Part shown: piece by piece, positions 1 through 60,660 of the stretch
Layout: each line of letters opens with the position of its first letter
How positions within the stretch are numbered: position 1 is the first letter of the stretch
NCBI GenBank assembly: GCA_002238865.1
Contig: MPNE01000025.1
Coordinates: 1 to 60,660 of the forward strand
Length of the DNA stretch: 60,660 nt
Origin: Gemmatimonadetes bacterium bin94
Lineage (GTDB): Bacteria > Gemmatimonadota > Gemmatimonadetes > Longimicrobiales > Gaopeijiaceae
Direction of reading: 5' to 3'
Position numbers and translations under genes: made by a program
The notes under the pieces: generated by a model
The model's input: the letters and a program-made list of their open reading frames with translations, nothing else
The model's database searches: none
What the model was told of the DNA's origin: nothing

Positions 1-2
1 CC

Positions 3-290
3 ATCGAGCGCTGCGCCGACGACCTCGAAGCCACCCTCGTCGAGAGGGACGAGACCACGTTCTCGCTGGTCGAGGCCGCCCGCGAGAGCGGATACACCGC
101 CACCCACCTCGGAAGGCTCGTCCGCGACGGCAAGATCCCCAACGCCGGGCGGCCCAACGCGCCCAGGATCGCCCGCAGGCACCTGCCCCGAAAAGCGCCG
201 GCCGAACCGCCACTTGCGGAAGAACCCGGCCCGCGCGAGCGTTCGAACACGCAGATCGTGCAGTCCATCATCCAGAGAGGAATGGAATGA
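3..290 (+). CDS. excisionase-like HTH DNA-binding protein, 5' end cut off by window edge
   Basis: The frame is open from the first bases of the window and stops at 288-290, giving 95 visible residues without a start. The middle reads as a MerR/HTH_17-like helix-turn-helix (around SLVEAARESGYTATHLGRLV) followed by a basic stretch RDGKIPNAGRPNAPRI, the arrangement used by excisionases and small phage-type regulators. The tail is Pro/Glu-rich and probably disordered. Its TGA overlaps the ATG of the integrase gene (ATGA), so the two are translationally coupled, as expected for a xis-int pair. A role as recombination directionality factor is inferred from this context; a plain regulator of the element is the alternative. 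Confidence 0.6.
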   Translation: MERCADDLEATLVERDETTFSLVEAARESGYTATHLGRLVRDGKIPNAGRPNAPRIARRHLPRKAPAEPPLAEEPGPRERSNTQIVQSIIQRGME

Positions 291-1450
291 TGGCACGCAC
301 GAAACGAAGTCGGCGCGCATACAGCGCCGGAGAATGGGGCCGCAACCGGGTCAGGGTGTTCCCGGATCCGAAAACCGGCCTCTACCAGGTAGAGTGGCGG
401 GAGAACGGGCGCAGGCTCACCCGGTCCCTCAAACACCGCGACTGGTCGCGGGCAAAGCGGCAGGCCGACGAGTTCGCCGCTGGGTTCGCGGGGCCGGAGC
501 TGAACGGCAAGAAGGACGCCGAGCCCGAGCCGCTCACCCTGGGGACGCTGTTTGACATTTACGGTGAAGAGGTGACGCCCACCAAGGCGAAGCGGACCCA
601 AACGCGCGACCGGTACTCGACCGAGATGTTTCTCGGGTTCTTCGGACGGGACCGCAGGCCCGAAACCCTCTCTCAGCGCGACTGGGACCGGTTCATCCGG
701 GAGCGGCGCGCCGGCAGGGTCGGGGCGTCGGGCCAGCCGGTGCGCAACCGGACAATCGAATGGGACCTGACGTTCCTGATGGCGGTGCTCAATTGGGCCG
801 CGAGGTCGCGGGACGAGCGGGGACGCCTGCTCCTCGACAGGAATCCGCTCAAGGGCCTCAGGAAGCCCACGGCGAAGAACCCCGCAAGGGTCCTCCTGAC
901 CGAGGAGGAGTACCGTGCGATGCTCGGGGTTTCCCGGCAGGTCAACTGGCGATTCCGCGTCGCCCTCGTGCTCGCGCACGAGACCGGACACAGGATCGGT
1001 GCCATCCGCCAGCTTCGGTGGAGCGACATCGACTTCGAGGGCAGGACCATCCGGTGGAGGGCCGAGCACGAGAAGACGGGCTACGAGCACGTCACACCGA
1101 TGACGGACGAGGCCGTCGCCGCCTTGGAGGAGGCGCGGCGGATGACCGCCGCCACGGGAGACAATCCGGTGCTGCCCGCCGGGACGGACCCTTCCCGGTG
1201 CATGGACAGCTCTTGGGCGTACCGCTTCTGGTGCAGGGCGCAGACGCGCGCGGGCTTGGAGCCCAAGCGCGGGAGAGGCTGGCACTCGCTGAGACGGAAG
1301 TTCGCTAGCGATCTGATGGACCTGCCGCTCAAGGTCTTGTGCCAGCTGGGCGGCTGGAAGAACGCCCACACGGTCCTGCGCTGCTATCAGAGGGCCGACG
1401 AGGGACAACTCAGGGAGGCGCTGGAGAGTCGCCGCAGGGTTCAGGTCTGA
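287..1450 (+). CDS. tyrosine recombinase (phage-type integrase)
   Basis: A 387-residue protein with a basic N-terminal arm-binding region, a SAM-like core-binding domain (about 85-195) and a C-terminal catalytic domain. The full catalytic set is visible: Arg236 (GHRIGAIR), Lys263, His333 and Arg336 (HSLR), Trp357 in the GGW position and the nucleophile Tyr367 (RCYQ). It should cut and rejoin DNA at an attachment site. Two ATG codons (287 and 290) are possible starts; 287 overlaps the stop of the HTH gene. The gene ends about 200 bp before homology to HsdR begins, and the N-terminal two thirds of hsdR are missing, so this element probably entered or rearranged the restriction locus. Sequence appears intact. 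Confidence 0.9.
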   Translation: MMARTKRSRRAYSAGEWGRNRVRVFPDPKTGLYQVEWRENGRRLTRSLKHRDWSRAKRQADEFAAGFAGPELNGKKDAEPEPLTLGTLFDIYGEEVTPTKAKRTQTRDRYSTEMFLGFFGRDRRPETLSQRDWDRFIRERRAGRVGASGQPVRNRTIEWDLTFLMAVLNWAARSRDERGRLLLDRNPLKGLRKPTAKNPARVLLTEEEYRAMLGVSRQVNWRFRVALVLAHETGHRIGAIRQLRWSDIDFEGRTIRWRAEHEKTGYEHVTPMTDEAVAALEEARRMTAATGDNPVLPAGTDPSRCMDSSWAYRFWCRAQTRAGLEPKRGRGWHSLRRKFASDLMDLPLKVLCQLGGWKNAHTVLRCYQRADEGQLREALESRRRVQV

Positions 1451-1534
1451 GAATCCCGATCAGCGGGAATCAAACAGCGAGAACCGGCTCGACGAAACCC
1501 ATAAGTAACACGGGTACAAACAGATACGAATCTG

Positions 1535-2713
1535 GTGCCGTCCGCTGGTAACCTCTTCCATGTGGATGCCTCCTCCCTCAGATGGTCGACTCAGTCGCTT
1601 CAGTACCATCTTGGCACATTGCGATGCCGCCGGGAGGGGGCGTCCACTCCATCGCACTTCGTGATCGTGGACGCGGTCGGCGTGTGCGAGCGCGACAAAA
1701 CGGTTTCACCGACCCTGGAGCGCAAGCCATCGGTCAGTACAAAGAAGCTCCTGCAGATGGTGGCGATGGGAATCGTGCACGCCGACCTGGTGTCGAGCCT
1801 AGCTTCGCGGCTGGCGCGGCTTGGCAGGCAGGTAGACGGGGCGCAGGCGGCGCGGATCGCGGGGGAGGCGGGCGGGGACACCCTGGCCGAACTGACCGGC
1901 CGACTGATCGCGAGCATCGACCCGCAAGCGACGCACGACGCGACGGTTCAGCGGTACGGGTTGGACGAGGGCGACGATCCGACCCCGGAGCAGCTGGACG
2001 AGACCGAGCGCGAGCGTATGACCGAAGCGCTCAAGCCGTTCAGCCGACCGGAGCTCAGGCAGGCCATCGTCGAGGTCGCCCGGAGCGTCTACCAGATTAT
2101 CGACGAGGCTTCCCTCGACGTGCTGCTGGATTTCGGGCACAGCGAGGCTGCGGTCCGGAGCGCCCGCTCGAAGCTGTACGACTTCCAACGGTTCCTCGAT
2201 GAGAACAGGGACGACATCGAGGCGCTCCAGATCCTGTACAGCCGCCCCTACCGCGCCGGGCTCCGGTACCGCCACCTCAAGGAGCTTCGGGACGCGCTAC
2301 GGAACCCGCCGGTCGGACTTCACGACCCCGCCAACGGACTCTGGCGGCTTTTCGAGGCGCTGGAGCCGGAAAACGTTGTGGGGCGGGGCGGCACGGCGCT
2401 CGTGGATCTGGTGGCGATAGTGAGGCATGCGATCCGGCCCGAAGGGAGGTTAGTTCCGATGGCCGACCAAGTGGAGAGGCGCTACCGGGAGTGGCTGGAG
2501 GAGAAGGCGCGCGGCGGGCAGGAGTTCACGGCGGAGCAGCGGCGGTGGCTGGACGCGATTAAGGACCACATCGCCTCCAGCCTGGCGATCGAGCAGGCGG
2601 ACTTCGAAGACGTGCCGTTCAACCAGTGGGGGGGTCTTGGTGGGGCGTGGCGGGTGTTTGGCGGGGATATCGATGCGGTACTGGATGAGTTGAACCAGAG
2701 GTTGGCGGCGTGA
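1535..2713 (+). pseudogene. hsdR: hsdR 3' fragment: C-terminal domain of type I restriction subunit R
   Basis: From about base 1655 to the stop the protein matches the end of EcoEI-type HsdR: HFVIVDAVGV, a LERKPSV motif, the SSLASRLARL helix, and the terminal domain with RRWLDAIKDHIASSL and PFNQWGGLGGAW. An intact HsdR is roughly 800-1100 residues with a PD-(D/E)XK nuclease and SF2 helicase motor. None of that is present here, so at most about 350 HsdR residues remain. The GTG at 1535 is only the first available start; residues before ~1655 do not look like HsdR. The stop overlaps the GTG of hsdS (GTGA). As it stands it cannot restrict DNA. It may still be made and interact with HsdM/HsdS, but a decayed gene is more likely. 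Confidence 0.8.
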
Positions 2714-4224
2714 AGATACCCACGGGATGGGAACGCTGCGAGATCTCGCAGGTGCTTGCCACACAGGATAATGGAAAGCTACTGAAGCAGGGCTGGAGCC
2801 CAAAGTGCGAAAAGCACCCGGCACCCACGGATTCCGATTGGGGTGTCCTGAAGACCACGTCCATTCAGAGCGGCGCGTTTCTGGCCGAACACAACAAGGC
2901 TCTTCCAGATTCCCTTCACCCGAAGCCGGGTCTTGAGGTCGCCGCCGGTGACTTGCTACTGACGTGTGCTGGTCCCCGATCACGGTGCGGAATCCCGTGT
3001 CTGGTGCGGAGTACGAGGCCCCGCTTGATGGTATCGGGCAAGATGTACAAGATGCGGGCGTCACGCCAGGTGCTCCCTGCCTTTGCCGAAGCTTGGCTGC
3101 TCACGTCGGAAGCTCAACAGGCTGTTGACCGAATGAAGACCGGAGGATCCGACAGCGGACTCAACTTGACGCAGGGTAGGTTTCTTCGCCTGCCGTTTCC
3201 CTTAGCTCCGCTCCCCGAACAAGGCCGCATAGTCGCCAAGATGGAGTCCCTGTTCGCCGGACTGGACGAGGGTCTCGCGGCGCTCAACCGCGCGCGGGCT
3301 AACCTTGAGCGCTACCGGGCATCGGTCCTCAAGGCAGCGGTCGAGGGTAGACTAACCGGCGGATGGAGGGCGGAGAACCCGCCCGAGGAAAGCGGCGAAT
3401 TGTTGCTGGCCCGGATCGCAACAACGGACGTGGATAGCTGCGGGCCACCCTTCGGCCGAAGGCATGACGACCTTCCGAACGGATGGGGCAAGGCCCCGGT
3501 GGCAGCACTAATCCGGGAGCCCCTGAGAAACGGCAAATCGGCCAGAGCCTCAAGCGACGGCCAGGGAGTGCGTACGTTGACTCTCTCGGCAGTAACGGAA
3601 GGAGACTTTTCGCAACGCAACACGAAGTTGACCACTGTCGCTCCCAACAAGGTGAGTTCCTTATGGCTCGAGGCTGAGGACATTCTTGTCGAGAGATCGA
3701 ACACACCCGAACTAGTGGGTCTCGCTCGCATGTATTGTGGACCGGCGAACTACGCAATATTCCCCGACCTATTGATACGAGTTCGCTGTGACCAACGTAT
3801 CTCGGCAGCATTCGTAGAATTCTGCTTACAATCGCCTGAGGCTCGTTCGTATTTTCGCAGCCGAGCGAGGGGGAGTTCCGGAAGCATGCCCAAGATCAAT
3901 CAGACAACCGTCGCCGAATTGACACTACCTCTCCCTCCTCGCACGGAGCAAGACGAGGTTGTGGCACGTTGCCGTAACCTTTTGTCTGAAGCGGACGTGT
4001 TGCAACGCGAGTTAGCGATGGCTAGTCGGAGAGTCGGATCGCTCCGCCAATCCATCCTCACACGCGCTTTCGAGGGCCGTCTGGTCCCTCAAGATCCCGA
4101 AGACGAGGCCGCTTCCGTCATCCTTGAGCGGATCCGAGCGGAACGCAAAGCGGAAAAGACGAGGAGACAGAGACAGTCCCGGCTCACAAAACTGAACCGC
4201 GAGCGACAAGACGGGGACTCTTGA
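2710..4224 (+). CDS. hsdS: type I restriction-modification specificity subunit HsdS
   Basis: A 504-residue two-domain specificity subunit. Target-recognition domain 1 spans about 1-165. The first conserved helical spacer follows (LPEQGRIVAKMESLFAGLD, then RASVLKAAVEGRL). TRD2 covers about 250-420, and the second spacer ends the protein (RTEQDEVVARCRNLL, SILTRAFEGRLVPQ). The two TRDs recognise the halves of a bipartite DNA site and the spacers set their distance and bind HsdM. The GTG start overlaps the hsdR' stop and the stop overlaps hsdM, so the genes are coupled. DNA under TRD2 (about 3600-3990) is visibly richer in A/T than its surroundings, consistent with exchange of this domain. Confidence 0.92.
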   Translation: MKIPTGWERCEISQVLATQDNGKLLKQGWSPKCEKHPAPTDSDWGVLKTTSIQSGAFLAEHNKALPDSLHPKPGLEVAAGDLLLTCAGPRSRCGIPCLVRSTRPRLMVSGKMYKMRASRQVLPAFAEAWLLTSEAQQAVDRMKTGGSDSGLNLTQGRFLRLPFPLAPLPEQGRIVAKMESLFAGLDEGLAALNRARANLERYRASVLKAAVEGRLTGGWRAENPPEESGELLLARIATTDVDSCGPPFGRRHDDLPNGWGKAPVAALIREPLRNGKSARASSDGQGVRTLTLSAVTEGDFSQRNTKLTTVAPNKVSSLWLEAEDILVERSNTPELVGLARMYCGPANYAIFPDLLIRVRCDQRISAAFVEFCLQSPEARSYFRSRARGSSGSMPKINQTTVAELTLPLPPRTEQDEVVARCRNLLSEADVLQRELAMASRRVGSLRQSILTRAFEGRLVPQDPEDEAASVILERIRAERKAEKTRRQRQSRLTKLNRERQDGDS

Positions 4225-5732
4225 TGCCGACCAACCACACCCAGCAGATCGTCAACAAAGCGTGGAGCTTTGCCCATGTCCTTCGCGACGACGGTCTGTC
4301 CTACATGGCCTACACCGAGCAGATCACCTTTCTACTCTTTCTGAAGATGTCCCACGAACTGACCCAGCCGCCGTGGGGCCGTGATCCCCTCGTGCCGAAG
4401 GGACTAGACTGGCCCAGTCTCCTCGTCCGCGACGGCGAGGAATTGGAGGCACACTACCGGCGGATCCTGAGAGATCTTCCGAAAAACGGTGGGATGCTGG
4501 GGGAGATCTTCAAGAAGGCTCGACAAGAGATCCAAAACCCGTCGACCCTCAAGCGCTTGATCGTAGATCTGATCGACCCCGAGGACTGGATGTCGATGGA
4601 CGCCGACGTAAAGGGCGACATCTACGAGGGCTTGCTGGCCAAGTCTGCCCAGGAATCGCCGAAGGGAGCTGGCCAGTACTTCACGCCCCGCGTGTTGATC
4701 AAGGCCATCGTGGATGTTATGCAACCGGGACCGGAGGACACCGTTTGCGACCCCGCCTGCGGTACCGGCGGTTTCCTCCTCGCCGCGCATGACCATGTCG
4801 TCCGCAAGCACGGAAGCACGCTGGATCCCGACCAGAAGCGTCACCTGCGGGAGAGGTTCGTCCAAGGAGGGGAACTCGTTCCCGCAACCGCCCGGCTCTG
4901 CATCATGAACCTCTATCTTCACGGCATAAGCCCGGATCGGTCCCCGATCCACTCCGGTGTCGACAGTCTAGCCAACGATCCGGGCGACCGCTTCTCAATG
5001 GTGCTCACCAACCCCCCATTCGGCAAGAAGAGCAGCTTTCGGATAGTGAATGAGGAGGGTGAGATGGAGACGGAGTCCCACGTATACGAACGGCAGGACT
5101 TTTGGACCAGCACCAAGAACAAGCAACTGAACTTTCTCCAGCATGTGAAGACGCTACTCAGGGTACACGGTTCGTGCGCGATCGTCGTGCCGGATAACGT
5201 CCTGTTCGAAGACGGCGCGGGTGAGACCGTGCGGCGCAATCTCCTGCAGCAATTCGATGTCCACACACTGCTACGACTTCCCACTGGTATCTTCTACAAG
5301 CCAGGAGTCAAGGCGAACGTCCTGTTCTTCGACGCGAAGCCCGCGCGAGAGCAGCCTTGGACCGAGCGGCTCTGGGTATACGACCTCCGTACCAACAAAC
5401 ACTTCACACTTAAGTTGAAGCCGCTCCGGCGGGAGGACTTGAATGACTTCGTCGCCTGCTACCGGCCGGACGAGCGCCACAATAGGCAGCCAACGTGGAG
5501 CCCGGACAACGAGAGCGGCCGCTGGCGAGCGTTCGAGTACGACGAACTGACCAACCGCGACAAGCTGAACCTCGACCTCCTGTGGATCAAGGACAGCGCG
5601 CTGAAGGAGAGCGAAAACCTGCCGGAGCCTGAGGCCCTAGCTGGCGCAATCGTGGAAGACCTGCACGCGGCGCTGGAGGCGTTTCGGATCATTGCAGAGG
5701 AGCTTGAGTCGACGAGGGGTGGTATGGCATGA
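4224..5732 (+). CDS. hsdM: type I restriction-modification N6-adenine methyltransferase HsdM
   Basis: A 502-residue protein with the HsdM N-terminal helical domain and an N6_Mtase domain. The S-adenosylmethionine-binding motif DPACGTGG is at about 176-183, QYFTPR precedes it, and the catalytic NPPF tetrapeptide is at about 263-266. With HsdS it should methylate adenine at the bipartite site. I chose ATG 4224, which overlaps the last base of hsdS (TGATG); a TTG at 4221 is also in frame. The gene order R'-S-M differs from the common R-M-S. With hsdR truncated, the locus should act as a methylation-only (orphan) system unless an HsdR is encoded elsewhere. Confidence 0.93.
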   Translation: MPTNHTQQIVNKAWSFAHVLRDDGLSYMAYTEQITFLLFLKMSHELTQPPWGRDPLVPKGLDWPSLLVRDGEELEAHYRRILRDLPKNGGMLGEIFKKARQEIQNPSTLKRLIVDLIDPEDWMSMDADVKGDIYEGLLAKSAQESPKGAGQYFTPRVLIKAIVDVMQPGPEDTVCDPACGTGGFLLAAHDHVVRKHGSTLDPDQKRHLRERFVQGGELVPATARLCIMNLYLHGISPDRSPIHSGVDSLANDPGDRFSMVLTNPPFGKKSSFRIVNEEGEMETESHVYERQDFWTSTKNKQLNFLQHVKTLLRVHGSCAIVVPDNVLFEDGAGETVRRNLLQQFDVHTLLRLPTGIFYKPGVKANVLFFDAKPAREQPWTERLWVYDLRTNKHFTLKLKPLRREDLNDFVACYRPDERHNRQPTWSPDNESGRWRAFEYDELTNRDKLNLDLLWIKDSALKESENLPEPEALAGAIVEDLHAALEAFRIIAEELESTRGGMA

Positions 5733-5773
5733 AGCGAGCTCTCGTTGCAACATAAGAATAAGGCGACCCATGA

Positions 5774-7042
5774 TTAGCCCTCCCGGTCCGAGAAGCGTTC
5801 AAGCGCCGCCCCCGCATCGGTGAGCACGTACTTCTGGGTCGGCGCTCGTGGATTGCCTGGGTTCGTCATGCGGACCAGCCCGGTCTCCAGTAGCGGCTTC
5901 AGATGTTTCCGGCGAAAATGGGAGCGATGCGAAACGCCCGCCCGCTCCATCAGCTGGGCCAAGCTCTGCGGAACATCGCACGCCTGCACAATGGCGCGTT
6001 GGCGAGTGGTCAGCCGGCGCGCAGCCTGGTCACCGCCCATGTCGGCACGGACTTGGTCACCATGGTCACTGCCCATGTCCGCACGGGGCAGGTCCACGGG
6101 ACGGTCGCCGACCGCCCGACCATCGACTCGTTCCGCACCCGTCCCCACCGTCGGCCGCCGTTCCTCGCCCGGCGCCCCCTCCCCCAGCAGGGACAGCTCG
6201 TACTCGCTGCGGGCCTCGTCGCTGCGGATCACGGGAGGGGCATGGCCGAGACCCTGCCAGTTCTTGAAGATGGCCCGGATTCCGGTGCCCGCCTGCCTGG
6301 CGAGGCCGATGCCACGGAACGCTGCCGCGATCAACGGGTTGCGCACATCCTTCGCCGCCCGGTCAAGCAGTTCGCCGGCCGGGGCGCCGGGATCCCCCGG
6401 GTTCCAGAACACCGTCCGGTCGCGATAGAAGCGGATGAATGCCGTGCGCCCGCGATCGCCGTAGTCCTGGTGGATCAGCTGGTTGACGAAAGCCTCCCGA
6501 AAGGACTCGTACCCAGGCGGATCGTCGTCGCGGCGCATGGTCTGCATGTCGAGGCGGAATGGGCGCTCCGCATGCCGCATGTAGCGTTCGGCAACGATCA
6601 GCCAGGCCTGAAGCAGGTTGTCCTCGACGACGATGCGGTCGGTCCAGTGGTGTTCGGGCGGCCCCTCCTCGTAGGCGGCACCGATGAACTGGCAGTCGAC
6701 TACCGGGCGGGACAGCGCCTGCCGAACGTAGCGCGGCCTGCCGAAGACGAGCACCGCCGCCCGCGTCGGCGCCAGCCGGTCACCGGACTCGACCACCAAT
6801 CCCCGATCGTGCAGGAACTCCACATCGCCGAGATCCTGCCCCTCGCCGGGACTGCGGTCGGAGAAGAGTGACCGGTACCAGCGCACCGACGGGGGATGGA
6901 AGAATCGGTGCGCCTGCAGCTCCTCTAGGACCTCGCCGTCGTACCGGCCTGGAGCGCCATCCTGTGGGAAGCTCTTCTCGCCGCTGTCGGCGTCTGGCAA
7001 CCCGTGTCGCTCCTTTCGGTCTGAAGCCTCCTCGCGATTCAT
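5774..7042 (-). CDS. RecG/AlbA-family ATP-binding regulator lacking the AlbA_2 domain
   Basis: A 422-residue protein resembling the C-terminal part of the 'AlbA_2 plus HATPase' family often annotated as RecG-like helicase or transcriptional regulator. Visible are the linker segment (TRAAVLVFGRP), the FREAFVNQLIHQDYGDRGR block typical of the ATP-binding domain, the GIGLARQAGTGI glycine motif, a low-complexity run with two RADMGxD repeats, and a C-terminal winged helix (TTRQRAIV to TQKYVLT). The Schlafen/AlbA_2 domain expected at the N terminus is absent. ATG 7042 is preceded by an AGGGGG ribosome site; a longer start at 7114 would add residues without similarity. It converges on hsdM and is a frequent neighbour of type I RM loci. 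It probably regulates itself or the locus. Confidence 0.65.
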   Translation of the reverse strand: MNREEASDRKERHGLPDADSGEKSFPQDGAPGRYDGEVLEELQAHRFFHPPSVRWYRSLFSDRSPGEGQDLGDVEFLHDRGLVVESGDRLAPTRAAVLVFGRPRYVRQALSRPVVDCQFIGAAYEEGPPEHHWTDRIVVEDNLLQAWLIVAERYMRHAERPFRLDMQTMRRDDDPPGYESFREAFVNQLIHQDYGDRGRTAFIRFYRDRTVFWNPGDPGAPAGELLDRAAKDVRNPLIAAAFRGIGLARQAGTGIRAIFKNWQGLGHAPPVIRSDEARSEYELSLLGEGAPGEERRPTVGTGAERVDGRAVGDRPVDLPRADMGSDHGDQVRADMGGDQAARRLTTRQRAIVQACDVPQSLAQLMERAGVSHRSHFRRKHLKPLLETGLVRMTNPGNPRAPTQKYVLTDAGAALERFSDREG

Positions 7043-7379
7043 GTCCCCCTGCTCCACTGGTGTCCGTTGGTGCAACCCTGGGCGAAAAGTGACCAAGTGG
7101 CCGACGGGCCGCAACAGCTTGGTCAGTGACCAAGTAGTTCCTCGCTGTGCTCAAGCGGGCAAAGACAACTGACCACGAAGCCCTCGTCAACGACACCGTC
7201 CGACATGACTTCCCCGACCAGCGAACCGCTGCCCCACTCTCAGGTATTGCTGGTGGTCGCCAAGCGCGTCGTCTGGTTGAAGCGCCGCCGGCGACGCCGA
7301 TCGACGCTGCCAACCTGGAGCACCGGGAGTAGCGCGAGGGGGAGGCGTGCGAGGACAATAACCGGAATCCGGCATTGGC
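7043..7379. other. intergenic region between two minus-strand accessory genes
   Basis: About 337 bp without a convincing gene. It holds a perfect inverted repeat at 7118-7134 with a matching half-site at 7089-7098, which I take as the control region of the minus-strand gene starting at 7042. The remainder has short open frames on both strands with no recognisable domain and no good ribosome site; it may contain decayed sequence. Confidence 0.5.
7118..7134. promoter_or_regulatory. palindromic operator candidate
   Basis: CTTGGTCAGTGACCAAG is a perfect inverted repeat with 8-base arms around one central base. A second copy of one arm in direct orientation (AGTGACCAAGT) lies 36 bp to the left at 7089. 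The pair sits 50-90 bp upstream of the ATG of the minus-strand ATP-binding regulator, where its promoter should be. It could be bound by the winged helix of that protein (autoregulation) or by another repressor; the binding protein is inferred, the symmetry is seen. Confidence 0.5.
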
Positions 7380-8615
7380 TCACCCCTCGGCACGTAGCCT
7401 GCGCCGACATTCCGGATACAACCTGCTGACGAGACGATTGAACCGCTCGCGCACCCACTCGACGGATTCGTCAAAGTCCTGGATCGCCGCTCCATCGGTG
7501 AACTCTGCCTTGCGCCAGAATCCCAATCTTGGACGGCCCTGGGAAGACCATTCCTGCCAACCATGCAGCCCTATTTCCTGCTGCTCGTCGTCTTCCAGCT
7601 GCATGTCAGCCCTCAAGGCACGAATGATTTCGTCAAACACGCGCTCGGCTTCCGGCTCGCCTTTTCTCCTCGACAGATAAGCGCCCATTGTGCGCTTGTT
7701 TCGATCCAAGAAGGCCATGAGCGAGAGACCCCAGCCTCCATGTCCCGATCCTTCAACCTTCACCCAGATGTAACTGTATCCCGAAGGCACCGGTGTCTCG
7801 GACTTGGTATCGTCAAAAGCGAAGTCTCTCAGCACGGCCATCCAGAATCGCTCGTTCTCGTCTTCAACCGGCGTTGGCTCATGCTCCTCAATGGGGTCTT
7901 CGTCGGTCTCCTCCAGAACCGTCTTGCGAACGAGGATCGTGCGGGGCACGAGCTCGGTCTGTGCCAGGACGCGCGGCTGGATGATCACATCGCCTTCTCC
8001 GCTGTCCCCACGACGAAAGATTGCCGCCTCGACGAGCGCAAGATTGAACCGGAGACCGCTGTGCTCTTGCACGTAAGAGACGATGTCCTCGACCCCTTCA
8101 CGGATGCCGTCGCCAATGATCAGCAGCAGGAACTCGCCACACTTGAGGTTGCGGGCGACGCGGTCGACGAAGAGCTGCTCCTGCATATCGCTGTGCGCTT
8201 CGGAGACCATGTCGAATGGCGACCGAGCGGTGCACTGTCGGACCTCCCGTTCGAGGTCGTCGTAGGTCCACGAAGCCAAGACTCGGGCATAGTCGAGGAT
8301 CTGGCCGATCACCTCACGGCGTGCATCAGGATTCTTCCAGAGCTTGAACTCGGCGAGGATGACCTTGCCGGTCGGTGTCAGGTACAGCGCATCGACGGAC
8401 CCGGCGCGCGTCCCGAGCTCCATGCAGATTGGAACCGCGTCCTCATACGCGGGGTCAATCTCACCAAGTGGCAGGCAGTCCGCGTGCCGGAACAGCAGTT
8501 CTTGCAAGCGGGCTTCGTCAATCGAACCCTCACCTCCGGCGGACGCAATGGGAACGCGTTCCCAGGTACTCCTGGCGGTTAGGTCACCGCGCAGTAAGAT
8601 GAGATTCCCGTACAT
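7380..8615 (-). CDS. PD-(D/E)XK nuclease-like protein with DUF4268-like C-terminal region
   Basis: A 411-residue protein. Its N-terminal third carries a PD-(D/E)XK-type signature: Glu39 in the first helix, Asp75 (GSVDALYL), Glu89-Phe-Lys91 (LAEFKLW) and a following helix with Gln105 (IGQILDYA). That spacing and order fit the restriction-endonuclease fold. The C-terminal half (from ERFWMAVL) resembles the DUF4268 type found in predicted DNA-binding or nuclease proteins. ATG 8615 is fixed by a GGAGG ribosome site seven bases upstream on the minus strand; the frame runs 19 codons further up but without support. It lies next to a damaged type I RM locus, which makes a defence or DNA-processing role likely. 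Substrate unknown. Confidence 0.6.
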
Positions 8616-8744
8616 ATTCCGCCTCCGATTCGAGATTCCCGCTTCGGGTGCGAATCTTACCGCCACCCTCATTGCTTGCGCACCTGCGCACCCCTTGCCA
8701 TTCTGTCCCCCCTACCCACCACTCCACACCCCCTGGAGGTGCCC

Positions 8745-9214
<470 letters not shown>

Positions 9215-9218
<4 letters not shown>

Positions 9219-11572
9219 GTGGGAACGGCACGGGAATCGGAGCCTCCGTCAAGCGGAAGGAAGACCAGCGCTTCCTTACCGGACGGGGCCGCTACACCGA
9301 CGACATCAATCTGCATGGGCAGCTGTACGGGTACATCCTGAGGTCGCCCGTGGCACACGCGAGCATTGGCGGGATCGACACCGGCGCGGCCATGGCGGCA
9401 CCTGGCGTGCACGCGGTCTTCACCGGCAAGGACATGGAAGGCGTGGGCGGCATCCCGACGGGGTGGCTGATTCACAGCAAGGACGGCTCGGCGATGGTCG
9501 AGCCGCCGCATCCGGCGCTTGCCCTGGGCAAGGTTCGCTACGTGGGCGACTGCGTGGCCATCGTTGTCGCCGACACGATGGAACAGGCCAAGTCGGCGGC
9601 CAACCTGGTCGATGTCGACTACCAGGAACTCCCCGCGGTGGCCTCGATCGAGGCGGCCGAGGCCGAAGGGGCGGCGCAGGTCCACGACGAGGCGCCCGAC
9701 AACGTCTGTTACGACTGGGAGGTCGGCGACAAGGCGGCCACCGACGCGGCCTTTGAAGGCGCGGACCACGTTGTCTCGATCGACGTGGTGAACAATCGCC
9801 TGATCCCGAACGCAATCGAGCCGCGCGCGGCCATCGCCAACTTCGATCCGGCGACCGACGAATACACACTCTACACAACGAGCCAGAATCCCCACCTGGT
9901 CCGGCTGCTCCTCGGCGCGTTCGTCCTCGGACTTCCCGAGCACAAGCTACGGATCGTGGCGCCCGACGTGGGCGGCGGCTTCGGCTCGAAGATCCCGCAC
10001 TACGCGGAAGAAGCGATCCTGACCTGGACCGCCGGCCAGCTCGGCAGGCCCGTCAAGTGGACCTGCGAGCGCATCGACGCCTTCAAGTCGGACACGCACG
10101 GCCGCGACCACATCAGCACGGCGAAGCTGGCGCTTGACGCCGACGGCAACTTCCTCGGCCTCCACGTCTCCACCAAGGCCAACCTGGGCGCATACCTCTC
10201 CACCTTCGCCACCTGCGTCCCGACGTACCTGTACGGCATCCTCTTCGCGGGACCGTACACCACGCCGGCGGTCTACTGCGAGGTCAAGTCGTTCTTCACC
10301 AACACGGTGCCGGTCGACGCGCTGCGCGGCGCGGGACGCCCCGAGGCGACGTACCTCCTCGAGCGGCTGGTGGAAAAGGCCGCCCGGGAACTCGGGATGG
10401 ACCGCGTCGAGATCCGCCGCAAGAACTTCGTCCGCGAATTCCCGTACCAGACGCCCGTCGCGCTGCAGTACGACCAGGGCGACTACGACGCCACCCTTGA
10501 CCTGGCGCTTGCAGCCGCGGACTGGGACGGCTTCGAGGCGCGGCGGGCCGAGGCGGCGGCGCGCGGAAAGTGTCGCGGCATAGGCATCTCCACCTTCATC
10601 GAGGCGTGCGGAATCGCGCCGTCGGCGGTGGTGGGGTCGCTGGGAGCCCGCGCCGGCCTCTACGAATCGGGCAGCGTGCGGGTCCATCCGACGGGTTCCA
10701 TCTCGGTATTTACCGGGACGCACAGCCACGGGCAGGGTCACGAGACCACCTTCGCGCAGATCGTCTCCGACATGCTCGGGGTCGACTTCAACGCGGTCGA
10801 CGTGGTGCACGGCGACTCGGCGAAGATCCCCTTCGGGATGGGGACGTACGGTTCGCGCTCGCTCGCGGTGGGCGGGACGGCGATCTACCTGGCCGTCGAG
10901 AAGGTCATCGAGAAGGGCAAGAAGATCGCCGCGCACCTGCTGGAGGCTTCCGCAGAGGACATCGAGTTCGAGAACGGGTCCTTCACGGTCGCCGGGACGG
11001 ACCGCTCGAAGTCGCTCGGCGAGGTGGCTCTGACGGCGTACGTGCCGCACAACTACCCGGCGGGGCTGGAGCCCGGGCTGGAAGAGACCGCGTTCTACGA
11101 TCCGCTCAACTTCACCTTCCCGGCGGGCACCCACATCGTCGAGGTCGAGGTCGACCCGGAGACGGGTGAGGTGGATCTCGTCGCGGTGACCGGATCGGAC
11201 GACGTCGGGCGGATCATCAACCCGATGATCGTGGCCGGTCAGCTGCACGGCGGCCTCGCGCACGGCATCGGGCAGGCGCTGATGGAAGAGTGCCGCTACC
11301 AGGAGGACGGACAGCTGGAAACGGGATCGTACATGAACTACACGATGCCCCGCGCGGCCGACCTGCCTTCCTTCAGCATCAACCACAACACGACGCACTG
11401 CACGCACAATCCGCTGGGCGCCAAGGGCGTCGGCGAGGTGGGCTCGATCGGCGTGCCCCCGGCAGTGATCAACGCGGTGATCGACGCGCTGCGCCCCCTC
11501 GGCGTAGACGACATGACGATGCCCGCCACCTCCCAGAGGGTGTGGCAGGCGATCCAGCACGCCCAGGGCTGA
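9215..11572 (+). CDS. coxL: cox-type molybdenum hydroxylase, large Mo-pterin subunit, form II loop
   Basis: A 785-residue catalytic subunit with the N-terminal a/b hammerhead and the molybdopterin-binding domain. GGGFGSK (253-259) and GQGHE (506-510) line the cofactor site, and the base Glu741 lies in GVGE near the C terminus. The active-site loop reads ALRGAGR at 369-375. True CO dehydrogenases (form I) have a Cys-bearing AYRCSFR there; the Gly-Ala-Gly version marks form II, whose substrates are mostly unproven. The enzyme should therefore be called a CoxL-like hydroxylase rather than a CO dehydrogenase. ATG 9215 overlaps the coxS stop; a longer upstream reading lies inside coxS. Cytoplasmic, with no Tat signal. 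Confidence 0.92.
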
Positions 11573-11584
11573 CCGGAGGACATT

Positions 11585-12382
11585 GTGAACGATTTCACAT
11601 ACCACGCACCGACATCGATGGACGAGGCCCTTGGCGCGCTTCGGGGCGCCGAGGGCGGAAAGGTGATCGCGGGCGGGCAGAGCCTGCTGCCGATCATGAA
11701 GCTGAACCTGGCCATGCCGAGCGATCTGGTGTCGCTGGCGGGCGTGCCGGGATTGGCGGATATCGCGGACGGCGGCGACTCGGTGACGGTGGGGGCCATG
11801 TGCACCCACGCGCAGGTGGCCGCGTCGGCGATCGTGCAGGGACGGATTCCGGCGCTGGCCGCGATGGCGGACGGGATCGGCGACGCGCAGGTCCGGAACG
11901 CGGGCACGATCGGGGGCTCGGTGGCGCACAACGACCCCGCCGCGGACTACCCGGCCGCGTGTGTGGCACTGGGTGCGACGATCGTGACCGACCGGCGCGA
12001 GATCTCCGCGGACGACTTCTTCCGGGGCATGTTCATGACGCCCCTGGAGGAGGACGAGGTGATCACCGCCGTGCGGTTCCCGGTGCCGGCGCGGGCAGCG
12101 TACGCGAAGTTCGCGAATCCGGCCTCGAAGTACGCGATCGCGGGGGTGATGGTCGCGGACGGGCCCGCCGGGATGAGGGTGGCCGTGACGGGCGCCTCGG
12201 GTGACGGCGTGTTCCGGGTTGCCGCAATGGAAGCCGCGCTGGGCGACTCGTTCAGTGGCGATGCGGTAGCCGGGATCTCGGTGTCGACCGACGGAATGCT
12301 GTCGGACACGGCGGCCGGGGCCGAGTACCGGGCGCACCTGGTGACCGTAATGGCCAGGAGGGCCGTGGAGGCTTGCGGATAG
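11585..12382 (+). CDS. coxM: cox-type molybdenum hydroxylase, medium FAD subunit
   Basis: A 265-residue FAD-binding subunit. The two flavin motifs are present: AGGQSLLPIMKLNLA near residue 30 and TIGGSVAHNDPAADYPA near residue 105, followed by the CO_deh_flav_C domain. It accepts electrons from CoxS and hands them to a quinone or other acceptor. GTG 11585 follows coxL by 12 bp, with a GGAGGA ribosome site just before it. The order S-L-M differs from the M-S-L order of the best-known CO-oxidising bacteria and is common for form II clusters. Intact length for the family. Confidence 0.92.
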   Translation: MNDFTYHAPTSMDEALGALRGAEGGKVIAGGQSLLPIMKLNLAMPSDLVSLAGVPGLADIADGGDSVTVGAMCTHAQVAASAIVQGRIPALAAMADGIGDAQVRNAGTIGGSVAHNDPAADYPAACVALGATIVTDRREISADDFFRGMFMTPLEEDEVITAVRFPVPARAAYAKFANPASKYAIAGVMVADGPAGMRVAVTGASGDGVFRVAAMEAALGDSFSGDAVAGISVSTDGMLSDTAAGAEYRAHLVTVMARRAVEACG

Positions 12383-12413
12383 CGGGCGCTGGCAAGTCTG
12401 AAGGCTGCGGGCC

Positions 12414-13358
12414 GTGGACGACGTGATGACCCCTCGCTCGCAGCCCCCGAAGCCGCGGCCCGGGTCCGTCGACGACTCGGTCGCGATGTTGCGCGACCAG
12501 GGCTATGTGGCGGACGTGGGTCTCGGCACCGCGCTCTTCCTGTCGCTGGAGCTGGGACGGCCTCTCCTGCTCGAGGGCGAGGCCGGGGTGGGCAAGACCG
12601 AGGTGGCCAAGACGCTTGCGGCAGGGCTTGGCCGGCCGCTTATCCGGCTTCAGTGCTACGAGGGACTGGATCTGGCGTCCGCCGCGTACGAGTGGAACTA
12701 CGCGAAGCAGATGATCCATATCCGGGCGGCGGAGGGGAGTGACGCGACTGCCGGCGACCGGAAATCGGCCACCGCCGACCTCGCTCGGGACGTCTTCTCC
12801 GAGGACTTCCTCATCCGCCGCCCCCTGCTCTCCTCTCTCGATCCGCCGGATGGCGTCGCGCCCGTCCTCCTGATCGACGAGCTCGACCGCACCGACGAGC
12901 CCTTCGAGGCCTACCTGCTGGAGGTCCTTTCCGACTACCAGATCACGATTCCCGAGTTGGGCACCGTGAGCGCGGCCGAGCCGCCCAACGTCGTCATCAC
13001 CTCGAACCGGACCCGCGAGATCCACGACGCCCTGAAGCGCCGCTGCATCTACCACTGGATCGACTACCCCAACGCGGCGCGCGAGCTGGAGATCCTCGCC
13101 TCGCGGGTCCCGGACGCACCCGAGCAGCTCAGCGTCCAGGTCGTGACCTTCGTCCAGAAGGTGCGGGAGCTGGAGCTGTTCAAGCGGCCGGGCGTGGCCG
13201 AAACGCTGGACTGGACCCGGGCGCTGATGGCGCTGGACCGCCACACGCTGGACCGTGAGACGGCGCACCGTACGCTCGGGGTGCTGCTCAAGTACCAGGA
13301 CGACCTGGCGCGGATGGCGGATGGCGGGGTGGAGGAAGTGATGGCGGCGGTGGGGTGA
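12414..13358 (+). CDS. coxD: MoxR-family AAA+ ATPase, CoxD-like maturation chaperone
   Basis: A 314-residue MoxR ATPase with Walker A GEAGVGKT at 55-62, Walker B LLIDELDR and an Arg-finger region in the ALKRRCIYHWIDYP block. CoxD of Oligotropha helps assemble the Mo-Cu-S centre. Here it more likely remodels the form II enzyme together with the VWA protein CoxE, as MoxR/VWA pairs do. The start is GTG 12414; ATG 12426 is an alternative in the same frame. It lies 31 bp after coxM and is the last plus-strand gene before the operon is interrupted by a minus-strand hydrolase. Confidence 0.85.
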   Translation: MDDVMTPRSQPPKPRPGSVDDSVAMLRDQGYVADVGLGTALFLSLELGRPLLLEGEAGVGKTEVAKTLAAGLGRPLIRLQCYEGLDLASAAYEWNYAKQMIHIRAAEGSDATAGDRKSATADLARDVFSEDFLIRRPLLSSLDPPDGVAPVLLIDELDRTDEPFEAYLLEVLSDYQITIPELGTVSAAEPPNVVITSNRTREIHDALKRRCIYHWIDYPNAARELEILASRVPDAPEQLSVQVVTFVQKVRELELFKRPGVAETLDWTRALMALDRHTLDRETAHRTLGVLLKYQDDLARMADGGVEEVMAAVG

Positions 13359-13362
13359 GCCC

Positions 13363-15411
13363 TCACCGCACCCGCGCGAATCTCACATCCCGCGTCCGAC
13401 CGTTCGACAGGTAGAACCCGATCACCTCCCGGTTGCGGTCGCGCTCGAAAACGAATGACAAACCATCGCCGGAAAAGTTGTCCTCTTCCCCGGGAGTCAG
13501 CGGCCTGCTGCCGAGTCGACGCTGGTACATGGTCAGCACGCCCTCTTCCACCGAGAACGTGTAGAACGTCTCGATCTCGTCGCTGAAGAACCGTCCCGCG
13601 AAGTCCGCGAGGTCGTCCGCCGTCGGCTCCCACTCCTCGGGGGCATCCTCGCCCAGACGCGTCGCGTGCTGCTCGGCGCCGTTCTGGTACATCGTCAGCC
13701 CCTCGACCTCTTCATCCTCGCCGCGCAAGAAGGTGACCGACGCCTCGACGGCGAGCAGGCGGAATGTCGAGTCGGACGTGGGCACGATCTCAAGCCGCTG
13801 CTGGCCCGTCGCCTGCGTGTAGAAGGTGTCCTCTTCGCGAGTGAAGGTCAGGATGAAGGTGGGCGCCGCGTCCAGCGCGTATCGGCCGACATACTCGTCG
13901 AACGCCTCGGGATCGTAGTCTTCCGCGTCGAATTCCCCGTCTGCTTCGCCCTCCCCGCCCTCGTCCTCCTCTTCCGTTTCCATCGCGTCCTTGAAGAACG
14001 CAGCGGCCAGCTCAAACGCCATGTTGCTGTTGAACTGCGCGTGGTTGCTCTGGGTCGTGACGCCCGCGTTGATCTCCGGGTAGTACGCGAGCATGGAGCG
14101 GTGCGCCACGTCCGCGCCGCCGTGGTGAACCCGCCTGAGCCCGCCCTGCTCGTCGACGAACAGGCCGTATCCGTACCCCGTCTCCTCTCCGTCGGTGAGC
14201 ACGTAGGACGTCATCATCTCCTTGATGCTCTCGGGCGTGCCAACGCGTGGCGAGGCGTAGTTCTCCACCCACGTCTGCAGGTCCTCGATCGTGCTGTAGA
14301 CCGATCCCGCCCCCACGGCCCCTCCGAGGTCGCCGATCTGGCGGTATCCGTCCGGGCCGGGTGTGTACCCCTCGGAATTGTTGGGGACGATGTGGCGGTT
14401 CGAGGGACGAACCATGCTCCCGGTCATCCCGAGCGGACCGAAGACGTGCTCCTGCATGAAGACGTGGAAATCCTGTCCCGAGGTGCGCTCGACGATGGTC
14501 GCGGCAAGCCCGAAAGCCGTGTTGTTGTAGTTCCACTCCGCCCCGGGCGCGTTCTGGAGCGCCGGCTGCCGCTGCACGATATCGATAAGCTCCGAGCGGT
14601 CGATCCAGTCGCCGTGATCGAGGCGGCGGCCGGTCATGCGCACGAGGTTGAGGAATTCGCGCAGGCCGGACGTGTGGGTGATGAGGTGCCGCACCTGGAT
14701 GGTCTCGTCGAACTCGGGCAGTTCGGGGATGTGGGTACGGATGTCGTCGTCCAGCGAGAGGAGGCCGCGTTCGGCCTGGAGCATGATCGCGAACGCCGTG
14801 AACTGCTTTGAAGTGGAGCCGATGTTGGTGCGCGTGTCGGACTCGAAGGGGAGCTCGTAGGCGAGGTTGGCCATGCCGTAGGTCTTCGAGTAGAGTGTGC
14901 GCCCATCGCGCCACACGCGGACCGCGGCCCCGGGCGACTCCGGGCTGTCGAACCGTGCCATCATCTGGTCGGCGAGGCGCCTGGGGTCGGTCGCGACGTC
15001 CTCGTGTCGGAGCAGCGTGATCTCGTAGTCGCCGGCAGCGTCTTCGTCGTCTCCTGCGACGAACACCTGCACCGTGTACGTGCCCTCGGCCGAGGTGCGG
15101 CCGCCGAAGCGCTCGACGCCGGTACCCAGGCCGCCGAACTGGCCGAGCCGCGTCCCGTCGGGACCCATGACGCGGATCGTCACGTCGACGGAGATCTGGT
15201 TCACCTCCCCGAGTACGAACTCGTTTTCGTTGGCGTCGATCGTATATCGGGCGGTGTCGCCGGCGGCGATGGTCTCCGAGAGGGTGCGGTCCCTTTGCAG
15301 CTCCGTGGCCTGGGGTGAAGCCTGGCCAGCCGCGATGAAGATCGCGAGGGCGGCGAGGAGGAGGGGGGACGGGAAGCGGTGGGTACGGCGGCGGATGCGG
15401 GGGGTTGTCAT
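13363..15411 (-). CDS. secreted beta-lactamase-family serine hydrolase with PPC-like domain
   Basis: A 682-residue protein with a signal peptide (RRRTHRFPSPLLLAALAIFIAAGQASP), a pre-peptidase C-terminal-like beta domain (about 35-130) and a class C beta-lactamase/DD-peptidase domain. The catalytic SxxK is STSK in the GSTSKQF motif and the second motif is YNN in NYNNTAFG. The C-terminal 220 residues hold an acidic linker (EEEDEGGEGEADGE) and beta-rich DUF3471-like repeats. It should act in the periplasm or outside the cell on a peptide, ester or peptidoglycan-like bond; the substrate is unknown. ATG 15411 starts the signal peptide; upstream codons in the frame are not signal-like. It sits on the opposite strand between coxD and coxE and has no evident link to that enzyme. 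Confidence 0.85.
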   Translation of the reverse strand: MTTPRIRRRTHRFPSPLLLAALAIFIAAGQASPQATELQRDRTLSETIAAGDTARYTIDANENEFVLGEVNQISVDVTIRVMGPDGTRLGQFGGLGTGVERFGGRTSAEGTYTVQVFVAGDDEDAAGDYEITLLRHEDVATDPRRLADQMMARFDSPESPGAAVRVWRDGRTLYSKTYGMANLAYELPFESDTRTNIGSTSKQFTAFAIMLQAERGLLSLDDDIRTHIPELPEFDETIQVRHLITHTSGLREFLNLVRMTGRRLDHGDWIDRSELIDIVQRQPALQNAPGAEWNYNNTAFGLAATIVERTSGQDFHVFMQEHVFGPLGMTGSMVRPSNRHIVPNNSEGYTPGPDGYRQIGDLGGAVGAGSVYSTIEDLQTWVENYASPRVGTPESIKEMMTSYVLTDGEETGYGYGLFVDEQGGLRRVHHGGADVAHRSMLAYYPEINAGVTTQSNHAQFNSNMAFELAAAFFKDAMETEEEDEGGEGEADGEFDAEDYDPEAFDEYVGRYALDAAPTFILTFTREEDTFYTQATGQQRLEIVPTSDSTFRLLAVEASVTFLRGEDEEVEGLTMYQNGAEQHATRLGEDAPEEWEPTADDLADFAGRFFSDEIETFYTFSVEEGVLTMYQRRLGSRPLTPGEEDNFSGDGLSFVFERDRNREVIGFYLSNGRTRDVRFARVR

Positions 15412-15506
15412 CGCGTGGCTCCGATCGCGGCAGAATGGACAGCGTGCCGAAAGACTGTAGACCCGGCCGGCTTGACGGGCAAACCCCGTTTCGGTCTTCG
15501 GGGGCC

Positions 15507-15534
15507 TTGTGCGGACCGCTCCAGCGAGTACAAT
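15507..15534 (+). promoter_or_regulatory. sigma70-like promoter candidate before coxG remnant/coxE
   Basis: TTGTGC (15507-15512) and TACAAT (15529-15534) are separated by 16 bp and point towards the coxG remnant and coxE. This would restart transcription of the cox genes after the minus-strand hydrolase. Only the spacing and the good -10 support it. Confidence 0.35.
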
Positions 15535-15582
15535 CGGGACGAGGCCGCCGGCGCAAGATGCGCCACCGCATGAGGCAGCGCC

Positions 15583-15675
15583 GTGTTCAGGCACCTGACA
15601 AGTTCCGACACCGTCGAGATCGAAGCGCCCGTTGAACGGGTGTGGGACATGCTCGTGGACATCGATCGACCTTGA
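15583..15675 (+). pseudogene. coxG-like SRPBCC stub (30 codons)
   Basis: A short frame from GTG 15583 to TGA 15673-15675 encodes DTVEIEAPVERVWDMLVDID followed by Arg-Pro and the stop. This is the opening strand-helix of SRPBCC/CoxG proteins, where a beta strand ends in AP and leads into a VW..L.D helix. CoxG family members are about 150-200 residues and anchor or recruit the enzyme to the membrane; here only the first 30 residues are left. The stop overlaps the TTG I take as the coxE start (TTGA), so the stub may persist as a leader that couples translation of coxE. Too short to be sure of the family. Confidence 0.5.
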
Positions 15676-16865
15676 CCCCTCCCGGCCGCCTCTCCGACAA
15701 CGTCGCTCACTTCGTGCGCCTTCTCCGTGCCGCCGGGCTGCCCGTCGGGCCCGGCCACACGATCGCGGCGGTAAGGGCACTGTCGGCCATTGACGTTACG
15801 GCGAAGCGGCAGTTCTTCTGGGCACTGCACGGCACCCTCGTCTCGAAGCGAGAACACCGCCACATCTTCGAGAGTGCGTTCCGGCTCTTCTGGCGTGATC
15901 CGTTCGGAGCGGACGAGGCGCTCAACGCCCTCCTGTCGCGGTCACAGATCCCGGTGGAGAAGCCAACGCGGCGCGCTCCGGCCAGGTTGTCGGCTGAAGA
16001 CGAATCCGCGCCCCGGCCCTCGGTCGATCCCGACCGCGACACAACGCAACAGATTCCGCTGCGCATGGCTTTTTCACCCACCGAAGTCCTGCGCACCAAG
16101 GATTTCGAGGAGATGACCGCGGCCGAAGTCATGCAAGCCAGGGAGGTGATCCGGTCGCTGAAACTCGACTTGCGCCCGGTCCTGACCCGTCGTCACCAGT
16201 CCGATCCGAACGGGCGGTTCGTCGATCTGCGACGAACCCTGCAGACCAGCGTTCGCACCGGCGGCTGCCCACTTCCCCTGGAGCGGAAATCGATGAAGAC
16301 GCGGCGTCCCGCGATCGTGGCCCTGTGCGACATCTCCGGGTCGATGGAGTCGTACTCTCGCATTCTCCTTCACTTCTTTCACACGCTCACGAACGCTGCC
16401 GACCGCGTACATACGCTGGTCTTCGGCACCCGCCTCACCAACATCACCCGGCTCCTTCGCGACCGGGACGTCGACCGCGCGTTAGACCGGATCGGCGACA
16501 CCGTACAGGACTGGTACGGCGGCACCAGAATCGGCGCCGCGCTCCGGCACTTCAACCTGCACTGGTCCCGCCGCCTGCTCGCTCAGGGCGCGGTCGTGCT
16601 CCTCGTCACCGACGGCCTGGACCGGGAGGGAGGCGAGGGGATCGGCTTCGAGGCGCGACGGCTGAATCGGTCGTGCCGCAGCCTCATATGGCTCAACCCC
16701 CTGCTGCGCTATCGGGCTTTCGCGCCTCGGGCGGCCGGAATCAGGGCGCTGTTGCCCGAGGTGGACGAACACCGGCCGGTCCACAACCTGGACAGCCTGG
16801 CCCGGTTGGCCGAGGTGCTGAGCGGGAAGACTCTTACTGGCGCACCACCCCACCGTCCCCTATGA
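15672..16865 (+). CDS. coxE: VWA-domain protein CoxE
   Basis: A 397-residue CoxE/VWA protein. The metal-ion-dependent adhesion site reads DISGS in IVALCDISGSMESYS, with downstream LLVTDGLD completing it. The N-terminal 150 residues are the CoxE helical region. It partners the MoxR ATPase CoxD in maturing the molybdenum enzyme. The start is uncertain: TTG 15672 overlaps the stop of the coxG stub, and a GTG at 15642 in the same frame would add ten residues (GHARGHRST) that look non-native. It is separated from coxD by a 2 kb minus-strand gene. Confidence 0.85.
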   Translation: MTPPGRLSDNVAHFVRLLRAAGLPVGPGHTIAAVRALSAIDVTAKRQFFWALHGTLVSKREHRHIFESAFRLFWRDPFGADEALNALLSRSQIPVEKPTRRAPARLSAEDESAPRPSVDPDRDTTQQIPLRMAFSPTEVLRTKDFEEMTAAEVMQAREVIRSLKLDLRPVLTRRHQSDPNGRFVDLRRTLQTSVRTGGCPLPLERKSMKTRRPAIVALCDISGSMESYSRILLHFFHTLTNAADRVHTLVFGTRLTNITRLLRDRDVDRALDRIGDTVQDWYGGTRIGAALRHFNLHWSRRLLAQGAVVLLVTDGLDREGGEGIGFEARRLNRSCRSLIWLNPLLRYRAFAPRAAGIRALLPEVDEHRPVHNLDSLARLAEVLSGKTLTGAPPHRPL

Positions 16866-16944
16866 TCTCACAAGGTACGCCGGTCACCACGGATCGGCGG
16901 CGAACGGTGGGCCGGCGGGCCCGGTTCAGAAGGAGACACGAGCG

Positions 16945-18117
16945 ATGAACACCAGGTTTTCACGTCGGCATTTCGTGGGTGGCGCGGCTGCGGCTCTCGG
17001 CGCGCTCGGACTCAGGCCCAACTCAGCTCTCGGAGCTGCGCTTCGGCCTCCCCCGAAGGGCCTGGCGCCTCTGCCCCGCGACGCGTACGACGACCTCGCC
17101 AAACTGTCGTCCAACGAGAACCCGTACGGTCCGTCCGACTCGATGATGGAGGCGATGAACGCCGCGTGGAAATACTCCAACCGCTACGGCTACCCCGACG
17201 GCGATATCCACGAGAAAATCGCCGAGCATCACGGCATCGACGCCGGCAACATCATCATGCACGCGGGTTCCGGCGAGACGCTCAAGGTGGCCGGACTGGC
17301 GTTTCTCGGTCACAACGAGAAGGTCGTGGGCGTGGAGCCGACCTTCATGACGGTGTATCGGGCCGCGACCGGCGTGGACGCCGACGTGATCGCCCGCCCG
17401 CTGTTGTCCGACCACACGCAGGACATCGACGACCTGATCAGGGTCACTCGTCGCAACTACCGTGACGTAGGCATGGTGTACGTCTGCAACCCCAACAACC
17501 CGACCGGCGTGGTCGTAAGCGACGACGACATCCGGCGCCTGCTGGACGGCATTCCCGAGGACATCCCCGTACTGATCGACGAGGCGTACCACCACTTCGT
17601 GCAGGATCCCTCCTACGCGACCGCGGTCCCGTACATCAAGGAAGGCCGCAAGGTTCTGGTGACACGCACCTTCTCCAAGATCTACGGCATGGCGGGGCTG
17701 CGCCTCGGCTACGGGATCGCTCCCGCCGAGATGATCGACCAGATGCGGACCTACACCACCGGCACGATCAACGCGCTGGTCAAGTGGGGTGGCGTGGCCG
17801 CCCTGGAGGACCGCGAGTCCGAGGAGTGGGTCAAGGACACGACGATTGCGCTCAGGGAGGCCACTGCTTCACAACTCAGGTCCCAGGGCTTCGAGGTCAT
17901 CCCGTCGGAAACGAACTTCTTCATGGTGCATACCGGGCGTCCGGCTTCGGAAGTCAGGGCCGAATTCCGCAAGCACGATGTCGCCGTCGGCCGCGACTTC
18001 CCGCCAATGCTGGACTACCTGCGGGTCTCGATCGGGACCGAGGAAGAGATGAAGCGCTTCATGACGGCGTGGAACGAGATCTTTCCGGACGGGATGACGG
18101 CAACGGGCACGCGGTAG
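16945..18117 (+). CDS. Tat-exported HisC-like PLP aminotransferase
   Basis: A 390-residue fold-type I aminotransferase of the histidinol-phosphate aminotransferase group. Residues 6-30 form a twin-arginine signal (SRRHFVGGAAAALGALG). The catalytic core has NPNNPTG at 182-188, Asp212 in DEAY for the pyridine nitrogen, and the PLP lysine Lys245 in RTFSKIYGMAGLRLGY. A strong AAGGAG lies before ATG 16945. The Tat signal implies export as a folded holoenzyme, unusual for an enzyme family that normally works in cytoplasmic histidine or aromatic amino acid synthesis. It stands alone, not in a his operon. The substrate is unknown; a periplasmic amino-acid or amino-acid-derivative transaminase is an inference. 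Confidence 0.85.
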   Translation: MNTRFSRRHFVGGAAAALGALGLRPNSALGAALRPPPKGLAPLPRDAYDDLAKLSSNENPYGPSDSMMEAMNAAWKYSNRYGYPDGDIHEKIAEHHGIDAGNIIMHAGSGETLKVAGLAFLGHNEKVVGVEPTFMTVYRAATGVDADVIARPLLSDHTQDIDDLIRVTRRNYRDVGMVYVCNPNNPTGVVVSDDDIRRLLDGIPEDIPVLIDEAYHHFVQDPSYATAVPYIKEGRKVLVTRTFSKIYGMAGLRLGYGIAPAEMIDQMRTYTTGTINALVKWGGVAALEDRESEEWVKDTTIALREATASQLRSQGFEVIPSETNFFMVHTGRPASEVRAEFRKHDVAVGRDFPPMLDYLRVSIGTEEEMKRFMTAWNEIFPDGMTATGTR

Positions 18118-18205
18118 ACAACTCACGGTGGCGGTGGCGGTGACGGAGGGTTGAAGCCGAACCTGCCGATCCGTTGATGTCGATTGTGGCCACCAGGCAG
18201 GCCTC

Positions 18206-20518
18206 ATGGTGATTGATAGGAAGCCAGGCGCCTCCCCGCATCCCCCCGATCCTGTCCAGGTCATTGCGGACAGCTCGCTCCTGCGCTCCGCGAACCGTTC
18301 CAGCCTGAACGAACTCCGACCGCTTCTGGAATGGGTCGAGCTGGCCGAGGGCCAGGCCTTGTCCCTGACGGGAGCGCACGGTGACGCGCTCTACTTCGTG
18401 GCTGAGGGGCAACTCGAGATTCCCCAAGCCACCGCGGACGGCGACGGCCAGACCCGGGACAGTGCGCCCCCGGTCGTGGCGAGAGTCACCACCGGAGATG
18501 TCGTCGGCGAACTGCAGGCTCCGACGGACGACACCCGTCCGACCACGGCCAGGGCGATCACTCCGACTCGCCTCGTCAGGTTGCCCAGGCAGGGTCTTGA
18601 CCACTATCTCGCCAACCATCCGGGCGTCGCCGGGCAGTTGACGGACATCCTGACGCCCCGGCTCTACCGGCGGCAGATGCTCACGGTGCTGAGGGGCATG
18701 TTTGGCGAGGTGACGCCGGACTTGCTTGCCGACATCGAGCAGCGGGTTACGTGGCACCACATCCCGCGCGAGGGAATCCTCTTCTGGCAGGGTGAATCGT
18801 CGGACAGAGTCTTCGTCGTGATCAGCGGCCGTCTTCAGGTGCTGTCGACATCGGACGCCGGCGCGCAGAAGGTCGTCGAGGAGATCGTGCAGGGGGGTGC
18901 GGTCGGCGAGGCGGGCGTATTCGCGGAGGGCACACAGTCGATGTCCGTGTTCGCGATACGAGATTCGGTCGTCCTGGAGTTCCCGTACGATGACTTTCGC
19001 AAGCTGGCGGGGCGATATCCGAAGCTGAGCGAATGGCTGGCGCGCCGCCTGTCAACGCGCCTGCGAGGCATCGTTCGGGGAACATCGGTCCAGCACCAGT
19101 GCACGAACATCGTGCTCGTCGCGGCCAGCGCTGACGCACCCATGGAGGACTTCGCGCATCGGTTTTGCGAATCCCTGTCCAGGGAAGCGACGTGCCTGCT
19201 CGTCTCCAGCGCGAAGACCGACGACCTTCTGGGTGTCCCCGGAGTCTCGCAGGCGATGGGCGGCAGCCCCGACGATCTCGGCGTGCGGGCATGGCTGGAC
19301 CAGCACGAGACACGCTACAGGTACGTGATCTACCTCGCGGACCGCGACGTCACCAATTGGACCAGGCGCTGCATTCGCCAGGCTGACGAAGTCATCGCTC
19401 TGGGCATCGCCGAAGCCTCTCCGGAGATGACGGCGGTGGAGGCTGCGGTGCTGCGCGAGGAGCAGGTGAGACGAGTCGAAACCCGGAAGTCATTGCTCTT
19501 GCTCCACAAGCCTGACAGGACCATGCCCAGCGACACCGCTCGATGGCTGGAGCCACGCACGGTCAATCGGCACCTTCACCTGCACGACCTGGGCGGGGAG
19601 GAGATCGATCGGATCGTCCGCTACGTCCTGCAGCGCGAACTCGGGCTCGTCCTCAGCGGCGGGGGGGCTCGCGGACTTGCCCACATCGGCGTGTTGCGAG
19701 CGGTTCGCGAGGCCGGCCTTTCCGTCGACTTCATCATTGGGGTCAGCATGGGCGCACTCGTCGGGGGAAGGGAGTCGCTGTCCGGAGATGTCGAGCAGAT
19801 CGTCCCCCGGCTCAAGAAACAGATGACGCGGGCCTTCTCCGACTACACGCTGCCGATCCTGTCCCTTGCCCGCGGCCGCCGGTTCGACCGCTGCCTGGAG
19901 GACCTCTTCGGAGAGACGAGGATCGAGGACCTGTGGACACCGTACCTCTGCGTGTCCAGCAACCTGACCAAAGCCGACACGGTCGTCCATCGCACCGGCC
20001 CCGTGTGGTGGGCGATACGGGCGAGCAGCGGCCTCCCGGGCCTCGTTCCGCCCGTGGTCGATGACGGCGACCTGCTCTATGACGGCGCCCTGATGAACAA
20101 CCTGCCGATCGATATCATGCGCGAGGAAATCCGCAGTGGGCCGGTGATTGCGGTCGATGTCGTGCCGCCGGTGGACCTGGAGCTTCACGCGCCACAACTC
20201 TTCAGCCCATCCGGGTGGCGGCTCGCGCTCAATCGTCTCAATCCCCTCGCCACGCCAATGAGCATTCCGGGCATCGTCGCCATTCTCCAGCGCGCGGGCC
20301 AGCTCCCGAGCCTGCACACTCGTCGGCTACGGTTGGCCGCGGAGCTCGCCGACCTGTATGTCAGGCCCCCCGTGGAGCAATTCAAGATCCTGGATTTCAG
20401 CACGGCGGAAGCGGCGGTCGAGATCGGCTACAACCACGGGGCGACTGCGATCGGCGAATGGCTAACGGCTGGTGGCGGAATCCCGGGACGCGCCGGGAGC
20501 GGGGCAGTGCCCGCCTGA
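18206..20518 (+). CDS. NTE-type patatin phospholipase with two cyclic-nucleotide-binding-like domains
   Basis: A 770-residue protein with the neuropathy-target-esterase layout. Two CNB-like beta domains (about 20-155 and 165-290) precede a Rossmann-like region (300-460) and a patatin domain (from 478). The catalytic dyad is Ser514 in GVSMG and Asp626 in DGA; GGGARG at 485-490 is the oxyanion loop. It should be a lysophospholipase or esterase at the membrane. The second CNB domain has GEAGVFAEGTQSMSVFA where nucleotide binders have an Arg, so this site probably does not bind cAMP; the first keeps a GE...RPTTA pattern. It converges with the acyltransferase gene, 34 bp away. Confidence 0.88.
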   Translation: MVIDRKPGASPHPPDPVQVIADSSLLRSANRSSLNELRPLLEWVELAEGQALSLTGAHGDALYFVAEGQLEIPQATADGDGQTRDSAPPVVARVTTGDVVGELQAPTDDTRPTTARAITPTRLVRLPRQGLDHYLANHPGVAGQLTDILTPRLYRRQMLTVLRGMFGEVTPDLLADIEQRVTWHHIPREGILFWQGESSDRVFVVISGRLQVLSTSDAGAQKVVEEIVQGGAVGEAGVFAEGTQSMSVFAIRDSVVLEFPYDDFRKLAGRYPKLSEWLARRLSTRLRGIVRGTSVQHQCTNIVLVAASADAPMEDFAHRFCESLSREATCLLVSSAKTDDLLGVPGVSQAMGGSPDDLGVRAWLDQHETRYRYVIYLADRDVTNWTRRCIRQADEVIALGIAEASPEMTAVEAAVLREEQVRRVETRKSLLLLHKPDRTMPSDTARWLEPRTVNRHLHLHDLGGEEIDRIVRYVLQRELGLVLSGGGARGLAHIGVLRAVREAGLSVDFIIGVSMGALVGGRESLSGDVEQIVPRLKKQMTRAFSDYTLPILSLARGRRFDRCLEDLFGETRIEDLWTPYLCVSSNLTKADTVVHRTGPVWWAIRASSGLPGLVPPVVDDGDLLYDGALMNNLPIDIMREEIRSGPVIAVDVVPPVDLELHAPQLFSPSGWRLALNRLNPLATPMSIPGIVAILQRAGQLPSLHTRRLRLAAELADLYVRPPVEQFKILDFSTAEAAVEIGYNHGATAIGEWLTAGGGIPGRAGSGAVPA

Positions 20519-20552
20519 CAAGGCGCGAGGTTCTGCGCTCTTCAGTGCCGAC

Positions 20553-22577
20553 TCACGGATCGCCCGACGCGAGGCACTCGTCGAGCGCGCCGGCGAAGTC
20601 CTCCTGGTGCGGGCCTCGGAACATGCCGTGGTGGGTACCGTCCATGATGCGCACCTCAAAGCCTCCACGGGCGATTCTTCGCCAGGCCTTGCCGGGTGTC
20701 GCGAGTTCCAACCGCCGAATCCACGAACTGCGTGCCCGAAAATGGATGAGCCGGCCCGGGAATGGCGCAACGTCATGGTTTCGGATGATGCGGGCATGGG
20801 CGCGCAGGCCTTCATCCATCACTGCGTGCAGAAGGCGCCTGAGCCAGGGGCTGTTCAGGCGGAGCGCCAGACGCGGCAAGCGAACCAGGTTGCAGAATCG
20901 GCAAAGGCCTTCGTACAACATGCCGAACCAGAGCGGGACATGCGGCGCGGAGTCGAGGAGAAGCACGAATTCGACGACTTTTCCCCGATGCATGAACTCG
21001 CGAGCAATCTCGACGGCGATGATACCCGCTGCGGAGTAGCCCGCCAAACGGTATGGACCGTTCGGCTGCCCCTTCTCGATCGCATCGACGTACATGTCCA
21101 CGAGCCAGCGAATCGGCGCTCCCCGGGACCCTGGGACATCCCTTGAACGCGGCGGCTGGAGTCCGTAGACCGGCTGGTCGTCGGACAGCCGCGCAACGAC
21201 CTGCCGAAACCCGAAGAGATCGCCTTCGCCGGCTGGAATGAAGTGCAGCGGCACGCGCGCGCCGCCCGTACGGAAGGGGACCAGCTTCGCATCAGGATCG
21301 GGCGATGCCTCATGGCGGTGCCCGGGCAACCTCGCGTCCACCCATGCCGAGGCCTTGGCGACGGTCAGGTCGGCGGTCATCAGATTCGCCGGCAATCGAG
21401 CCCCGGTCTCCCGTTCGACGGCCTCGACGAACTCGGCAGCCATGAGAGAATCCATCCCGTGATCGCTGATGGGCCGGTGAAGCCGGACTTCGTCTTCGGG
21501 TACCCGGGCGAGCCTGGCCACGCACTCCCGCACGACGGCAACCGTACCCGTCCGAACCGTTTTCTCGGCCTCGGCGGATGACGGGGCCGCGTGCTCCCCC
21601 TCAACGTTCACTGTAGCCGAATCGGCAGCCGAGACACCATCCGAGCCGTCGGGCCCGATGGAGGGAATCCACTTCGCGCTGCGCCTCTGCCGGTGAGTGG
21701 CGCACTGCCGGCCCATGCGCAGCAATGTGGAGGCCGGTCCGATGTTGATGAAGTGGGTCGGCTCCTCGGCAAGAAGGGTGCGCATGCCGTCGAGGAAGCG
21801 TATGGGTCTGGCGAGATGCCGAACCCAATACGAGCCTTCGCGAAGCTCGTCCGACACGCGAGTGCCCGTCAGGCAGGAGATGTAGGGGATTTCAGGCGGG
21901 CTCAATTCCACGGAACGGGCAAGCGCGTGGAGATCGTCGAGGATCGGGTTCATCTGCGGTGAATGGAAGGCGACCGCGACCTTCAGCACCGAGGTACGGA
22001 CACCCCCGGCCTCGAACGTTGCCCGAAGTCTGTCGATTGCCCCCCGTTCGGCAGCCACCACGACGGAAGCGGGTCCATTGACGGCGGCGACACAAGCATC
22101 CGACGAGCCCGCCAGGACACTTTCGACGCTCTCGCGGCTGGCGCCGACCGCCAGCATTCCGCCTCCCGGCGCCAGCGACTGCTGCAGCTTCCCCAGCCTG
22201 GTAACGAGTCTGAGACCGTCCTCCATGCCGAAGACGCCCGCAACGCACGCTGCAGCGTATTCGCCCACGCTATGGCCGATCACGTACGCGGGCCTGACTC
22301 CCCTGGACATCCAAAGCCGTGCCAACGCCCATTCCAGGGAAAAAAAGATGCCGTTGCCGTACTCGACCCGGTGGACCAGCGAGCGTGTTTCCGGGGGTCC
22401 GTAGAGGATGTCCAGGAGGCGGGGCCCGAATTCGTCAGCCAGGACGGCATCGCACTGCCGAAGAGCATCGCGAAACACGGGATGGGCCTCGAAGAGCTCC
22501 TCGCCCATGCCTTCATACTGCGAACCGTGTCCCTCGAACAGGAAAGCGGCGCTGGTGGCCCTCCCGGCGTGTCTCAC
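20553..22577 (-). CDS. stand-alone acyltransferase-ACP-thioesterase (PKS-like) protein
   Basis: A 674-residue three-domain protein. An FabD-type acyltransferase (about 10-300) has Ser103 in GHSVGEY and His205 in VAFHSPQM; the entry motif reads FEGHGSQ instead of the usual FPGQGSQ. An acyl-carrier domain (345-415) carries the phosphopantetheine serine Ser377 in GMDSL. An alpha/beta-hydrolase thioesterase (435-674) has Ser515 in GYSAAG and the likely His in MDGTHHGMF. No ketosynthase, reductase or adenylation domain is encoded here or in any neighbour. GTG 22577 has GGGGAG before it. It could load and release a malonyl-type acyl group for a partner synthase encoded elsewhere, or transfer an acyl chain to a small acceptor. 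Confidence 0.85.
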   Translation of the reverse strand: MRHAGRATSAAFLFEGHGSQYEGMGEELFEAHPVFRDALRQCDAVLADEFGPRLLDILYGPPETRSLVHRVEYGNGIFFSLEWALARLWMSRGVRPAYVIGHSVGEYAAACVAGVFGMEDGLRLVTRLGKLQQSLAPGGGMLAVGASRESVESVLAGSSDACVAAVNGPASVVVAAERGAIDRLRATFEAGGVRTSVLKVAVAFHSPQMNPILDDLHALARSVELSPPEIPYISCLTGTRVSDELREGSYWVRHLARPIRFLDGMRTLLAEEPTHFINIGPASTLLRMGRQCATHRQRRSAKWIPSIGPDGSDGVSAADSATVNVEGEHAAPSSAEAEKTVRTGTVAVVRECVARLARVPEDEVRLHRPISDHGMDSLMAAEFVEAVERETGARLPANLMTADLTVAKASAWVDARLPGHRHEASPDPDAKLVPFRTGGARVPLHFIPAGEGDLFGFRQVVARLSDDQPVYGLQPPRSRDVPGSRGAPIRWLVDMYVDAIEKGQPNGPYRLAGYSAAGIIAVEIAREFMHRGKVVEFVLLLDSAPHVPLWFGMLYEGLCRFCNLVRLPRLALRLNSPWLRRLLHAVMDEGLRAHARIIRNHDVAPFPGRLIHFRARSSWIRRLELATPGKAWRRIARGGFEVRIMDGTHHGMFRGPHQEDFAGALDECLASGDP

Positions 22578-22712
22578 CCGGCACTCCCCTTCCCTCGGTT
22601 GTCCGTCCGACCCGTGTACCCCATCGGCAGACGAATGCCGAATCCTAATAGATTGAACCGGCTACCCACCGCAAGCCCAGCGGCCTCCGGGCTCCTCCAG
22701 CGAGGACCACCG

Positions 22713-23621
22713 TTGCGCAAACCCATCACGAAGCCATTCGTCCACCGTCCGACCCGGCCACGGCTTGCGGCGTGCCTTCTCGCGATTCACGTGTCGCTGG
22801 CCGCGGCGGGGGCAGTCGGGCTGGTCGCGCAAACGCAGGCTCCCGCGACCGCGTGCCCGGCCGACCTGGAACTCCTGATCGAGCGCCCCTACGCGGCGAG
22901 GGCCGGCATCCAGGCGGGTGACGTCATCCAGCTGCGGGCCGCTCCCGGCGCGGAGTCCTGCGGCGCTGTCGTGGCGGGCCTGTTCGAACCGCCCCCCGAT
23001 CCGTCACAGCTGGTCGGCACCCGGCCGCGGGTGCTGTTGCACCTGCCTCACCTGCAGGCACTCGCCGGACGCGACGGCGAGGTGGACTACTTCACCGCCC
23101 TGCTGCGCGCGGGTGTCGACGCGACCGCCGCGGCCCGGAACATGGAACCGCTCCTCGTCGGCACTCAGGTGCTTCCCGCGACCGAGGTCGCCGACCGGGC
23201 CTCGGCGACCTTCCGTGTGGTAAGCCGCTTTCACGGGGCGATCGCGGGCATCACCCTGGTCGCCGGAGGAGTGTTTCTGGCGTGCATCATGGTCCTGAAG
23301 GTGCAGGAACGACGCGCCGCGGTCACGGCTGCGCGGCTGGCGGGCATCCCGCGGCGTATTCTCGTTGGATGGACCGTCGCGGAGGCCGCGCTGCTCTCGG
23401 CGCTGGGTGGGGTCGGCGGGCTGGGCGTCGGCTTTGCCGGCTCGGGGGTCGTGAACGCGTACTACCAGCGTGTGTACGACACGAGCCTGGTCTTCTCGAT
23501 CGTGACGCGTGAGATGGTGGCCCAGGCTCTGGTGCTTGCCGTGGTGCTGGGCCTGGGGGCCGGCGTGGTTGCCGGAATCAGGTTGTTCGCATCCCCCTCG
23601 CTCGAGCCCCGGGGCCCGTAG
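22713..23621 (+). CDS. AttF/AttG-like ABC transporter permease (FtsX family), short form
   Basis: A 302-residue FtsX/MacB-type permease. It has one N-terminal membrane segment (about 15-38), a compact extracytoplasmic domain to about residue 165, then three membrane helices around the FtsX signature (AGGVFLACIMVL, the LAGIPRRILVGW cytoplasmic loop, and ALVLAVVLGLGAG). TTG 22713 is chosen because GAGGA lies seven bases upstream; ATG 22635 in the same frame would add 26 residues. It is followed 12 bp later by a second permease and then by the ATPase, giving a heterodimeric ABC transporter. The system works from substrate taken out of the membrane rather than by an importer mechanism, as known for MacB/Lol relatives. 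Confidence 0.75.
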   Translation: MRKPITKPFVHRPTRPRLAACLLAIHVSLAAAGAVGLVAQTQAPATACPADLELLIERPYAARAGIQAGDVIQLRAAPGAESCGAVVAGLFEPPPDPSQLVGTRPRVLLHLPHLQALAGRDGEVDYFTALLRAGVDATAAARNMEPLLVGTQVLPATEVADRASATFRVVSRFHGAIAGITLVAGGVFLACIMVLKVQERRAAVTAARLAGIPRRILVGWTVAEAALLSALGGVGGLGVGFAGSGVVNAYYQRVYDTSLVFSIVTREMVAQALVLAVVLGLGAGVVAGIRLFASPSLEPRGP

Positions 23622-23633
23622 GGCGGCCGCCAG

Positions 23634-24824
23634 ATGCTCGCGCTCAATTCGATCCGCGAACTTCGGCACCGTCCGCTACGGACTCTCCTCACGATGGCCG
23701 GGGTGGCGGTCTCGACGGCAATGCTCGCCGACATGCTCATGCTGGGCGGTGGAATCCAGGAGAGTTTCGGAGACCTGCTGGAGTCCCGAGGCCATGAACT
23801 GCGCCTGTCCCCGAAGGGCACCCTCCCGTTCGACACCGAGGCAACGATTCCGGGGTTCGAGAGCCTGCGCGACAGCATCGATCGCGTGCCCGGGGTGGCG
23901 CGCATTGCCCCGGTGCTGGCGATGTCGGTGACCGCGGAAGTGCTTGACGGTGACCCCGAGGGTGGCTCGGGCGAGGCCCAAACGCTGGCGCTGGGCATGG
24001 AGCCCGGCGACGCCAGCCTCTATCGCCTCGTCGACGGCGACCTTCCCGGGCCCGGCGAGGTCCTGACCGACGCCGGCCTGGGCGAACGGTTGGGGGTGGG
24101 ACCGGGCGGTCGTCTGCGGCTCAGCACCGCAAGCGGACTCCGGGCGTGGGGGCGCTCGGTCACGGTGCGGGTGTCCGGAACGGGCGACTTCGTCTTCGCA
24201 ACCGCACGGGACCGGCCCCTGACCGTGCCCTTGAGTGACCTTCAGGCACTCTCCGCGCTGGAGGATCAGGTCTCCTTCGCGATGATCCGGATTCTCGAAG
24301 GGGAAGATCCGGACTCCGTGCGGGATCGGATCGCTGCCACCGTCCAGAGGGCCGAGGTCGTGACCCTCGCGGGCGTGACCGAGAAGTTGGACGAACGGTT
24401 GTCCTACTTCACGCAGCTGGCGGTGATTCTGGGGAGCGTCAGCCTGTTCGTGGCCGCCCTCCTCATAGGGACGATCACCGCCGTCTCGGTGAGCGAGAGA
24501 CTCGGCATCATCGCGGCACTCCGGGCCATAGGCGTCTCGCGCCGAAGGATCGTCGGGGATCTTACGGCCGAAAGCGCAATTCTGTGCGCCGTGGGTGGCG
24601 GAATTGGCGTCGCCCTTTCGCTCGTGGTCGCCCGCTACCTCGAGTCCATCCTCGCCACCTTCCCCGGGCTGCCTGCCGCTGTTCGCTTCTTCGTCCTGCG
24701 CCCGGAAAGCCTGGCTACCGCGTTCGCGCTCGTGGTCGCATCGGGCGCCGTGGCCGGACTGGTTCCGGCTCTGAACGCAACCCGGCTCGAGGTCACCGCG
24801 CTGCTGCACAGGGAGGAGCCGTGA
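23634..24824 (+). CDS. ABC transporter permease, FtsX/MacB family
   Basis: A 396-residue permease of the canonical FtsX layout: membrane helix 1 at about 18-40, a MacB-like periplasmic domain to about 255, then three helices (from FTQLAVILGSVSLFVAALLIGTI). The conserved cytoplasmic coupling loop reads IIAALRAIGVSRRRIVGDL, and the protein ends in the usual LVPALNATRLEVTALLH segment. It pairs with the preceding permease and the ATPase that begins by overlapping its stop (GTGA). Substrate unknown; relatives move lipoproteins, macrolides or peptides or transmit a mechanical signal. Confidence 0.85.
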   Translation: MLALNSIRELRHRPLRTLLTMAGVAVSTAMLADMLMLGGGIQESFGDLLESRGHELRLSPKGTLPFDTEATIPGFESLRDSIDRVPGVARIAPVLAMSVTAEVLDGDPEGGSGEAQTLALGMEPGDASLYRLVDGDLPGPGEVLTDAGLGERLGVGPGGRLRLSTASGLRAWGRSVTVRVSGTGDFVFATARDRPLTVPLSDLQALSALEDQVSFAMIRILEGEDPDSVRDRIAATVQRAEVVTLAGVTEKLDERLSYFTQLAVILGSVSLFVAALLIGTITAVSVSERLGIIAALRAIGVSRRRIVGDLTAESAILCAVGGGIGVALSLVVARYLESILATFPGLPAAVRFFVLRPESLATAFALVVASGAVAGLVPALNATRLEVTALLHREEP

Positions 24825-25495
24825 ACCCGGACGTCGTCCGGGCGCGGCGCGTAACCCGCGACTACCGCCAGGGCCGAACCCTCATCCGCGCGCTCCGGGG
24901 CGTCTCGCTCGCGGTGCGGAAGGGCGATTTCCTGGCCGTAACCGGACCGAGCGGGTCGGGGAAGTCCACCTTGCTGCACCTCCTTGGCGGCGTGGATGTC
25001 CCCACGGCCGGAGAGGTGCACTTTCTGGGCCGTAGTCTGGCGAGTCTCTCGGTCGAGGAGCGGGCCGCGCTCCGCCTGCGCGAGGTGGGACTCGTCTTCC
25101 AGCGGTTCCACCTGCTCCCCATGCTCAGCGCGATCGAGAACGTGGAGCTTCCCCTCGCGGGAGCGCGGGTCCCGCGCCGGGAGCGCCGTGAGCGGGCCGC
25201 CGCAGTGCTCGAACGGGTCGGCCTGGCGGACCGGCTGAGGCACAGGCCGAGCGAGCTGTCCGGCGGCCAGCTCCAGCGCGTGGCGATCGCACGGGCCCTG
25301 GCAAACGACCCCGTGCTGGTTCTTGCCGACGAGCCCACCGGCGAGCTCGACCGCGCGACGTCCCGGCAGATCCTGGCGCTCTTCCGGGAACTCAACGCCG
25401 CCGGGACCACCCTCGTCGTCGCAACACACGACCTCGAGTTCGCGGCCGGGGCGCACCGGCGCATCGAAGTCGTGGACGGGCGCATCGGATCATGA
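24821..25495 (+). CDS. ABC transporter ATPase, MacB/LolD/AttE type
   Basis: A 224-residue ATPase with Walker A GPSGSGKST, Q-loop FQRFHLLPMLS, signature LSGGQLQRVAIARAL, Walker B VLVLADEPTGELD and H-loop THD. The family drives FtsX-fold permeases. GTG 24821 overlaps the stop of the permease gene, and its own TGA overlaps the ATG of the lipocalin-like gene, so the four genes form one tightly coupled operon. Intact and full length. Confidence 0.92.
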   Translation: MNPDVVRARRVTRDYRQGRTLIRALRGVSLAVRKGDFLAVTGPSGSGKSTLLHLLGGVDVPTAGEVHFLGRSLASLSVEERAALRLREVGLVFQRFHLLPMLSAIENVELPLAGARVPRRERRERAAAVLERVGLADRLRHRPSELSGGQLQRVAIARALANDPVLVLADEPTGELDRATSRQILALFRELNAAGTTLVVATHDLEFAAGAHRRIEVVDGRIGS

Positions 25496-26976
25496 TCGCG
25501 CGACTCGTGTGGGCCTCGTTCCGCCAGCGGCCCGGGCGCAGCCTGCTGCTTCTGAGCGGTTACGCGCTCGGCGTCGGCGTTACGATCGTCCTGCTCTCGG
25601 TCGGCGGCGCGCTCGTCGAGCAGGCGCAAGACAAGGAACTCGTGGGCGGCGGCGACCTCGTCGTCCTGCCCGCCGGGATCGACCTGGAAACGCTCAAGAC
25701 CGGCGGGGCCAGCTCCATGTATTTCTCCATCGAGCAGGCGTCCCTCATGTACCGGGAGGTGCTTGCAGGCTCGCGATTTCAGGACCGCGTGGCGGCGGCC
25801 GTCCCATGGATCGACGACGAGCTTCTCTACATCGAGGCCGACTCCGGGCTGGTTCCGGTGTCCGCGGCGGGCACCATCCCCAGCCTCGCCGAACGGCTCG
25901 ACGTCGCGCCGGCACTGATCGCGGGAACGTGGGCCGATCTCGTGGCGGATCGCCGCTGGCGTGATCCCACGGACGCCGAACTGTACCGTGCTCTCGACGC
26001 TCTCCACATGCCGCGCGGATCCGCCGCGCGCGACTCCACCTGGGCCGAGTGGCACTACTTCAACGTGCTGCTTCCCGATACGGGGTGGCTGTACCTGACC
26101 TACATGATTGCCGGCGAGATCCCGGACGGCCGCTGGGGAGGCCGCATGCTGGCCACACTCGTACAGCCCGGCAGAGCGGAGCGCACCTTTCTGGCAGAGG
26201 TCGGGCAGGACGAGGTCGACTTCGTCGAGGGTCAGCCGGAGCTGAGGATCGGCCCGTCGAGCGTCACGTTGGAGTCCGACGGCAGCTACAGGCTGGTCGC
26301 ACGCATCCCGTCCGGGACAGGGGGCTTGCCGCTGAACCTCGACCTCACGGTTTCCGCGCGTTCACGCCGCTACCTCCCTCCGGTCGACATCAGCGGCGAA
26401 GGGTTGGTCTCGGGCTACACCGTTCCCCTCCTCGACGCGGGCGCCGCCGGGCAGCTGTGCGAGGGTTCCCGCTGTCAGGCACTCGATGGGGCCCGCACCT
26501 ACCACGATCACAACTGGGGGACCTGGTCGGGCGTCACCTGGGACTGGGGCCAGGCGCTCGTCGGCGGCTACTCGGTGCTGTACGGGGGAGTGTCGTCACA
26601 CGCAGGGCTTGACGCGGACGGGGAACCGGCGGGTGACGACCGGGCCGGAGGTGCCGCGGGGCCCCGCATCCTGTACCTCGCCGACGACAACGGTTACGCG
26701 GGCATCTTCCCGATCCGGCGACTCACCACGCAGTGGCCGGACGGCGACAGACAGGCCGCGCCGGAATCGATTTCGATCCTCGCCACCAGCGGCACCGATT
26801 CGCTGGAGCTCACCGTGACGGTGGGCCACACCCGCGCCACCCCCGTACCGGTCGGGATCAACAGTCCCACGGCGCTCTTTTTCCAGATGCGCGGCGCCGC
26901 AACTCTGGAGGGACGGTTGCGCGGCTCGCTGGTCAGCGCGACCGGAGACGGATTCTTCGAGACCTGGACGCGGTGA
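25492..26976 (+). CDS. AttH/CrtC-like lipocalin protein with FtsX-like N-terminal membrane anchor
   Basis: A 494-residue protein. The first 90 residues look like the start of an FtsX permease (SFRQRPGRSLLLLSGYALGVG, one membrane helix, then GGGDLVVLPAGIDLETL), without the later permease helices. The rest is an AttH/carotenoid-hydratase-like double lipocalin; the hallmark YHDHNWGTW with WDWGQA is near residue 340. In AttEFGH systems AttH is a separate secreted protein working with the ABC transporter, so this looks like an AttH tethered to the membrane by a permease-derived anchor. It overlaps the ATPase gene (ATGA) and ends the operon. CrtC-like domains hydrate or bind hydrophobic, isoprenoid-like molecules; the ligand here is unknown. 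Confidence 0.75.
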   Translation: MIARLVWASFRQRPGRSLLLLSGYALGVGVTIVLLSVGGALVEQAQDKELVGGGDLVVLPAGIDLETLKTGGASSMYFSIEQASLMYREVLAGSRFQDRVAAAVPWIDDELLYIEADSGLVPVSAAGTIPSLAERLDVAPALIAGTWADLVADRRWRDPTDAELYRALDALHMPRGSAARDSTWAEWHYFNVLLPDTGWLYLTYMIAGEIPDGRWGGRMLATLVQPGRAERTFLAEVGQDEVDFVEGQPELRIGPSSVTLESDGSYRLVARIPSGTGGLPLNLDLTVSARSRRYLPPVDISGEGLVSGYTVPLLDAGAAGQLCEGSRCQALDGARTYHDHNWGTWSGVTWDWGQALVGGYSVLYGGVSSHAGLDADGEPAGDDRAGGAAGPRILYLADDNGYAGIFPIRRLTTQWPDGDRQAAPESISILATSGTDSLELTVTVGHTRATPVPVGINSPTALFFQMRGAATLEGRLRGSLVSATGDGFFETWTR

Positions 26977-27059
26977 TTCGCTGCTGTCCTCATGCGTCGT
27001 CACACCCGATATTGGACGTCGTTCACCCCTGATCATCGTGACCCCCCGCCCAGCACCCC

Positions 27060-28517
27060 ATGACCCGACAATCCATCCAGGAGACCGCCGCCCGCGTTCG
27101 TCGCGGCGACGACACCGCTCGACGGCTGGCGGAACACGCGATTCGCCGTCACGAGGCCAGCGACCTCGGCGCCTACATCGTCTTTGACGCCCAAGGCGCC
27201 CTGGCACAGGCGGCCGCGGTCGACGCGACCGTCGCGCGCGGCGAGGATCCGGGCCCTCTGGCCGGGATCACCGTCTCGGTGAAGGACCTGTACGGCGTGG
27301 AGGGTCTTCCGATCCGGGCCGGAACCAGGCGAGAGCTCCCCGCCCGGTGGCAGCGCGAAGGCTTCCTCGTCCGCGCGATTCGTCAGCTGGGCGCCGTGAT
27401 CGTCGGCAAGACCCACACGGTCGAGCTGGCCTTCGGCGGCGTCGGCCTGAACCCGAACACGGGAACACCGGTGAACCCCTGGGACGCGGCGCAGCACCGA
27501 GTTCCAGGCGGTTCGTCAGCTGGAGCGGGCGTGAGTCTCTGGGAGGGCTCGGCCATGATCGCGCTCGGGAGCGACACCGGCGGATCGGTCCGGATCCCGG
27601 CCTCGGCGACGGGCGTCGTGGGACACCGCCACACCACGGGGAGGTGGCCGACCACGGGCGTCGTCCCACTGAGCGAGACGCTGGACACGGTGGGACTTCT
27701 CACCCACACGGTCGAAGATTCGCGCTATGCTTTCCGGGCGATCGACCCCCTGGCGGCGGACACGGGCAGCGACGGCGCCCGCGCTCAGGGGCCCGCGTCG
27801 TCCACGGCCATGCCCGGCGCGCCCGAACCCGCTCCCGCAGCGGGCACCCGGTCCGTAGCCGGCCTCCGCATCGGCATTCCGCGATCCGACCTGTGGGCCG
27901 GAGCCACGCCCGCCATCGCAGCGGTCGTCCGGGACGCGCTCGGCGAACTGGAGGCCGCGGGTGCACACGTTGTCGAGGTCGACGCCCCCGAGCTCGACGA
28001 AGCCGGCGAACGCTACCTGGCCGGCGAGCTCGTGCAGCCCGAGCGCTTCGAGTCCCTGGAACGCGATCTTCCCGGCTGGACCCCCATACTCGATCCCACC
28101 GTGGGCAAGCGGCTGGAATCGGCCCGGGACGTGAGCGCGGTCGACTACGTCGCCGTCCTTCGCCTCCGCCTCCGCCTCTCGGCCACACTCCACGCCCGTC
28201 TGGACGCCGAGCGGGTCGACCTCCTCGCCGCCCCCACCCTCCCCATCACTCCCCCACCCCTTTCCGCGCTCGCCAAACTGGACGTCTACCGCGCCACCAA
28301 CCGCGACATGCTCTCGGGAACCGGCCCGGCGAGCATGTTGAACATGTGTGCGGTGAGCCTCCCGGCCGGCCTCGACGAGCACGGCATGCCGGTCGGCCTT
28401 CAGCTCATCGGCCGCTCGGGCACCGACCACGCCCTTCTCGTCCGCGCGGTCGCTGCGGAATCGGTGCTGGGGACGAACGTCGCGCGTCTGGGGGTGCCGC
28501 CGCGGGTGGCACGGTAG
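27060..28517 (+). CDS. amidase-signature family hydrolase
   Basis: A 485-residue amidase with the Ser-cisSer-Lys triad: Lys75 in SVKDLYGV, the cis serine in GGSSAG (about 152-153) and nucleophile Ser176 in DTGGSVRIPA. These enzymes hydrolyse amides in the cytoplasm; GatA is a close relative, but no gatB or gatC is nearby, so a free amidase is more likely. An acidic/Ala-Pro-rich insertion (about 235-265) separates the two halves of the domain. No signal peptide. It converges with the xdhC pair; no ribosome site is evident before ATG 27060. Confidence 0.85.
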   Translation: MTRQSIQETAARVRRGDDTARRLAEHAIRRHEASDLGAYIVFDAQGALAQAAAVDATVARGEDPGPLAGITVSVKDLYGVEGLPIRAGTRRELPARWQREGFLVRAIRQLGAVIVGKTHTVELAFGGVGLNPNTGTPVNPWDAAQHRVPGGSSAGAGVSLWEGSAMIALGSDTGGSVRIPASATGVVGHRHTTGRWPTTGVVPLSETLDTVGLLTHTVEDSRYAFRAIDPLAADTGSDGARAQGPASSTAMPGAPEPAPAAGTRSVAGLRIGIPRSDLWAGATPAIAAVVRDALGELEAAGAHVVEVDAPELDEAGERYLAGELVQPERFESLERDLPGWTPILDPTVGKRLESARDVSAVDYVAVLRLRLRLSATLHARLDAERVDLLAAPTLPITPPPLSALAKLDVYRATNRDMLSGTGPASMLNMCAVSLPAGLDEHGMPVGLQLIGRSGTDHALLVRAVAAESVLGTNVARLGVPPRVAR

Positions 28518-28546
28518 CCGCACCACGGGCTCACAGCCCAAGACCC

Positions 28547-29242
28547 CTACAACCGCAACGCCCCGATCACCTGCGCCAGCACCGCCACCGCAATCTCTTC
28601 CGGCGTCCGCGCACCGATCGGCAGCCCGACCGGCCCGTGAATCCGGTCCACGTCCGACGACGAATACCCGGCCGCGCCCAACCGTTCCCGCCGCGCCCCC
28701 TGCGTCTTCCGGCTGCCGAGCGCACCCACATAGAATGCGTCGCTGCCCAGAGCCGCCTCCAGCGCCGGGTCGTCGATCTTGGGGTCATGGGTGAGGGCCA
28801 CGAGAGCCGTGCGGCCGTCGAGCGCCAGCCCCGCCATGGCCCGGTCGGGCCACTGCCGGATCAGCGCCGCGCCGGGGAACCGGTCCGCCGTGGCGAATCC
28901 CTCCCGCGGGTCCAGCACCGTCACCTGAAAGCCCGCCAGCGTGGCCATCGGGACCAGCGCCTGCGCGATGTGAACCGCGCCGACCACGATCAGCCGCGGG
29001 GCCCGGATGTAGGGGCGGAGGAAGACATCCCCCTGCGGCGTCTCCACCGTCCGCGACTCGCCGACCCTGAGCACCTCGGCCACGATGTCGGCGTCCAGTC
29101 CCGGTCCGTCCAGCCCCGGTCCGTCCGGCCCGCTGCCCGAGTCAATCAACTCCTGCGCCCCATCGGCCAGCCAGGTCGCCAGAACCACGTCCCGCCCGTT
29201 CCTCTGCGCCTCGATCAGCTCCCGCAGGACCCGGCCCCTCAC
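28547..29242 (-). CDS. XdhC/CoxI-family protein, C-terminal Rossmann half
   Basis: A 231-residue protein with the XdhC Rossmann domain (RLIVVGAVHIAQALVPMATLAGFQVTVLDPR) and the terminal GLPIGARTPEEIAVAVLAQ motif. XdhC proteins bind molybdenum cofactor, protect it while the sulfido ligand is added, and deliver it to xanthine dehydrogenase-type enzymes, here presumably the coxSLM product 16 kb away. GTG 29242 overlaps the stop of the companion gene (GTGA). A short duplicated GPGLD motif near residue 40 is a lineage-specific insert. Confidence 0.85.
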   Translation of the reverse strand: MRGRVLRELIEAQRNGRDVVLATWLADGAQELIDSGSGPDGPGLDGPGLDADIVAEVLRVGESRTVETPQGDVFLRPYIRAPRLIVVGAVHIAQALVPMATLAGFQVTVLDPREGFATADRFPGAALIRQWPDRAMAGLALDGRTALVALTHDPKIDDPALEAALGSDAFYVGALGSRKTQGARRERLGAAGYSSSDVDRIHGPVGLPIGARTPEEIAVAVLAQVIGALRL

Positions 29243-29604
29243 CGGTCGGTCCACTCCGACTCCTCGACCACCGCCTCGACGAACAGGTGCACCCTGCCCC
29301 CGCACGCCAGCCCCACCTCCCAGGCCATCTCGTTCGTGACCCCGAATTCCAGCGTCCGCGCAGTCCCCGACTCGATCACCTCGAGCGCCGTCTGGATCAC
29401 CGCGCCCTCGATGCAGCCCCCCGAGACGGAGCCGGAAAAGTCCCCGTTCGCGGCGATCGCCATGTGGCTTCCCGCACGTCTGGGAGCCGAACCCCACGTG
29501 CGCGTCACCGTGGCCAGCGCGATCCGGCGGCCTTCGTCCAGCCACTCGGCCGCTTGCGCGAGGACGGGATCCGCGTTCGTGTGTCTTCTGTTCGACGAGT
29601 CCAT
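29239..29604 (-). CDS. XdhC/CoxI-family protein, N-terminal half
   Basis: A 121-residue protein matching the XdhC_CoxI N-terminal domain: TWGSAPRRAGSHMAI, the SGSVSGGCIEGAV core with its Cys, and WEVGLACGGRVHLFVE with a second Cys. In many bacteria this domain and the Rossmann domain form one chain; here they are two overlapping genes, a split also seen in other cox-type clusters. The Cys residues would hold molybdenum cofactor or sulfur. It is divergent from sufU, 39 bp away. Confidence 0.85.
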   Translation of the reverse strand: MDSSNRRHTNADPVLAQAAEWLDEGRRIALATVTRTWGSAPRRAGSHMAIAANGDFSGSVSGGCIEGAVIQTALEVIESGTARTLEFGVTNEMAWEVGLACGGRVHLFVEAVVEESEWTDR

Positions 29605-29643
29605 GGGACTTGAAGTCTACCCCTCTCCGCATGGCGCGCAACT

Positions 29644-30078
29644 TTGGCGGCGAACCCCGACGAGGAACTCTACCAGGCCCTGATCCGGGATCACTTCCGG
29701 CGGCCACGCAACCGCGGGTCGCTGGATCCCCCGGCCACCTCCGGCCACGCCCACAATCCCTTCTGCGGCGACACCGTGCGGATCTGGATCCGGGTGGAGG
29801 AGGGGCGCGTCGCCGACGCCACCTTCGACGGCCGGGGTTGCGCGATCTCGCAGGCCGCCGCATCGATGCTGACCGCCCTGGTGAAGGGAAGGGACGTCGA
29901 CGCGGTCCATGGTCTTCGCCGGGCGCTCACCGAGGGATTGGCTCCGGACGGGCCCCCGCTGCCGAAGGAGCTCGGAGACCTGCGCGCAATGGCCGGCGTG
30001 AGGCGTTTTCCGAGCAGGATCCGGTGCGCGGTGCTGCCGTTCGATGCGTTGGAGGAGGCGCTGGAAGGGCGCGGATAG
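29644..30078 (+). CDS. sufU: SufU-type iron-sulfur/sulfur-transfer protein
   Basis: A 144-residue SufU/IscU-family protein. The ligand set Cys41, Asp43 (NPFCGD), Cys66 (GRGCAISQ) and Cys128 (RIRCAVLPF) has the spacing known for zinc-dependent SufU, which relays sulfur from the SufS desulfurase. No sufB, C, D or S is visible nearby. TTG 29644 is the best start for a full-length domain. It lies beside the xdhC pair, so sulfur supply to the molybdenum enzyme or its two-cluster subunit is a reasonable inference. Confidence 0.88.
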   Translation: MAANPDEELYQALIRDHFRRPRNRGSLDPPATSGHAHNPFCGDTVRIWIRVEEGRVADATFDGRGCAISQAAASMLTALVKGRDVDAVHGLRRALTEGLAPDGPPLPKELGDLRAMAGVRRFPSRIRCAVLPFDALEEALEGRG

Positions 30079-30098
30079 GCCCCGGGTCACGGACCCCG

Positions 30099-30458
30099 AA
30101 GCTTGGGGCCGCCTTCGCCAACACTGCCGGCGGCACCATTCTGATCGGAATAACGGATCGTACAAGGGACGTCCGCGGAGTCGACAGCCCTCTCGACCTG
30201 GAGGAACGGGCCGCGAATCTGATCAGCGACTCGATTCGGCCCAGGCTCCTGCCGGACCTCGAAGTCATCAGCTATCGGGATCGGCAACTGCTTGCCGTCC
30301 GGGTCTATCCGAGCGGGTCGCGGCCTCACTTCATTAGGCGAGCGGGCCTGAGAAGCGGCACCTACGTCCGCGTGGGCTCCACCAACCGGCAGGCCAACGC
30401 GCAGTTGATTGCCGAGATGCAGAGGTTTTCCATCGGCGAGTCCTTCGACGAATGGCTA
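30099..30458 (+). pseudogene. AlbA_2 (Schlafen-type) domain remnant
   Basis: About 120 codons without a usable start match the AlbA_2 domain of RecG-like regulators: KLGAAFANTAGGTILIGI, then RPHFIRRAGLRSGTYVRVGSTNR, then MQRFSIGESFDE, where the next domain should begin. The N-terminal glutamate-rich strand of the domain and the whole ATP-binding half are missing. The frame runs on into sequence antisense to the beta-propeller gene. It is a decayed fragment squeezed between sufU and the beta-propeller gene. The missing C-terminal type of domain is present as a separate gene at 5.8-7.0 kb. Confidence 0.75.
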
Positions 30459-30473
30459 TGGCCACGGTCCTTG

Positions 30474-31628
30474 TCATGCCGGCACCAAACCCCGCACCTC
30501 GACGCGCTGCACCCCCAGCTCATCCAGTGTCGTTACCAGCGCCCAATCGGGCCCGATGTCCAGCAGACCGGTCCGGGCAGGAAGCACCAGGGTACGCCCC
30601 CACCTGCCATCTTCATCGAATCCCAACCACTCGCTCCGCTCCCCCGGGCGCATGTAGTCCTGCACCCACAGCATGCCGTCGTCTCCCATCATGAGCCTGT
30701 GGTACGCGGGGACCTCGTCCGGCACGATCTCGCTCTCCCGGTCCCAGTGGCGCTCGAAGCGCGCGCGCCAGTCGGGATCGTCGTCGTCGCGGTAGCTTGC
30801 CTCGAGGGCGTCCCGGTATCGGTCGACATCCTCCCGGGCCACGGCCAGGTCCGGCCCCTCCCAGCGGATCCGGCGAATCGTCGAGCCGGTCCAGCCGATC
30901 AGCTCGACCTCGTAGTCGTCGCTGGTGCCGAGCCAGATTCCTTCGTCGGTCGCTGCCAGCGCCATGTCATGTATCCAGATGCTGCCGAGCATGACAATGC
31001 CACTGCCCAGGGACTTCTGCTCGCGGTCGGGAATCCTCTCGCGCAGCATCGTTGCGGCGGTGTCGCCGATTTCCGCGAAGCCCAGTGAAAGGAGTACGCG
31101 GTGTAGCGCCCCGGGTTCGGCCGCCTCCTCGTAGCCGAGAGTGCTACCCAGGAAGGCCAGGCGCCCGTTCGGTGCGCACACGAAGTCGCGCAGCGGCAAT
31201 TCGTTGTACAGAAAGCGGTACTCGTCGAGGAGGCCTCCCTCCCCGTCGTACACTTGGACCCGCACGTTCCGGGTGTCGTAGACGACGATCGACTCCTCGC
31301 TTGTGCAGCCCTCCACGATCTGCACACGCCTGAACTCGCCCGGCCCCTCACCCGCGCGGCCGCGGCTCCACAGGTGCTCCCCACCCGCGCCGAACCGCTG
31401 GACCCGGGAGCCCTGCTGGTCGGACACGACCACGCTGCCGTCGGGGAGTCTGGCGCCGGCGTTGACCCTGCCGAAGAGGTACTCGTCAGGCCCATCGAGC
31501 CTCCCGACCGAGAGGATCGGTTCGGCGGACAGGCGGACTTCGGAGGCCGGTCTCGCCTGGGGCGCCTCCGCGCGAGTGAAATGGGGTGTGGCGGTGAGCG
31601 CAGCGAGAACGGCTATCCACCGGCGCAT
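30474..31628 (-). CDS. secreted six-bladed beta-propeller protein
   Basis: A 384-residue protein with a short signal peptide (MRRWIAVLAALTATPHFTRA) and the repeat pattern of the 6-bladed beta-propeller family (GSVVVSDQQGSRVQRFGAGGEHLWSRGRAGEGPGEF and later blades). Such proteins are abundant in Gemmatimonadota and relatives; no catalytic residues are recognised. ATG 31628 has GGAGGG before it. A binding or scaffold role outside the cytoplasm is likely; function unknown. Confidence 0.8.
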   Translation of the reverse strand: MRRWIAVLAALTATPHFTRAEAPQARPASEVRLSAEPILSVGRLDGPDEYLFGRVNAGARLPDGSVVVSDQQGSRVQRFGAGGEHLWSRGRAGEGPGEFRRVQIVEGCTSEESIVVYDTRNVRVQVYDGEGGLLDEYRFLYNELPLRDFVCAPNGRLAFLGSTLGYEEAAEPGALHRVLLSLGFAEIGDTAATMLRERIPDREQKSLGSGIVMLGSIWIHDMALAATDEGIWLGTSDDYEVELIGWTGSTIRRIRWEGPDLAVAREDVDRYRDALEASYRDDDDPDWRARFERHWDRESEIVPDEVPAYHRLMMGDDGMLWVQDYMRPGERSEWLGFDEDGRWGRTLVLPARTGLLDIGPDWALVTTLDELGVQRVEVRGLVPA

Positions 31629-31668
31629 GATGCCCTCCTGTCCAATTGATCTCCGAATAACTTAGTTG

Positions 31669-31698
31669 ATAGTTGCAGAATGGTTTGGGGAATGTCAA
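31669..31698 (-). promoter_or_regulatory. promoter candidate for the beta-propeller gene
   Basis: On the minus strand a perfect TTGACA (31698-31693) is followed after 18 bp by AACTAT (31674-31669), about 40 bp upstream of the ATG. The -35 is excellent, the -10 weak. Confidence 0.35.
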
Positions 31699-31741
31699 GG
31701 AGCCGTGAGGAACTCGAGTCGACTTGTCCGCTCGGCGCACG

Positions 31742-32482
31742 TCAGTGGCTGAGGATCTTGCCCACGAACGCCTGGCACCGTCGCGTCCGAGGGTTGTCGA
31801 AGATCCTGTCCGCGGAGCCTTCCTCGATCACCCTGCCCCGGTCCATCATGACTACCCTTGTGGAGATCTCGCGGACCAGCGCCATCTCGTGTGAGACCAT
31901 CAGCATGGTCATCCCCTCGGCGGCCAGGATGCGGATCGCGTCGAGCACCTCACTGACCAGCTCGGGATCGAGCGCCGACGTCACCTCGTCCAGCAGCAGG
32001 ATGTCCGGCTTGAGCGCCAGGGCCCGAGCGATCGCCACCCGTTGCTGCTGGCCGCCCGACAGCTCGTCAGGATACGCGTGCAGCTTGTCGCCGAGACCCA
32101 CCTTCCGGAGAAGGGCGGTGGCTTCCTCCTCGACCTCTCGGGCGTTGCGCTTGCGGATCTTGACCGGTGCGACGGTCACATTGCGCAGCGCATCCATGTT
32201 CTGAAACAGGTTGTATTGCTGAAAGACGATCGCCAGCCGCTCCCGGAGCGCCTTCACGCTTTTCCTGTTCGTATAGTCGACCTTCTCCCCGTCCAGCATC
32301 ACCTCGCCGGACTGCGGCACCAGGAGCCCCATGAGGCCCCTCAACAACGAGCTCTTCCCCGAGCCCGAAGGGCCGATCAGGCTGATGATCTCTCCCTTCG
32401 CGATCTGAATGCTGACGTCGACGAGGACCTGTTCCTTCCCGTCGTAGCTCGCCGTGAAGCGATCGATTTCCAGGTAATGCAT
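31742..32482 (-). CDS. polar amino acid-type ABC importer ATPase
   Basis: A 246-residue GlnQ/HisP-type ATPase. Walker A GPSGSGKS is at 37-44, the signature is LSGGQQQRVAIARAL, Walker B is LLLDEVTSALDPEL, and the H-loop is VSHEM. It powers the two permeases encoded upstream. Its ATG overlaps the stop of the DUF6282 hydrolase gene by one base (TGATG), so the hydrolase is translationally tied to the transporter. Last gene of the operon. Confidence 0.93.
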   Translation of the reverse strand: MHYLEIDRFTASYDGKEQVLVDVSIQIAKGEIISLIGPSGSGKSSLLRGLMGLLVPQSGEVMLDGEKVDYTNRKSVKALRERLAIVFQQYNLFQNMDALRNVTVAPVKIRKRNAREVEEEATALLRKVGLGDKLHAYPDELSGGQQQRVAIARALALKPDILLLDEVTSALDPELVSEVLDAIRILAAEGMTMLMVSHEMALVREISTRVVMMDRGRVIEEGSADRIFDNPRTRRCQAFVGKILSH

Positions 32483-33414
32483 CAGGCCGGCTGGACCGGG
32501 GCGGCACGGATCCGGAACAGCTCTCCAGGATTGGTCGAGTTCATCGTGCGGATCTCCTCTTCGCTGAAACCGGCGCTCTCCAGGAGCAACATGTACTCCC
32601 GAAACGCCTCGACCGGCGGCGGCAGAAGGAAGACACCCGCATCGCTCGAGACAATGGCACGCTGCGGGGTCGCGGCCCGGATCCTGGGCGCCATCTCGTC
32701 GATTGTCATGCCCTTCGAGCGGTGCTTCTCCCTGTCCACATGGGTCAGGCTCACCTGCGTCGCATGCGTCAGGATGAAGAACGAGAACTCGGCGTAGGCA
32801 CCGGCGGCGACGACGGCTTTGATCTCGTCTTCGGTATAGCGTGCCGCCTGGGTGCGCAGGCGCTCGAGCCCTCGTCGCTTGCCTTCCTCGACCAACGCGA
32901 CCGCTTCGTGCCCTGCCACATGACCGCAGTCGAAGACCGCATCGGCCTCGGCGACCAGATCCATGATCTCGAGCACCACGTCCGGCACCTTGCCCGACCG
33001 GGGCACCGAGAAGGTCGTCTCGAGGTAGGCGGGACTTCGGCCCTCACGCTCGGCAACATTGCGCGTGTGATGGGTGGGCAGCGAGACGAAGCGAGCGCCG
33101 GTTCCCGGTCCGTACCCGTAGGCCAGCGCCGTACGTGCGGCCTCGACCGTGACGCCTCCGGCGATCGGCTGCATGATGATCCCGCCGAACACTTCGACGC
33201 CCAGCGACCCGAGTTCGGCCATGGCCAGGGCGGCGAACCCCGAGCTGTTGCCGAAGTTGTCCATCAGGCCAATGGCACGCATGCCGGCGTCGGCCGCCTG
33301 TCGTGTCGCCTCGAACACGTTGATCGACCGGCCGTTGATGTGCGGGCAGACATGCGTATGGCAGTCGATCGCACCTCGCAGATACTGCATCCCGGGACTC
33401 GTCGATGTCGTCAT
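32482..33414 (-). CDS. DUF6282-type metal-dependent hydrolase in an ABC importer operon
   Basis: A 310-residue TIM-barrel protein with an amidohydrolase-like metal motif near the start (DCHTHVCPH) and further His/Asp in VFDCGHVAGHE, LTHATQVSLTH and AIVSSDAGVF. It resembles the DUF6282 family, for which no reaction is established. ATG 33414 gives a tight start; longer readings add a basic, non-conserved leader. The gene lies between permease 2 (31 bp away) and the ATPase (one-base overlap), so it is part of the transport operon. The likely task is hydrolysis of the imported compound, for example a cyclic amide or N-acyl amino acid; that is inference. Confidence 0.75.
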   Translation of the reverse strand: MTTSTSPGMQYLRGAIDCHTHVCPHINGRSINVFEATRQAADAGMRAIGLMDNFGNSSGFAALAMAELGSLGVEVFGGIIMQPIAGGVTVEAARTALAYGYGPGTGARFVSLPTHHTRNVAEREGRSPAYLETTFSVPRSGKVPDVVLEIMDLVAEADAVFDCGHVAGHEAVALVEEGKRRGLERLRTQAARYTEDEIKAVVAAGAYAEFSFFILTHATQVSLTHVDREKHRSKGMTIDEMAPRIRAATPQRAIVSSDAGVFLLPPPVEAFREYMLLLESAGFSEEEIRTMNSTNPGELFRIRAAPVQPA

Positions 33415-33445
33415 CTTTCGGGTCGGTTGGAGTGGCCAGTCGCGG

Positions 33446-34174
33446 TCATGCCGCCTCGGACTCGGCGAGCAACGGGGCGCCCGACTTCCAGCCACGAGGT
33501 CGCTCCAGCTGCCTCTCGAGCCTTCGTGCGTAAAGGTTGAGCGGGTAGCAGATCAGGAAGTATAGGACGAGCAGGGACCCGAAGCTAAGGACGGGCGAGA
33601 ACCCTCTCTCGTTCAGGACCTTCGCCGCGTAGGTCAACTCGAAGACGGAGATTTGCGAGGCGATCGACGTCGACTTGATGAGGCCGACCGTAAAGCTCAG
33701 CGCGGGCGACAGAATGACCTTCCACGACTGTGGCAACGCCCAGAGTCGGAGGCTCATGACGCCCCCCATGTTCATGGATTCCGCCGCGTCCCACTGACTC
33801 TCGGGCAATGCCTCGAGCCCCGCGCGCATGATCTCCGCTGAGAAGGCGGCCGCGGCCAGCGCAACCGTGGTCGCGGTGACGGTGAACATTGAGACCCTCA
33901 TACCGACGACCTCGAAAGCGAAAAAGACCACCATCAGCTTGACCAGGAACGGAACCCGCCGGAAAGTCTCGCTGAACCCGACGGAAAGGAAGCGCGCGGG
34001 CAACACGTCGACCACGTGGCGGTTGCGAATGAAGGCGAGCAGCGCGCCGACGGTGTACCCGACGACGCAGCCGACGATCGACAGGGCCACGGTTACGCCG
34101 AAGGCCTGGGCCAGAAACGACACATTGGAATACGACAGGAAGAGGGGCAGCTGCTCCAGGAGGGACCCGCCCAT
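33446..34174 (-). CDS. amino acid-type ABC importer permease 2 (HisQ/HisM family)
   Basis: A 242-residue membrane protein with about five helices and the EAA coupling loop (SQWDAAESMNMGGVMSLRLWALPQS). It forms a heterodimer with the permease encoded just upstream. ATG 34174 overlaps the stop of that gene by one base. The C terminus is basic and cytoplasmic (LYARRLERQLERPRGWKS). Full length. Confidence 0.9.
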   Translation of the reverse strand: MGGSLLEQLPLFLSYSNVSFLAQAFGVTVALSIVGCVVGYTVGALLAFIRNRHVVDVLPARFLSVGFSETFRRVPFLVKLMVVFFAFEVVGMRVSMFTVTATTVALAAAAFSAEIMRAGLEALPESQWDAAESMNMGGVMSLRLWALPQSWKVILSPALSFTVGLIKSTSIASQISVFELTYAAKVLNERGFSPVLSFGSLLVLYFLICYPLNLYARRLERQLERPRGWKSGAPLLAESEAA

Positions 34175-34851
34175 CAGACGAACCTCGCCTTGACGCGGAA
34201 GAGATAGCGTCCGATGAGCCACAGCACGGCGCTGGCGACGAAGGTCAACACCACGTAGAGGACGGCCGACAATGAGAAGACCTCGAATGAGCGGAAGGTC
34301 TCGGCGCTGACGTTGTAGGTCCGGCCGGTGAGCTCCTCGAGGCCGAAGATCGACGCGATGGACGTCGTCATCGTCAGCAGGATGTACTGGTTGGTCAACG
34401 GTGGATAGAGCACTCGGATGACGTGGGGCAGAATGACGTACCACGTCATTTGTGCAACGCTCATGCCGAGCGTTTCCGCCGCCTCGATCTCCGACCTGCG
34501 TACGGACTGGAAGCCGGCACGCAGCGTTTCCGTCAGATACCCGCTGACGTTGAGCGTCAACCCCAGCAGCACGGCCTGGTAGGAAGACAGGAACACACCC
34601 ATTTCCGGCAGAGCAAAGAACAGGAAAAAGATCTGTACCAGGACCGGTGTGTTCATGAAGAAGGCGACGTAGCTGCTCACCGCAGCGCGCAACGCCCGGT
34701 TCCTGCCATAGGACAGAACGGTCGCATTGACGGTGGCGATGGTGACGCCCCCGACGAACGCGAGAAACGCCATCTGGAGCGCGAGCCAGGCTCCCCCGAT
34801 CAGGTAGCCCGTGAAGCCGACGACCTGCCCCCATTGCAGCGTATAGGCCAC
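34174..34851 (-). CDS. amino acid-type ABC importer permease 1 (HisM family)
   Basis: A 225-residue inner-membrane protein with five predicted helices. The EAA loop is RRSEIEAAETLGMSVAQMTWYVILPH, followed by NQYILLTMTTSIASIFGLEELTG, a conserved segment of the family. It works with permease 2, the ATPase and the lipoprotein receptor encoded 66 bp upstream. Confidence 0.9.
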   Translation of the reverse strand: MAYTLQWGQVVGFTGYLIGGAWLALQMAFLAFVGGVTIATVNATVLSYGRNRALRAAVSSYVAFFMNTPVLVQIFFLFFALPEMGVFLSSYQAVLLGLTLNVSGYLTETLRAGFQSVRRSEIEAAETLGMSVAQMTWYVILPHVIRVLYPPLTNQYILLTMTTSIASIFGLEELTGRTYNVSAETFRSFEVFSLSAVLYVVLTFVASAVLWLIGRYLFRVKARFV

Positions 34852-34917
34852 GTCAGTCCCTGCCGGTCGCCACTAGTACTAGCCGGTCCCTCGGCGCCAC
34901 GGTGGCGCGTGCCCCTG

Positions 34918-35778
34918 CTAGAAGAAGGGAGTGAACGGTACGGGGGTGGCCATCGGGGCCCCGAACCACTCCTCCCAGCGAGTCGCGATGAAGCCGGACT
35001 CGTGCATCTCGTAGACAGCGACGTTCAGCCAGTCCCGGAGCGTGTCGTTACCCTTGGCGACCCCGAACCCCGAGTAGTCGGGAGGTCGGAAGTCGGGCGT
35101 TGCGAACCAATACCAGTCGACATCGGAAAACGCACGCGTGAACCGGAACCCGAGGGTGTCGATCCCGTCCACCGACGCGTCCGCACGACCCTGGGCCAGC
35201 GCCCGGTCCCGGTCCGTGTAGTTGTCGAGCAGCAGGAGCCGGGCCTGCGGCAACAGCCGTTTGACGATCTCGACCGTGACGGTGCCCCGTACCTGAACGA
35301 GGGTGATGTTCTCGTGGTTAAGCTGCTGCCACGTGGTGATGCCCGTGTCCTTCCGGGTCAGGACACCGTAGCTCGACGTGTGAATCGGAACGCTGAAGTC
35401 AATGACCTTGGCCCGCCTGGAGTCCCGCGTCATCGCTCCCATGACGGCATCCACCTTTCCCAGCGCGACGAACGGAATGCGGTCCGGTGAGCCGACGACC
35501 ACGAGCTCGACATCGACCCCGAGCAAGCGACCGATCTCGGACGCGACGTCAACCTCGAACCCGACGATCTCGTTCTGGTCGTCGTACAGGGCGCGCGGCG
35601 GGATCTTCGGATTCAAACCGATCCTGATCGTACCGGCCTTGAGGATGTCGTCGAGTGTGCGAGCCCCGGTCCTGTCCGTTGTGCCCTCCGACGCACATCC
35701 GCCCGCCCCCACAAGCACGACAAGGCCGAGGACGGACCCTCCCAGAATGCCTCGTGACGCCCAACAGGGTGTCTTCAT
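34918..35778 (-). CDS. solute-binding lipoprotein of an amino acid-type ABC importer
   Basis: A 286-residue receptor with a lipoprotein signal ending VGAGGCAS, so it is anchored outside the inner membrane. The SBP family 3 fold is clear from KAGTIRIGLNPKIPPRALYDDQNEIVGFEVDVASEIGR, GKVDAVMGAMTRDSRRAKVIDFSVP and ADASVDGIDTLGF. The Arg and Asp typical of alpha-amino-acid binding are in the TRDSRR and VDG regions. ATG 35778 has GGAGGG seven bases upstream. First gene of the five-gene minus-strand operon. Confidence 0.92.
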   Translation of the reverse strand: MKTPCWASRGILGGSVLGLVVLVGAGGCASEGTTDRTGARTLDDILKAGTIRIGLNPKIPPRALYDDQNEIVGFEVDVASEIGRLLGVDVELVVVGSPDRIPFVALGKVDAVMGAMTRDSRRAKVIDFSVPIHTSSYGVLTRKDTGITTWQQLNHENITLVQVRGTVTVEIVKRLLPQARLLLLDNYTDRDRALAQGRADASVDGIDTLGFRFTRAFSDVDWYWFATPDFRPPDYSGFGVAKGNDTLRDWLNVAVYEMHESGFIATRWEEWFGAPMATPVPFTPFF

Positions 35779-35886
35779 CCCAGATCCCTCCGCATGGCGA
35801 CGTCAGATCAACCGGCGGATCAAGATAGGGGTTGTGGGGCGCCGGCGCAGCCGACCCCCGCACCTGACGTGGCGCGGCGCGCTGTT

Positions 35887-35902
35887 TGGTAGCATTCTAC
35901 CA
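35887..35902. promoter_or_regulatory. inverted repeat between divergent genes
   Basis: TGGTAGCATTCTACCA is a perfect inverted repeat with 6-base arms and a 4-base centre, located midway between the divergent importer operon and the DUF885 gene. An operator serving one or both is possible; no binding protein can be named. Confidence 0.35.
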
Positions 35903-35984
35903 CCGACCCGAGCGATTCAGCGTTCCTCGGCCTGGCCGACCGGCACCGTACCCAAGGGCACCTCATCACTGGGGATCAGGGCAT

Positions 35985-37701
35985 ATGAAGACGTCGACCT
36001 CGATCAAATCCGCCTCGACGGCGCTGCTGCTCCTCCTCCTCCTCTTGACGGCGTTCCAATGGCAGGCGGGAGACGCACGTGAGGAGGGTATGCCGGACGG
36101 GTCGGGCACCTACGATGACCTCGTTGCACTGTTCCAGGAATTCCTCGAGTGGACGGATCCGGCCAGGGCGTCGGGCAACGTTCCGAACCGGGACATCGCC
36201 GGCAGCGCGACCGACGTCTATCCCGACTACGGTGAGGCGGCCGTCGAGTGGCGCCGCGCCACGATGCGGAACTTCCAGGCGCGGCTCGAGGACATGGCGG
36301 TCGTGGACTGGGAGCTCGATCAACAGGTCGACTATCTGGCGGTTCGTTCCCGGTTCGATCGTCACGACTTCACATTGAACGTGTCCCGCCCCCGGGTCCA
36401 GGGACCCCGGCTTCTATGTGGATCAGATGCTGCGCATCACGTTCGCGGACTTGCCATTGGACGACGATGGGACCACCGCGCTCCGGACGCGCCTCGAGGC
36501 CATCTCACTCCTGGTGGAGCAGGCGAGGAACAACCTGACGGAAGTAGCCGCCGACTACGCGGACCTCGCGATCTTCAATCTGACCAACGCCGACGGCGTG
36601 GGGCACGGCTACCCGTACCGGGCAACGCCGCCGGCCGGCGTCCTTGGCTGGTACGACGACTTCCACGAGCGGGCGGCCACGCAGCAAGCCGACCTCCGCG
36701 CCGACATCGCCGCGGCCCGGGAGTCCGTCCGCGGCTTCCACGACTGGCTCGTCGCGAATCGAGGCGACATGACCGCGCAAGGCGGCGTGGGTCGAGAGAT
36801 GTTTGACTGGTACCTGAAGCACGTGAAACTCATGCCGTTCGACGCGGACCAGATCGTCACGGTGGGCCTGCGGGAGCTGGATCGCCTCTGGAATGTGTAT
36901 GCGCTGGAACAGCACCGGAACCGGCATCTGCCGCCGCTCGAGCTGCCGGCGTCGGCGGAGGAGTATGAGGCGCGGATCGACAGCGTCGACAAGCGGATCC
37001 GCGACTTCCTGGTGGAGGAGGACATCATCACGATCCCGGACTACGTCGGGGAGCTCGACACGAACGTGCCGTGGATCGTCCGTCCCGGCGGCCCTAACTT
37101 CTGGGAGCAGGTGCAGTTCCGTGACCCGACGCCCGATCACCTGCACGCCGTCATCCCCGGGCATCGTTTCGACGGCCTGGTCGCACGGCACAACACGCAC
37201 CCCATCCGCGGCAAGATCAGCAGCGGGGCGCGCACCGAGGGCTGGGCTACCTATCTGGAAGAAGCCGTCATGAACGCCGGCCTGCTCGATGACGCGCCGC
37301 GGGTCCGTGAGCTCATCTACGTCTTCGGTATCTTCCGGGCCGCCAGGGTGCCGGCGGACGTGTGGCTCCAGCTCAACGAGATGACAGTCGACGAAGTCGT
37401 AGCGTGGTGGATGGAGCGCACCCCGTGGCTGGACGAGAACGTTGCGCGCGTGGACGCCGAGATCTACCTTCGCCGGCCGCCCGGCTACGGGCTGGGGTAC
37501 GCGATCGGCATGCTGCAGATGCAGCAGCTCCTCGCCGATCGCAAGCGCCAGCTGGGCGACGATTTCGACCTCGGGGAGTTCCACGACACGTTCATGGCAG
37601 CCGGGCGGCTCCCGATCTCGCTGATCCGTTGGGAGATGACGGGCCTGGACGACGAGGTGCGGGATCTCTGGAAGCGGGAGCGGCTCGACCAAAAGGAGTG
37701 A
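35985..37701 (+). pseudogene. DUF885-family protein, frameshifted
   Basis: A signal peptide (SASTALLLLLLLLTAFQWQAG) starts a DUF885 protein that reads normally to about base 36390 and then continues in the next frame to 37701. The expected RPWSRDPGFYVDQ becomes RP, then a shift, then RDPGFYVDQ; one extra base in the CCCCCGGG run at about 36389-36396 explains it. Joined, the protein would be about 570 residues, the family's usual size, with HPIRGKISSGARTEGWATYLEE intact. DUF885 proteins are probable peptidases or carboxypeptidase-like hydrolases. Either the gene is newly broken or the run is a sequencing error; the undamaged rest favours error or a very recent event. Confidence 0.8.
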
Positions 37702-37706
37702 CAACC

Positions 37707-38195
37707 ATGAGAACGCTGAGCTCAATCCTGGGCTTGTCGGTACTGTTGGCGGGGTGCGCCGGGATGGGTGATGGAGAGCTCACCGATGCCGAGCGTGCGG
37801 CGCTTGCCGACTCCATACGCCAGTTCGCCAACGAGATGGTCGAGACCATCGACGGTCACGATGTGGACGGCTTCATCGGATATCACCTGGACGGCCCCGA
37901 CTTCGCCTGGGCGAGCCGCGGGGAGGTCACGCCGCTGGAGTCACATCGCGCCTCGATGAAGGAGTACTTCCCCGGCGTCGGAAGGAACGTGCACTTCACG
38001 CTCGGAGAAAGCACGGTGCATGTGCTGAGCCGGGACGCCGCGGTGGCCACGTCGGTCATTCACTCGACCAACGTCGGCGAGGATGGAGAGCCGATCAGCG
38101 GTCACGAGGTCTGGAGCATCGTGGTGCAGCGCATGGAGGGCGAGTGGAAGGTGGTGCAGGTGCACGAGTCGTACCCGCCGCCCCCGGACCGTTGA
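37707..38195 (+). CDS. NTF2-like (SnoaL/DUF4440) lipoprotein
   Basis: A 162-residue protein with a lipobox (LSVLLAGCAG) and an NTF2-like cone-shaped domain (DSIRQFANEMVETIDGHDVDGFIGYH to WKVVQVHES). AAAGGAG lies before ATG 37707. It follows the DUF885 gene by five bases and is probably co-transcribed. Family members bind or convert small molecules; no active-site residues can be assigned. Confidence 0.8.
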   Translation: MRTLSSILGLSVLLAGCAGMGDGELTDAERAALADSIRQFANEMVETIDGHDVDGFIGYHLDGPDFAWASRGEVTPLESHRASMKEYFPGVGRNVHFTLGESTVHVLSRDAAVATSVIHSTNVGEDGEPISGHEVWSIVVQRMEGEWKVVQVHESYPPPPDR

Positions 38196-38220
38196 CTCCC
38201 GCCCACCTTCCGACTACCAT
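38192..38220 (+). promoter_or_regulatory. promoter of the cobalamin riboswitch-btuB unit
   Basis: TTGACT (38192-38197) and TACCAT (38215-38220) with a 17-bp spacer overlap the stop codon of the preceding gene and would start RNA about ten bases before the riboswitch. A second -10-like TACAAT is at 38232-38237. Confidence 0.5.
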
Positions 38221-38237
38221 CGTCGCCACAATACAAT

Positions 38238-38402
38238 CGGCCGGAGGGGCCTACGGAAGCCGGTGAAAATCCGGCGCGGCCCCGCCACTGTGAGAGGTCC
38301 GGGACATCCCCGGAACGCCGACTCGACATGCCACCGGGATTCGTGACGAACCCGGGAAGGTGAGATCGGACGGCCTCGAGCCAGGAGACGTGCCCATCCG
38401 GC
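38238..38402 (+). promoter_or_regulatory. cobalamin (B12) riboswitch
   Basis: The conserved core is plain: ACGGAAGCCGGTGAAAATCC, then the CCCGCCACTGTGA segment, a long variable arm with several stems, and the B12 box GCCAGGAGACGTGCC at 38380-38394. Adenosyl- or other cobalamin should bind this RNA and lower expression of the downstream outer-membrane receptor. It lies 90 bp before the btuB start, followed by hairpins that can serve as expression platform. Confidence 0.93.
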
Positions 38403-38412
38403 GCCCACAACA

Positions 38413-38467
38413 CACCTCCGCGGGGAGGTGAGGGTGTCGATGCCGCGGCATCTCCCTTTATTTCTTC
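38413..38467 (+). terminator. expression platform: hairpins with T-rich tail after riboswitch
   Basis: Two hairpins follow the aptamer. CACCTCC/GGAGGTG with a GCGG loop spans 38413-38430. GATGC/GCATC with a CGCG loop spans 38439-38452 and is followed by CCCTTTATTTCTT. The second has the form of an intrinsic terminator, pointing to transcriptional attenuation. A third palindrome, TTCCGCGCGGAA (38465-38476), touches the ribosome site AGGGAG, so translational control is also possible. Confidence 0.55.
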
Positions 38468-38489
38468 CGCGCGGAAAGGGAGAGCCGAA

Positions 38490-40544
38490 ATGAAACACCA
38501 TCCAAACCGCGTTTCCCCCGCGACCTCGACCGGCGAGCGCCGCCCTTCGCGCTTCGCCCCCGCGCTCCGGGCCGCCATCGCGCTTCCCGCCCTGCTGGCC
38601 TCGCTCGCTGCACCGCCCCTGCTTGCCCCACCTCTCCACGCTCAGCAGCCCATCAACCTCAAGGGCCTCGTGGTCACCGCAAACCGGTGGGCAGAGCCCG
38701 AATGGACCGTGGCTTCCCACGCCACCGTCATCGAAGGGGAGGATCTGGCGCGAGCCGGGATCGAGTACGTCGCCGACGCGCTCCGCCGCGTGCCGGGCCT
38801 GGCGGTCGCGCGCAACGGATCCTTCGGCGCCGTCACCTCGGTGTTCCTGCGGGGCGGCGAATCCGACTACGTGCAGGTCCTGATCGACGGCGTACCCGTG
38901 AACGAACCCGGCGGCGCCTTCGACTTCGCTTCCCTGACCACCGACAACATCGAACGCATCGAGATCATCCGGGGTCCGGCATCGGCGCTCTACGGCTCCG
39001 ATGCGGTAAGCGGCGTCATCCAGATCTTCACGCGGCGAGGTGCCGGCCCGGCCAGCGGCACCCTTTCGGTCCACGCCGGCAGCTTCGGCACGCGGCGGTG
39101 GCAGGGCGCCCTGTCGGGTGGTACCGACGCCCTCTCGTACGCGTTCTCCCTCGGACGCAACGCCACCGACGGCATCCTCGAGTTCAACAACGACTACCGG
39201 CAGACCACCTTCACGGGACGGATCCAGGGGCGCCTGGACTCCCGTGCCGACGCCACCCTGAACGTCCGCTACGACGACCGGCGCTTCCACTTTCCCACGG
39301 ACGGCTCGGGAGCGCTGACCGACCACAACGCCTACAGCTTCGGCGACGCCCTGTCCCTCAGCCTCGACGCCGGTCGCCGCTGGACCGACGCCCTCGAGAC
39401 CCACTTCACCTTCGACGTCCACGAATCGGACAGGGGCAGTGATGACGCGGCCGACGGCCCGGCGGACACCCTGGGCTTCTTCGGCTACACCAGTCTGAAC
39501 GACATCCGGCGGGCGAGCGGCGGGGCCAGGGCGATCCTGCGCCCGGGCGGAGGAACGGCCCTCGCGGCGGGTTATGAACTGGAGCAACAGTCCATACGCG
39601 GCTTCAGCCGATCCTTCTCCCAGTACGGCCCAAGTGCGTCGAGCTCGGAGGACGATCGGCGCAACCACGCCGGATACGCCCAGCTCTCCTGGACCGGCGG
39701 CGGCGTGGCGGTCAACGGCGGCGTCCGGACCGAGAACAACGAACGCTTCGGCACCGCGGCCACCTGGCGCGCCGGCGCGGCCTGGCGATCCGCCTCCGAA
39801 GGCACCCGCCTGCGCATCGCTGCCGGCACCGGGATCAAGGAGCCCACCTTCTTCGAGACGTATGCCAGCGGGTTCACCACCGGAAACCCGGACCTCGAAC
39901 CCGAGCATTCCACCAGCTTCGAAGCCGGCCTGGACCAGGAGCTCGGCAGCGTCGCAACCCTGTCACTGACGGGGTTTCGCCAGAGCTACCGCGACCTCAT
40001 CCAGTACACCTTTTCGCCGCCGACTCCGGGCGGCCCCAACTACCACAACGTCGCCATGGCCCGCAGCCGGGGGGTGGAAACGGAAGCGACATTCGGCAAC
40101 GGTCCGTTCCGGCTGACCGGTACATACTCCTACCTGGACACCGAAGTAGAGGACGCGGGCTTCCACGAGGGCCCCGGAGCGACGTTCGTGGAGGGCGAAC
40201 CCCTGCTGCGCCGCCCCAGGCACACCGCGTCGGCGGCGGCTTTCGTACAGATCGCGAGCACGGTCGGACTCGACGTGAGCGTCCGCCGCACCGGAGAGCG
40301 GGCGGACCGTGACTTCTCCACCTACCCATCGACTCCGGTGACGCTCCCCTCCCACACCGTGGCGGACCTGTCGGCCAGCTTCGAGGTGGCCGGAAGCGGC
40401 TCCGGCCGGCCCGGGCTCACCCTCACCGTGCGCGCGGAAAACCTCTTCGATGCCGTCTACGAGGAGATTTGGGGCTTCCAGGCGCCGGGCCGCGGGTTGT
40501 ACGTCGGGGGCAGCGTCGCGCTGGGCGGGCCCCACGGTCCGTGA
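38490..40544 (+). CDS. btuB: TonB-dependent outer-membrane receptor, BtuB-like
   Basis: A 684-residue receptor with a signal peptide, a TonB-box-like LKGLVVTA, the plug domain (DALRRVPGLAVARNGSFGAV to IEIIRGPASALYGSDAVSGVIQIFTRR) and a 22-strand barrel ending in the beta signal region (APGRGLYVGGSVALG). The cobalamin riboswitch directly upstream shows the ligand is most likely vitamin B12 or a corrinoid. No btuF, C or D is in the window. The last residues GGPHGP lack the usual terminal Phe/Trp, a small oddity. Confidence 0.92.
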   Translation: MKHHPNRVSPATSTGERRPSRFAPALRAAIALPALLASLAAPPLLAPPLHAQQPINLKGLVVTANRWAEPEWTVASHATVIEGEDLARAGIEYVADALRRVPGLAVARNGSFGAVTSVFLRGGESDYVQVLIDGVPVNEPGGAFDFASLTTDNIERIEIIRGPASALYGSDAVSGVIQIFTRRGAGPASGTLSVHAGSFGTRRWQGALSGGTDALSYAFSLGRNATDGILEFNNDYRQTTFTGRIQGRLDSRADATLNVRYDDRRFHFPTDGSGALTDHNAYSFGDALSLSLDAGRRWTDALETHFTFDVHESDRGSDDAADGPADTLGFFGYTSLNDIRRASGGARAILRPGGGTALAAGYELEQQSIRGFSRSFSQYGPSASSSEDDRRNHAGYAQLSWTGGGVAVNGGVRTENNERFGTAATWRAGAAWRSASEGTRLRIAAGTGIKEPTFFETYASGFTTGNPDLEPEHSTSFEAGLDQELGSVATLSLTGFRQSYRDLIQYTFSPPTPGGPNYHNVAMARSRGVETEATFGNGPFRLTGTYSYLDTEVEDAGFHEGPGATFVEGEPLLRRPRHTASAAAFVQIASTVGLDVSVRRTGERADRDFSTYPSTPVTLPSHTVADLSASFEVAGSGSGRPGLTLTVRAENLFDAVYEEIWGFQAPGRGLYVGGSVALGGPHGP

Positions 40545-40660
40545 CGGGGCTTGCCTGCTTGACTCCCACCCTTTCCCCACCCCCACTCCCTGCGCTAATG
40601 TAGGCGGCTGGACACCTTATCCGGACCGACCCGGATCCGACCACAGAATCGAGGAAACTC

Positions 40661-43408
40661 ATGACCGCGGGCCGTCAAACCCCTTCGACTTCCCACTTCG
40701 CGGCCACCGCCGCGGCCTTTATCGCCATCGCCGCCCTCGCGCTTGCACCGGCGGCGGCCGAGGCCCAGCTCACCACCCCCGAAGAGCAGTTCGGCTACCG
40801 TCTCGGCACCGACTACCAGCTCGTCAACTACCAGGGGCTGACCGATTACTGGCACCTCCTCGCCGAGGAGTCGGATCGCATGACGGTGGAGTCGATCGGC
40901 CAGTCGGAAGAGGGCCGCGAACAGTGGATGGCGACGATCACGTCGCCGGCCAACCGGCCCAACCTCGACCGCTACAAGGAGATCGCGCGTCGGCTGGCGC
41001 ACGCCGAGGACGTCACCGAGGACGAGGCCAGAGCGCTCGCGGCCGAGGGCAAGGCCGTCATCTGGATCGACGGCGGCCTCCACGCCACCGAGGTGCTCGG
41101 CGCCCAGCAGCTCATGGAACTCGTGTGGCAGATGGTCAGCCGCGACGACGCCGAGACGATGCGCTTCCTCGACGATGTCATCCTGCTCGTCGTCCACGCC
41201 AACCCCGATGGCCACGCTCTCGTCGCCAACTGGTACATGCGCAACGACGACCCGCTGGAGCGCACCACGCAGGGTGTGCCGGTCCTCTACAACAAGTACG
41301 CCGGACACGACAACAACCGCGACTTCTACATGGCCTCGCTGTCCGAGACCGAGAACATGAACCGGGTCATGTACCGCGAGTGGTTCCCTCACATCGTGTA
41401 CAACCACCATCAGACCGGACCCCAGGGCACGGTCATGTTCGCGCCGCCCTTCCGGGATCCCCCGAACCACAACCTCGACCCCATCATCATCACCAGTCTG
41501 GATCAGGTCGGCTCGGCCATGCACCACCGCATGGTCGTCGAGGGCAAGGGTGGCACCACGATGCGGCGCGGCGCCAGTTATTCGACCTGGTGGAACGGCG
41601 GTCTGCGCACCACGCCGTACTTCCACAACATGATCGGACTCCTCACCGAGACCATCGGCCACCCCACCCCGATCGAGATACCCTTCCTCCCGAACCGCCA
41701 GATCAGCCACGCCGACCTCCCGCTCCCGGTCACGCCCGGCACCTGGCACTTCCGGCAGTCGGTCGACTACTCCCAGACCGCCAACCGGGCCGTGCTCGAC
41801 TACGCATCGCGCAACCGCGAGCACCTGCTCTTCAACATCTGGCGCATGGGGATGAACTCGATCGAGCGCGGCAGCCGCGATTCCTGGACCGTCCTGCCGA
41901 AGTGGATCGACCGGTTGGCCGACGAAGTGGGCCCGCGCGGCTCCCAGGAGGATTACGACGCCTACCTGCGCGACCCGGCCATGCGCGACGCCCGCGGCTA
42001 CATCCTCCCGGCCGACCAGCGCAGCTTTTCCACCGCCACCCGCTTCGTCAACGCCCTCCTCAAGAACGGTGTTGCGGTACACCAGGCGACCGCCGACTTC
42101 ACCGTGGCGGGCACGGACTACCCCGCCGGCTCCTACGTCGTCACCGCGGCCCAGGCCTTCCGGCCCCACGTGATCGACATGTTCGAGCCGCAGAACCACC
42201 CAAACGACTTCCAGTACCCGGGCGGGCCGCCGATCGCGCCGTACGACAACGCCGGCTGGACGCTCGCGCTCCAGATGGGCGTTGAATTCGACCGCATCCT
42301 CGACGGGTTCAGCGGTCCCTTCGAGCCGATCGAATGGCTCGCCGATCCGGTGCCGGGAATGGTGGCCGGGGCCGATTCACCGGCCGGCTACATGGTCGCC
42401 CATGAGAACGCGGCCTTCACCGCCGTCAACAGGGTGCTGGCCAGTGGTGGAGAGGTCCATTGGGTTGAAGAGACGTTCGACGCGGCGGGCATATCCTTTG
42501 AGCCGGGTGCGTTCTACATCCCGGCTGGCGCCACGACGCGGTCCCAGCTGGACGATTGGGCCGCCCAACTGGGAATCGGCTTTCACGGCGTCGCGATGGC
42601 TCCCGCCGAGACATTCGAGCTGACCCACGCCCGGGTCGGTCTCTGGGACCGTTACGGCGGCTCCATGCCATCAGGGTGGACCCGTCACATCCTGGAGGAC
42701 TTCGAGTTCAACTTCGAGGTCATCTACCCCCCCGACATCGACGCCGGCAACCTCAACGACCGTTTCGACGTAATCGTCCTGCCCGACGGCGCCATGGGCG
42801 GCGGGCGCGGCTTCGGCCGCTTCGGTGGCCCCGACGAGGACTTCCTGGCCAGCCTGCCGGACTCGCTGCGCGGCCGGGTCGGGTCCCTCTCGACCGAGAC
42901 GAGCGTCCCCGCGCTGCGCGCATTCGTCGAGAACGGCGGCGCGGTGGTCGCGGTCGGGACGTCCACCGCGCTGGGAAGCCAGTTCGGCCTCCCGCTCGAG
43001 AACTTCATGGTGGACGACGACGGCAACCCGCTCAGCCGGGACGACTACTTCACCCCCGGGTCGATCCACGACATCCGCGTCGAGCACGGCAGCCCGATCA
43101 CCCACGGCCTTGGCGAGCGCGTCAACGTCATGCACAGCCACAGCCCCGTCTTCCAGATCGGGGACGGCGCCATGAACGTGAGGCGGCTGGCGTGGTACGA
43201 CTCCCCCGCACCGCTGGTGAGCGGGTGGGCGTGGGGACAGCAGCACCTGGAAGGCGGCACGAGCATGATCGAAGCCGACATCGGCGCCGGGAAGCTCTTC
43301 CTGTTCGGGCCCAAGATCACGTTCAGGTCACAGTCTCACGGCACCTTCCCGCTGCTCTTCAACGGCATCCACTACGGCGCGGCGAAGCGGCCGGGTCCGG
43401 TGAGCTAG
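40661..43408 (+). CDS. secreted M14-family zinc carboxypeptidase with amidotransferase-like tail
   Basis: A 915-residue protein with a signal peptide (to about 35) and an M14 domain. The zinc ligands His141 and Glu144 lie in GLHATEVLG, NNRDFYM and YNHHQTG provide further active-site residues, and LLTETIG holds the likely catalytic Glu. After about residue 560 the chain has a class I glutamine-amidotransferase-like Rossmann region (FDVIVLPDG, AFVENGGAVVAVGTSTAL) of the type found in large M14 proteins of Gemmatimonadota and Bacteroidota. GAGGAA precedes ATG 40661. Expected to trim peptides outside the cytoplasm. Confidence 0.88.
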   Translation: MTAGRQTPSTSHFAATAAAFIAIAALALAPAAAEAQLTTPEEQFGYRLGTDYQLVNYQGLTDYWHLLAEESDRMTVESIGQSEEGREQWMATITSPANRPNLDRYKEIARRLAHAEDVTEDEARALAAEGKAVIWIDGGLHATEVLGAQQLMELVWQMVSRDDAETMRFLDDVILLVVHANPDGHALVANWYMRNDDPLERTTQGVPVLYNKYAGHDNNRDFYMASLSETENMNRVMYREWFPHIVYNHHQTGPQGTVMFAPPFRDPPNHNLDPIIITSLDQVGSAMHHRMVVEGKGGTTMRRGASYSTWWNGGLRTTPYFHNMIGLLTETIGHPTPIEIPFLPNRQISHADLPLPVTPGTWHFRQSVDYSQTANRAVLDYASRNREHLLFNIWRMGMNSIERGSRDSWTVLPKWIDRLADEVGPRGSQEDYDAYLRDPAMRDARGYILPADQRSFSTATRFVNALLKNGVAVHQATADFTVAGTDYPAGSYVVTAAQAFRPHVIDMFEPQNHPNDFQYPGGPPIAPYDNAGWTLALQMGVEFDRILDGFSGPFEPIEWLADPVPGMVAGADSPAGYMVAHENAAFTAVNRVLASGGEVHWVEETFDAAGISFEPGAFYIPAGATTRSQLDDWAAQLGIGFHGVAMAPAETFELTHARVGLWDRYGGSMPSGWTRHILEDFEFNFEVIYPPDIDAGNLNDRFDVIVLPDGAMGGGRGFGRFGGPDEDFLASLPDSLRGRVGSLSTETSVPALRAFVENGGAVVAVGTSTALGSQFGLPLENFMVDDDGNPLSRDDYFTPGSIHDIRVEHGSPITHGLGERVNVMHSHSPVFQIGDGAMNVRRLAWYDSPAPLVSGWAWGQQHLEGGTSMIEADIGAGKLFLFGPKITFRSQSHGTFPLLFNGIHYGAAKRPGPVS

Positions 43409-43481
43409 CGGCGGCAGTGGCGACAGCGGCGGCGTCGGGAAGCACGGTGCCCTGGCCCTGCGCTCCTCTCGGGGACTGCAC

Positions 43482-44417
43482 GTGAACGACACTGCGGCTA
43501 CTCCCGCCCAGGGCGAGGGCGTGGCGCCCGACAATCCGTTCCAGCGGCTGCGTACCCGGTTACTCATCCCGTGGGTGATCGCAGGCACGGTGGTCCTCAT
43601 GATCGTGCTTGGCGCCTTGACCGAGGTGGCCGGACTCGCGCTGGGACGAAATCTATGGGGAAACCCCGCCACCCGCGAAATCGTGGCGATGTTTGCCGGC
43701 TACGGCGCGCTCGCCCTCTGGCTCCTGTGGGCCGGCCGGCGGGCCGGCATCGACTTTCGGCGACTGATCGGGCGCGTCCCCGACGGCCACGATTGGCTCA
43801 TCACCGCGGGCCTCCTGGGCGTCACCATGGCGTTCTCGCTGGGATCCTGGGAGGTCGTCGCATACACAATGTCCCGCTTGGCGCCCGGTCTGCTCACCTG
43901 GCTGCTGGAGGCGCTCGCGACACCTCCGGGGGGCACCTTCGGCCACGACCTTGGCTGGATCGTCGTCGGCGTGCTGCTGGCTCCCGTACTCGAAGAGGTA
44001 CTCTTTCGCGGGATGCTGATGAGTCGCTGGGGAGTCAAGTGGGGGATCAGAACCGGAATCGTGGTCTCCGCGGTCTGTTTCGGAATCCTGCATGCAAACG
44101 CGATCGGGATCACGGTCGTCGGGCTGGTCGCGACCATCCTCTACCTCCGCACGCGCACCCTGATCGTCCCGATCGCCTTCCACGCCGCAAACAACGCGGT
44201 CGCAACCGTGGCCGGCTTCGCCTCGGGATCCGACGAACCGCTGGACGCCGCGGCCGTGATGCATGACACCGACGGATGGTACGCCTTCCTTCTGGTGATC
44301 GTCTCGCTCCCGGTGCTGGCCTGGTATTTGTGGCGGTACTGGCCCGAGCGGGATGCCACACTCCCCTACATGGGCGACGCAAGCGCGTCCGACCCGTCTC
44401 CGGACGAGCCGGGGTGA
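43482..44417 (+). CDS. CPBP-family intramembrane metalloprotease
   Basis: A 311-residue membrane protein with about eight helices and the CPBP/Abi motifs: Glu171-Glu172...Arg176 (EEVLFRG), His in CFGILHANAIG and the final FHAANN. These are the residues of type II CAAX-like proteases such as Rce1. Starts at GTG 43482; the stop overlaps the start of the Ppx/GppA gene (GTGA). Substrate unknown; bacterial members act in prenyl-protein processing, bacteriocin immunity or stress signalling. Confidence 0.88.
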   Translation: MNDTAATPAQGEGVAPDNPFQRLRTRLLIPWVIAGTVVLMIVLGALTEVAGLALGRNLWGNPATREIVAMFAGYGALALWLLWAGRRAGIDFRRLIGRVPDGHDWLITAGLLGVTMAFSLGSWEVVAYTMSRLAPGLLTWLLEALATPPGGTFGHDLGWIVVGVLLAPVLEEVLFRGMLMSRWGVKWGIRTGIVVSAVCFGILHANAIGITVVGLVATILYLRTRTLIVPIAFHAANNAVATVAGFASGSDEPLDAAAVMHDTDGWYAFLLVIVSLPVLAWYLWRYWPERDATLPYMGDASASDPSPDEPG

Positions 44418-45418
44418 CCGAACCGGCCCGGCGGGCGTTCCCCGTGCGTGTCGCCGCCATCGACGCCGGTTCGAACGCCATCCGCTTTGTCGTCGCCGAC
44501 TTCGCCGCGCCCGACTCCTACACCATCGTCCACAAGCTCCGCGAGCCCATCCGTCTCGGGCACCGCGTCTTCACCGACGGCGACCTCGACGACGAGACGA
44601 TGGCTCGCGCCGTCGCGGCCTTTCGCGTGTTTCGGCGGAAGATCGACGGACTGGGCGTGGAGCGTTTCCGGGCCGTCGCCACCAGTGCTACGCGGGAGGC
44701 TTCCAATCGTGACAGATTCCTGGACACGGTCCATGCAGAGTCCGACATCGTGCTGGAACCGATCAGCGGAGCCGAGGAAGCTCGCCTGGTACACCGCGCC
44801 GTCCGGAGCCGGGTCGACCTGTCCCGGGGACGCTGGATCCTGGCCGACCTGGGCGGTGGGAGCGTCGAGATCTCGGTGGTCGACGAGACGGGGATCCTCT
44901 GGAGCGAATCGTATCGGCTGGGCACGGTCCGCCTCCTGGAGACGCTGGCCGCGGCCGCAGGATGCCACGAGTCGCTGCGAGCCTGGGTACGCCACCAGCT
45001 GCAGGCACTCATCATCCCTCCTCCGCGTGCATACCGGGGACCAACCGCGTTCGCGGCCACGGGCGGCAACATCGTGGCCATCGCCAAGCTTGCCGTCGGC
45101 TATCTGGATCCCCTCAAGCCGGCCACCATGCCCACCAGCCGCCTCGACGCCGTGATCCACATGCTGACGTCGATGACCGTCACGGAACGGATCCGGGAGC
45201 TGGCCCTGCGGCCCGACCGCGCCGACGTGATTCTACCCGCCGCGATGGTCTACCGATACCTCGCGCAATTCGTGCACGCCGAGCACATCGTCGTACCGCG
45301 CGTGGGGGTGAAGGAGGGAGTGCTGCTGGAGACGGCGGCGGGGGCAGCTACGACGCCGACGGATGTCTGCGTTAGCGCGGGGAGCAGAGGACAAGAATGT
45401 CGGCAGGGCCCTGGTTGA
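44414..45418 (+). CDS. Ppx/GppA-family phosphatase
   Basis: A 334-residue protein of the exopolyphosphatase/guanosine pentaphosphate phosphatase family in the actin-like ATPase fold: AAIDAGSNAIRFVVADF (phosphate 1), FRAVATSATREASNR, and LADLGGGSVEISVV (phosphate 2). The C-terminal HD-type helical domain of long Ppx proteins is absent, giving a short Ppx2/GppA-like form. It should hydrolyse polyphosphate or pppGpp. GTG 44414 overlaps the CPBP gene, an uncommon pairing. The last 20 residues are not conserved in character. Confidence 0.88.
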   Translation: MTEPARRAFPVRVAAIDAGSNAIRFVVADFAAPDSYTIVHKLREPIRLGHRVFTDGDLDDETMARAVAAFRVFRRKIDGLGVERFRAVATSATREASNRDRFLDTVHAESDIVLEPISGAEEARLVHRAVRSRVDLSRGRWILADLGGGSVEISVVDETGILWSESYRLGTVRLLETLAAAAGCHESLRAWVRHQLQALIIPPPRAYRGPTAFAATGGNIVAIAKLAVGYLDPLKPATMPTSRLDAVIHMLTSMTVTERIRELALRPDRADVILPAAMVYRYLAQFVHAEHIVVPRVGVKEGVLLETAAGAATTPTDVCVSAGSRGQECRQGPG

Positions 45419-45492
45419 CTGGTCAACACCGGACAGATCACTTGCTATCCGCCTTTTTGGGACGAGGCCCTTGACTCAATTGGAGGCAGATA

Positions 45493-46599
45493 ATGGCTAG
45501 AGGCGTCGTTGCGGTAACCATTCCGCCGCATTCACGAGCGAAGGTGGTGATCGTCGCGCTGGCGGCGGTCACCACCACATGCTCTCCCGAGCGGTTACCC
45601 GAGGCCACTGTGGCCCTGGCGCCGATGGCATCCGTCTCATCAGATGCCTTCAGTACCCACATCGCTCTCATTTCCGACGATGTTGGCTGCGTTCCCGACA
45701 GCTATGAATTCCGGGTGATGTGCTACGGCCGCGATGGTGAGATGCTTGGCGTCTGGGGACGTGAGGGTGAGGGACCCGGAGAATTCCAGGACGTCATGCA
45801 AGTTCGGCGGTGGCCGCACCGGAGGGTCGCCGTATTCGGAATCGGGGGGCGGATGACCGTCTTCGAACCGACCGGTGAAATCGTATCCGAAGTCAGGATC
45901 CCCGGGACCATCATGGTCAACGGAATCGACAGCACCACGGCTTTTGGACTTGAGCCCAGATTCGGAGGGGGCGGGTTGCGGTTGGTGGAGTTGGACGTCG
46001 AGTCCGGCGAGATTGTGTGGGAACGACCAGACTACACTGATATCGGTACAAAGGAGACGGCGTGTGGGCGCAAGAGTCCCGGACCCCCAACGCCGCAAGG
46101 TGGCTGGGTCTTTCCGGCCTGCGGAAATCAGCTCGTGTTTCTGGCCCATCGTGATGACCCCGCCGCCGCCGTTTTTCGAGCTCCGAACTACGTCGAGGAG
46201 TTTCCGAACGAGCGTGATGTCCAGATCATGCGTTCGAATCTGGAGTCACCGGCACTGCAGGGATCCTTCATGGTGCCTCCCCCATCTCAGAGGGAACAGT
46301 ACATCGAGGATTACAAGGCGAGACCGAAGGACTGGTTCATGGGCGGCCAAGCGATGAAGTTCGACAGCCTCGGCCGTCTCTGGATCGGCACCAGGCACGA
46401 TCACTCCGACTATTCCTACATCGATGTCTGGACCGGCACGGAATACTCCGGTTCCGTCCGGGTGCGTGACCGCCTGATCGGATTTGATATTCTCGGCTCT
46501 ACGCTCGTGACTGTCGTACGACGTCCACCCGATCGCAGAGGGATCTCGGGGCAGGCAATCGACTGGTACGACATCCGGGAGGTCGAGTTCGGTTCCTGA
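45493..46599 (+). CDS. exported six-bladed beta-propeller-like protein
   Basis: A 368-residue protein with a hydrophobic N-terminal segment (KVVIVALAAVTTTCS; the Cys is a weak lipobox) and blade motifs such as GEMLGVWGREGEGPGEFQDV and FDSLGRLWIGTRHDHSDYSYIDV. It is related in type to the beta-propeller protein at 30.5-31.6 kb but clearly divergent. TGGAGG precedes ATG 45493. No function can be assigned. Confidence 0.7.
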   Translation: MARGVVAVTIPPHSRAKVVIVALAAVTTTCSPERLPEATVALAPMASVSSDAFSTHIALISDDVGCVPDSYEFRVMCYGRDGEMLGVWGREGEGPGEFQDVMQVRRWPHRRVAVFGIGGRMTVFEPTGEIVSEVRIPGTIMVNGIDSTTAFGLEPRFGGGGLRLVELDVESGEIVWERPDYTDIGTKETACGRKSPGPPTPQGGWVFPACGNQLVFLAHRDDPAAAVFRAPNYVEEFPNERDVQIMRSNLESPALQGSFMVPPPSQREQYIEDYKARPKDWFMGGQAMKFDSLGRLWIGTRHDHSDYSYIDVWTGTEYSGSVRVRDRLIGFDILGSTLVTVVRRPPDRRGISGQAIDWYDIREVEFGS

Positions 46600-46600
46600 C

Positions 46601-49600
46601 CTATCCCCGCAACGCCAGATACCGGATCGACTGGATCGCCACCGATAGCCCGGCCAGGCTGATCGGCTGCTCCGCTTCCACCTCTTCCAGCACTTCGTGG
46701 AAGCGGGTCAGGCGGGCGTCGTGGGAGCTGAAGTCGAGCGCCCCGGCCAGAGTCCCTGCGCCCGCGAGGGCCCCTTCGGTCAGGTTGCGACGAATCGCGC
46801 CCAGGTCGTTGACGAGACCCAGTGCCCAGCGCTGCTGCCACTTCCCTTCGCCGCTCGCCCTCTCGATGCACCCGACCAGCCACGGGATCCGGAGCTCCTC
46901 GGTGACCCAGTAGTACACCCTGGCCGCGCCCACGGGATCGGTGCCGGTGGTGCGGGCCAAGCGCAGAATCTCCAGCAGATGATCCAGGAATCGCAATGTC
47001 ACCAGGTTGCGGACGAACGACTCGTCCCCGGGCTGGGGCATGGCCGCCTTCACCCGGGCCAGGAAGTTCTCGCGATCCTGGCCGGCCACGATGTCGTGGA
47101 ATTTTCCGCGCAACGCTTCGAGTCCGTCCAGACTCCCCTCGATGAGGGCCGTGGTCGATTCCTCGGGGTCGCAATTGTTCAGCACCCAGCGCGTGGTGCG
47201 CTCCAGCACCCGGCCCAGCCCCATCGTCCAGCGGTAGGTCACGGCGGCCGACACCCTCCCCTCGCGGGAGCGGATTTCCGCCAGCAGCGCGTCGTGCCGG
47301 GTCAGTCTGGCCGCCACCAGCCACGCCCGCGCGATCTCCGCCGACTCCCGGCCCGTCTCGCGCACCAGGCGGCCGATGAACGCGGACCCCATCAGGTCGA
47401 CGAGGTCGTTGGTCATCTGGCAGGCAACGATCTCGCGCCGGAGACGATGGTTGGCCGCCCGCTCCTTCCCCACCAGTTCCATGGCTTCGGCCGGGAAATA
47501 CCGGTGAAAGTAGTCCTCGGTGGACGGATCGTCGGGCAGGTCGGAAGCCAGCAGCGCCGACTTGAGATGCAACTTGGCGTACGCCATGAGCACGCACAGC
47601 TCGGGCCGCGTCAGCGATTGATTGGACTCCTTGCGCGCCGACAGTTCGTCCCAGGAGGGGAGCCCCTCGGCGTCGCGGTCGAGCAGACCCTTCCGTCCCA
47701 GGTCGCCCATGAGCGCCCAGTAGTGGTCCATGCCCCTGCGCGCACGGTACTCGTCGAGCGACACCGCCTGGCATCCGGACTCGTTGTCGGCCAGGACGAG
47801 GTTGGCGACGGGGTCGGTGAGGCGCTTCAGCAGCTGGTTGCGTTCGTCACGCGTCACGAGATCTGCGGTCAACGCCTCGTGGAGCAGGATCTTGAGGTTG
47901 ACTTCCCGGTCGGAGAGGTTGACGCCGCCCGAGTTGTCCAGCGCATCCGTGTTGATGCGCCCGCCCCCAAGCGCGTATTCGATCCGCGCGGCCTGCGTGA
48001 ACCCGAGGTTGCCGCCCTCCCCGACCACCTGGGCGCGGAGTTCGCTCACATTGATGCGCACGGCGTCGTTCGAGGCGTCGCCCGCGTCGGCATGGCTTTC
48101 CGCGCCCGCCTTCACGTACGTGCCGATCCCGCCGTTCCACAACAGGTCGACCGGCGCCGACAGAACGGCCCGGATGAGGCTCTCGCCGTCGAGCGTCACC
48201 GTGTCCTCATCGAGGCCGAGCGCGACGCGGGCCTCATCGGTCAGGTCGACCGACTTGACGCCCCGGGACACGATCATCCCGCCCGGCGACAGCTTGCTCC
48301 GGTCGTAGTCGTCCCAGGACGAACGGCCGAGGTGGAAGATCCGCTCACGCTCCTGGAAGGAGGTCACGGGATCGGGGTCGGGATCGATGAAAACGTGGCG
48401 GTGGTCGAACGCCGCCACGAGGCGCGTGCAGGGCGACAGGAGCATCCCGTTGCCGAAGACGTCGCCGCTCATGTCGCCGATGCCCGCCACCGTGAAGGGC
48501 TCCTCCTGGATGTTCCTGCCCATCTCGCGGAAGTGCCGCTTAACCGACTCCCAGGCACCGCCGGCGGTGATCCCCACCACCTTGTGGTCGTACCCGTTGG
48601 AGCCGCCCGAGGCGAAGGCATCGTCGAGCCAGAAGCCGTACTCGGCCGCGACGGCGTTGGCGGTGTCGGAGAAGGGCGCCGTGCCCTTGTCGGCGGCGAC
48701 GACCAGGTAGGGGTCGAAGCCGTCATGGCGGAGGACTCCCTCCGGAGGCCGGGTCGCACCGTCGAGGTTGTCGGTGATGTCCAGGAGCCCGCGCATGAGG
48801 GTGCAATACTGCTCGCGGGCCTCGTGCCCCATGGCCTGGCGGTCGGAGAAGGACCTGAGGCAGACGAACCCGCCCTTCGACCCGCTGGGCACGATGACGG
48901 CGTTTTTCACCATCTGGGTGAGTACCAGCCCCATGACCTCGGTGCGGAAGTCGTCGGGACGGTCCGAGTGGCGGATGCCCCCTCGCGCCACCGACGCACC
49001 TCGCAGGTGGATCCCCTCCATCCGCGACGAACGGACCCAGATTTCGTACTTGAGCCGATTCTTCGACACGCTCTGCAGCCGCGCGCTGTCGAACTTGAAC
49101 GACGTGTACGGCACGCCTCCCGACCGGACCGTCGGCGTGCCGCCCCCGGTCCGGTAGTAGTTCGTCCGCACCGTCGAGTCGATCACGGCCTGGAATGAGC
49201 GCAGCGCCCGGTCGTGGGCGAGGGAGTCAACCCCGACCAGCGCATCGCCGATCCGGCTCCTGATGTCGGCAGCGGTGGCCTCGCGCGCTTCCAAGCCCCC
49301 CTCCGCGTCCGGGGAGTCCGGGTTGAAGCGGGCCTCGAAGAGGCGGAAGAGGAGCAGCCCGATCGCCGGGTGGCTGTCGAGCGCGGCCCGCAACACCTGA
49401 CGGCTGGGCACGGCCCCGATCTGGAACGCGTAGTGTGCGTACGCACGCAGGACTTCCACCTCCCGCCACGCCATCCCGGTGGGCTGAATCAGGCGGTTGA
49501 AGCCGTCGTCGGTCGCGTCCCCGGCCCGCACGGCCAGAATCGCCTCCGACAGGACGGAATCTCTCGCCTCCACGTCCACCCTGTCCCCGTCCGCTGTCTG

Positions 49601-51472
49601 CACATCGAAGCTGTAGATGGCGGAGTCGGTCCCGCCGCTGCCTTCCCGCAACTCGAAGAGCGACACGGCAATCACCCGGAGTCCGCAGTTCTCGAGTACC
49701 GGCATGAAGTCCGACAGGATGATCTTGTGCTCCCGGATGTACACCTTGAGGTCGCACTTGCTCCTGCTCTCCGAATCGTCGAAGAAGCGGACCGACTCCA
49801 TCCGCCCCTTGGCCTTCATATCCTCCAGCTCGGCGATGTCCGTGATCGCGGTAGCCGGATCGGTCGCGGCCTTGTATTCCGGCACGAAGGCGCCCGCGTA
49901 GTGCTGCGCGATCTGGTGGGCTTCGTCGGGCGGACGCGTCTCGGCCAGGAGGTCCCCCACCTCGTCGAGCCACGAGCGGGTGAGGCTCGTGACCGTGGCC
50001 CTGAGGTCCCGCCACTCGATTTCGGCGAGCCGATCGGGAGAGCCACCCAGATAGAAGTGCAGGCGTGCCTGGTCCCCCGCGCCCATGGCCAGGTGATAGT
50101 TCAGAATCTCGGCCTTGTATCGCGACACCAGCGCCGTCTCGAAGTCCTTGCGGAATGCGCCCGAGAATCGGCTGCGCGGCAGCACGACCATGATGGAGAC
50201 ACCGCGTCCCAGTCTGTCGCGCCGCACCGTCACGAAGACCTCGGCGGTGTTGTACCGGGTCAGAATCGTGCGGATGTCCTTCGCAATCTCCTCGGCCGAG
50301 GCAAGGAAAAGCTCCTCCTTCGGCAGCGAGTCGAAGATCGTGATGATCTCCTTGTAGTCGTGCGACCCCTCCGACACCCCTTCGAGGATGGTCCCGAGCT
50401 TCTGGCGCAGGATGGGGATGTCCTGGGCGGGCTCGGTGTACGCCTGCGACGTGAAGAGGCCGAGGAAACGGTGTTCGCCCGCAACCGAACCGTCGCGGCG
50501 GAGCTTCTTGACGCCGATGTAGTCCATCCGTGCGCGGCGGTGGACCGTGGACTCGGCGTTGGTCTTGCTGATGATCAGGAGCGGGCCCGACAGCGCCCTG
50601 TCCCGCATCTGGCTGGACAGCTGGCTGATCGGCAAGGGGCGGGCAAAGGTCGAAGTGTCTTCCGCCTGGAGCACGCCCAGCCCGGAACCGGGGTCGACCA
50701 TGACCGCATCTTCGCCCCCCGGCTCGACCGGCTGGAACGAATAGGAGCGATAGCCGAGAAAGACGAAGCCCCCGTCGCGCAGCCAGCGCAGGAAGGCCTG
50801 CACCTCGCGGAACTCGTCGCGGTGCCGGGGGACATCGCGCATGCGGAATCCCAGCTCCGAGACCACGTCCCCGATCTTGTCGATCATCAGGCCGAAGTCA
50901 TCGGTGGCCTTGACCACATCTTCCAGGCGGCGCGCCGTCTCGTGGCGGAGCGATTCGCGGGCCTCGGAATCGGCGACCCGGGAGACCTCCGCGTAGACCA
51001 TGGACTCGGTTTGGGCGCTCTCGTCCGGCGGATGAAAGTCCGTTATCCACCCGTCCTCATTCCGCTCCACGGTCATGAGCGGGTAGACCAGGTGCGCGAT
51101 CTTGAGATCCTCGGAGGACAGGAACTCGCGAATCGTGTCCACGATGAAGGGTCGCTCGGAGATGTTGGTCCGCACGACCGTCACCGGGGCCAACCACCCG
51201 GCCGCTTCCTGATCCGGGTTCAGCACCTCGACGTCGACCCGGTCGGGGCGGCTCCGGTCGAGGAACAGAAGCGAGTCCATGCACAACCGGGCCAGGTCAT
51301 CCGTCCCCCGCTCCTCCAGCAACTCGACCGGCGCCTTGCCGAGGAAGAACGGCACGAACTTCTCCAGCAGGCGATAGCGGTCGTCGTCCACCCTGTCCCG
51401 AAGGACGTCGAGGACATCGCGAAGGATTTCAGAGTTGGCCGGGGACTGGCGGGCGCCACCTGGCTGGATCAT
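46601..51472 (-). CDS. gdhB: NAD-dependent glutamate dehydrogenase, large (180-kDa) type
   Basis: A ~1620-residue enzyme of the bacterial L-GDH family. N-terminal regulatory ACT-like and ALP regions occupy about the first 700 residues. The catalytic domain holds RGGIRHSDRPDDFRTEVMGL and PSGSKGGFVCLR with the catalytic lysine. The NAD domain follows (VAADKGTAPFSDTAN, GGSNGYDHK, GNGMLLSPCTRLVAAFDHRHVFIDPDPDP). It converts glutamate to 2-oxoglutarate and ammonia in the cytoplasm, usually for amino-acid catabolism. I use ATG 51472; a TTG at 51511 is in frame. No ribosome site favours either. Full length and intact. Confidence 0.93.
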   Translation of the reverse strand: MIQPGGARQSPANSEILRDVLDVLRDRVDDDRYRLLEKFVPFFLGKAPVELLEERGTDDLARLCMDSLLFLDRSRPDRVDVEVLNPDQEAAGWLAPVTVVRTNISERPFIVDTIREFLSSEDLKIAHLVYPLMTVERNEDGWITDFHPPDESAQTESMVYAEVSRVADSEARESLRHETARRLEDVVKATDDFGLMIDKIGDVVSELGFRMRDVPRHRDEFREVQAFLRWLRDGGFVFLGYRSYSFQPVEPGGEDAVMVDPGSGLGVLQAEDTSTFARPLPISQLSSQMRDRALSGPLLIISKTNAESTVHRRARMDYIGVKKLRRDGSVAGEHRFLGLFTSQAYTEPAQDIPILRQKLGTILEGVSEGSHDYKEIITIFDSLPKEELFLASAEEIAKDIRTILTRYNTAEVFVTVRRDRLGRGVSIMVVLPRSRFSGAFRKDFETALVSRYKAEILNYHLAMGAGDQARLHFYLGGSPDRLAEIEWRDLRATVTSLTRSWLDEVGDLLAETRPPDEAHQIAQHYAGAFVPEYKAATDPATAITDIAELEDMKAKGRMESVRFFDDSESRSKCDLKVYIREHKIILSDFMPVLENCGLRVIAVSLFELREGSGGTDSAIYSFDVQTADGDRVDVEARDSVLSEAILAVRAGDATDDGFNRLIQPTGMAWREVEVLRAYAHYAFQIGAVPSRQVLRAALDSHPAIGLLLFRLFEARFNPDSPDAEGGLEAREATAADIRSRIGDALVGVDSLAHDRALRSFQAVIDSTVRTNYYRTGGGTPTVRSGGVPYTSFKFDSARLQSVSKNRLKYEIWVRSSRMEGIHLRGASVARGGIRHSDRPDDFRTEVMGLVLTQMVKNAVIVPSGSKGGFVCLRSFSDRQAMGHEAREQYCTLMRGLLDITDNLDGATRPPEGVLRHDGFDPYLVVAADKGTAPFSDTANAVAAEYGFWLDDAFASGGSNGYDHKVVGITAGGAWESVKRHFREMGRNIQEEPFTVAGIGDMSGDVFGNGMLLSPCTRLVAAFDHRHVFIDPDPDPVTSFQERERIFHLGRSSWDDYDRSKLSPGGMIVSRGVKSVDLTDEARVALGLDEDTVTLDGESLIRAVLSAPVDLLWNGGIGTYVKAGAESHADAGDASNDAVRINVSELRAQVVGEGGNLGFTQAARIEYALGGGRINTDALDNSGGVNLSDREVNLKILLHEALTADLVTRDERNQLLKRLTDPVANLVLADNESGCQAVSLDEYRARRGMDHYWALMGDLGRKGLLDRDAEGLPSWDELSARKESNQSLTRPELCVLMAYAKLHLKSALLASDLPDDPSTEDYFHRYFPAEAMELVGKERAANHRLRREIVACQMTNDLVDLMGSAFIGRLVRETGRESAEIARAWLVAARLTRHDALLAEIRSREGRVSAAVTYRWTMGLGRVLERTTRWVLNNCDPEESTTALIEGSLDGLEALRGKFHDIVAGQDRENFLARVKAAMPQPGDESFVRNLVTLRFLDHLLEILRLARTTGTDPVGAARVYYWVTEELRIPWLVGCIERASGEGKWQQRWALGLVNDLGAIRRNLTEGALAGAGTLAGALDFSSHDARLTRFHEVLEEVEAEQPISLAGLSVAIQSIRYLALRG

Positions 51473-51621
51473 TTCGTCACGGGTTCGCTCTTGAGGGAGA
51501 TCGCATGTCAACCTTCGGTCACGGCATGCCCAGGGTGTGGAGACAAGAGTAATCCGGCCACCCCACCGCCACCAGACGTTACCTTACTATCGACCGTTTC
51601 ACCTGTACCCCGAGTCGCCCG

Positions 51622-52959
51622 TTGCGTTTCATCCACATCGCGGATGTTCACCTCGACACGGCCTTCGCCGGACGATCGGACGAGATGCGAAGCCGCCTGC
51701 GGCGCGCCGTACGGGAAGCCTTTTCCCGGTGCGTCGACACCGCTGTCGGCGAGCAGGTGGACGCCGTGCTGATCGCCGGCGACCTCTTCGACGGCGGCAG
51801 CCTTTCCTTCGCAAGCGAGCGATTCCTGCTGGCCCATCTCGGCAAGCTGGCAGAAGCCGACATCCAGGTCGTCTACGCCACCGGGAATCACGACCCGGGT
51901 CGCGGGCTTCGCGCCAACAGCCTGGACTGGCCCGGCAACGTCACGGTGATCGCCGGCGCAGATCCGGTGACGGTTGCGGTCAAGGGGCGCACGGGGGACA
52001 TCGTCGGCCACGTCACCGGCGCGGGACACGCCGATGCCCGCGAGACGGCGGACCTTTCGCTGCGGCTCGAGCCCGTGGCCGAAACCGCCCTCCCCCAGGC
52101 GGCGATCCTGCACACCCAGGTCACTTCGGCGAACGGCCGGGATCTGCACCGTCCCTACGCCCCATCCGGCATCGAGGGCCTGCGCGCCGCCGGCTTCCAC
52201 TACTGGGCGCTGGGACACGTCCACCTGGGCCAGGAACTCTCGGCCGAGCCCCCGGTCCGCTACAGCGGCAACCTGCAGGGACGCGACCCCCGCGAGAGCG
52301 GCCCGAAGGGTGGTCTGCTCGTCGACCTCCTCGATCCGGTGCATCCGGTGATCGAGTTCAGGGAGTTCTCGCCGGTGCGGTGGGAGAGGGTCACGATTTC
52401 GGGGCTGGAAGAGGTGCGCTCGCTGGATGCGCTGGTCGGCGAGGTCGCGGCGGAATGGGAACGCGCGCGCGCCTCCGATCCGGGCAGTGACGACACGGAG
52501 TGGATGGTGGCCGTCGATCTTGTGGGGCCGTCGCCGATGTGGCGCAAGCTGCGCGAGGCGGAGGAAATCGCGACGATCGAGGACGAGTTAGCGGCGCGGC
52601 TCGGTGCCCTTGGCGCCGAGGTCCGTGCCGGAAAGCTGCACCCCGAAGCGCAGATCGACGACCATATCGACCGCGAGGACGTGCTGGGCGCCGGCCTGCG
52701 TCTCTCCAGGGACGTGTTGTCGGGGAAGGACCGGCTCGGGTTGGCCGACACCGACCTCGCCGGGTTCGATCCCGGGCGCGATGGCACGCTCGACGCATAC
52801 CTCCGGCGGCTGCTCTCGGGCGGTGCCGAAGAGATCATGACCCGGATGCTCGTTCCCCGGGCCGACCTCCCGCGCATCACCGAGAACGGCGGGCAGGAGG
52901 AATCCGGGCAGGAGCAATCGCCGGAGGAGCAATCGCCGGAGGAGGAAGGCGCACCGTGA
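51622..52959 (+). CDS. SbcD/YhaO-type DNA repair metallophosphoesterase
   Basis: A 445-residue calcineurin-like phosphoesterase with the nuclease motifs Asp8-x-His10 (ADVHLD), Asp54 (GDLFDGG), Asn89-His90-Asp91 (GNHD) and GHVHLG near 200. The family (Mre11/SbcD/YhaO) processes DNA ends with an SMC-like ATPase, and the overlapping downstream gene encodes that partner. TTG 51622 starts right at the conserved MRFIHIADVH. The C terminus has an imperfect EEQSPEEQSPEE repeat, copied at DNA level. Confidence 0.88.
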   Translation: MRFIHIADVHLDTAFAGRSDEMRSRLRRAVREAFSRCVDTAVGEQVDAVLIAGDLFDGGSLSFASERFLLAHLGKLAEADIQVVYATGNHDPGRGLRANSLDWPGNVTVIAGADPVTVAVKGRTGDIVGHVTGAGHADARETADLSLRLEPVAETALPQAAILHTQVTSANGRDLHRPYAPSGIEGLRAAGFHYWALGHVHLGQELSAEPPVRYSGNLQGRDPRESGPKGGLLVDLLDPVHPVIEFREFSPVRWERVTISGLEEVRSLDALVGEVAAEWERARASDPGSDDTEWMVAVDLVGPSPMWRKLREAEEIATIEDELAARLGALGAEVRAGKLHPEAQIDDHIDREDVLGAGLRLSRDVLSGKDRLGLADTDLAGFDPGRDGTLDAYLRRLLSGGAEEIMTRMLVPRADLPRITENGGQEESGQEQSPEEQSPEEEGAP

Positions 52960-55712
52960 GGTTCGAATCGATCGACATCACCCGTTATGGGTGCCTGGCC
53001 GATCTCTCTACGGGAGACGCGCCGCTGCCCCCGATCGTCGTCGTACTCGGCCCGAACGAGAGCGGGAAGTCAACGTTCTTTGACTTTGTGTCAACCATGC
53101 TTTACGGCTTTCGGCCCGCGACCCGGTCCCAGCACCCCTACACCCCATGGTCGGGAGGCGACGCGGAGGGTCAGGCGCGGATCCGCCTCGCCGGCGGCGA
53201 CGTCCTCGGGGTGCATCGGCGCCTCATGTCGACCGGCTGGGCGCGTTTGCACGGCAACGGTCAAGTGGAGGACATCGGCAACCGCCCCCTGTCGGCGGCA
53301 AGCCATGTCGCACGCGTCGTCTACCGACAGGTGTACGCGCTGACGTTGGCCGAGCTCGCCGGCCTCGAGGGCGAGAGCTGGGACCTGGTGCAGGACCGTC
53401 TGGTGGGCGCCATGGCCGCGCCGGACCTGCGGCCCGCCCGTCTGGTCGCGGCCGAATTCGAGGACGAAGCCAAGCGGCTCTGGCGCCCGGACCGTCGCGG
53501 GCGTCCCCGAACACGCGTGCTGCTGGCGGATCTCACCGCGCTCAACGAGGTGCGGAGCGAGGCGTTGAACCGTGACCGGATGCTGCGCGAGAAGGTGGCG
53601 GAAAAGGCGGATGCCGAGGAGAGGCTCGGCACGCTGCGCGAGGATCGGGCGCGGGAGCAGCAGCGCCGAGGCGCGATCGAACACCGTCTGAACCGGCTGC
53701 TTCCGGTGCGGCGGAAGCTCGCGCGGATCCGGGAGTTGCGCGCCGAAGCGGGACCGGGTTACGAGCTGGACGGGCTGCCCGGCGACCCGAAGGGACAGCT
53801 GCGCACGCTGAGACAGCGTCACGCACAGTCGGTGGCCCGGATCGAGGAGCTCGAGCACGAGGCAGCGGGGTGCCGGGACGCGATCGAGAGATTCGGACGG
53901 GCGCAGCGTGACATGGTGGAGGCCGAGTCCGCGATCCGGAGCGCCGCGAACCGCCTTGAAGGCCTCGACGAACTGGAAGAGGCGGTGACGGGTGCCGAGA
54001 GCGCCGTCGAAGCCGCGGACAACTCGTGCCGGAAACGGGGCGAGGTTCTCTTCTCCGTTCCCTGGAGCGACGTCGAGCTCGACGATCTCACCGCGGCTCC
54101 GGCCGACGGACTGCGGGAAGCCGTGCAGGAGTACCGGGCCGTTCGGGAACAGCGCCGCATTGCCCAGGAGCGGGAGCGGGACGACCGCTCCCCGAAGCTC
54201 TCCGCGACAATGCGCCCCGGTCGCGGCCGCATGGCCTTGGGGATGATTCTCCTGTTCACCGGACTCCTGGCGGCGGTTGTGACGCTGCCCGCGGTGGGCC
54301 TGACCCTTCCCGTGGACGACACGATGGCGCTGCGGATAGGGGGAATCGTCGCAATCGCCGGCTTCGTACTGCTGATCATGTGGTCGGACGCCAACCGACG
54401 GGCCACAGTCTACGAGAAGGCCGCGAGAGAGGCGAAGAAGCGCGCCTCCTTCCAGATTGCCAGGCTGAAGGACCAGGAACAGGTCGCACGGCGTGCCGTC
54501 GCCGAAGTGGTGGGAACCCTTCCGGTCCGGGACACCCTGCTCGAAGCGCCGAGCCTCGATCTGCCGGCCGGACTCGAGCGCATGACGGAGCTGATGACCG
54601 ACCGCAGTGCTCGCCATCGGGAGTTGAAGGTCCGGCGCGAGAAGCTGGCAGCCGCGCTGGACGAGGTGCGAAGCGTGGGCGACGTGGCACCGATCCCGCT
54701 CCAGGGCGATTCCGGCGAAAAGGCCAAGGGCCTGATCAGCTCCCTGCAGGGAGCGCTGCGGGCTCGAGGACTGGCAGCCATCGCGGAGCGCGACCTCGCC
54801 CGGGTCGAGAGCGACCTCGACCGGATCGGCACCGAACGGGACGATGTCGACAAGCGGCTAGGCGTGCTCGAGGAGCGACTGCGCGAGGTGGGCGACGGAG
54901 ACATCGACCATGGCACCGAGGAGGCCGCCCGCCGCACCGATGCCCGCAGCCGGGCCGATCAGCTCAACAGCGAGCTGGAGCGCGAGCACCCCGACCTGGA
55001 CGAGATCGTCGCCGGGATCCGTGACGCCGACGCCGGGGGGGAGCAGTGGGAATCGCTGGCCGAAAGGCTGGAGACGGCGGCGGCCGAGCGCGACGAGATG
55101 ATTCAGCAGGTCGAGGATCTCCAGGGCATGATCGGCCGGCTGGAGTCCGAGATCGGGCACCTGCGGGAGGGAGAGACCCCGGACCAGGTCGACGGGCACA
55201 TCGCGTCGGTCAAGGAGAGGATCACGGAAGCGAAGGAGAACCGCGATCGAGCCTTCGTGCTGGCCCGTCTCGTGCGCGAAGCGGACCGCCGCTTTCGCGA
55301 AGAGCACCAGCCCGACCTGCTGGTGCGGGCCGGAGGATACCTGCGCCACATCACCGCCGGCCGTTACGACCGGATCGAACTGGGCGAAGGGGACGACCGG
55401 TACTTCCATCTGCGCGGCCCGGCCGCGCCTCAGCCCAGAAAGCTGGGTGAGCCGCTTTCCCAGGGAACGAAGGAGCAGGTCTACCTGGCGTTGCGCCTCG
55501 CGATCATCGACCATCTGGACGCCGACGACGAGCGGCTCCCGCTCTGCATGGACGAAGCCCTCGTGAACTGGGACGCGTGGCGCCGCGACCGCGCATTCGG
55601 CCTTTTGGAAAGCGTGGCGGAACGCCGGCAGGTCTTCCTCTTCACATGCCACCCCGCCATGGCGGCCGAGATGGAAGACCGCGGGGGCAGGATCATCGTC
55701 CTGGGGGGGTAG
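52956..55712 (+). CDS. YhaN/SbcC-like AAA ATPase with central membrane segments
   Basis: A 918-residue SMC-like ATPase. Walker A GPNESGKST is at 32-40, long coiled coils cover about 190-850, and the C-terminal half carries the signature LSQGTKEQVYLALRLA and Walker B LCMDEALVN. Two adjacent hydrophobic segments (about 420-465: GMILLFTGLLAAVV and IGGIVAIAGFVLLIMW) interrupt the coil, as in YhaN of Bacillus, and suggest membrane anchoring. GTG 52956 overlaps the stop of the metallophosphoesterase (GTGA). Together they should form a DNA-end-processing complex. Confidence 0.88.
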   Translation: MRFESIDITRYGCLADLSTGDAPLPPIVVVLGPNESGKSTFFDFVSTMLYGFRPATRSQHPYTPWSGGDAEGQARIRLAGGDVLGVHRRLMSTGWARLHGNGQVEDIGNRPLSAASHVARVVYRQVYALTLAELAGLEGESWDLVQDRLVGAMAAPDLRPARLVAAEFEDEAKRLWRPDRRGRPRTRVLLADLTALNEVRSEALNRDRMLREKVAEKADAEERLGTLREDRAREQQRRGAIEHRLNRLLPVRRKLARIRELRAEAGPGYELDGLPGDPKGQLRTLRQRHAQSVARIEELEHEAAGCRDAIERFGRAQRDMVEAESAIRSAANRLEGLDELEEAVTGAESAVEAADNSCRKRGEVLFSVPWSDVELDDLTAAPADGLREAVQEYRAVREQRRIAQERERDDRSPKLSATMRPGRGRMALGMILLFTGLLAAVVTLPAVGLTLPVDDTMALRIGGIVAIAGFVLLIMWSDANRRATVYEKAAREAKKRASFQIARLKDQEQVARRAVAEVVGTLPVRDTLLEAPSLDLPAGLERMTELMTDRSARHRELKVRREKLAAALDEVRSVGDVAPIPLQGDSGEKAKGLISSLQGALRARGLAAIAERDLARVESDLDRIGTERDDVDKRLGVLEERLREVGDGDIDHGTEEAARRTDARSRADQLNSELEREHPDLDEIVAGIRDADAGGEQWESLAERLETAAAERDEMIQQVEDLQGMIGRLESEIGHLREGETPDQVDGHIASVKERITEAKENRDRAFVLARLVREADRRFREEHQPDLLVRAGGYLRHITAGRYDRIELGEGDDRYFHLRGPAAPQPRKLGEPLSQGTKEQVYLALRLAIIDHLDADDERLPLCMDEALVNWDAWRRDRAFGLLESVAERRQVFLFTCHPAMAAEMEDRGGRIIVLGG

Positions 55713-56486
55713 TCATCCACGGGGGCGCAGCCACTCGCGTCCCAGCGTGTAGAACATCTTCGCGCCCACTCTGACCGACATCCCCGGACGGCCGGATATC
55801 TTCGAGCGGCCGCGGGTGCGTGGCAGGTGCGGTGCGTGGACTTCCACGATGACCAGATCCTGACGGACCGCCCGGAGCTGCATTTGCAGCGTCCATCCCC
55901 AGTTGCGGTCGTCCATGCCGAGCCGTTGCAGCGCACTGAGACGAACGGCGCGGAAAGGGGGCAGGTCCTGAAAGCGCCGCCCGAAGAGAACACGCGCGGC
56001 CGCCAGCACGACGCGGTTCCCCCATCGGGCGTGGATGTGGAGGTTGCCGGTGCCCCTGCTCCCGACCCGCACGCCGAGCACCAGATCCGCGCCGCGGGCC
56101 AGGGGTTCCAGCACGACGGGAAGGCGACCCGCGTCCTCCGGGTGGTCCGCGTCGAGGAAAACGACCGCCTCGGGTGGTTCATCCATCGACGACAGGCACG
56201 CGATCCCCGCCAGACAGGCGGCACCGTAGCCGCGTTCGTCTTCCCGGACGACCACCGCGCCCGCCGCACGCGCCACCCGGGCCGTGTCGTCCGCGGAGCC
56301 GTTGTCGGCCACGACGACCGTATGCAAGCGGTCCATGGGAAGCGCGGCGAGGACGCCGGGCAGCGCCTCCTCCTCGTTGAGCGCGGGTATCAGCACCGCG
56401 GTGCGGGACAAGCGGGAAGCGATGGTCAATGGCTGCCTGTGGCGTGGGTCCAGCCCATGTGCGGGGGAAGGGACGCTTCGCCCCAT
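55713..56486 (-). CDS. family 2 glycosyltransferase
   Basis: A 257-residue GT-A fold enzyme of the dolichol-phosphate-mannosyltransferase-like group: VLIPALNEEEALPGVLAAL, VVADNGSADDTARVA, and the metal-binding DxD in VVFLDADHPED. No C-terminal membrane helices. ATG 56486 is the best candidate start, without a clear ribosome site; the conserved part begins about 25 residues later. Its stop touches the end of the converging YhaN-like gene. Next to a GT-C membrane enzyme it may supply a lipid-linked sugar, an inference from context. Confidence 0.85.
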   Translation of the reverse strand: MGRSVPSPAHGLDPRHRQPLTIASRLSRTAVLIPALNEEEALPGVLAALPMDRLHTVVVADNGSADDTARVARAAGAVVVREDERGYGAACLAGIACLSSMDEPPEAVVFLDADHPEDAGRLPVVLEPLARGADLVLGVRVGSRGTGNLHIHARWGNRVVLAAARVLFGRRFQDLPPFRAVRLSALQRLGMDDRNWGWTLQMQLRAVRQDLVIVEVHAPHLPRTRGRSKISGRPGMSVRVGAKMFYTLGREWLRPRG

Positions 56487-56629
56487 CAGCCACGGTAACA
56501 CCTCAGGCAGCGGCCGCACCCGTTCAGCGCGCCCTCTGGCCGTTGCCTTCGTCCCCGATGGTCGGCCAGGTTGCGTCACGGCACGAAGCGGGCGCCACCC
56601 CGCGCACATCCCGGTGACAAGGAGCGAAC

Positions 56630-58051
56630 TTGGGACGGCAGGACGAAGACCGTCTTGATGGTGCAGGGACAGGCGTCGTGCTGCCGGGGCTCCTCATCGT
56701 CGCATTCCTCGCCGCTTTCGGTTGGCTGGACGGGATCGCGATGCCCCTTCCCCGCCTCCTCCTCCCCGCAGCCGCCTTCCTCTGCTACGGCGCCGCGGCC
56801 CTGACGGCCGGGCGCAGGTCCCCCTCCCTCCTCGTCGTCTGGGCAGTCGCGATCCTCGCGCGGCTGGTCCTCCTTCCCCTCACACCGGAGCTGTCCGACG
56901 ACCTCTACCGCTACCTGTGGGACGGCCATGTGCTCCTGGAGGGCGTGAACCCCTACGCCCACGCACCCGACCACGAGGCCCTGGCGACCATCCGGACTCC
57001 CTGGCACGGCGAGATCAACCACCCCGGGATCCCCACCATCTATCCGCCGCTGAGCCAGCTCCTCTTCGGCCTTGTGGCGCTGGCCGGCGGCACTCTCGCG
57101 GCGGCGAAGATCCTCTGGCTCTGCTTCGACCTGGGGTGCGGGCTCCTGTTGCAGCGCATCGCCATCCAAACGGGCCGATCGCCCGGGACCGTCCTGATCT
57201 GGTATCTCTGGTCACCGCTTCTCATTGTCGAAACAGCGTGGAGCGCCCACTTCGACGCGGTCGGGTTGTTCATCCTGGCCAGTCTCATCTGCCTTGCGAC
57301 CCGTATCGCGGACCGCAACCCCGGCGAGGGTCGATCAGCCGAGCCGGTTCCGGTCGCCCCCGGCAACACCGGCCGCTGGCAAACCCGCCGATGGGGTCTC
57401 CCATCCGTCCTCGGGTTCCTCCTCGGTCTGGCCACCCTGGTCAAGTTCGCTCCCGCCGCCGCCCTTCCCCCCCTCGCGCGACGTCACGGCGGCCCCGTCG
57501 TCCTCGCCTTCGCAGTCGTGTGCGTCGCGTTCTACCTCCCCTTCGCAGGGGTCGGCCCACTCGCTCTCACCGAAGGGCTCCGCACGTACGCCGAACACTG
57601 GACGGCAAACCAGGGCGCCTTCTCCCTGATTGAGGTGCTTGCCGGTGACCCGCTCCGGGCGCGCGCAGCCGCAGCCGCCATGGTCCTGGCCGTCGTCGCC
57701 TACACGACCTGGCGGCGATTCTCCATCGAGCGGGCCCTGCTGTGGATCATCGGCGCGGGCCTGCTCCTGTCGCCCACGGTTCACCCCTGGTACGTGCTGT
57801 GGGTGCTTCCGATGGCCGCGCTACGCGGCAACCGACCCTTCCTCCTGCTGAGCGGACTCGTGTTCCTCGCGTACTGGGGGCTTGCGTCCTACCAGGCCAG
57901 CGGCGTCTGGCCTCAGCCCGCCTGGAGCCGCATGGCCATCTGGCTCCCCGTGTGGCTGTCTTTGTCCGCCACTTTGCCCCTGAAATGGCGGACAAGACCC
58001 CAGCCCCAGCGACAGGTACCCCGACGCGAAGAGGACAACAAACGGCACTGA
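56630..58051 (+). CDS. polytopic GT-C glycosyltransferase (mannosyltransferase-like)
   Basis: A 473-residue membrane protein with about ten helices. The first loop has SDDLYRYLWDGHVLLEGVNPYAHAP, typical of lipid-linked-sugar-dependent mannosyltransferases (GT87/DUF2029 type), and the C-terminal half has SPTVHPWYVLWVLP. The active Asp is probably in the DD of that first loop. The last ~75 codons overlap, on the opposite strand, the 3' end of the next glycosyltransferase gene; the membrane part is complete before about 57,980. Confidence 0.8.
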   Translation: MGRQDEDRLDGAGTGVVLPGLLIVAFLAAFGWLDGIAMPLPRLLLPAAAFLCYGAAALTAGRRSPSLLVVWAVAILARLVLLPLTPELSDDLYRYLWDGHVLLEGVNPYAHAPDHEALATIRTPWHGEINHPGIPTIYPPLSQLLFGLVALAGGTLAAAKILWLCFDLGCGLLLQRIAIQTGRSPGTVLIWYLWSPLLIVETAWSAHFDAVGLFILASLICLATRIADRNPGEGRSAEPVPVAPGNTGRWQTRRWGLPSVLGFLLGLATLVKFAPAAALPPLARRHGGPVVLAFAVVCVAFYLPFAGVGPLALTEGLRTYAEHWTANQGAFSLIEVLAGDPLRARAAAAAMVLAVVAYTTWRRFSIERALLWIIGAGLLLSPTVHPWYVLWVLPMAALRGNRPFLLLSGLVFLAYWGLASYQASGVWPQPAWSRMAIWLPVWLSLSATLPLKWRTRPQPQRQVPRREEDNKRH

Positions 58052-59449
58052 CGCCCAGTACCCCCCCGCGAGCGCCATGACGCCCGACAACACCATGGCG
58101 ACACCCGCACCGACGGCGAGCGCACGACCTCGGAAGTGCCCGCCGGACGGCTCGTAGCTCGATCGGTTCGACCCGCCCGCCTTGGGCGTCCGCTCGAACG
58201 GATCCCTGAACCGGCCGAGGCCACGCAACACCGCGCGGCTCAGAAGCACCGACATCCCGGCGCCCAGCACAAGTGTTCCCACCGCCCGTCCAACGGCGGT
58301 CCCGGCACGGCGGCCCCGTTTCCGCGCGGCCGTCAGGTAGAAGGCGATGAACGGCACCGTCGCGCTCGCGAACACGGCCAGATCGAGCCACCAGAGCCGG
58401 TCGATGCCCAGTTCCCGCCGGGCCATCGCCGACGGCACGATGAGGAGCGCAAGGGCGAATGTCAGCGGGTGCGCCAGGTGTCCGCACAGGTGTACCAGGG
58501 CCTCCAGCTTGACGGCGGGGCGGAAGCGTCCCCGCAACAGGCGCGGCAGCACCTTGCGCGCGGTCTGGATCCCACCCTGGGCCCATCGCCGCTGCTGCAC
58601 GAGCAGGGAGGCAGCGGTGCGCGGCAGTTCGGCCGGGACGCCTACATCATCGCGGAAGACGAAGCGCCATCCCGCCATCTGGGCCCGGTAGCTGATGTCC
58701 AGGTCCTCGGTCAGGGTATCGTGCTCCCAGCCACCCGCGTCGTCCAGGGCCTGTCTGCGCCACAACCCCGCCGTGCCGTTGAAGTTGAAAAAACGTCCCG
58801 CGACGTATCGCGCCTTCTGCTCGATTAAGAAGTGCCCGTCAAGCAGGAGAGCCTGGGCGCGGGTCAGCCATGAGTCGTTCTCGTTCAGGTGATCCCACCT
58901 CGCCTGCACCATCCCGACACCCGGATCGGCCATGGTCGGGAGAAGCTCTTCCAGGAGGGAAGGACGGGGAACGAAGTCCGCGTCGAGGATCAGGATGAAG
59001 TCGCCCGTGGCCGTATCCAGACCCTCCGCCAGGGCGCCGGCCTTGTAGCCGGTTCGAATGCTCCGGTGGTGCACCGCGACGTCGACGCCCCTGCTCCGCC
59101 ACTCCCGTGCACGCCGTTCGGCGAGGGCCGTCGTCTCGTCGGTGGAGTCGTCGAGGATCTGGACCTGAAGGAGCTCGGGAGGATGGCGCAGCCGGCACGC
59201 AGCGTCGATGAGGCGCCCGACCACGTGCTTCTCGTTGTAGACCGGGAGCTGCACGGTGACGCGGGGAGCGGCGACGCTGCGCGACCGGGCGCTCGAAGAC
59301 GCGACATCCCCGGGCCGGAGCCCGGTCTCCCGGGGGGCTTTCCGCCCCGCGAGCACGATCAGGCTGATCCTGTGCCCGGCAAAGGGGAGCAGGAGGGCCA
59401 GGATGACGCCGTACAGCGACACAGCGACCACGCTGAGCAGATCCGTCAT
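57821..59449 (-). CDS. processive family 2 glycosyltransferase (cellulose synthase-like)
   Basis: A 542-residue membrane glycosyltransferase. After an N-terminal helix come VTVQLPVYNEKHVVGRLID, ILDDSTDET, the DxD in LDADFVPRP, TEDLDISYRAQMAGW and the QQRRWAQGG motif of processive enzymes, then several membrane helices. It probably makes a glucan, mannan or glycolipid. The ATG overlaps the stop of the small Cys-rich gene (ATGA). After the last helix the final ~75 residues are polar and low-complexity and lie antisense to the GT-C gene. Confidence 0.88.
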   Translation of the reverse strand: MTDLLSVVAVSLYGVILALLLPFAGHRISLIVLAGRKAPRETGLRPGDVASSSARSRSVAAPRVTVQLPVYNEKHVVGRLIDAACRLRHPPELLQVQILDDSTDETTALAERRAREWRSRGVDVAVHHRSIRTGYKAGALAEGLDTATGDFILILDADFVPRPSLLEELLPTMADPGVGMVQARWDHLNENDSWLTRAQALLLDGHFLIEQKARYVAGRFFNFNGTAGLWRRQALDDAGGWEHDTLTEDLDISYRAQMAGWRFVFRDDVGVPAELPRTAASLLVQQRRWAQGGIQTARKVLPRLLRGRFRPAVKLEALVHLCGHLAHPLTFALALLIVPSAMARRELGIDRLWWLDLAVFASATVPFIAFYLTAARKRGRRAGTAVGRAVGTLVLGAGMSVLLSRAVLRGLGRFRDPFERTPKAGGSNRSSYEPSGGHFRGRALAVGAGVAMVLSGVMALAGGYWASVPFVVLFASGYLSLGLGSCPPFQGQSGGQRQPHGEPDGHAAPGGLRPDAAGLVGRKPPVREEHESAQQEEGSVAA

Positions 59450-59625
59450 TCAGGCTCGTCCTGGGGGTTCGGGGCGAATCCACGGCACCGCAGCACCGGA
59501 AGCGGCGGGTACTTGGGGAAGGTAGGGTCACCGCCGTGGCGGCCACAAAGATAGAAGACCGAGCCCCGGCGCGACTCTACCGTGCGCATCCACGCGCAAC
59601 CGCCGCACAGTCCGACGTTAGTCAC
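59446..59625 (-). CDS. small conserved Cys-rich (zinc-ribbon-like) protein
   Basis: A 59-residue protein with four regularly placed cysteines: CGGC near the N terminus, FYLCGRH in the middle and LRCRGF near the end, plus the conserved run DPTFPKYPPLPVL. I recognise this pattern from small uncharacterised proteins in several phyla; they probably bind zinc. GTG 59625 lies inside the end of pgeF (8-base overlap) and the TGA overlaps the ATG of the glycosyltransferase, so the gene is the middle member of a three-gene operon. Function unknown. Confidence 0.7.
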   Translation of the reverse strand: MTNVGLCGGCAWMRTVESRRGSVFYLCGRHGGDPTFPKYPPLPVLRCRGFAPNPQDEPE

Positions 59626-60322
59626 CCCGTCCACCCCGCAATCCGCCGGCTCTCGGCAGAATCCCGATGAAGCCAAGGTGTCGCCCCGTGTCTCCCCGTC
59701 GGTGCGAGTAGTACCGGCCATCTCCGCACAGCGTGCATTCGTCGCTTGTGGTCACCTGGCCGTCCGGCACGCCCAACGACACCGCCCGCTTCCGGATCAC
59801 GCCGCGGAGATCGATTGGGGCGGGCCCGGGTGGCGGCATCTCTCCGAGCGCCGAAAAGACCTCCGGGCCGACCTCGTAGCAAGCCTCGCAGATGGCGGGC
59901 CCGAGGTGCACCACGAGCTCGCCCGGGTCGCTCCCGAAGGCGTCGATCAGCGTCCCCACGCCCGATTCGACCACCCCCGCGGCCGTGCCCCGCCACCCCG
60001 CGTGGAACAGCCCGACCGCCCTGGCAACCGGATCCACGACGAAAACGGGTACGCAGTCGGCCAGTGTGACGGTGAGGAGCACCCCGGACGATCGGGTGAC
60101 GTGTCCGTCCCCTTCACCGAGCCTGCACACTCCCGGGGCAACACCCGCATGCACCCGACTGCGGGCCCCATGCACCTGCCAGCTCCCGACCACGGAGCGC
60201 CAACGGCCGGCAAGCGCCCGTTCCGGATTGCCGGCCGTTTGCCTCGTCGTTCCCGCGCGGAGCCACGGAAAGAGTGTCTCCCAGCCCGGGACGGGCGTCG
60301 TCGCAATGGTGGTTGCATCCAT
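59618..60322 (-). CDS. pgeF: PgeF/YfiH-family multicopper-oxidase-like (laccase-domain) protein
   Basis: A 234-residue protein of the polyphenol-oxidase/YfiH family. The metal and active-site residues are in place: His of QVHG, Cys of TLADCVPVFVVDP and His of LFHAGWRGTAAG, with the GPAICEACYEVG motif. E. coli PgeF corrects misincorporated L-Ser in peptidoglycan precursors; other members act on purine nucleosides. ATG 60322 gives the family length; longer readings run into the sucA promoter region. Confidence 0.9.
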   Translation of the reverse strand: MDATTIATTPVPGWETLFPWLRAGTTRQTAGNPERALAGRWRSVVGSWQVHGARSRVHAGVAPGVCRLGEGDGHVTRSSGVLLTVTLADCVPVFVVDPVARAVGLFHAGWRGTAAGVVESGVGTLIDAFGSDPGELVVHLGPAICEACYEVGPEVFSALGEMPPPGPAPIDLRGVIRKRAVSLGVPDGQVTTSDECTLCGDGRYYSHRRGDTGRHLGFIGILPRAGGLRGGRGD

Positions 60323-60391
60323 GGAATCCCTGTAACGTCCTTGGTATCGGCTCTTACCCCGGCGTGAAAAATAACTAGCTTTCTGTCCACG

Positions 60392-60660
60392 ATGACCAGC
60401 ACGTATTTCGATAGTCAGAATGCGGCTTACGTTCAGGCCCTTTACGAGGAGTTCACCCGGAATCCGGATGCGGTGCATCCGGAGTGGCGGGAGTTCTTCC
60501 GCCAGGGCCGGCACGAACTCCTGGACGCCGGCTTGTTCGTCGGCGCTCCACCGGCGCCCGCCGCTCCCGCGGCCCCCACCGCCCCCCCCGCCCCCAACCC
60601 CCCCCCGGCGCCCCCCCCCCCCCCCCCACCCCCCCCCCCCCCCCCCCCCCCCAGACCCGC
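60392..60660 (+). CDS. sucA: 2-oxoglutarate dehydrogenase E1 component, N-terminal part
   Basis: The first 50 residues (MTSTYFDSQNAAYVQALYEE, then FTRNPDAVHPEWREFF) match the E2-binding N-terminal helix of 2-oxoglutarate dehydrogenase E1, followed by an Ala/Pro linker. The gene runs off the window. The linker codes turn into nearly pure poly-C from about 60,590, which is probably not real sequence, so the frame there is unreliable. It is divergent from pgeF across 69 bp. Confidence 0.85.
   Translation, partial: MTSTYFDSQNAAYVQALYEEFTRNPDAVHPEWREFFRQGRHELLDAGLFVGAPPAPAAPAAPTAPPAPNPPPAPPPPPPPPPPPPPPRP

What the first reader, a model, noticed from the sequence alone, without database searches (positions are those of the whole stretch)
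287..2713. Integrase element sits exactly where the 5' two thirds of hsdR are missing
A complete tyrosine recombinase with its coupled xis-like gene ends at 1450, and HsdR homology starts abruptly at about 1655 with the C-terminal domain only. The simplest reading is that the element integrated into hsdR, or excised imprecisely from it, leaving a methylation-only HsdS/HsdM pair. A target site within a restriction gene would make integration disarm host defence.
Basis: partly seen in the sequence, partly recalled or inferred. Interest (0 to 1): 0.62.

Follow-up and report, generated by a model that had tools for sequence, protein, structure and literature searches.

The report
Nested mobile elements split restriction gene
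A restriction enzyme gene in a sponge-symbiont bacterium was cut in two by a transposon, and a second mobile element then inserted into that transposon; the "missing" front half of the gene is intact on another piece of the same genome, so this is an ordinary layered insertion and not an element that aims at restriction genes.

Summary
In detail: an intact tyrosine recombinase with a coupled xis-like gene ends at 1450, and HsdR homology starts abruptly at 1653 with codon 581 of 932. The missing hsdR part exists: contig C4 of the same genome encodes HsdR residues 1-580 and stops exactly where the window part begins; joined, the halves give a gap-free 932-aa HsdR. What split hsdR is not the integrase but an IS110-family insertion sequence: its transposase follows the C4 half and runs to the end of C4, and its other end is window 1546-1654, a repeat that is continuous with the transposase in sister IS copies. 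The integrase element sits inside that IS, at the 7-bp sequence TGGTAAC (1546-1552) over the transposase start codon; closely related elements in sister genomes have the same TGGTAAC at both ends. So the order is hsdR <- IS110 <- integrase element, and the att site lies in a transposase gene, not in hsdR. Complete relatives place the C4 and window flanks side by side. hsdS and hsdM are open, so methylation without restriction is likely. The far end of the element is not assembled. This integrase family is multi-copy and often sits inside other mobile genes.

The parts
3..290 (+). xis-like small HTH ORF, 5' end cut by the contig start, overlaps the integrase start codon (ATGA)
   Evidence: no family hit; the region upstream of int also aligns next to sister integrases (window 3-6 onward in L101, L102)
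287..1450 (+). intact tyrosine recombinase (integrase), one of about 20 family copies in this genome
1462..1485 (+). two direct repeats AGCGGGAATC / AGCGAGAACC, 14 bp apart, downstream of int: putative arm-type integrase sites
   Evidence: similar pairs follow nearly every integrase copy; function inferred
1521..1552 (+). core attachment site; right end of the integrase element is ..TGCCGTCCGC (to 1545) followed by the 7-bp overlap TGGTAAC (1546-1552)
   Evidence: similar end and the same 7 bp in sister elements with both ends found (L099/L125, L103/L131)
1546..1654 (-). 5' end (transposase start region plus non-coding end) of an IS110-family insertion sequence whose transposase lies at the end of contig C4
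   Evidence: repeat in own and sister genomes; continuous with the transposase start in sister copies
1653..2713 (+). 3' part of hsdR, codons 581-932 (CG at 1653-1654 shared by IS end and target)
2710..4224 (+). hsdS, open
4221..5732 (+). hsdM, open

Best explanation
A type I R-M operon (hsdR-hsdS-hsdM) in a variable defence locus was first split when an IS110-family element (about 1.49 kb) inserted at a CG dinucleotide between hsdR codons 580 and 581 (shown by sequence). A small integrative element with its own xis-like gene and tyrosine recombinase then integrated into that IS at TGGTAAC over the transposase start codon, by strand exchange in the 7-bp overlap (shown: one full junction and the exact overlap on the other side; inferred: the event and its order). 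Consequence, inferred: HsdR's nuclease/motor part (contig C4) is separated from its C-terminal EcoEI_R_C domain (window), restriction is lost, and HsdS/HsdM may still methylate. The integrase neither recognises nor targets hsdR.
For: HsdR aa 1-580 are encoded at G000:C4 from 157532 (match 157532-159265), the only full-length match in the genome; the window carries the only C-terminal half. Joined at CG the halves give 932 aa, no stop, no gap, 83% identity to a full-length sister HsdR. An IS110 transposase gene (PF01548, PF02371) follows the C4 half and reaches the contig's last base, which ends in TGGTAAC. Sister IS copies are continuous across this point into the sequence of window 1546-1654. 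Sister elements with 92% and 84% identical integrases have GCTGGTAAC at both ends. Synteny: C4 flank and window flank lie 686 bp apart in complete genome G001 and on one contig each in G005 and G018. The 7-bp identity rule is as described for tyrosine integrases in PMC10111431.
Against: No read or contig spans C4's end to the window start; the left end of the element (TGGTAAC followed by GCAGACTGC) is not in the assembly, even with 2 mismatches. The genome is a draft of 83 contigs, so a mis-join at the window junction is not formally excluded. Expression and activity of any gene here are untested.
Confidence: 0.86

Rival explanations
1. The integrase element integrated directly into hsdR.
For: The integrase lies between the two hsdR halves and next to the 3' half.
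Against: 102 bp of IS110 end separate the att overlap from hsdR; the hsdR break coincides with IS ends on both sides (ACG|TATGTGG on C4, CCATCG|CAC in the window), while the att overlap TGGTAAC does not occur at the hsdR break.
Confidence: 0.03
2. The IS110 copy already carried the integrase element and moved into hsdR as one composite unit, mobilised in trans by another IS110 copy.
For: Other IS110 ends exist in the genome, and elements of this family sit in IS110 transposase genes elsewhere (L201, L075).
Against: The inserted IS has a split transposase gene and would be much longer; no second place with the same IS/integrase junction was seen in this genome. The order of events is not directly testable here.
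Confidence: 0.1
3. The window junction is an assembly chimera between an integrase contig and an IS110 end.
For: IS110 and integrase are both multi-copy and many contigs of this genome end in or near them.
Against: The junction falls exactly on the 7-bp overlap defined independently in sister genomes, and C4 stops on the last base of the same 7 bp; seven bases are too few for a typical assembler overlap.
Confidence: 0.06
4. The integrase is a dedicated switch of the R-M locus (phase variation of hsdS or hsdR).
For: Recombination at type I R-M loci is known to vary them, e.g. PMC6265443 (found, abstract only).
Against: The family gives no support: about 20 copies in this genome lie beside unrelated genes, and the att site and element ends are defined without any hsd gene.
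Confidence: 0.02

Closest known systems
[quoted passage not shown]
   Same: Tyrosine integrase; small element integrated inside a gene of another mobile element; att identity of about 7 bp
   Different: Hosts here are IS110, IS21 istB, mobC and integrase genes rather than prophage late genes; copy number per genome is much higher than the one or two elements described there; no helper phage link tested
IMEs integrated in the oriT of ICEs (PMC7563843, seen as a search abstract)
   Same: Integrative element that uses another mobile element as its integration site
   Different: oriT versus coding sequence; no relaxase was looked for in the window element
IS110-family insertion sequences (PF01548 + PF02371)
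   Same: Transposase domains; insertion with only a dinucleotide shared by the two junctions
   Different: This copy is split by the integrase element at its transposase start; guide RNA not examined
Type I R-M with EcoEI-type HsdR
   Same: hsdR-hsdS-hsdM; HSDR_N, ResIII, Helicase_C and EcoEI_R_C domains across the two halves
   Different: hsdR is split and lies on two contigs

Membership tests
Tyrosine-recombinase integrative element | Integrase with the catalytic motifs | tested here: met
   PF00589; KTG, HSLRR, GGW, CYQ in order
Tyrosine-recombinase integrative element | Short identity block (about 7 bp) at both element ends | tested here: inconclusive
   Right end with TGGTAAC in the window; C4 ends in TGGTAAC; left end of this copy unassembled. 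Met in 14 related elements with 7-12 bp repeats
Tyrosine-recombinase integrative element | Excision / circular form | not testable with these tools
   needs reads or experiment
IS110 family | DEDD_Tnp_IS110 and Transposase_20 domains | tested here: met
IS110 family | No target duplication beyond a core dinucleotide | tested here: met
   Only CG is shared by the two junctions; hsdR halves join without loss
IS110 family | Bridge RNA in a non-coding end | not tested
   not examined
Type I restriction-modification, HsdR | Intact hsdR with nuclease, motor and C-terminal domains in one frame | tested here: not met
   Split between C4 and the window by IS110
Type I restriction-modification, HsdM/HsdS | Open hsdM (N6_Mtase) and hsdS | tested here: met
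Element that targets restriction genes | att overlap lies in hsdR | tested here: not met
   Overlap lies at the IS110 transposase start; sister elements sit in integrase genes

The most novel reading that the evidence does not exclude
The integrase belongs to an expanded family (2 to 32 or more copies per genome in most members of this sponge-symbiont genus, also in MAGs labelled as other phyla) whose members each carry their own 7-12 bp overlap and are specialised to enter conserved coding motifs of other mobile genes (the catalytic CYQ codons of paralogous integrases, IS110 transposase, IS21 istB, mobC): a lineage of hyperparasites that uses the mobilome itself as its landing ground.
Probability: 0.3. 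Interest if true: 0.6.

Novelty: new member of a known kind. Interest (0 to 1): 0.38.

Why it matters
It replaces a tempting story (an element that disarms restriction by its choice of target) with a traceable layered history, and it shows how a contig edge can make a split gene look truncated. If the wider family pattern holds, it gives a natural collection of dozens of related integrases with different overlaps, useful for studying how tyrosine integrases change target.

Tried and rejected
Search for the element's left end in the own assembly by pattern: no match. Reading the 107-bp repeat as a MITE, or as part of the integrase element: rejected once it proved to be the end of a full IS110 element. 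Treating the conserved int 3' sequence as an hsdR att site: rejected, since the overlap is in the IS. G014's hsdR, first taken for a second case of the same short HsdR, is a separate break by an IS1595-type element with its 5' part still present. Relatives in plasmid and phage records: only weak (<60% identity) matches. Target-gene classes of the copies were sampled, not counted against a null. One literature search on IS-broken hsdR gave no direct precedent in the first hits and was not pursued.

Full report
Where the window lies. The window is contig C77 of an 83-contig, 4.42-Mb draft genome and begins at the contig's first base. Named relatives of the integrase come mainly from Gemmatimonadota MAGs, several labelled BD2-11 clade or Candidatus Palauibacter, with further copies in MAGs labelled Gammaproteobacteria, Acidobacteria and Binatia. 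The organism of the window itself is unnamed; 'Palauibacter-like sponge symbiont' is inference from these relatives.

The observation. The integrase, its coupled upstream ORF, and the abrupt HsdR start are all real. Against the 932-aa HsdR of a sister genome (G011, L088) nucleotide similarity starts at window 1653, codon 581.

The missing part. A search of the own genome with HsdR residues 1-578 finds one full-length match, C4:157532-159265, 84% identical; the similarity to HsdR ends at about codon 580 and IS sequence follows. Joining C4 up to ..GACAAGACG with the window from 1655 gives 932 residues, no internal stop, no gap, 83% identity to the sister protein. Nothing of hsdR was lost.

What split hsdR. 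After the C4 half comes a gene on the minus strand with both IS110 transposase domains, starting at the last bases of C4. Its upstream sequence in sister copies is the 107-bp repeat that occupies window 1546-1654. About twenty sister copies read continuously across the point where C4 ends and the window's repeat begins. The joined IS is 1,487 bp and matches sister copies from end to end. The two hsdR junctions share only a CG, which fits what is known of IS110 insertion (established knowledge).

What the integrase did. Conserved sequence follows most integrase copies for about 100 bp and then changes. Sister elements G006:C32, G010:C2 and G020:C124, with 92%, 92% and 84% identical integrases, are inserted in the catalytic-tyrosine codons of another integrase gene; their left ends read TGGTAAC|GCAGACTGCC, and the two-ended cases give GCTGGTAAC at both sides. 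The window has ..TGCCGTCCGC|TGGTAAC|CTCTTCC, and C4 stops at ..CCCGATGA|TGGTAAC. The IS copies of this genome that can be read here (C4, C43, C46) have TGGTAAC exactly, while many sister copies have TGCTAAC. A 7-bp identity block is what tyrosine integrases usually enforce (PMC10111431).

Position in the chromosome. In the complete genome G001 the C4-side flank and the window's cox-gene flank are 686 bp apart in the same orientation with no R-M locus between them. G005 and G018 carry both sides on one contig with other contents; in G018 the sequence equivalent to C4:156863 and that equivalent to window 5802 are about 470 bp apart, so the R-M operon is absent there. C4 next to hsdR holds a CBASS-type set (patatin effector, CD-NTase, E2), so the place is a variable defence locus.

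Mechanism and limits. Shown: two complementary hsdR halves, IS110 at both hsdR junctions, the int-side att end with the subfamily's 7-bp overlap, and synteny. Inferred: order of insertion, loss of restriction, residual methylation. Not seen: the element's left end and its cargo.

The wider family. Fourteen elements with both ends in one locus have 7-12 bp end repeats that mostly differ between elements, and sizes of 3.9-8.4 kb. Restored or flanking targets include an IS110 transposase (L201), mobC/nikA (L020; L181 and L192 similar), a phage-type integrase (L148), an amidohydrolase-like frame (L132, reading only), and istB, GmrSD-C and relaxase sequences beside own copies; others are repeats or chromosomal genes. 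This was a sample, with no statistical test of enrichment. Copy numbers: 20 matches in the own genome and 0 to 32 (the scoring cap) in 22 sister genomes.

Verdict. Observation confirmed; interpretation partly supported; a layered insertion of known kinds, with an interesting integrase family around it.

Noticed in passing
G014:C35 (L086 15118-16977, L087 856-3196, L033): A second hsdR of the same family is split by an IS1595-type transposase (PF12762) with an apparent 8-bp target duplication ATCAAGAA: 2 of 5 close family members in the genus are broken by unrelated ISs.
   Followed up: partly
own genome, about 20 places; G003 and G006 at the 32-copy scoring cap: Unusual multiplication of one integrase family, with overlap sequences that differ between members, in a sponge-symbiont genus.
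   Followed up: partly
L075 (G002:C15), L076/L201 (G022:C38): Two further elements of this family sit inside IS110 transposase genes at other positions.
   Followed up: partly
L098, L099, L100, L101, L103: Elements integrated at the catalytic CYQ codons of paralogous integrase genes, giving tail-to-tail integrase pairs.
   Followed up: partly
L013 4064-6864 (G000:C4:154063-156863): CBASS-type genes (patatin effector, DncV-like cyclase, E2) directly upstream of hsdR.
   Followed up: partly
L098 5997-9167 (-): 1056-aa open frame in a sister element with no Pfam or PADLOC match; may not be a gene.
   Followed up: no
window 5774-8672: Two genes between hsdM and the cox cluster (HATPase_c_4/Fic-like_C; weak PDC-S11); the first recurs at this site in sister genomes without the R-M operon.
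   Followed up: no
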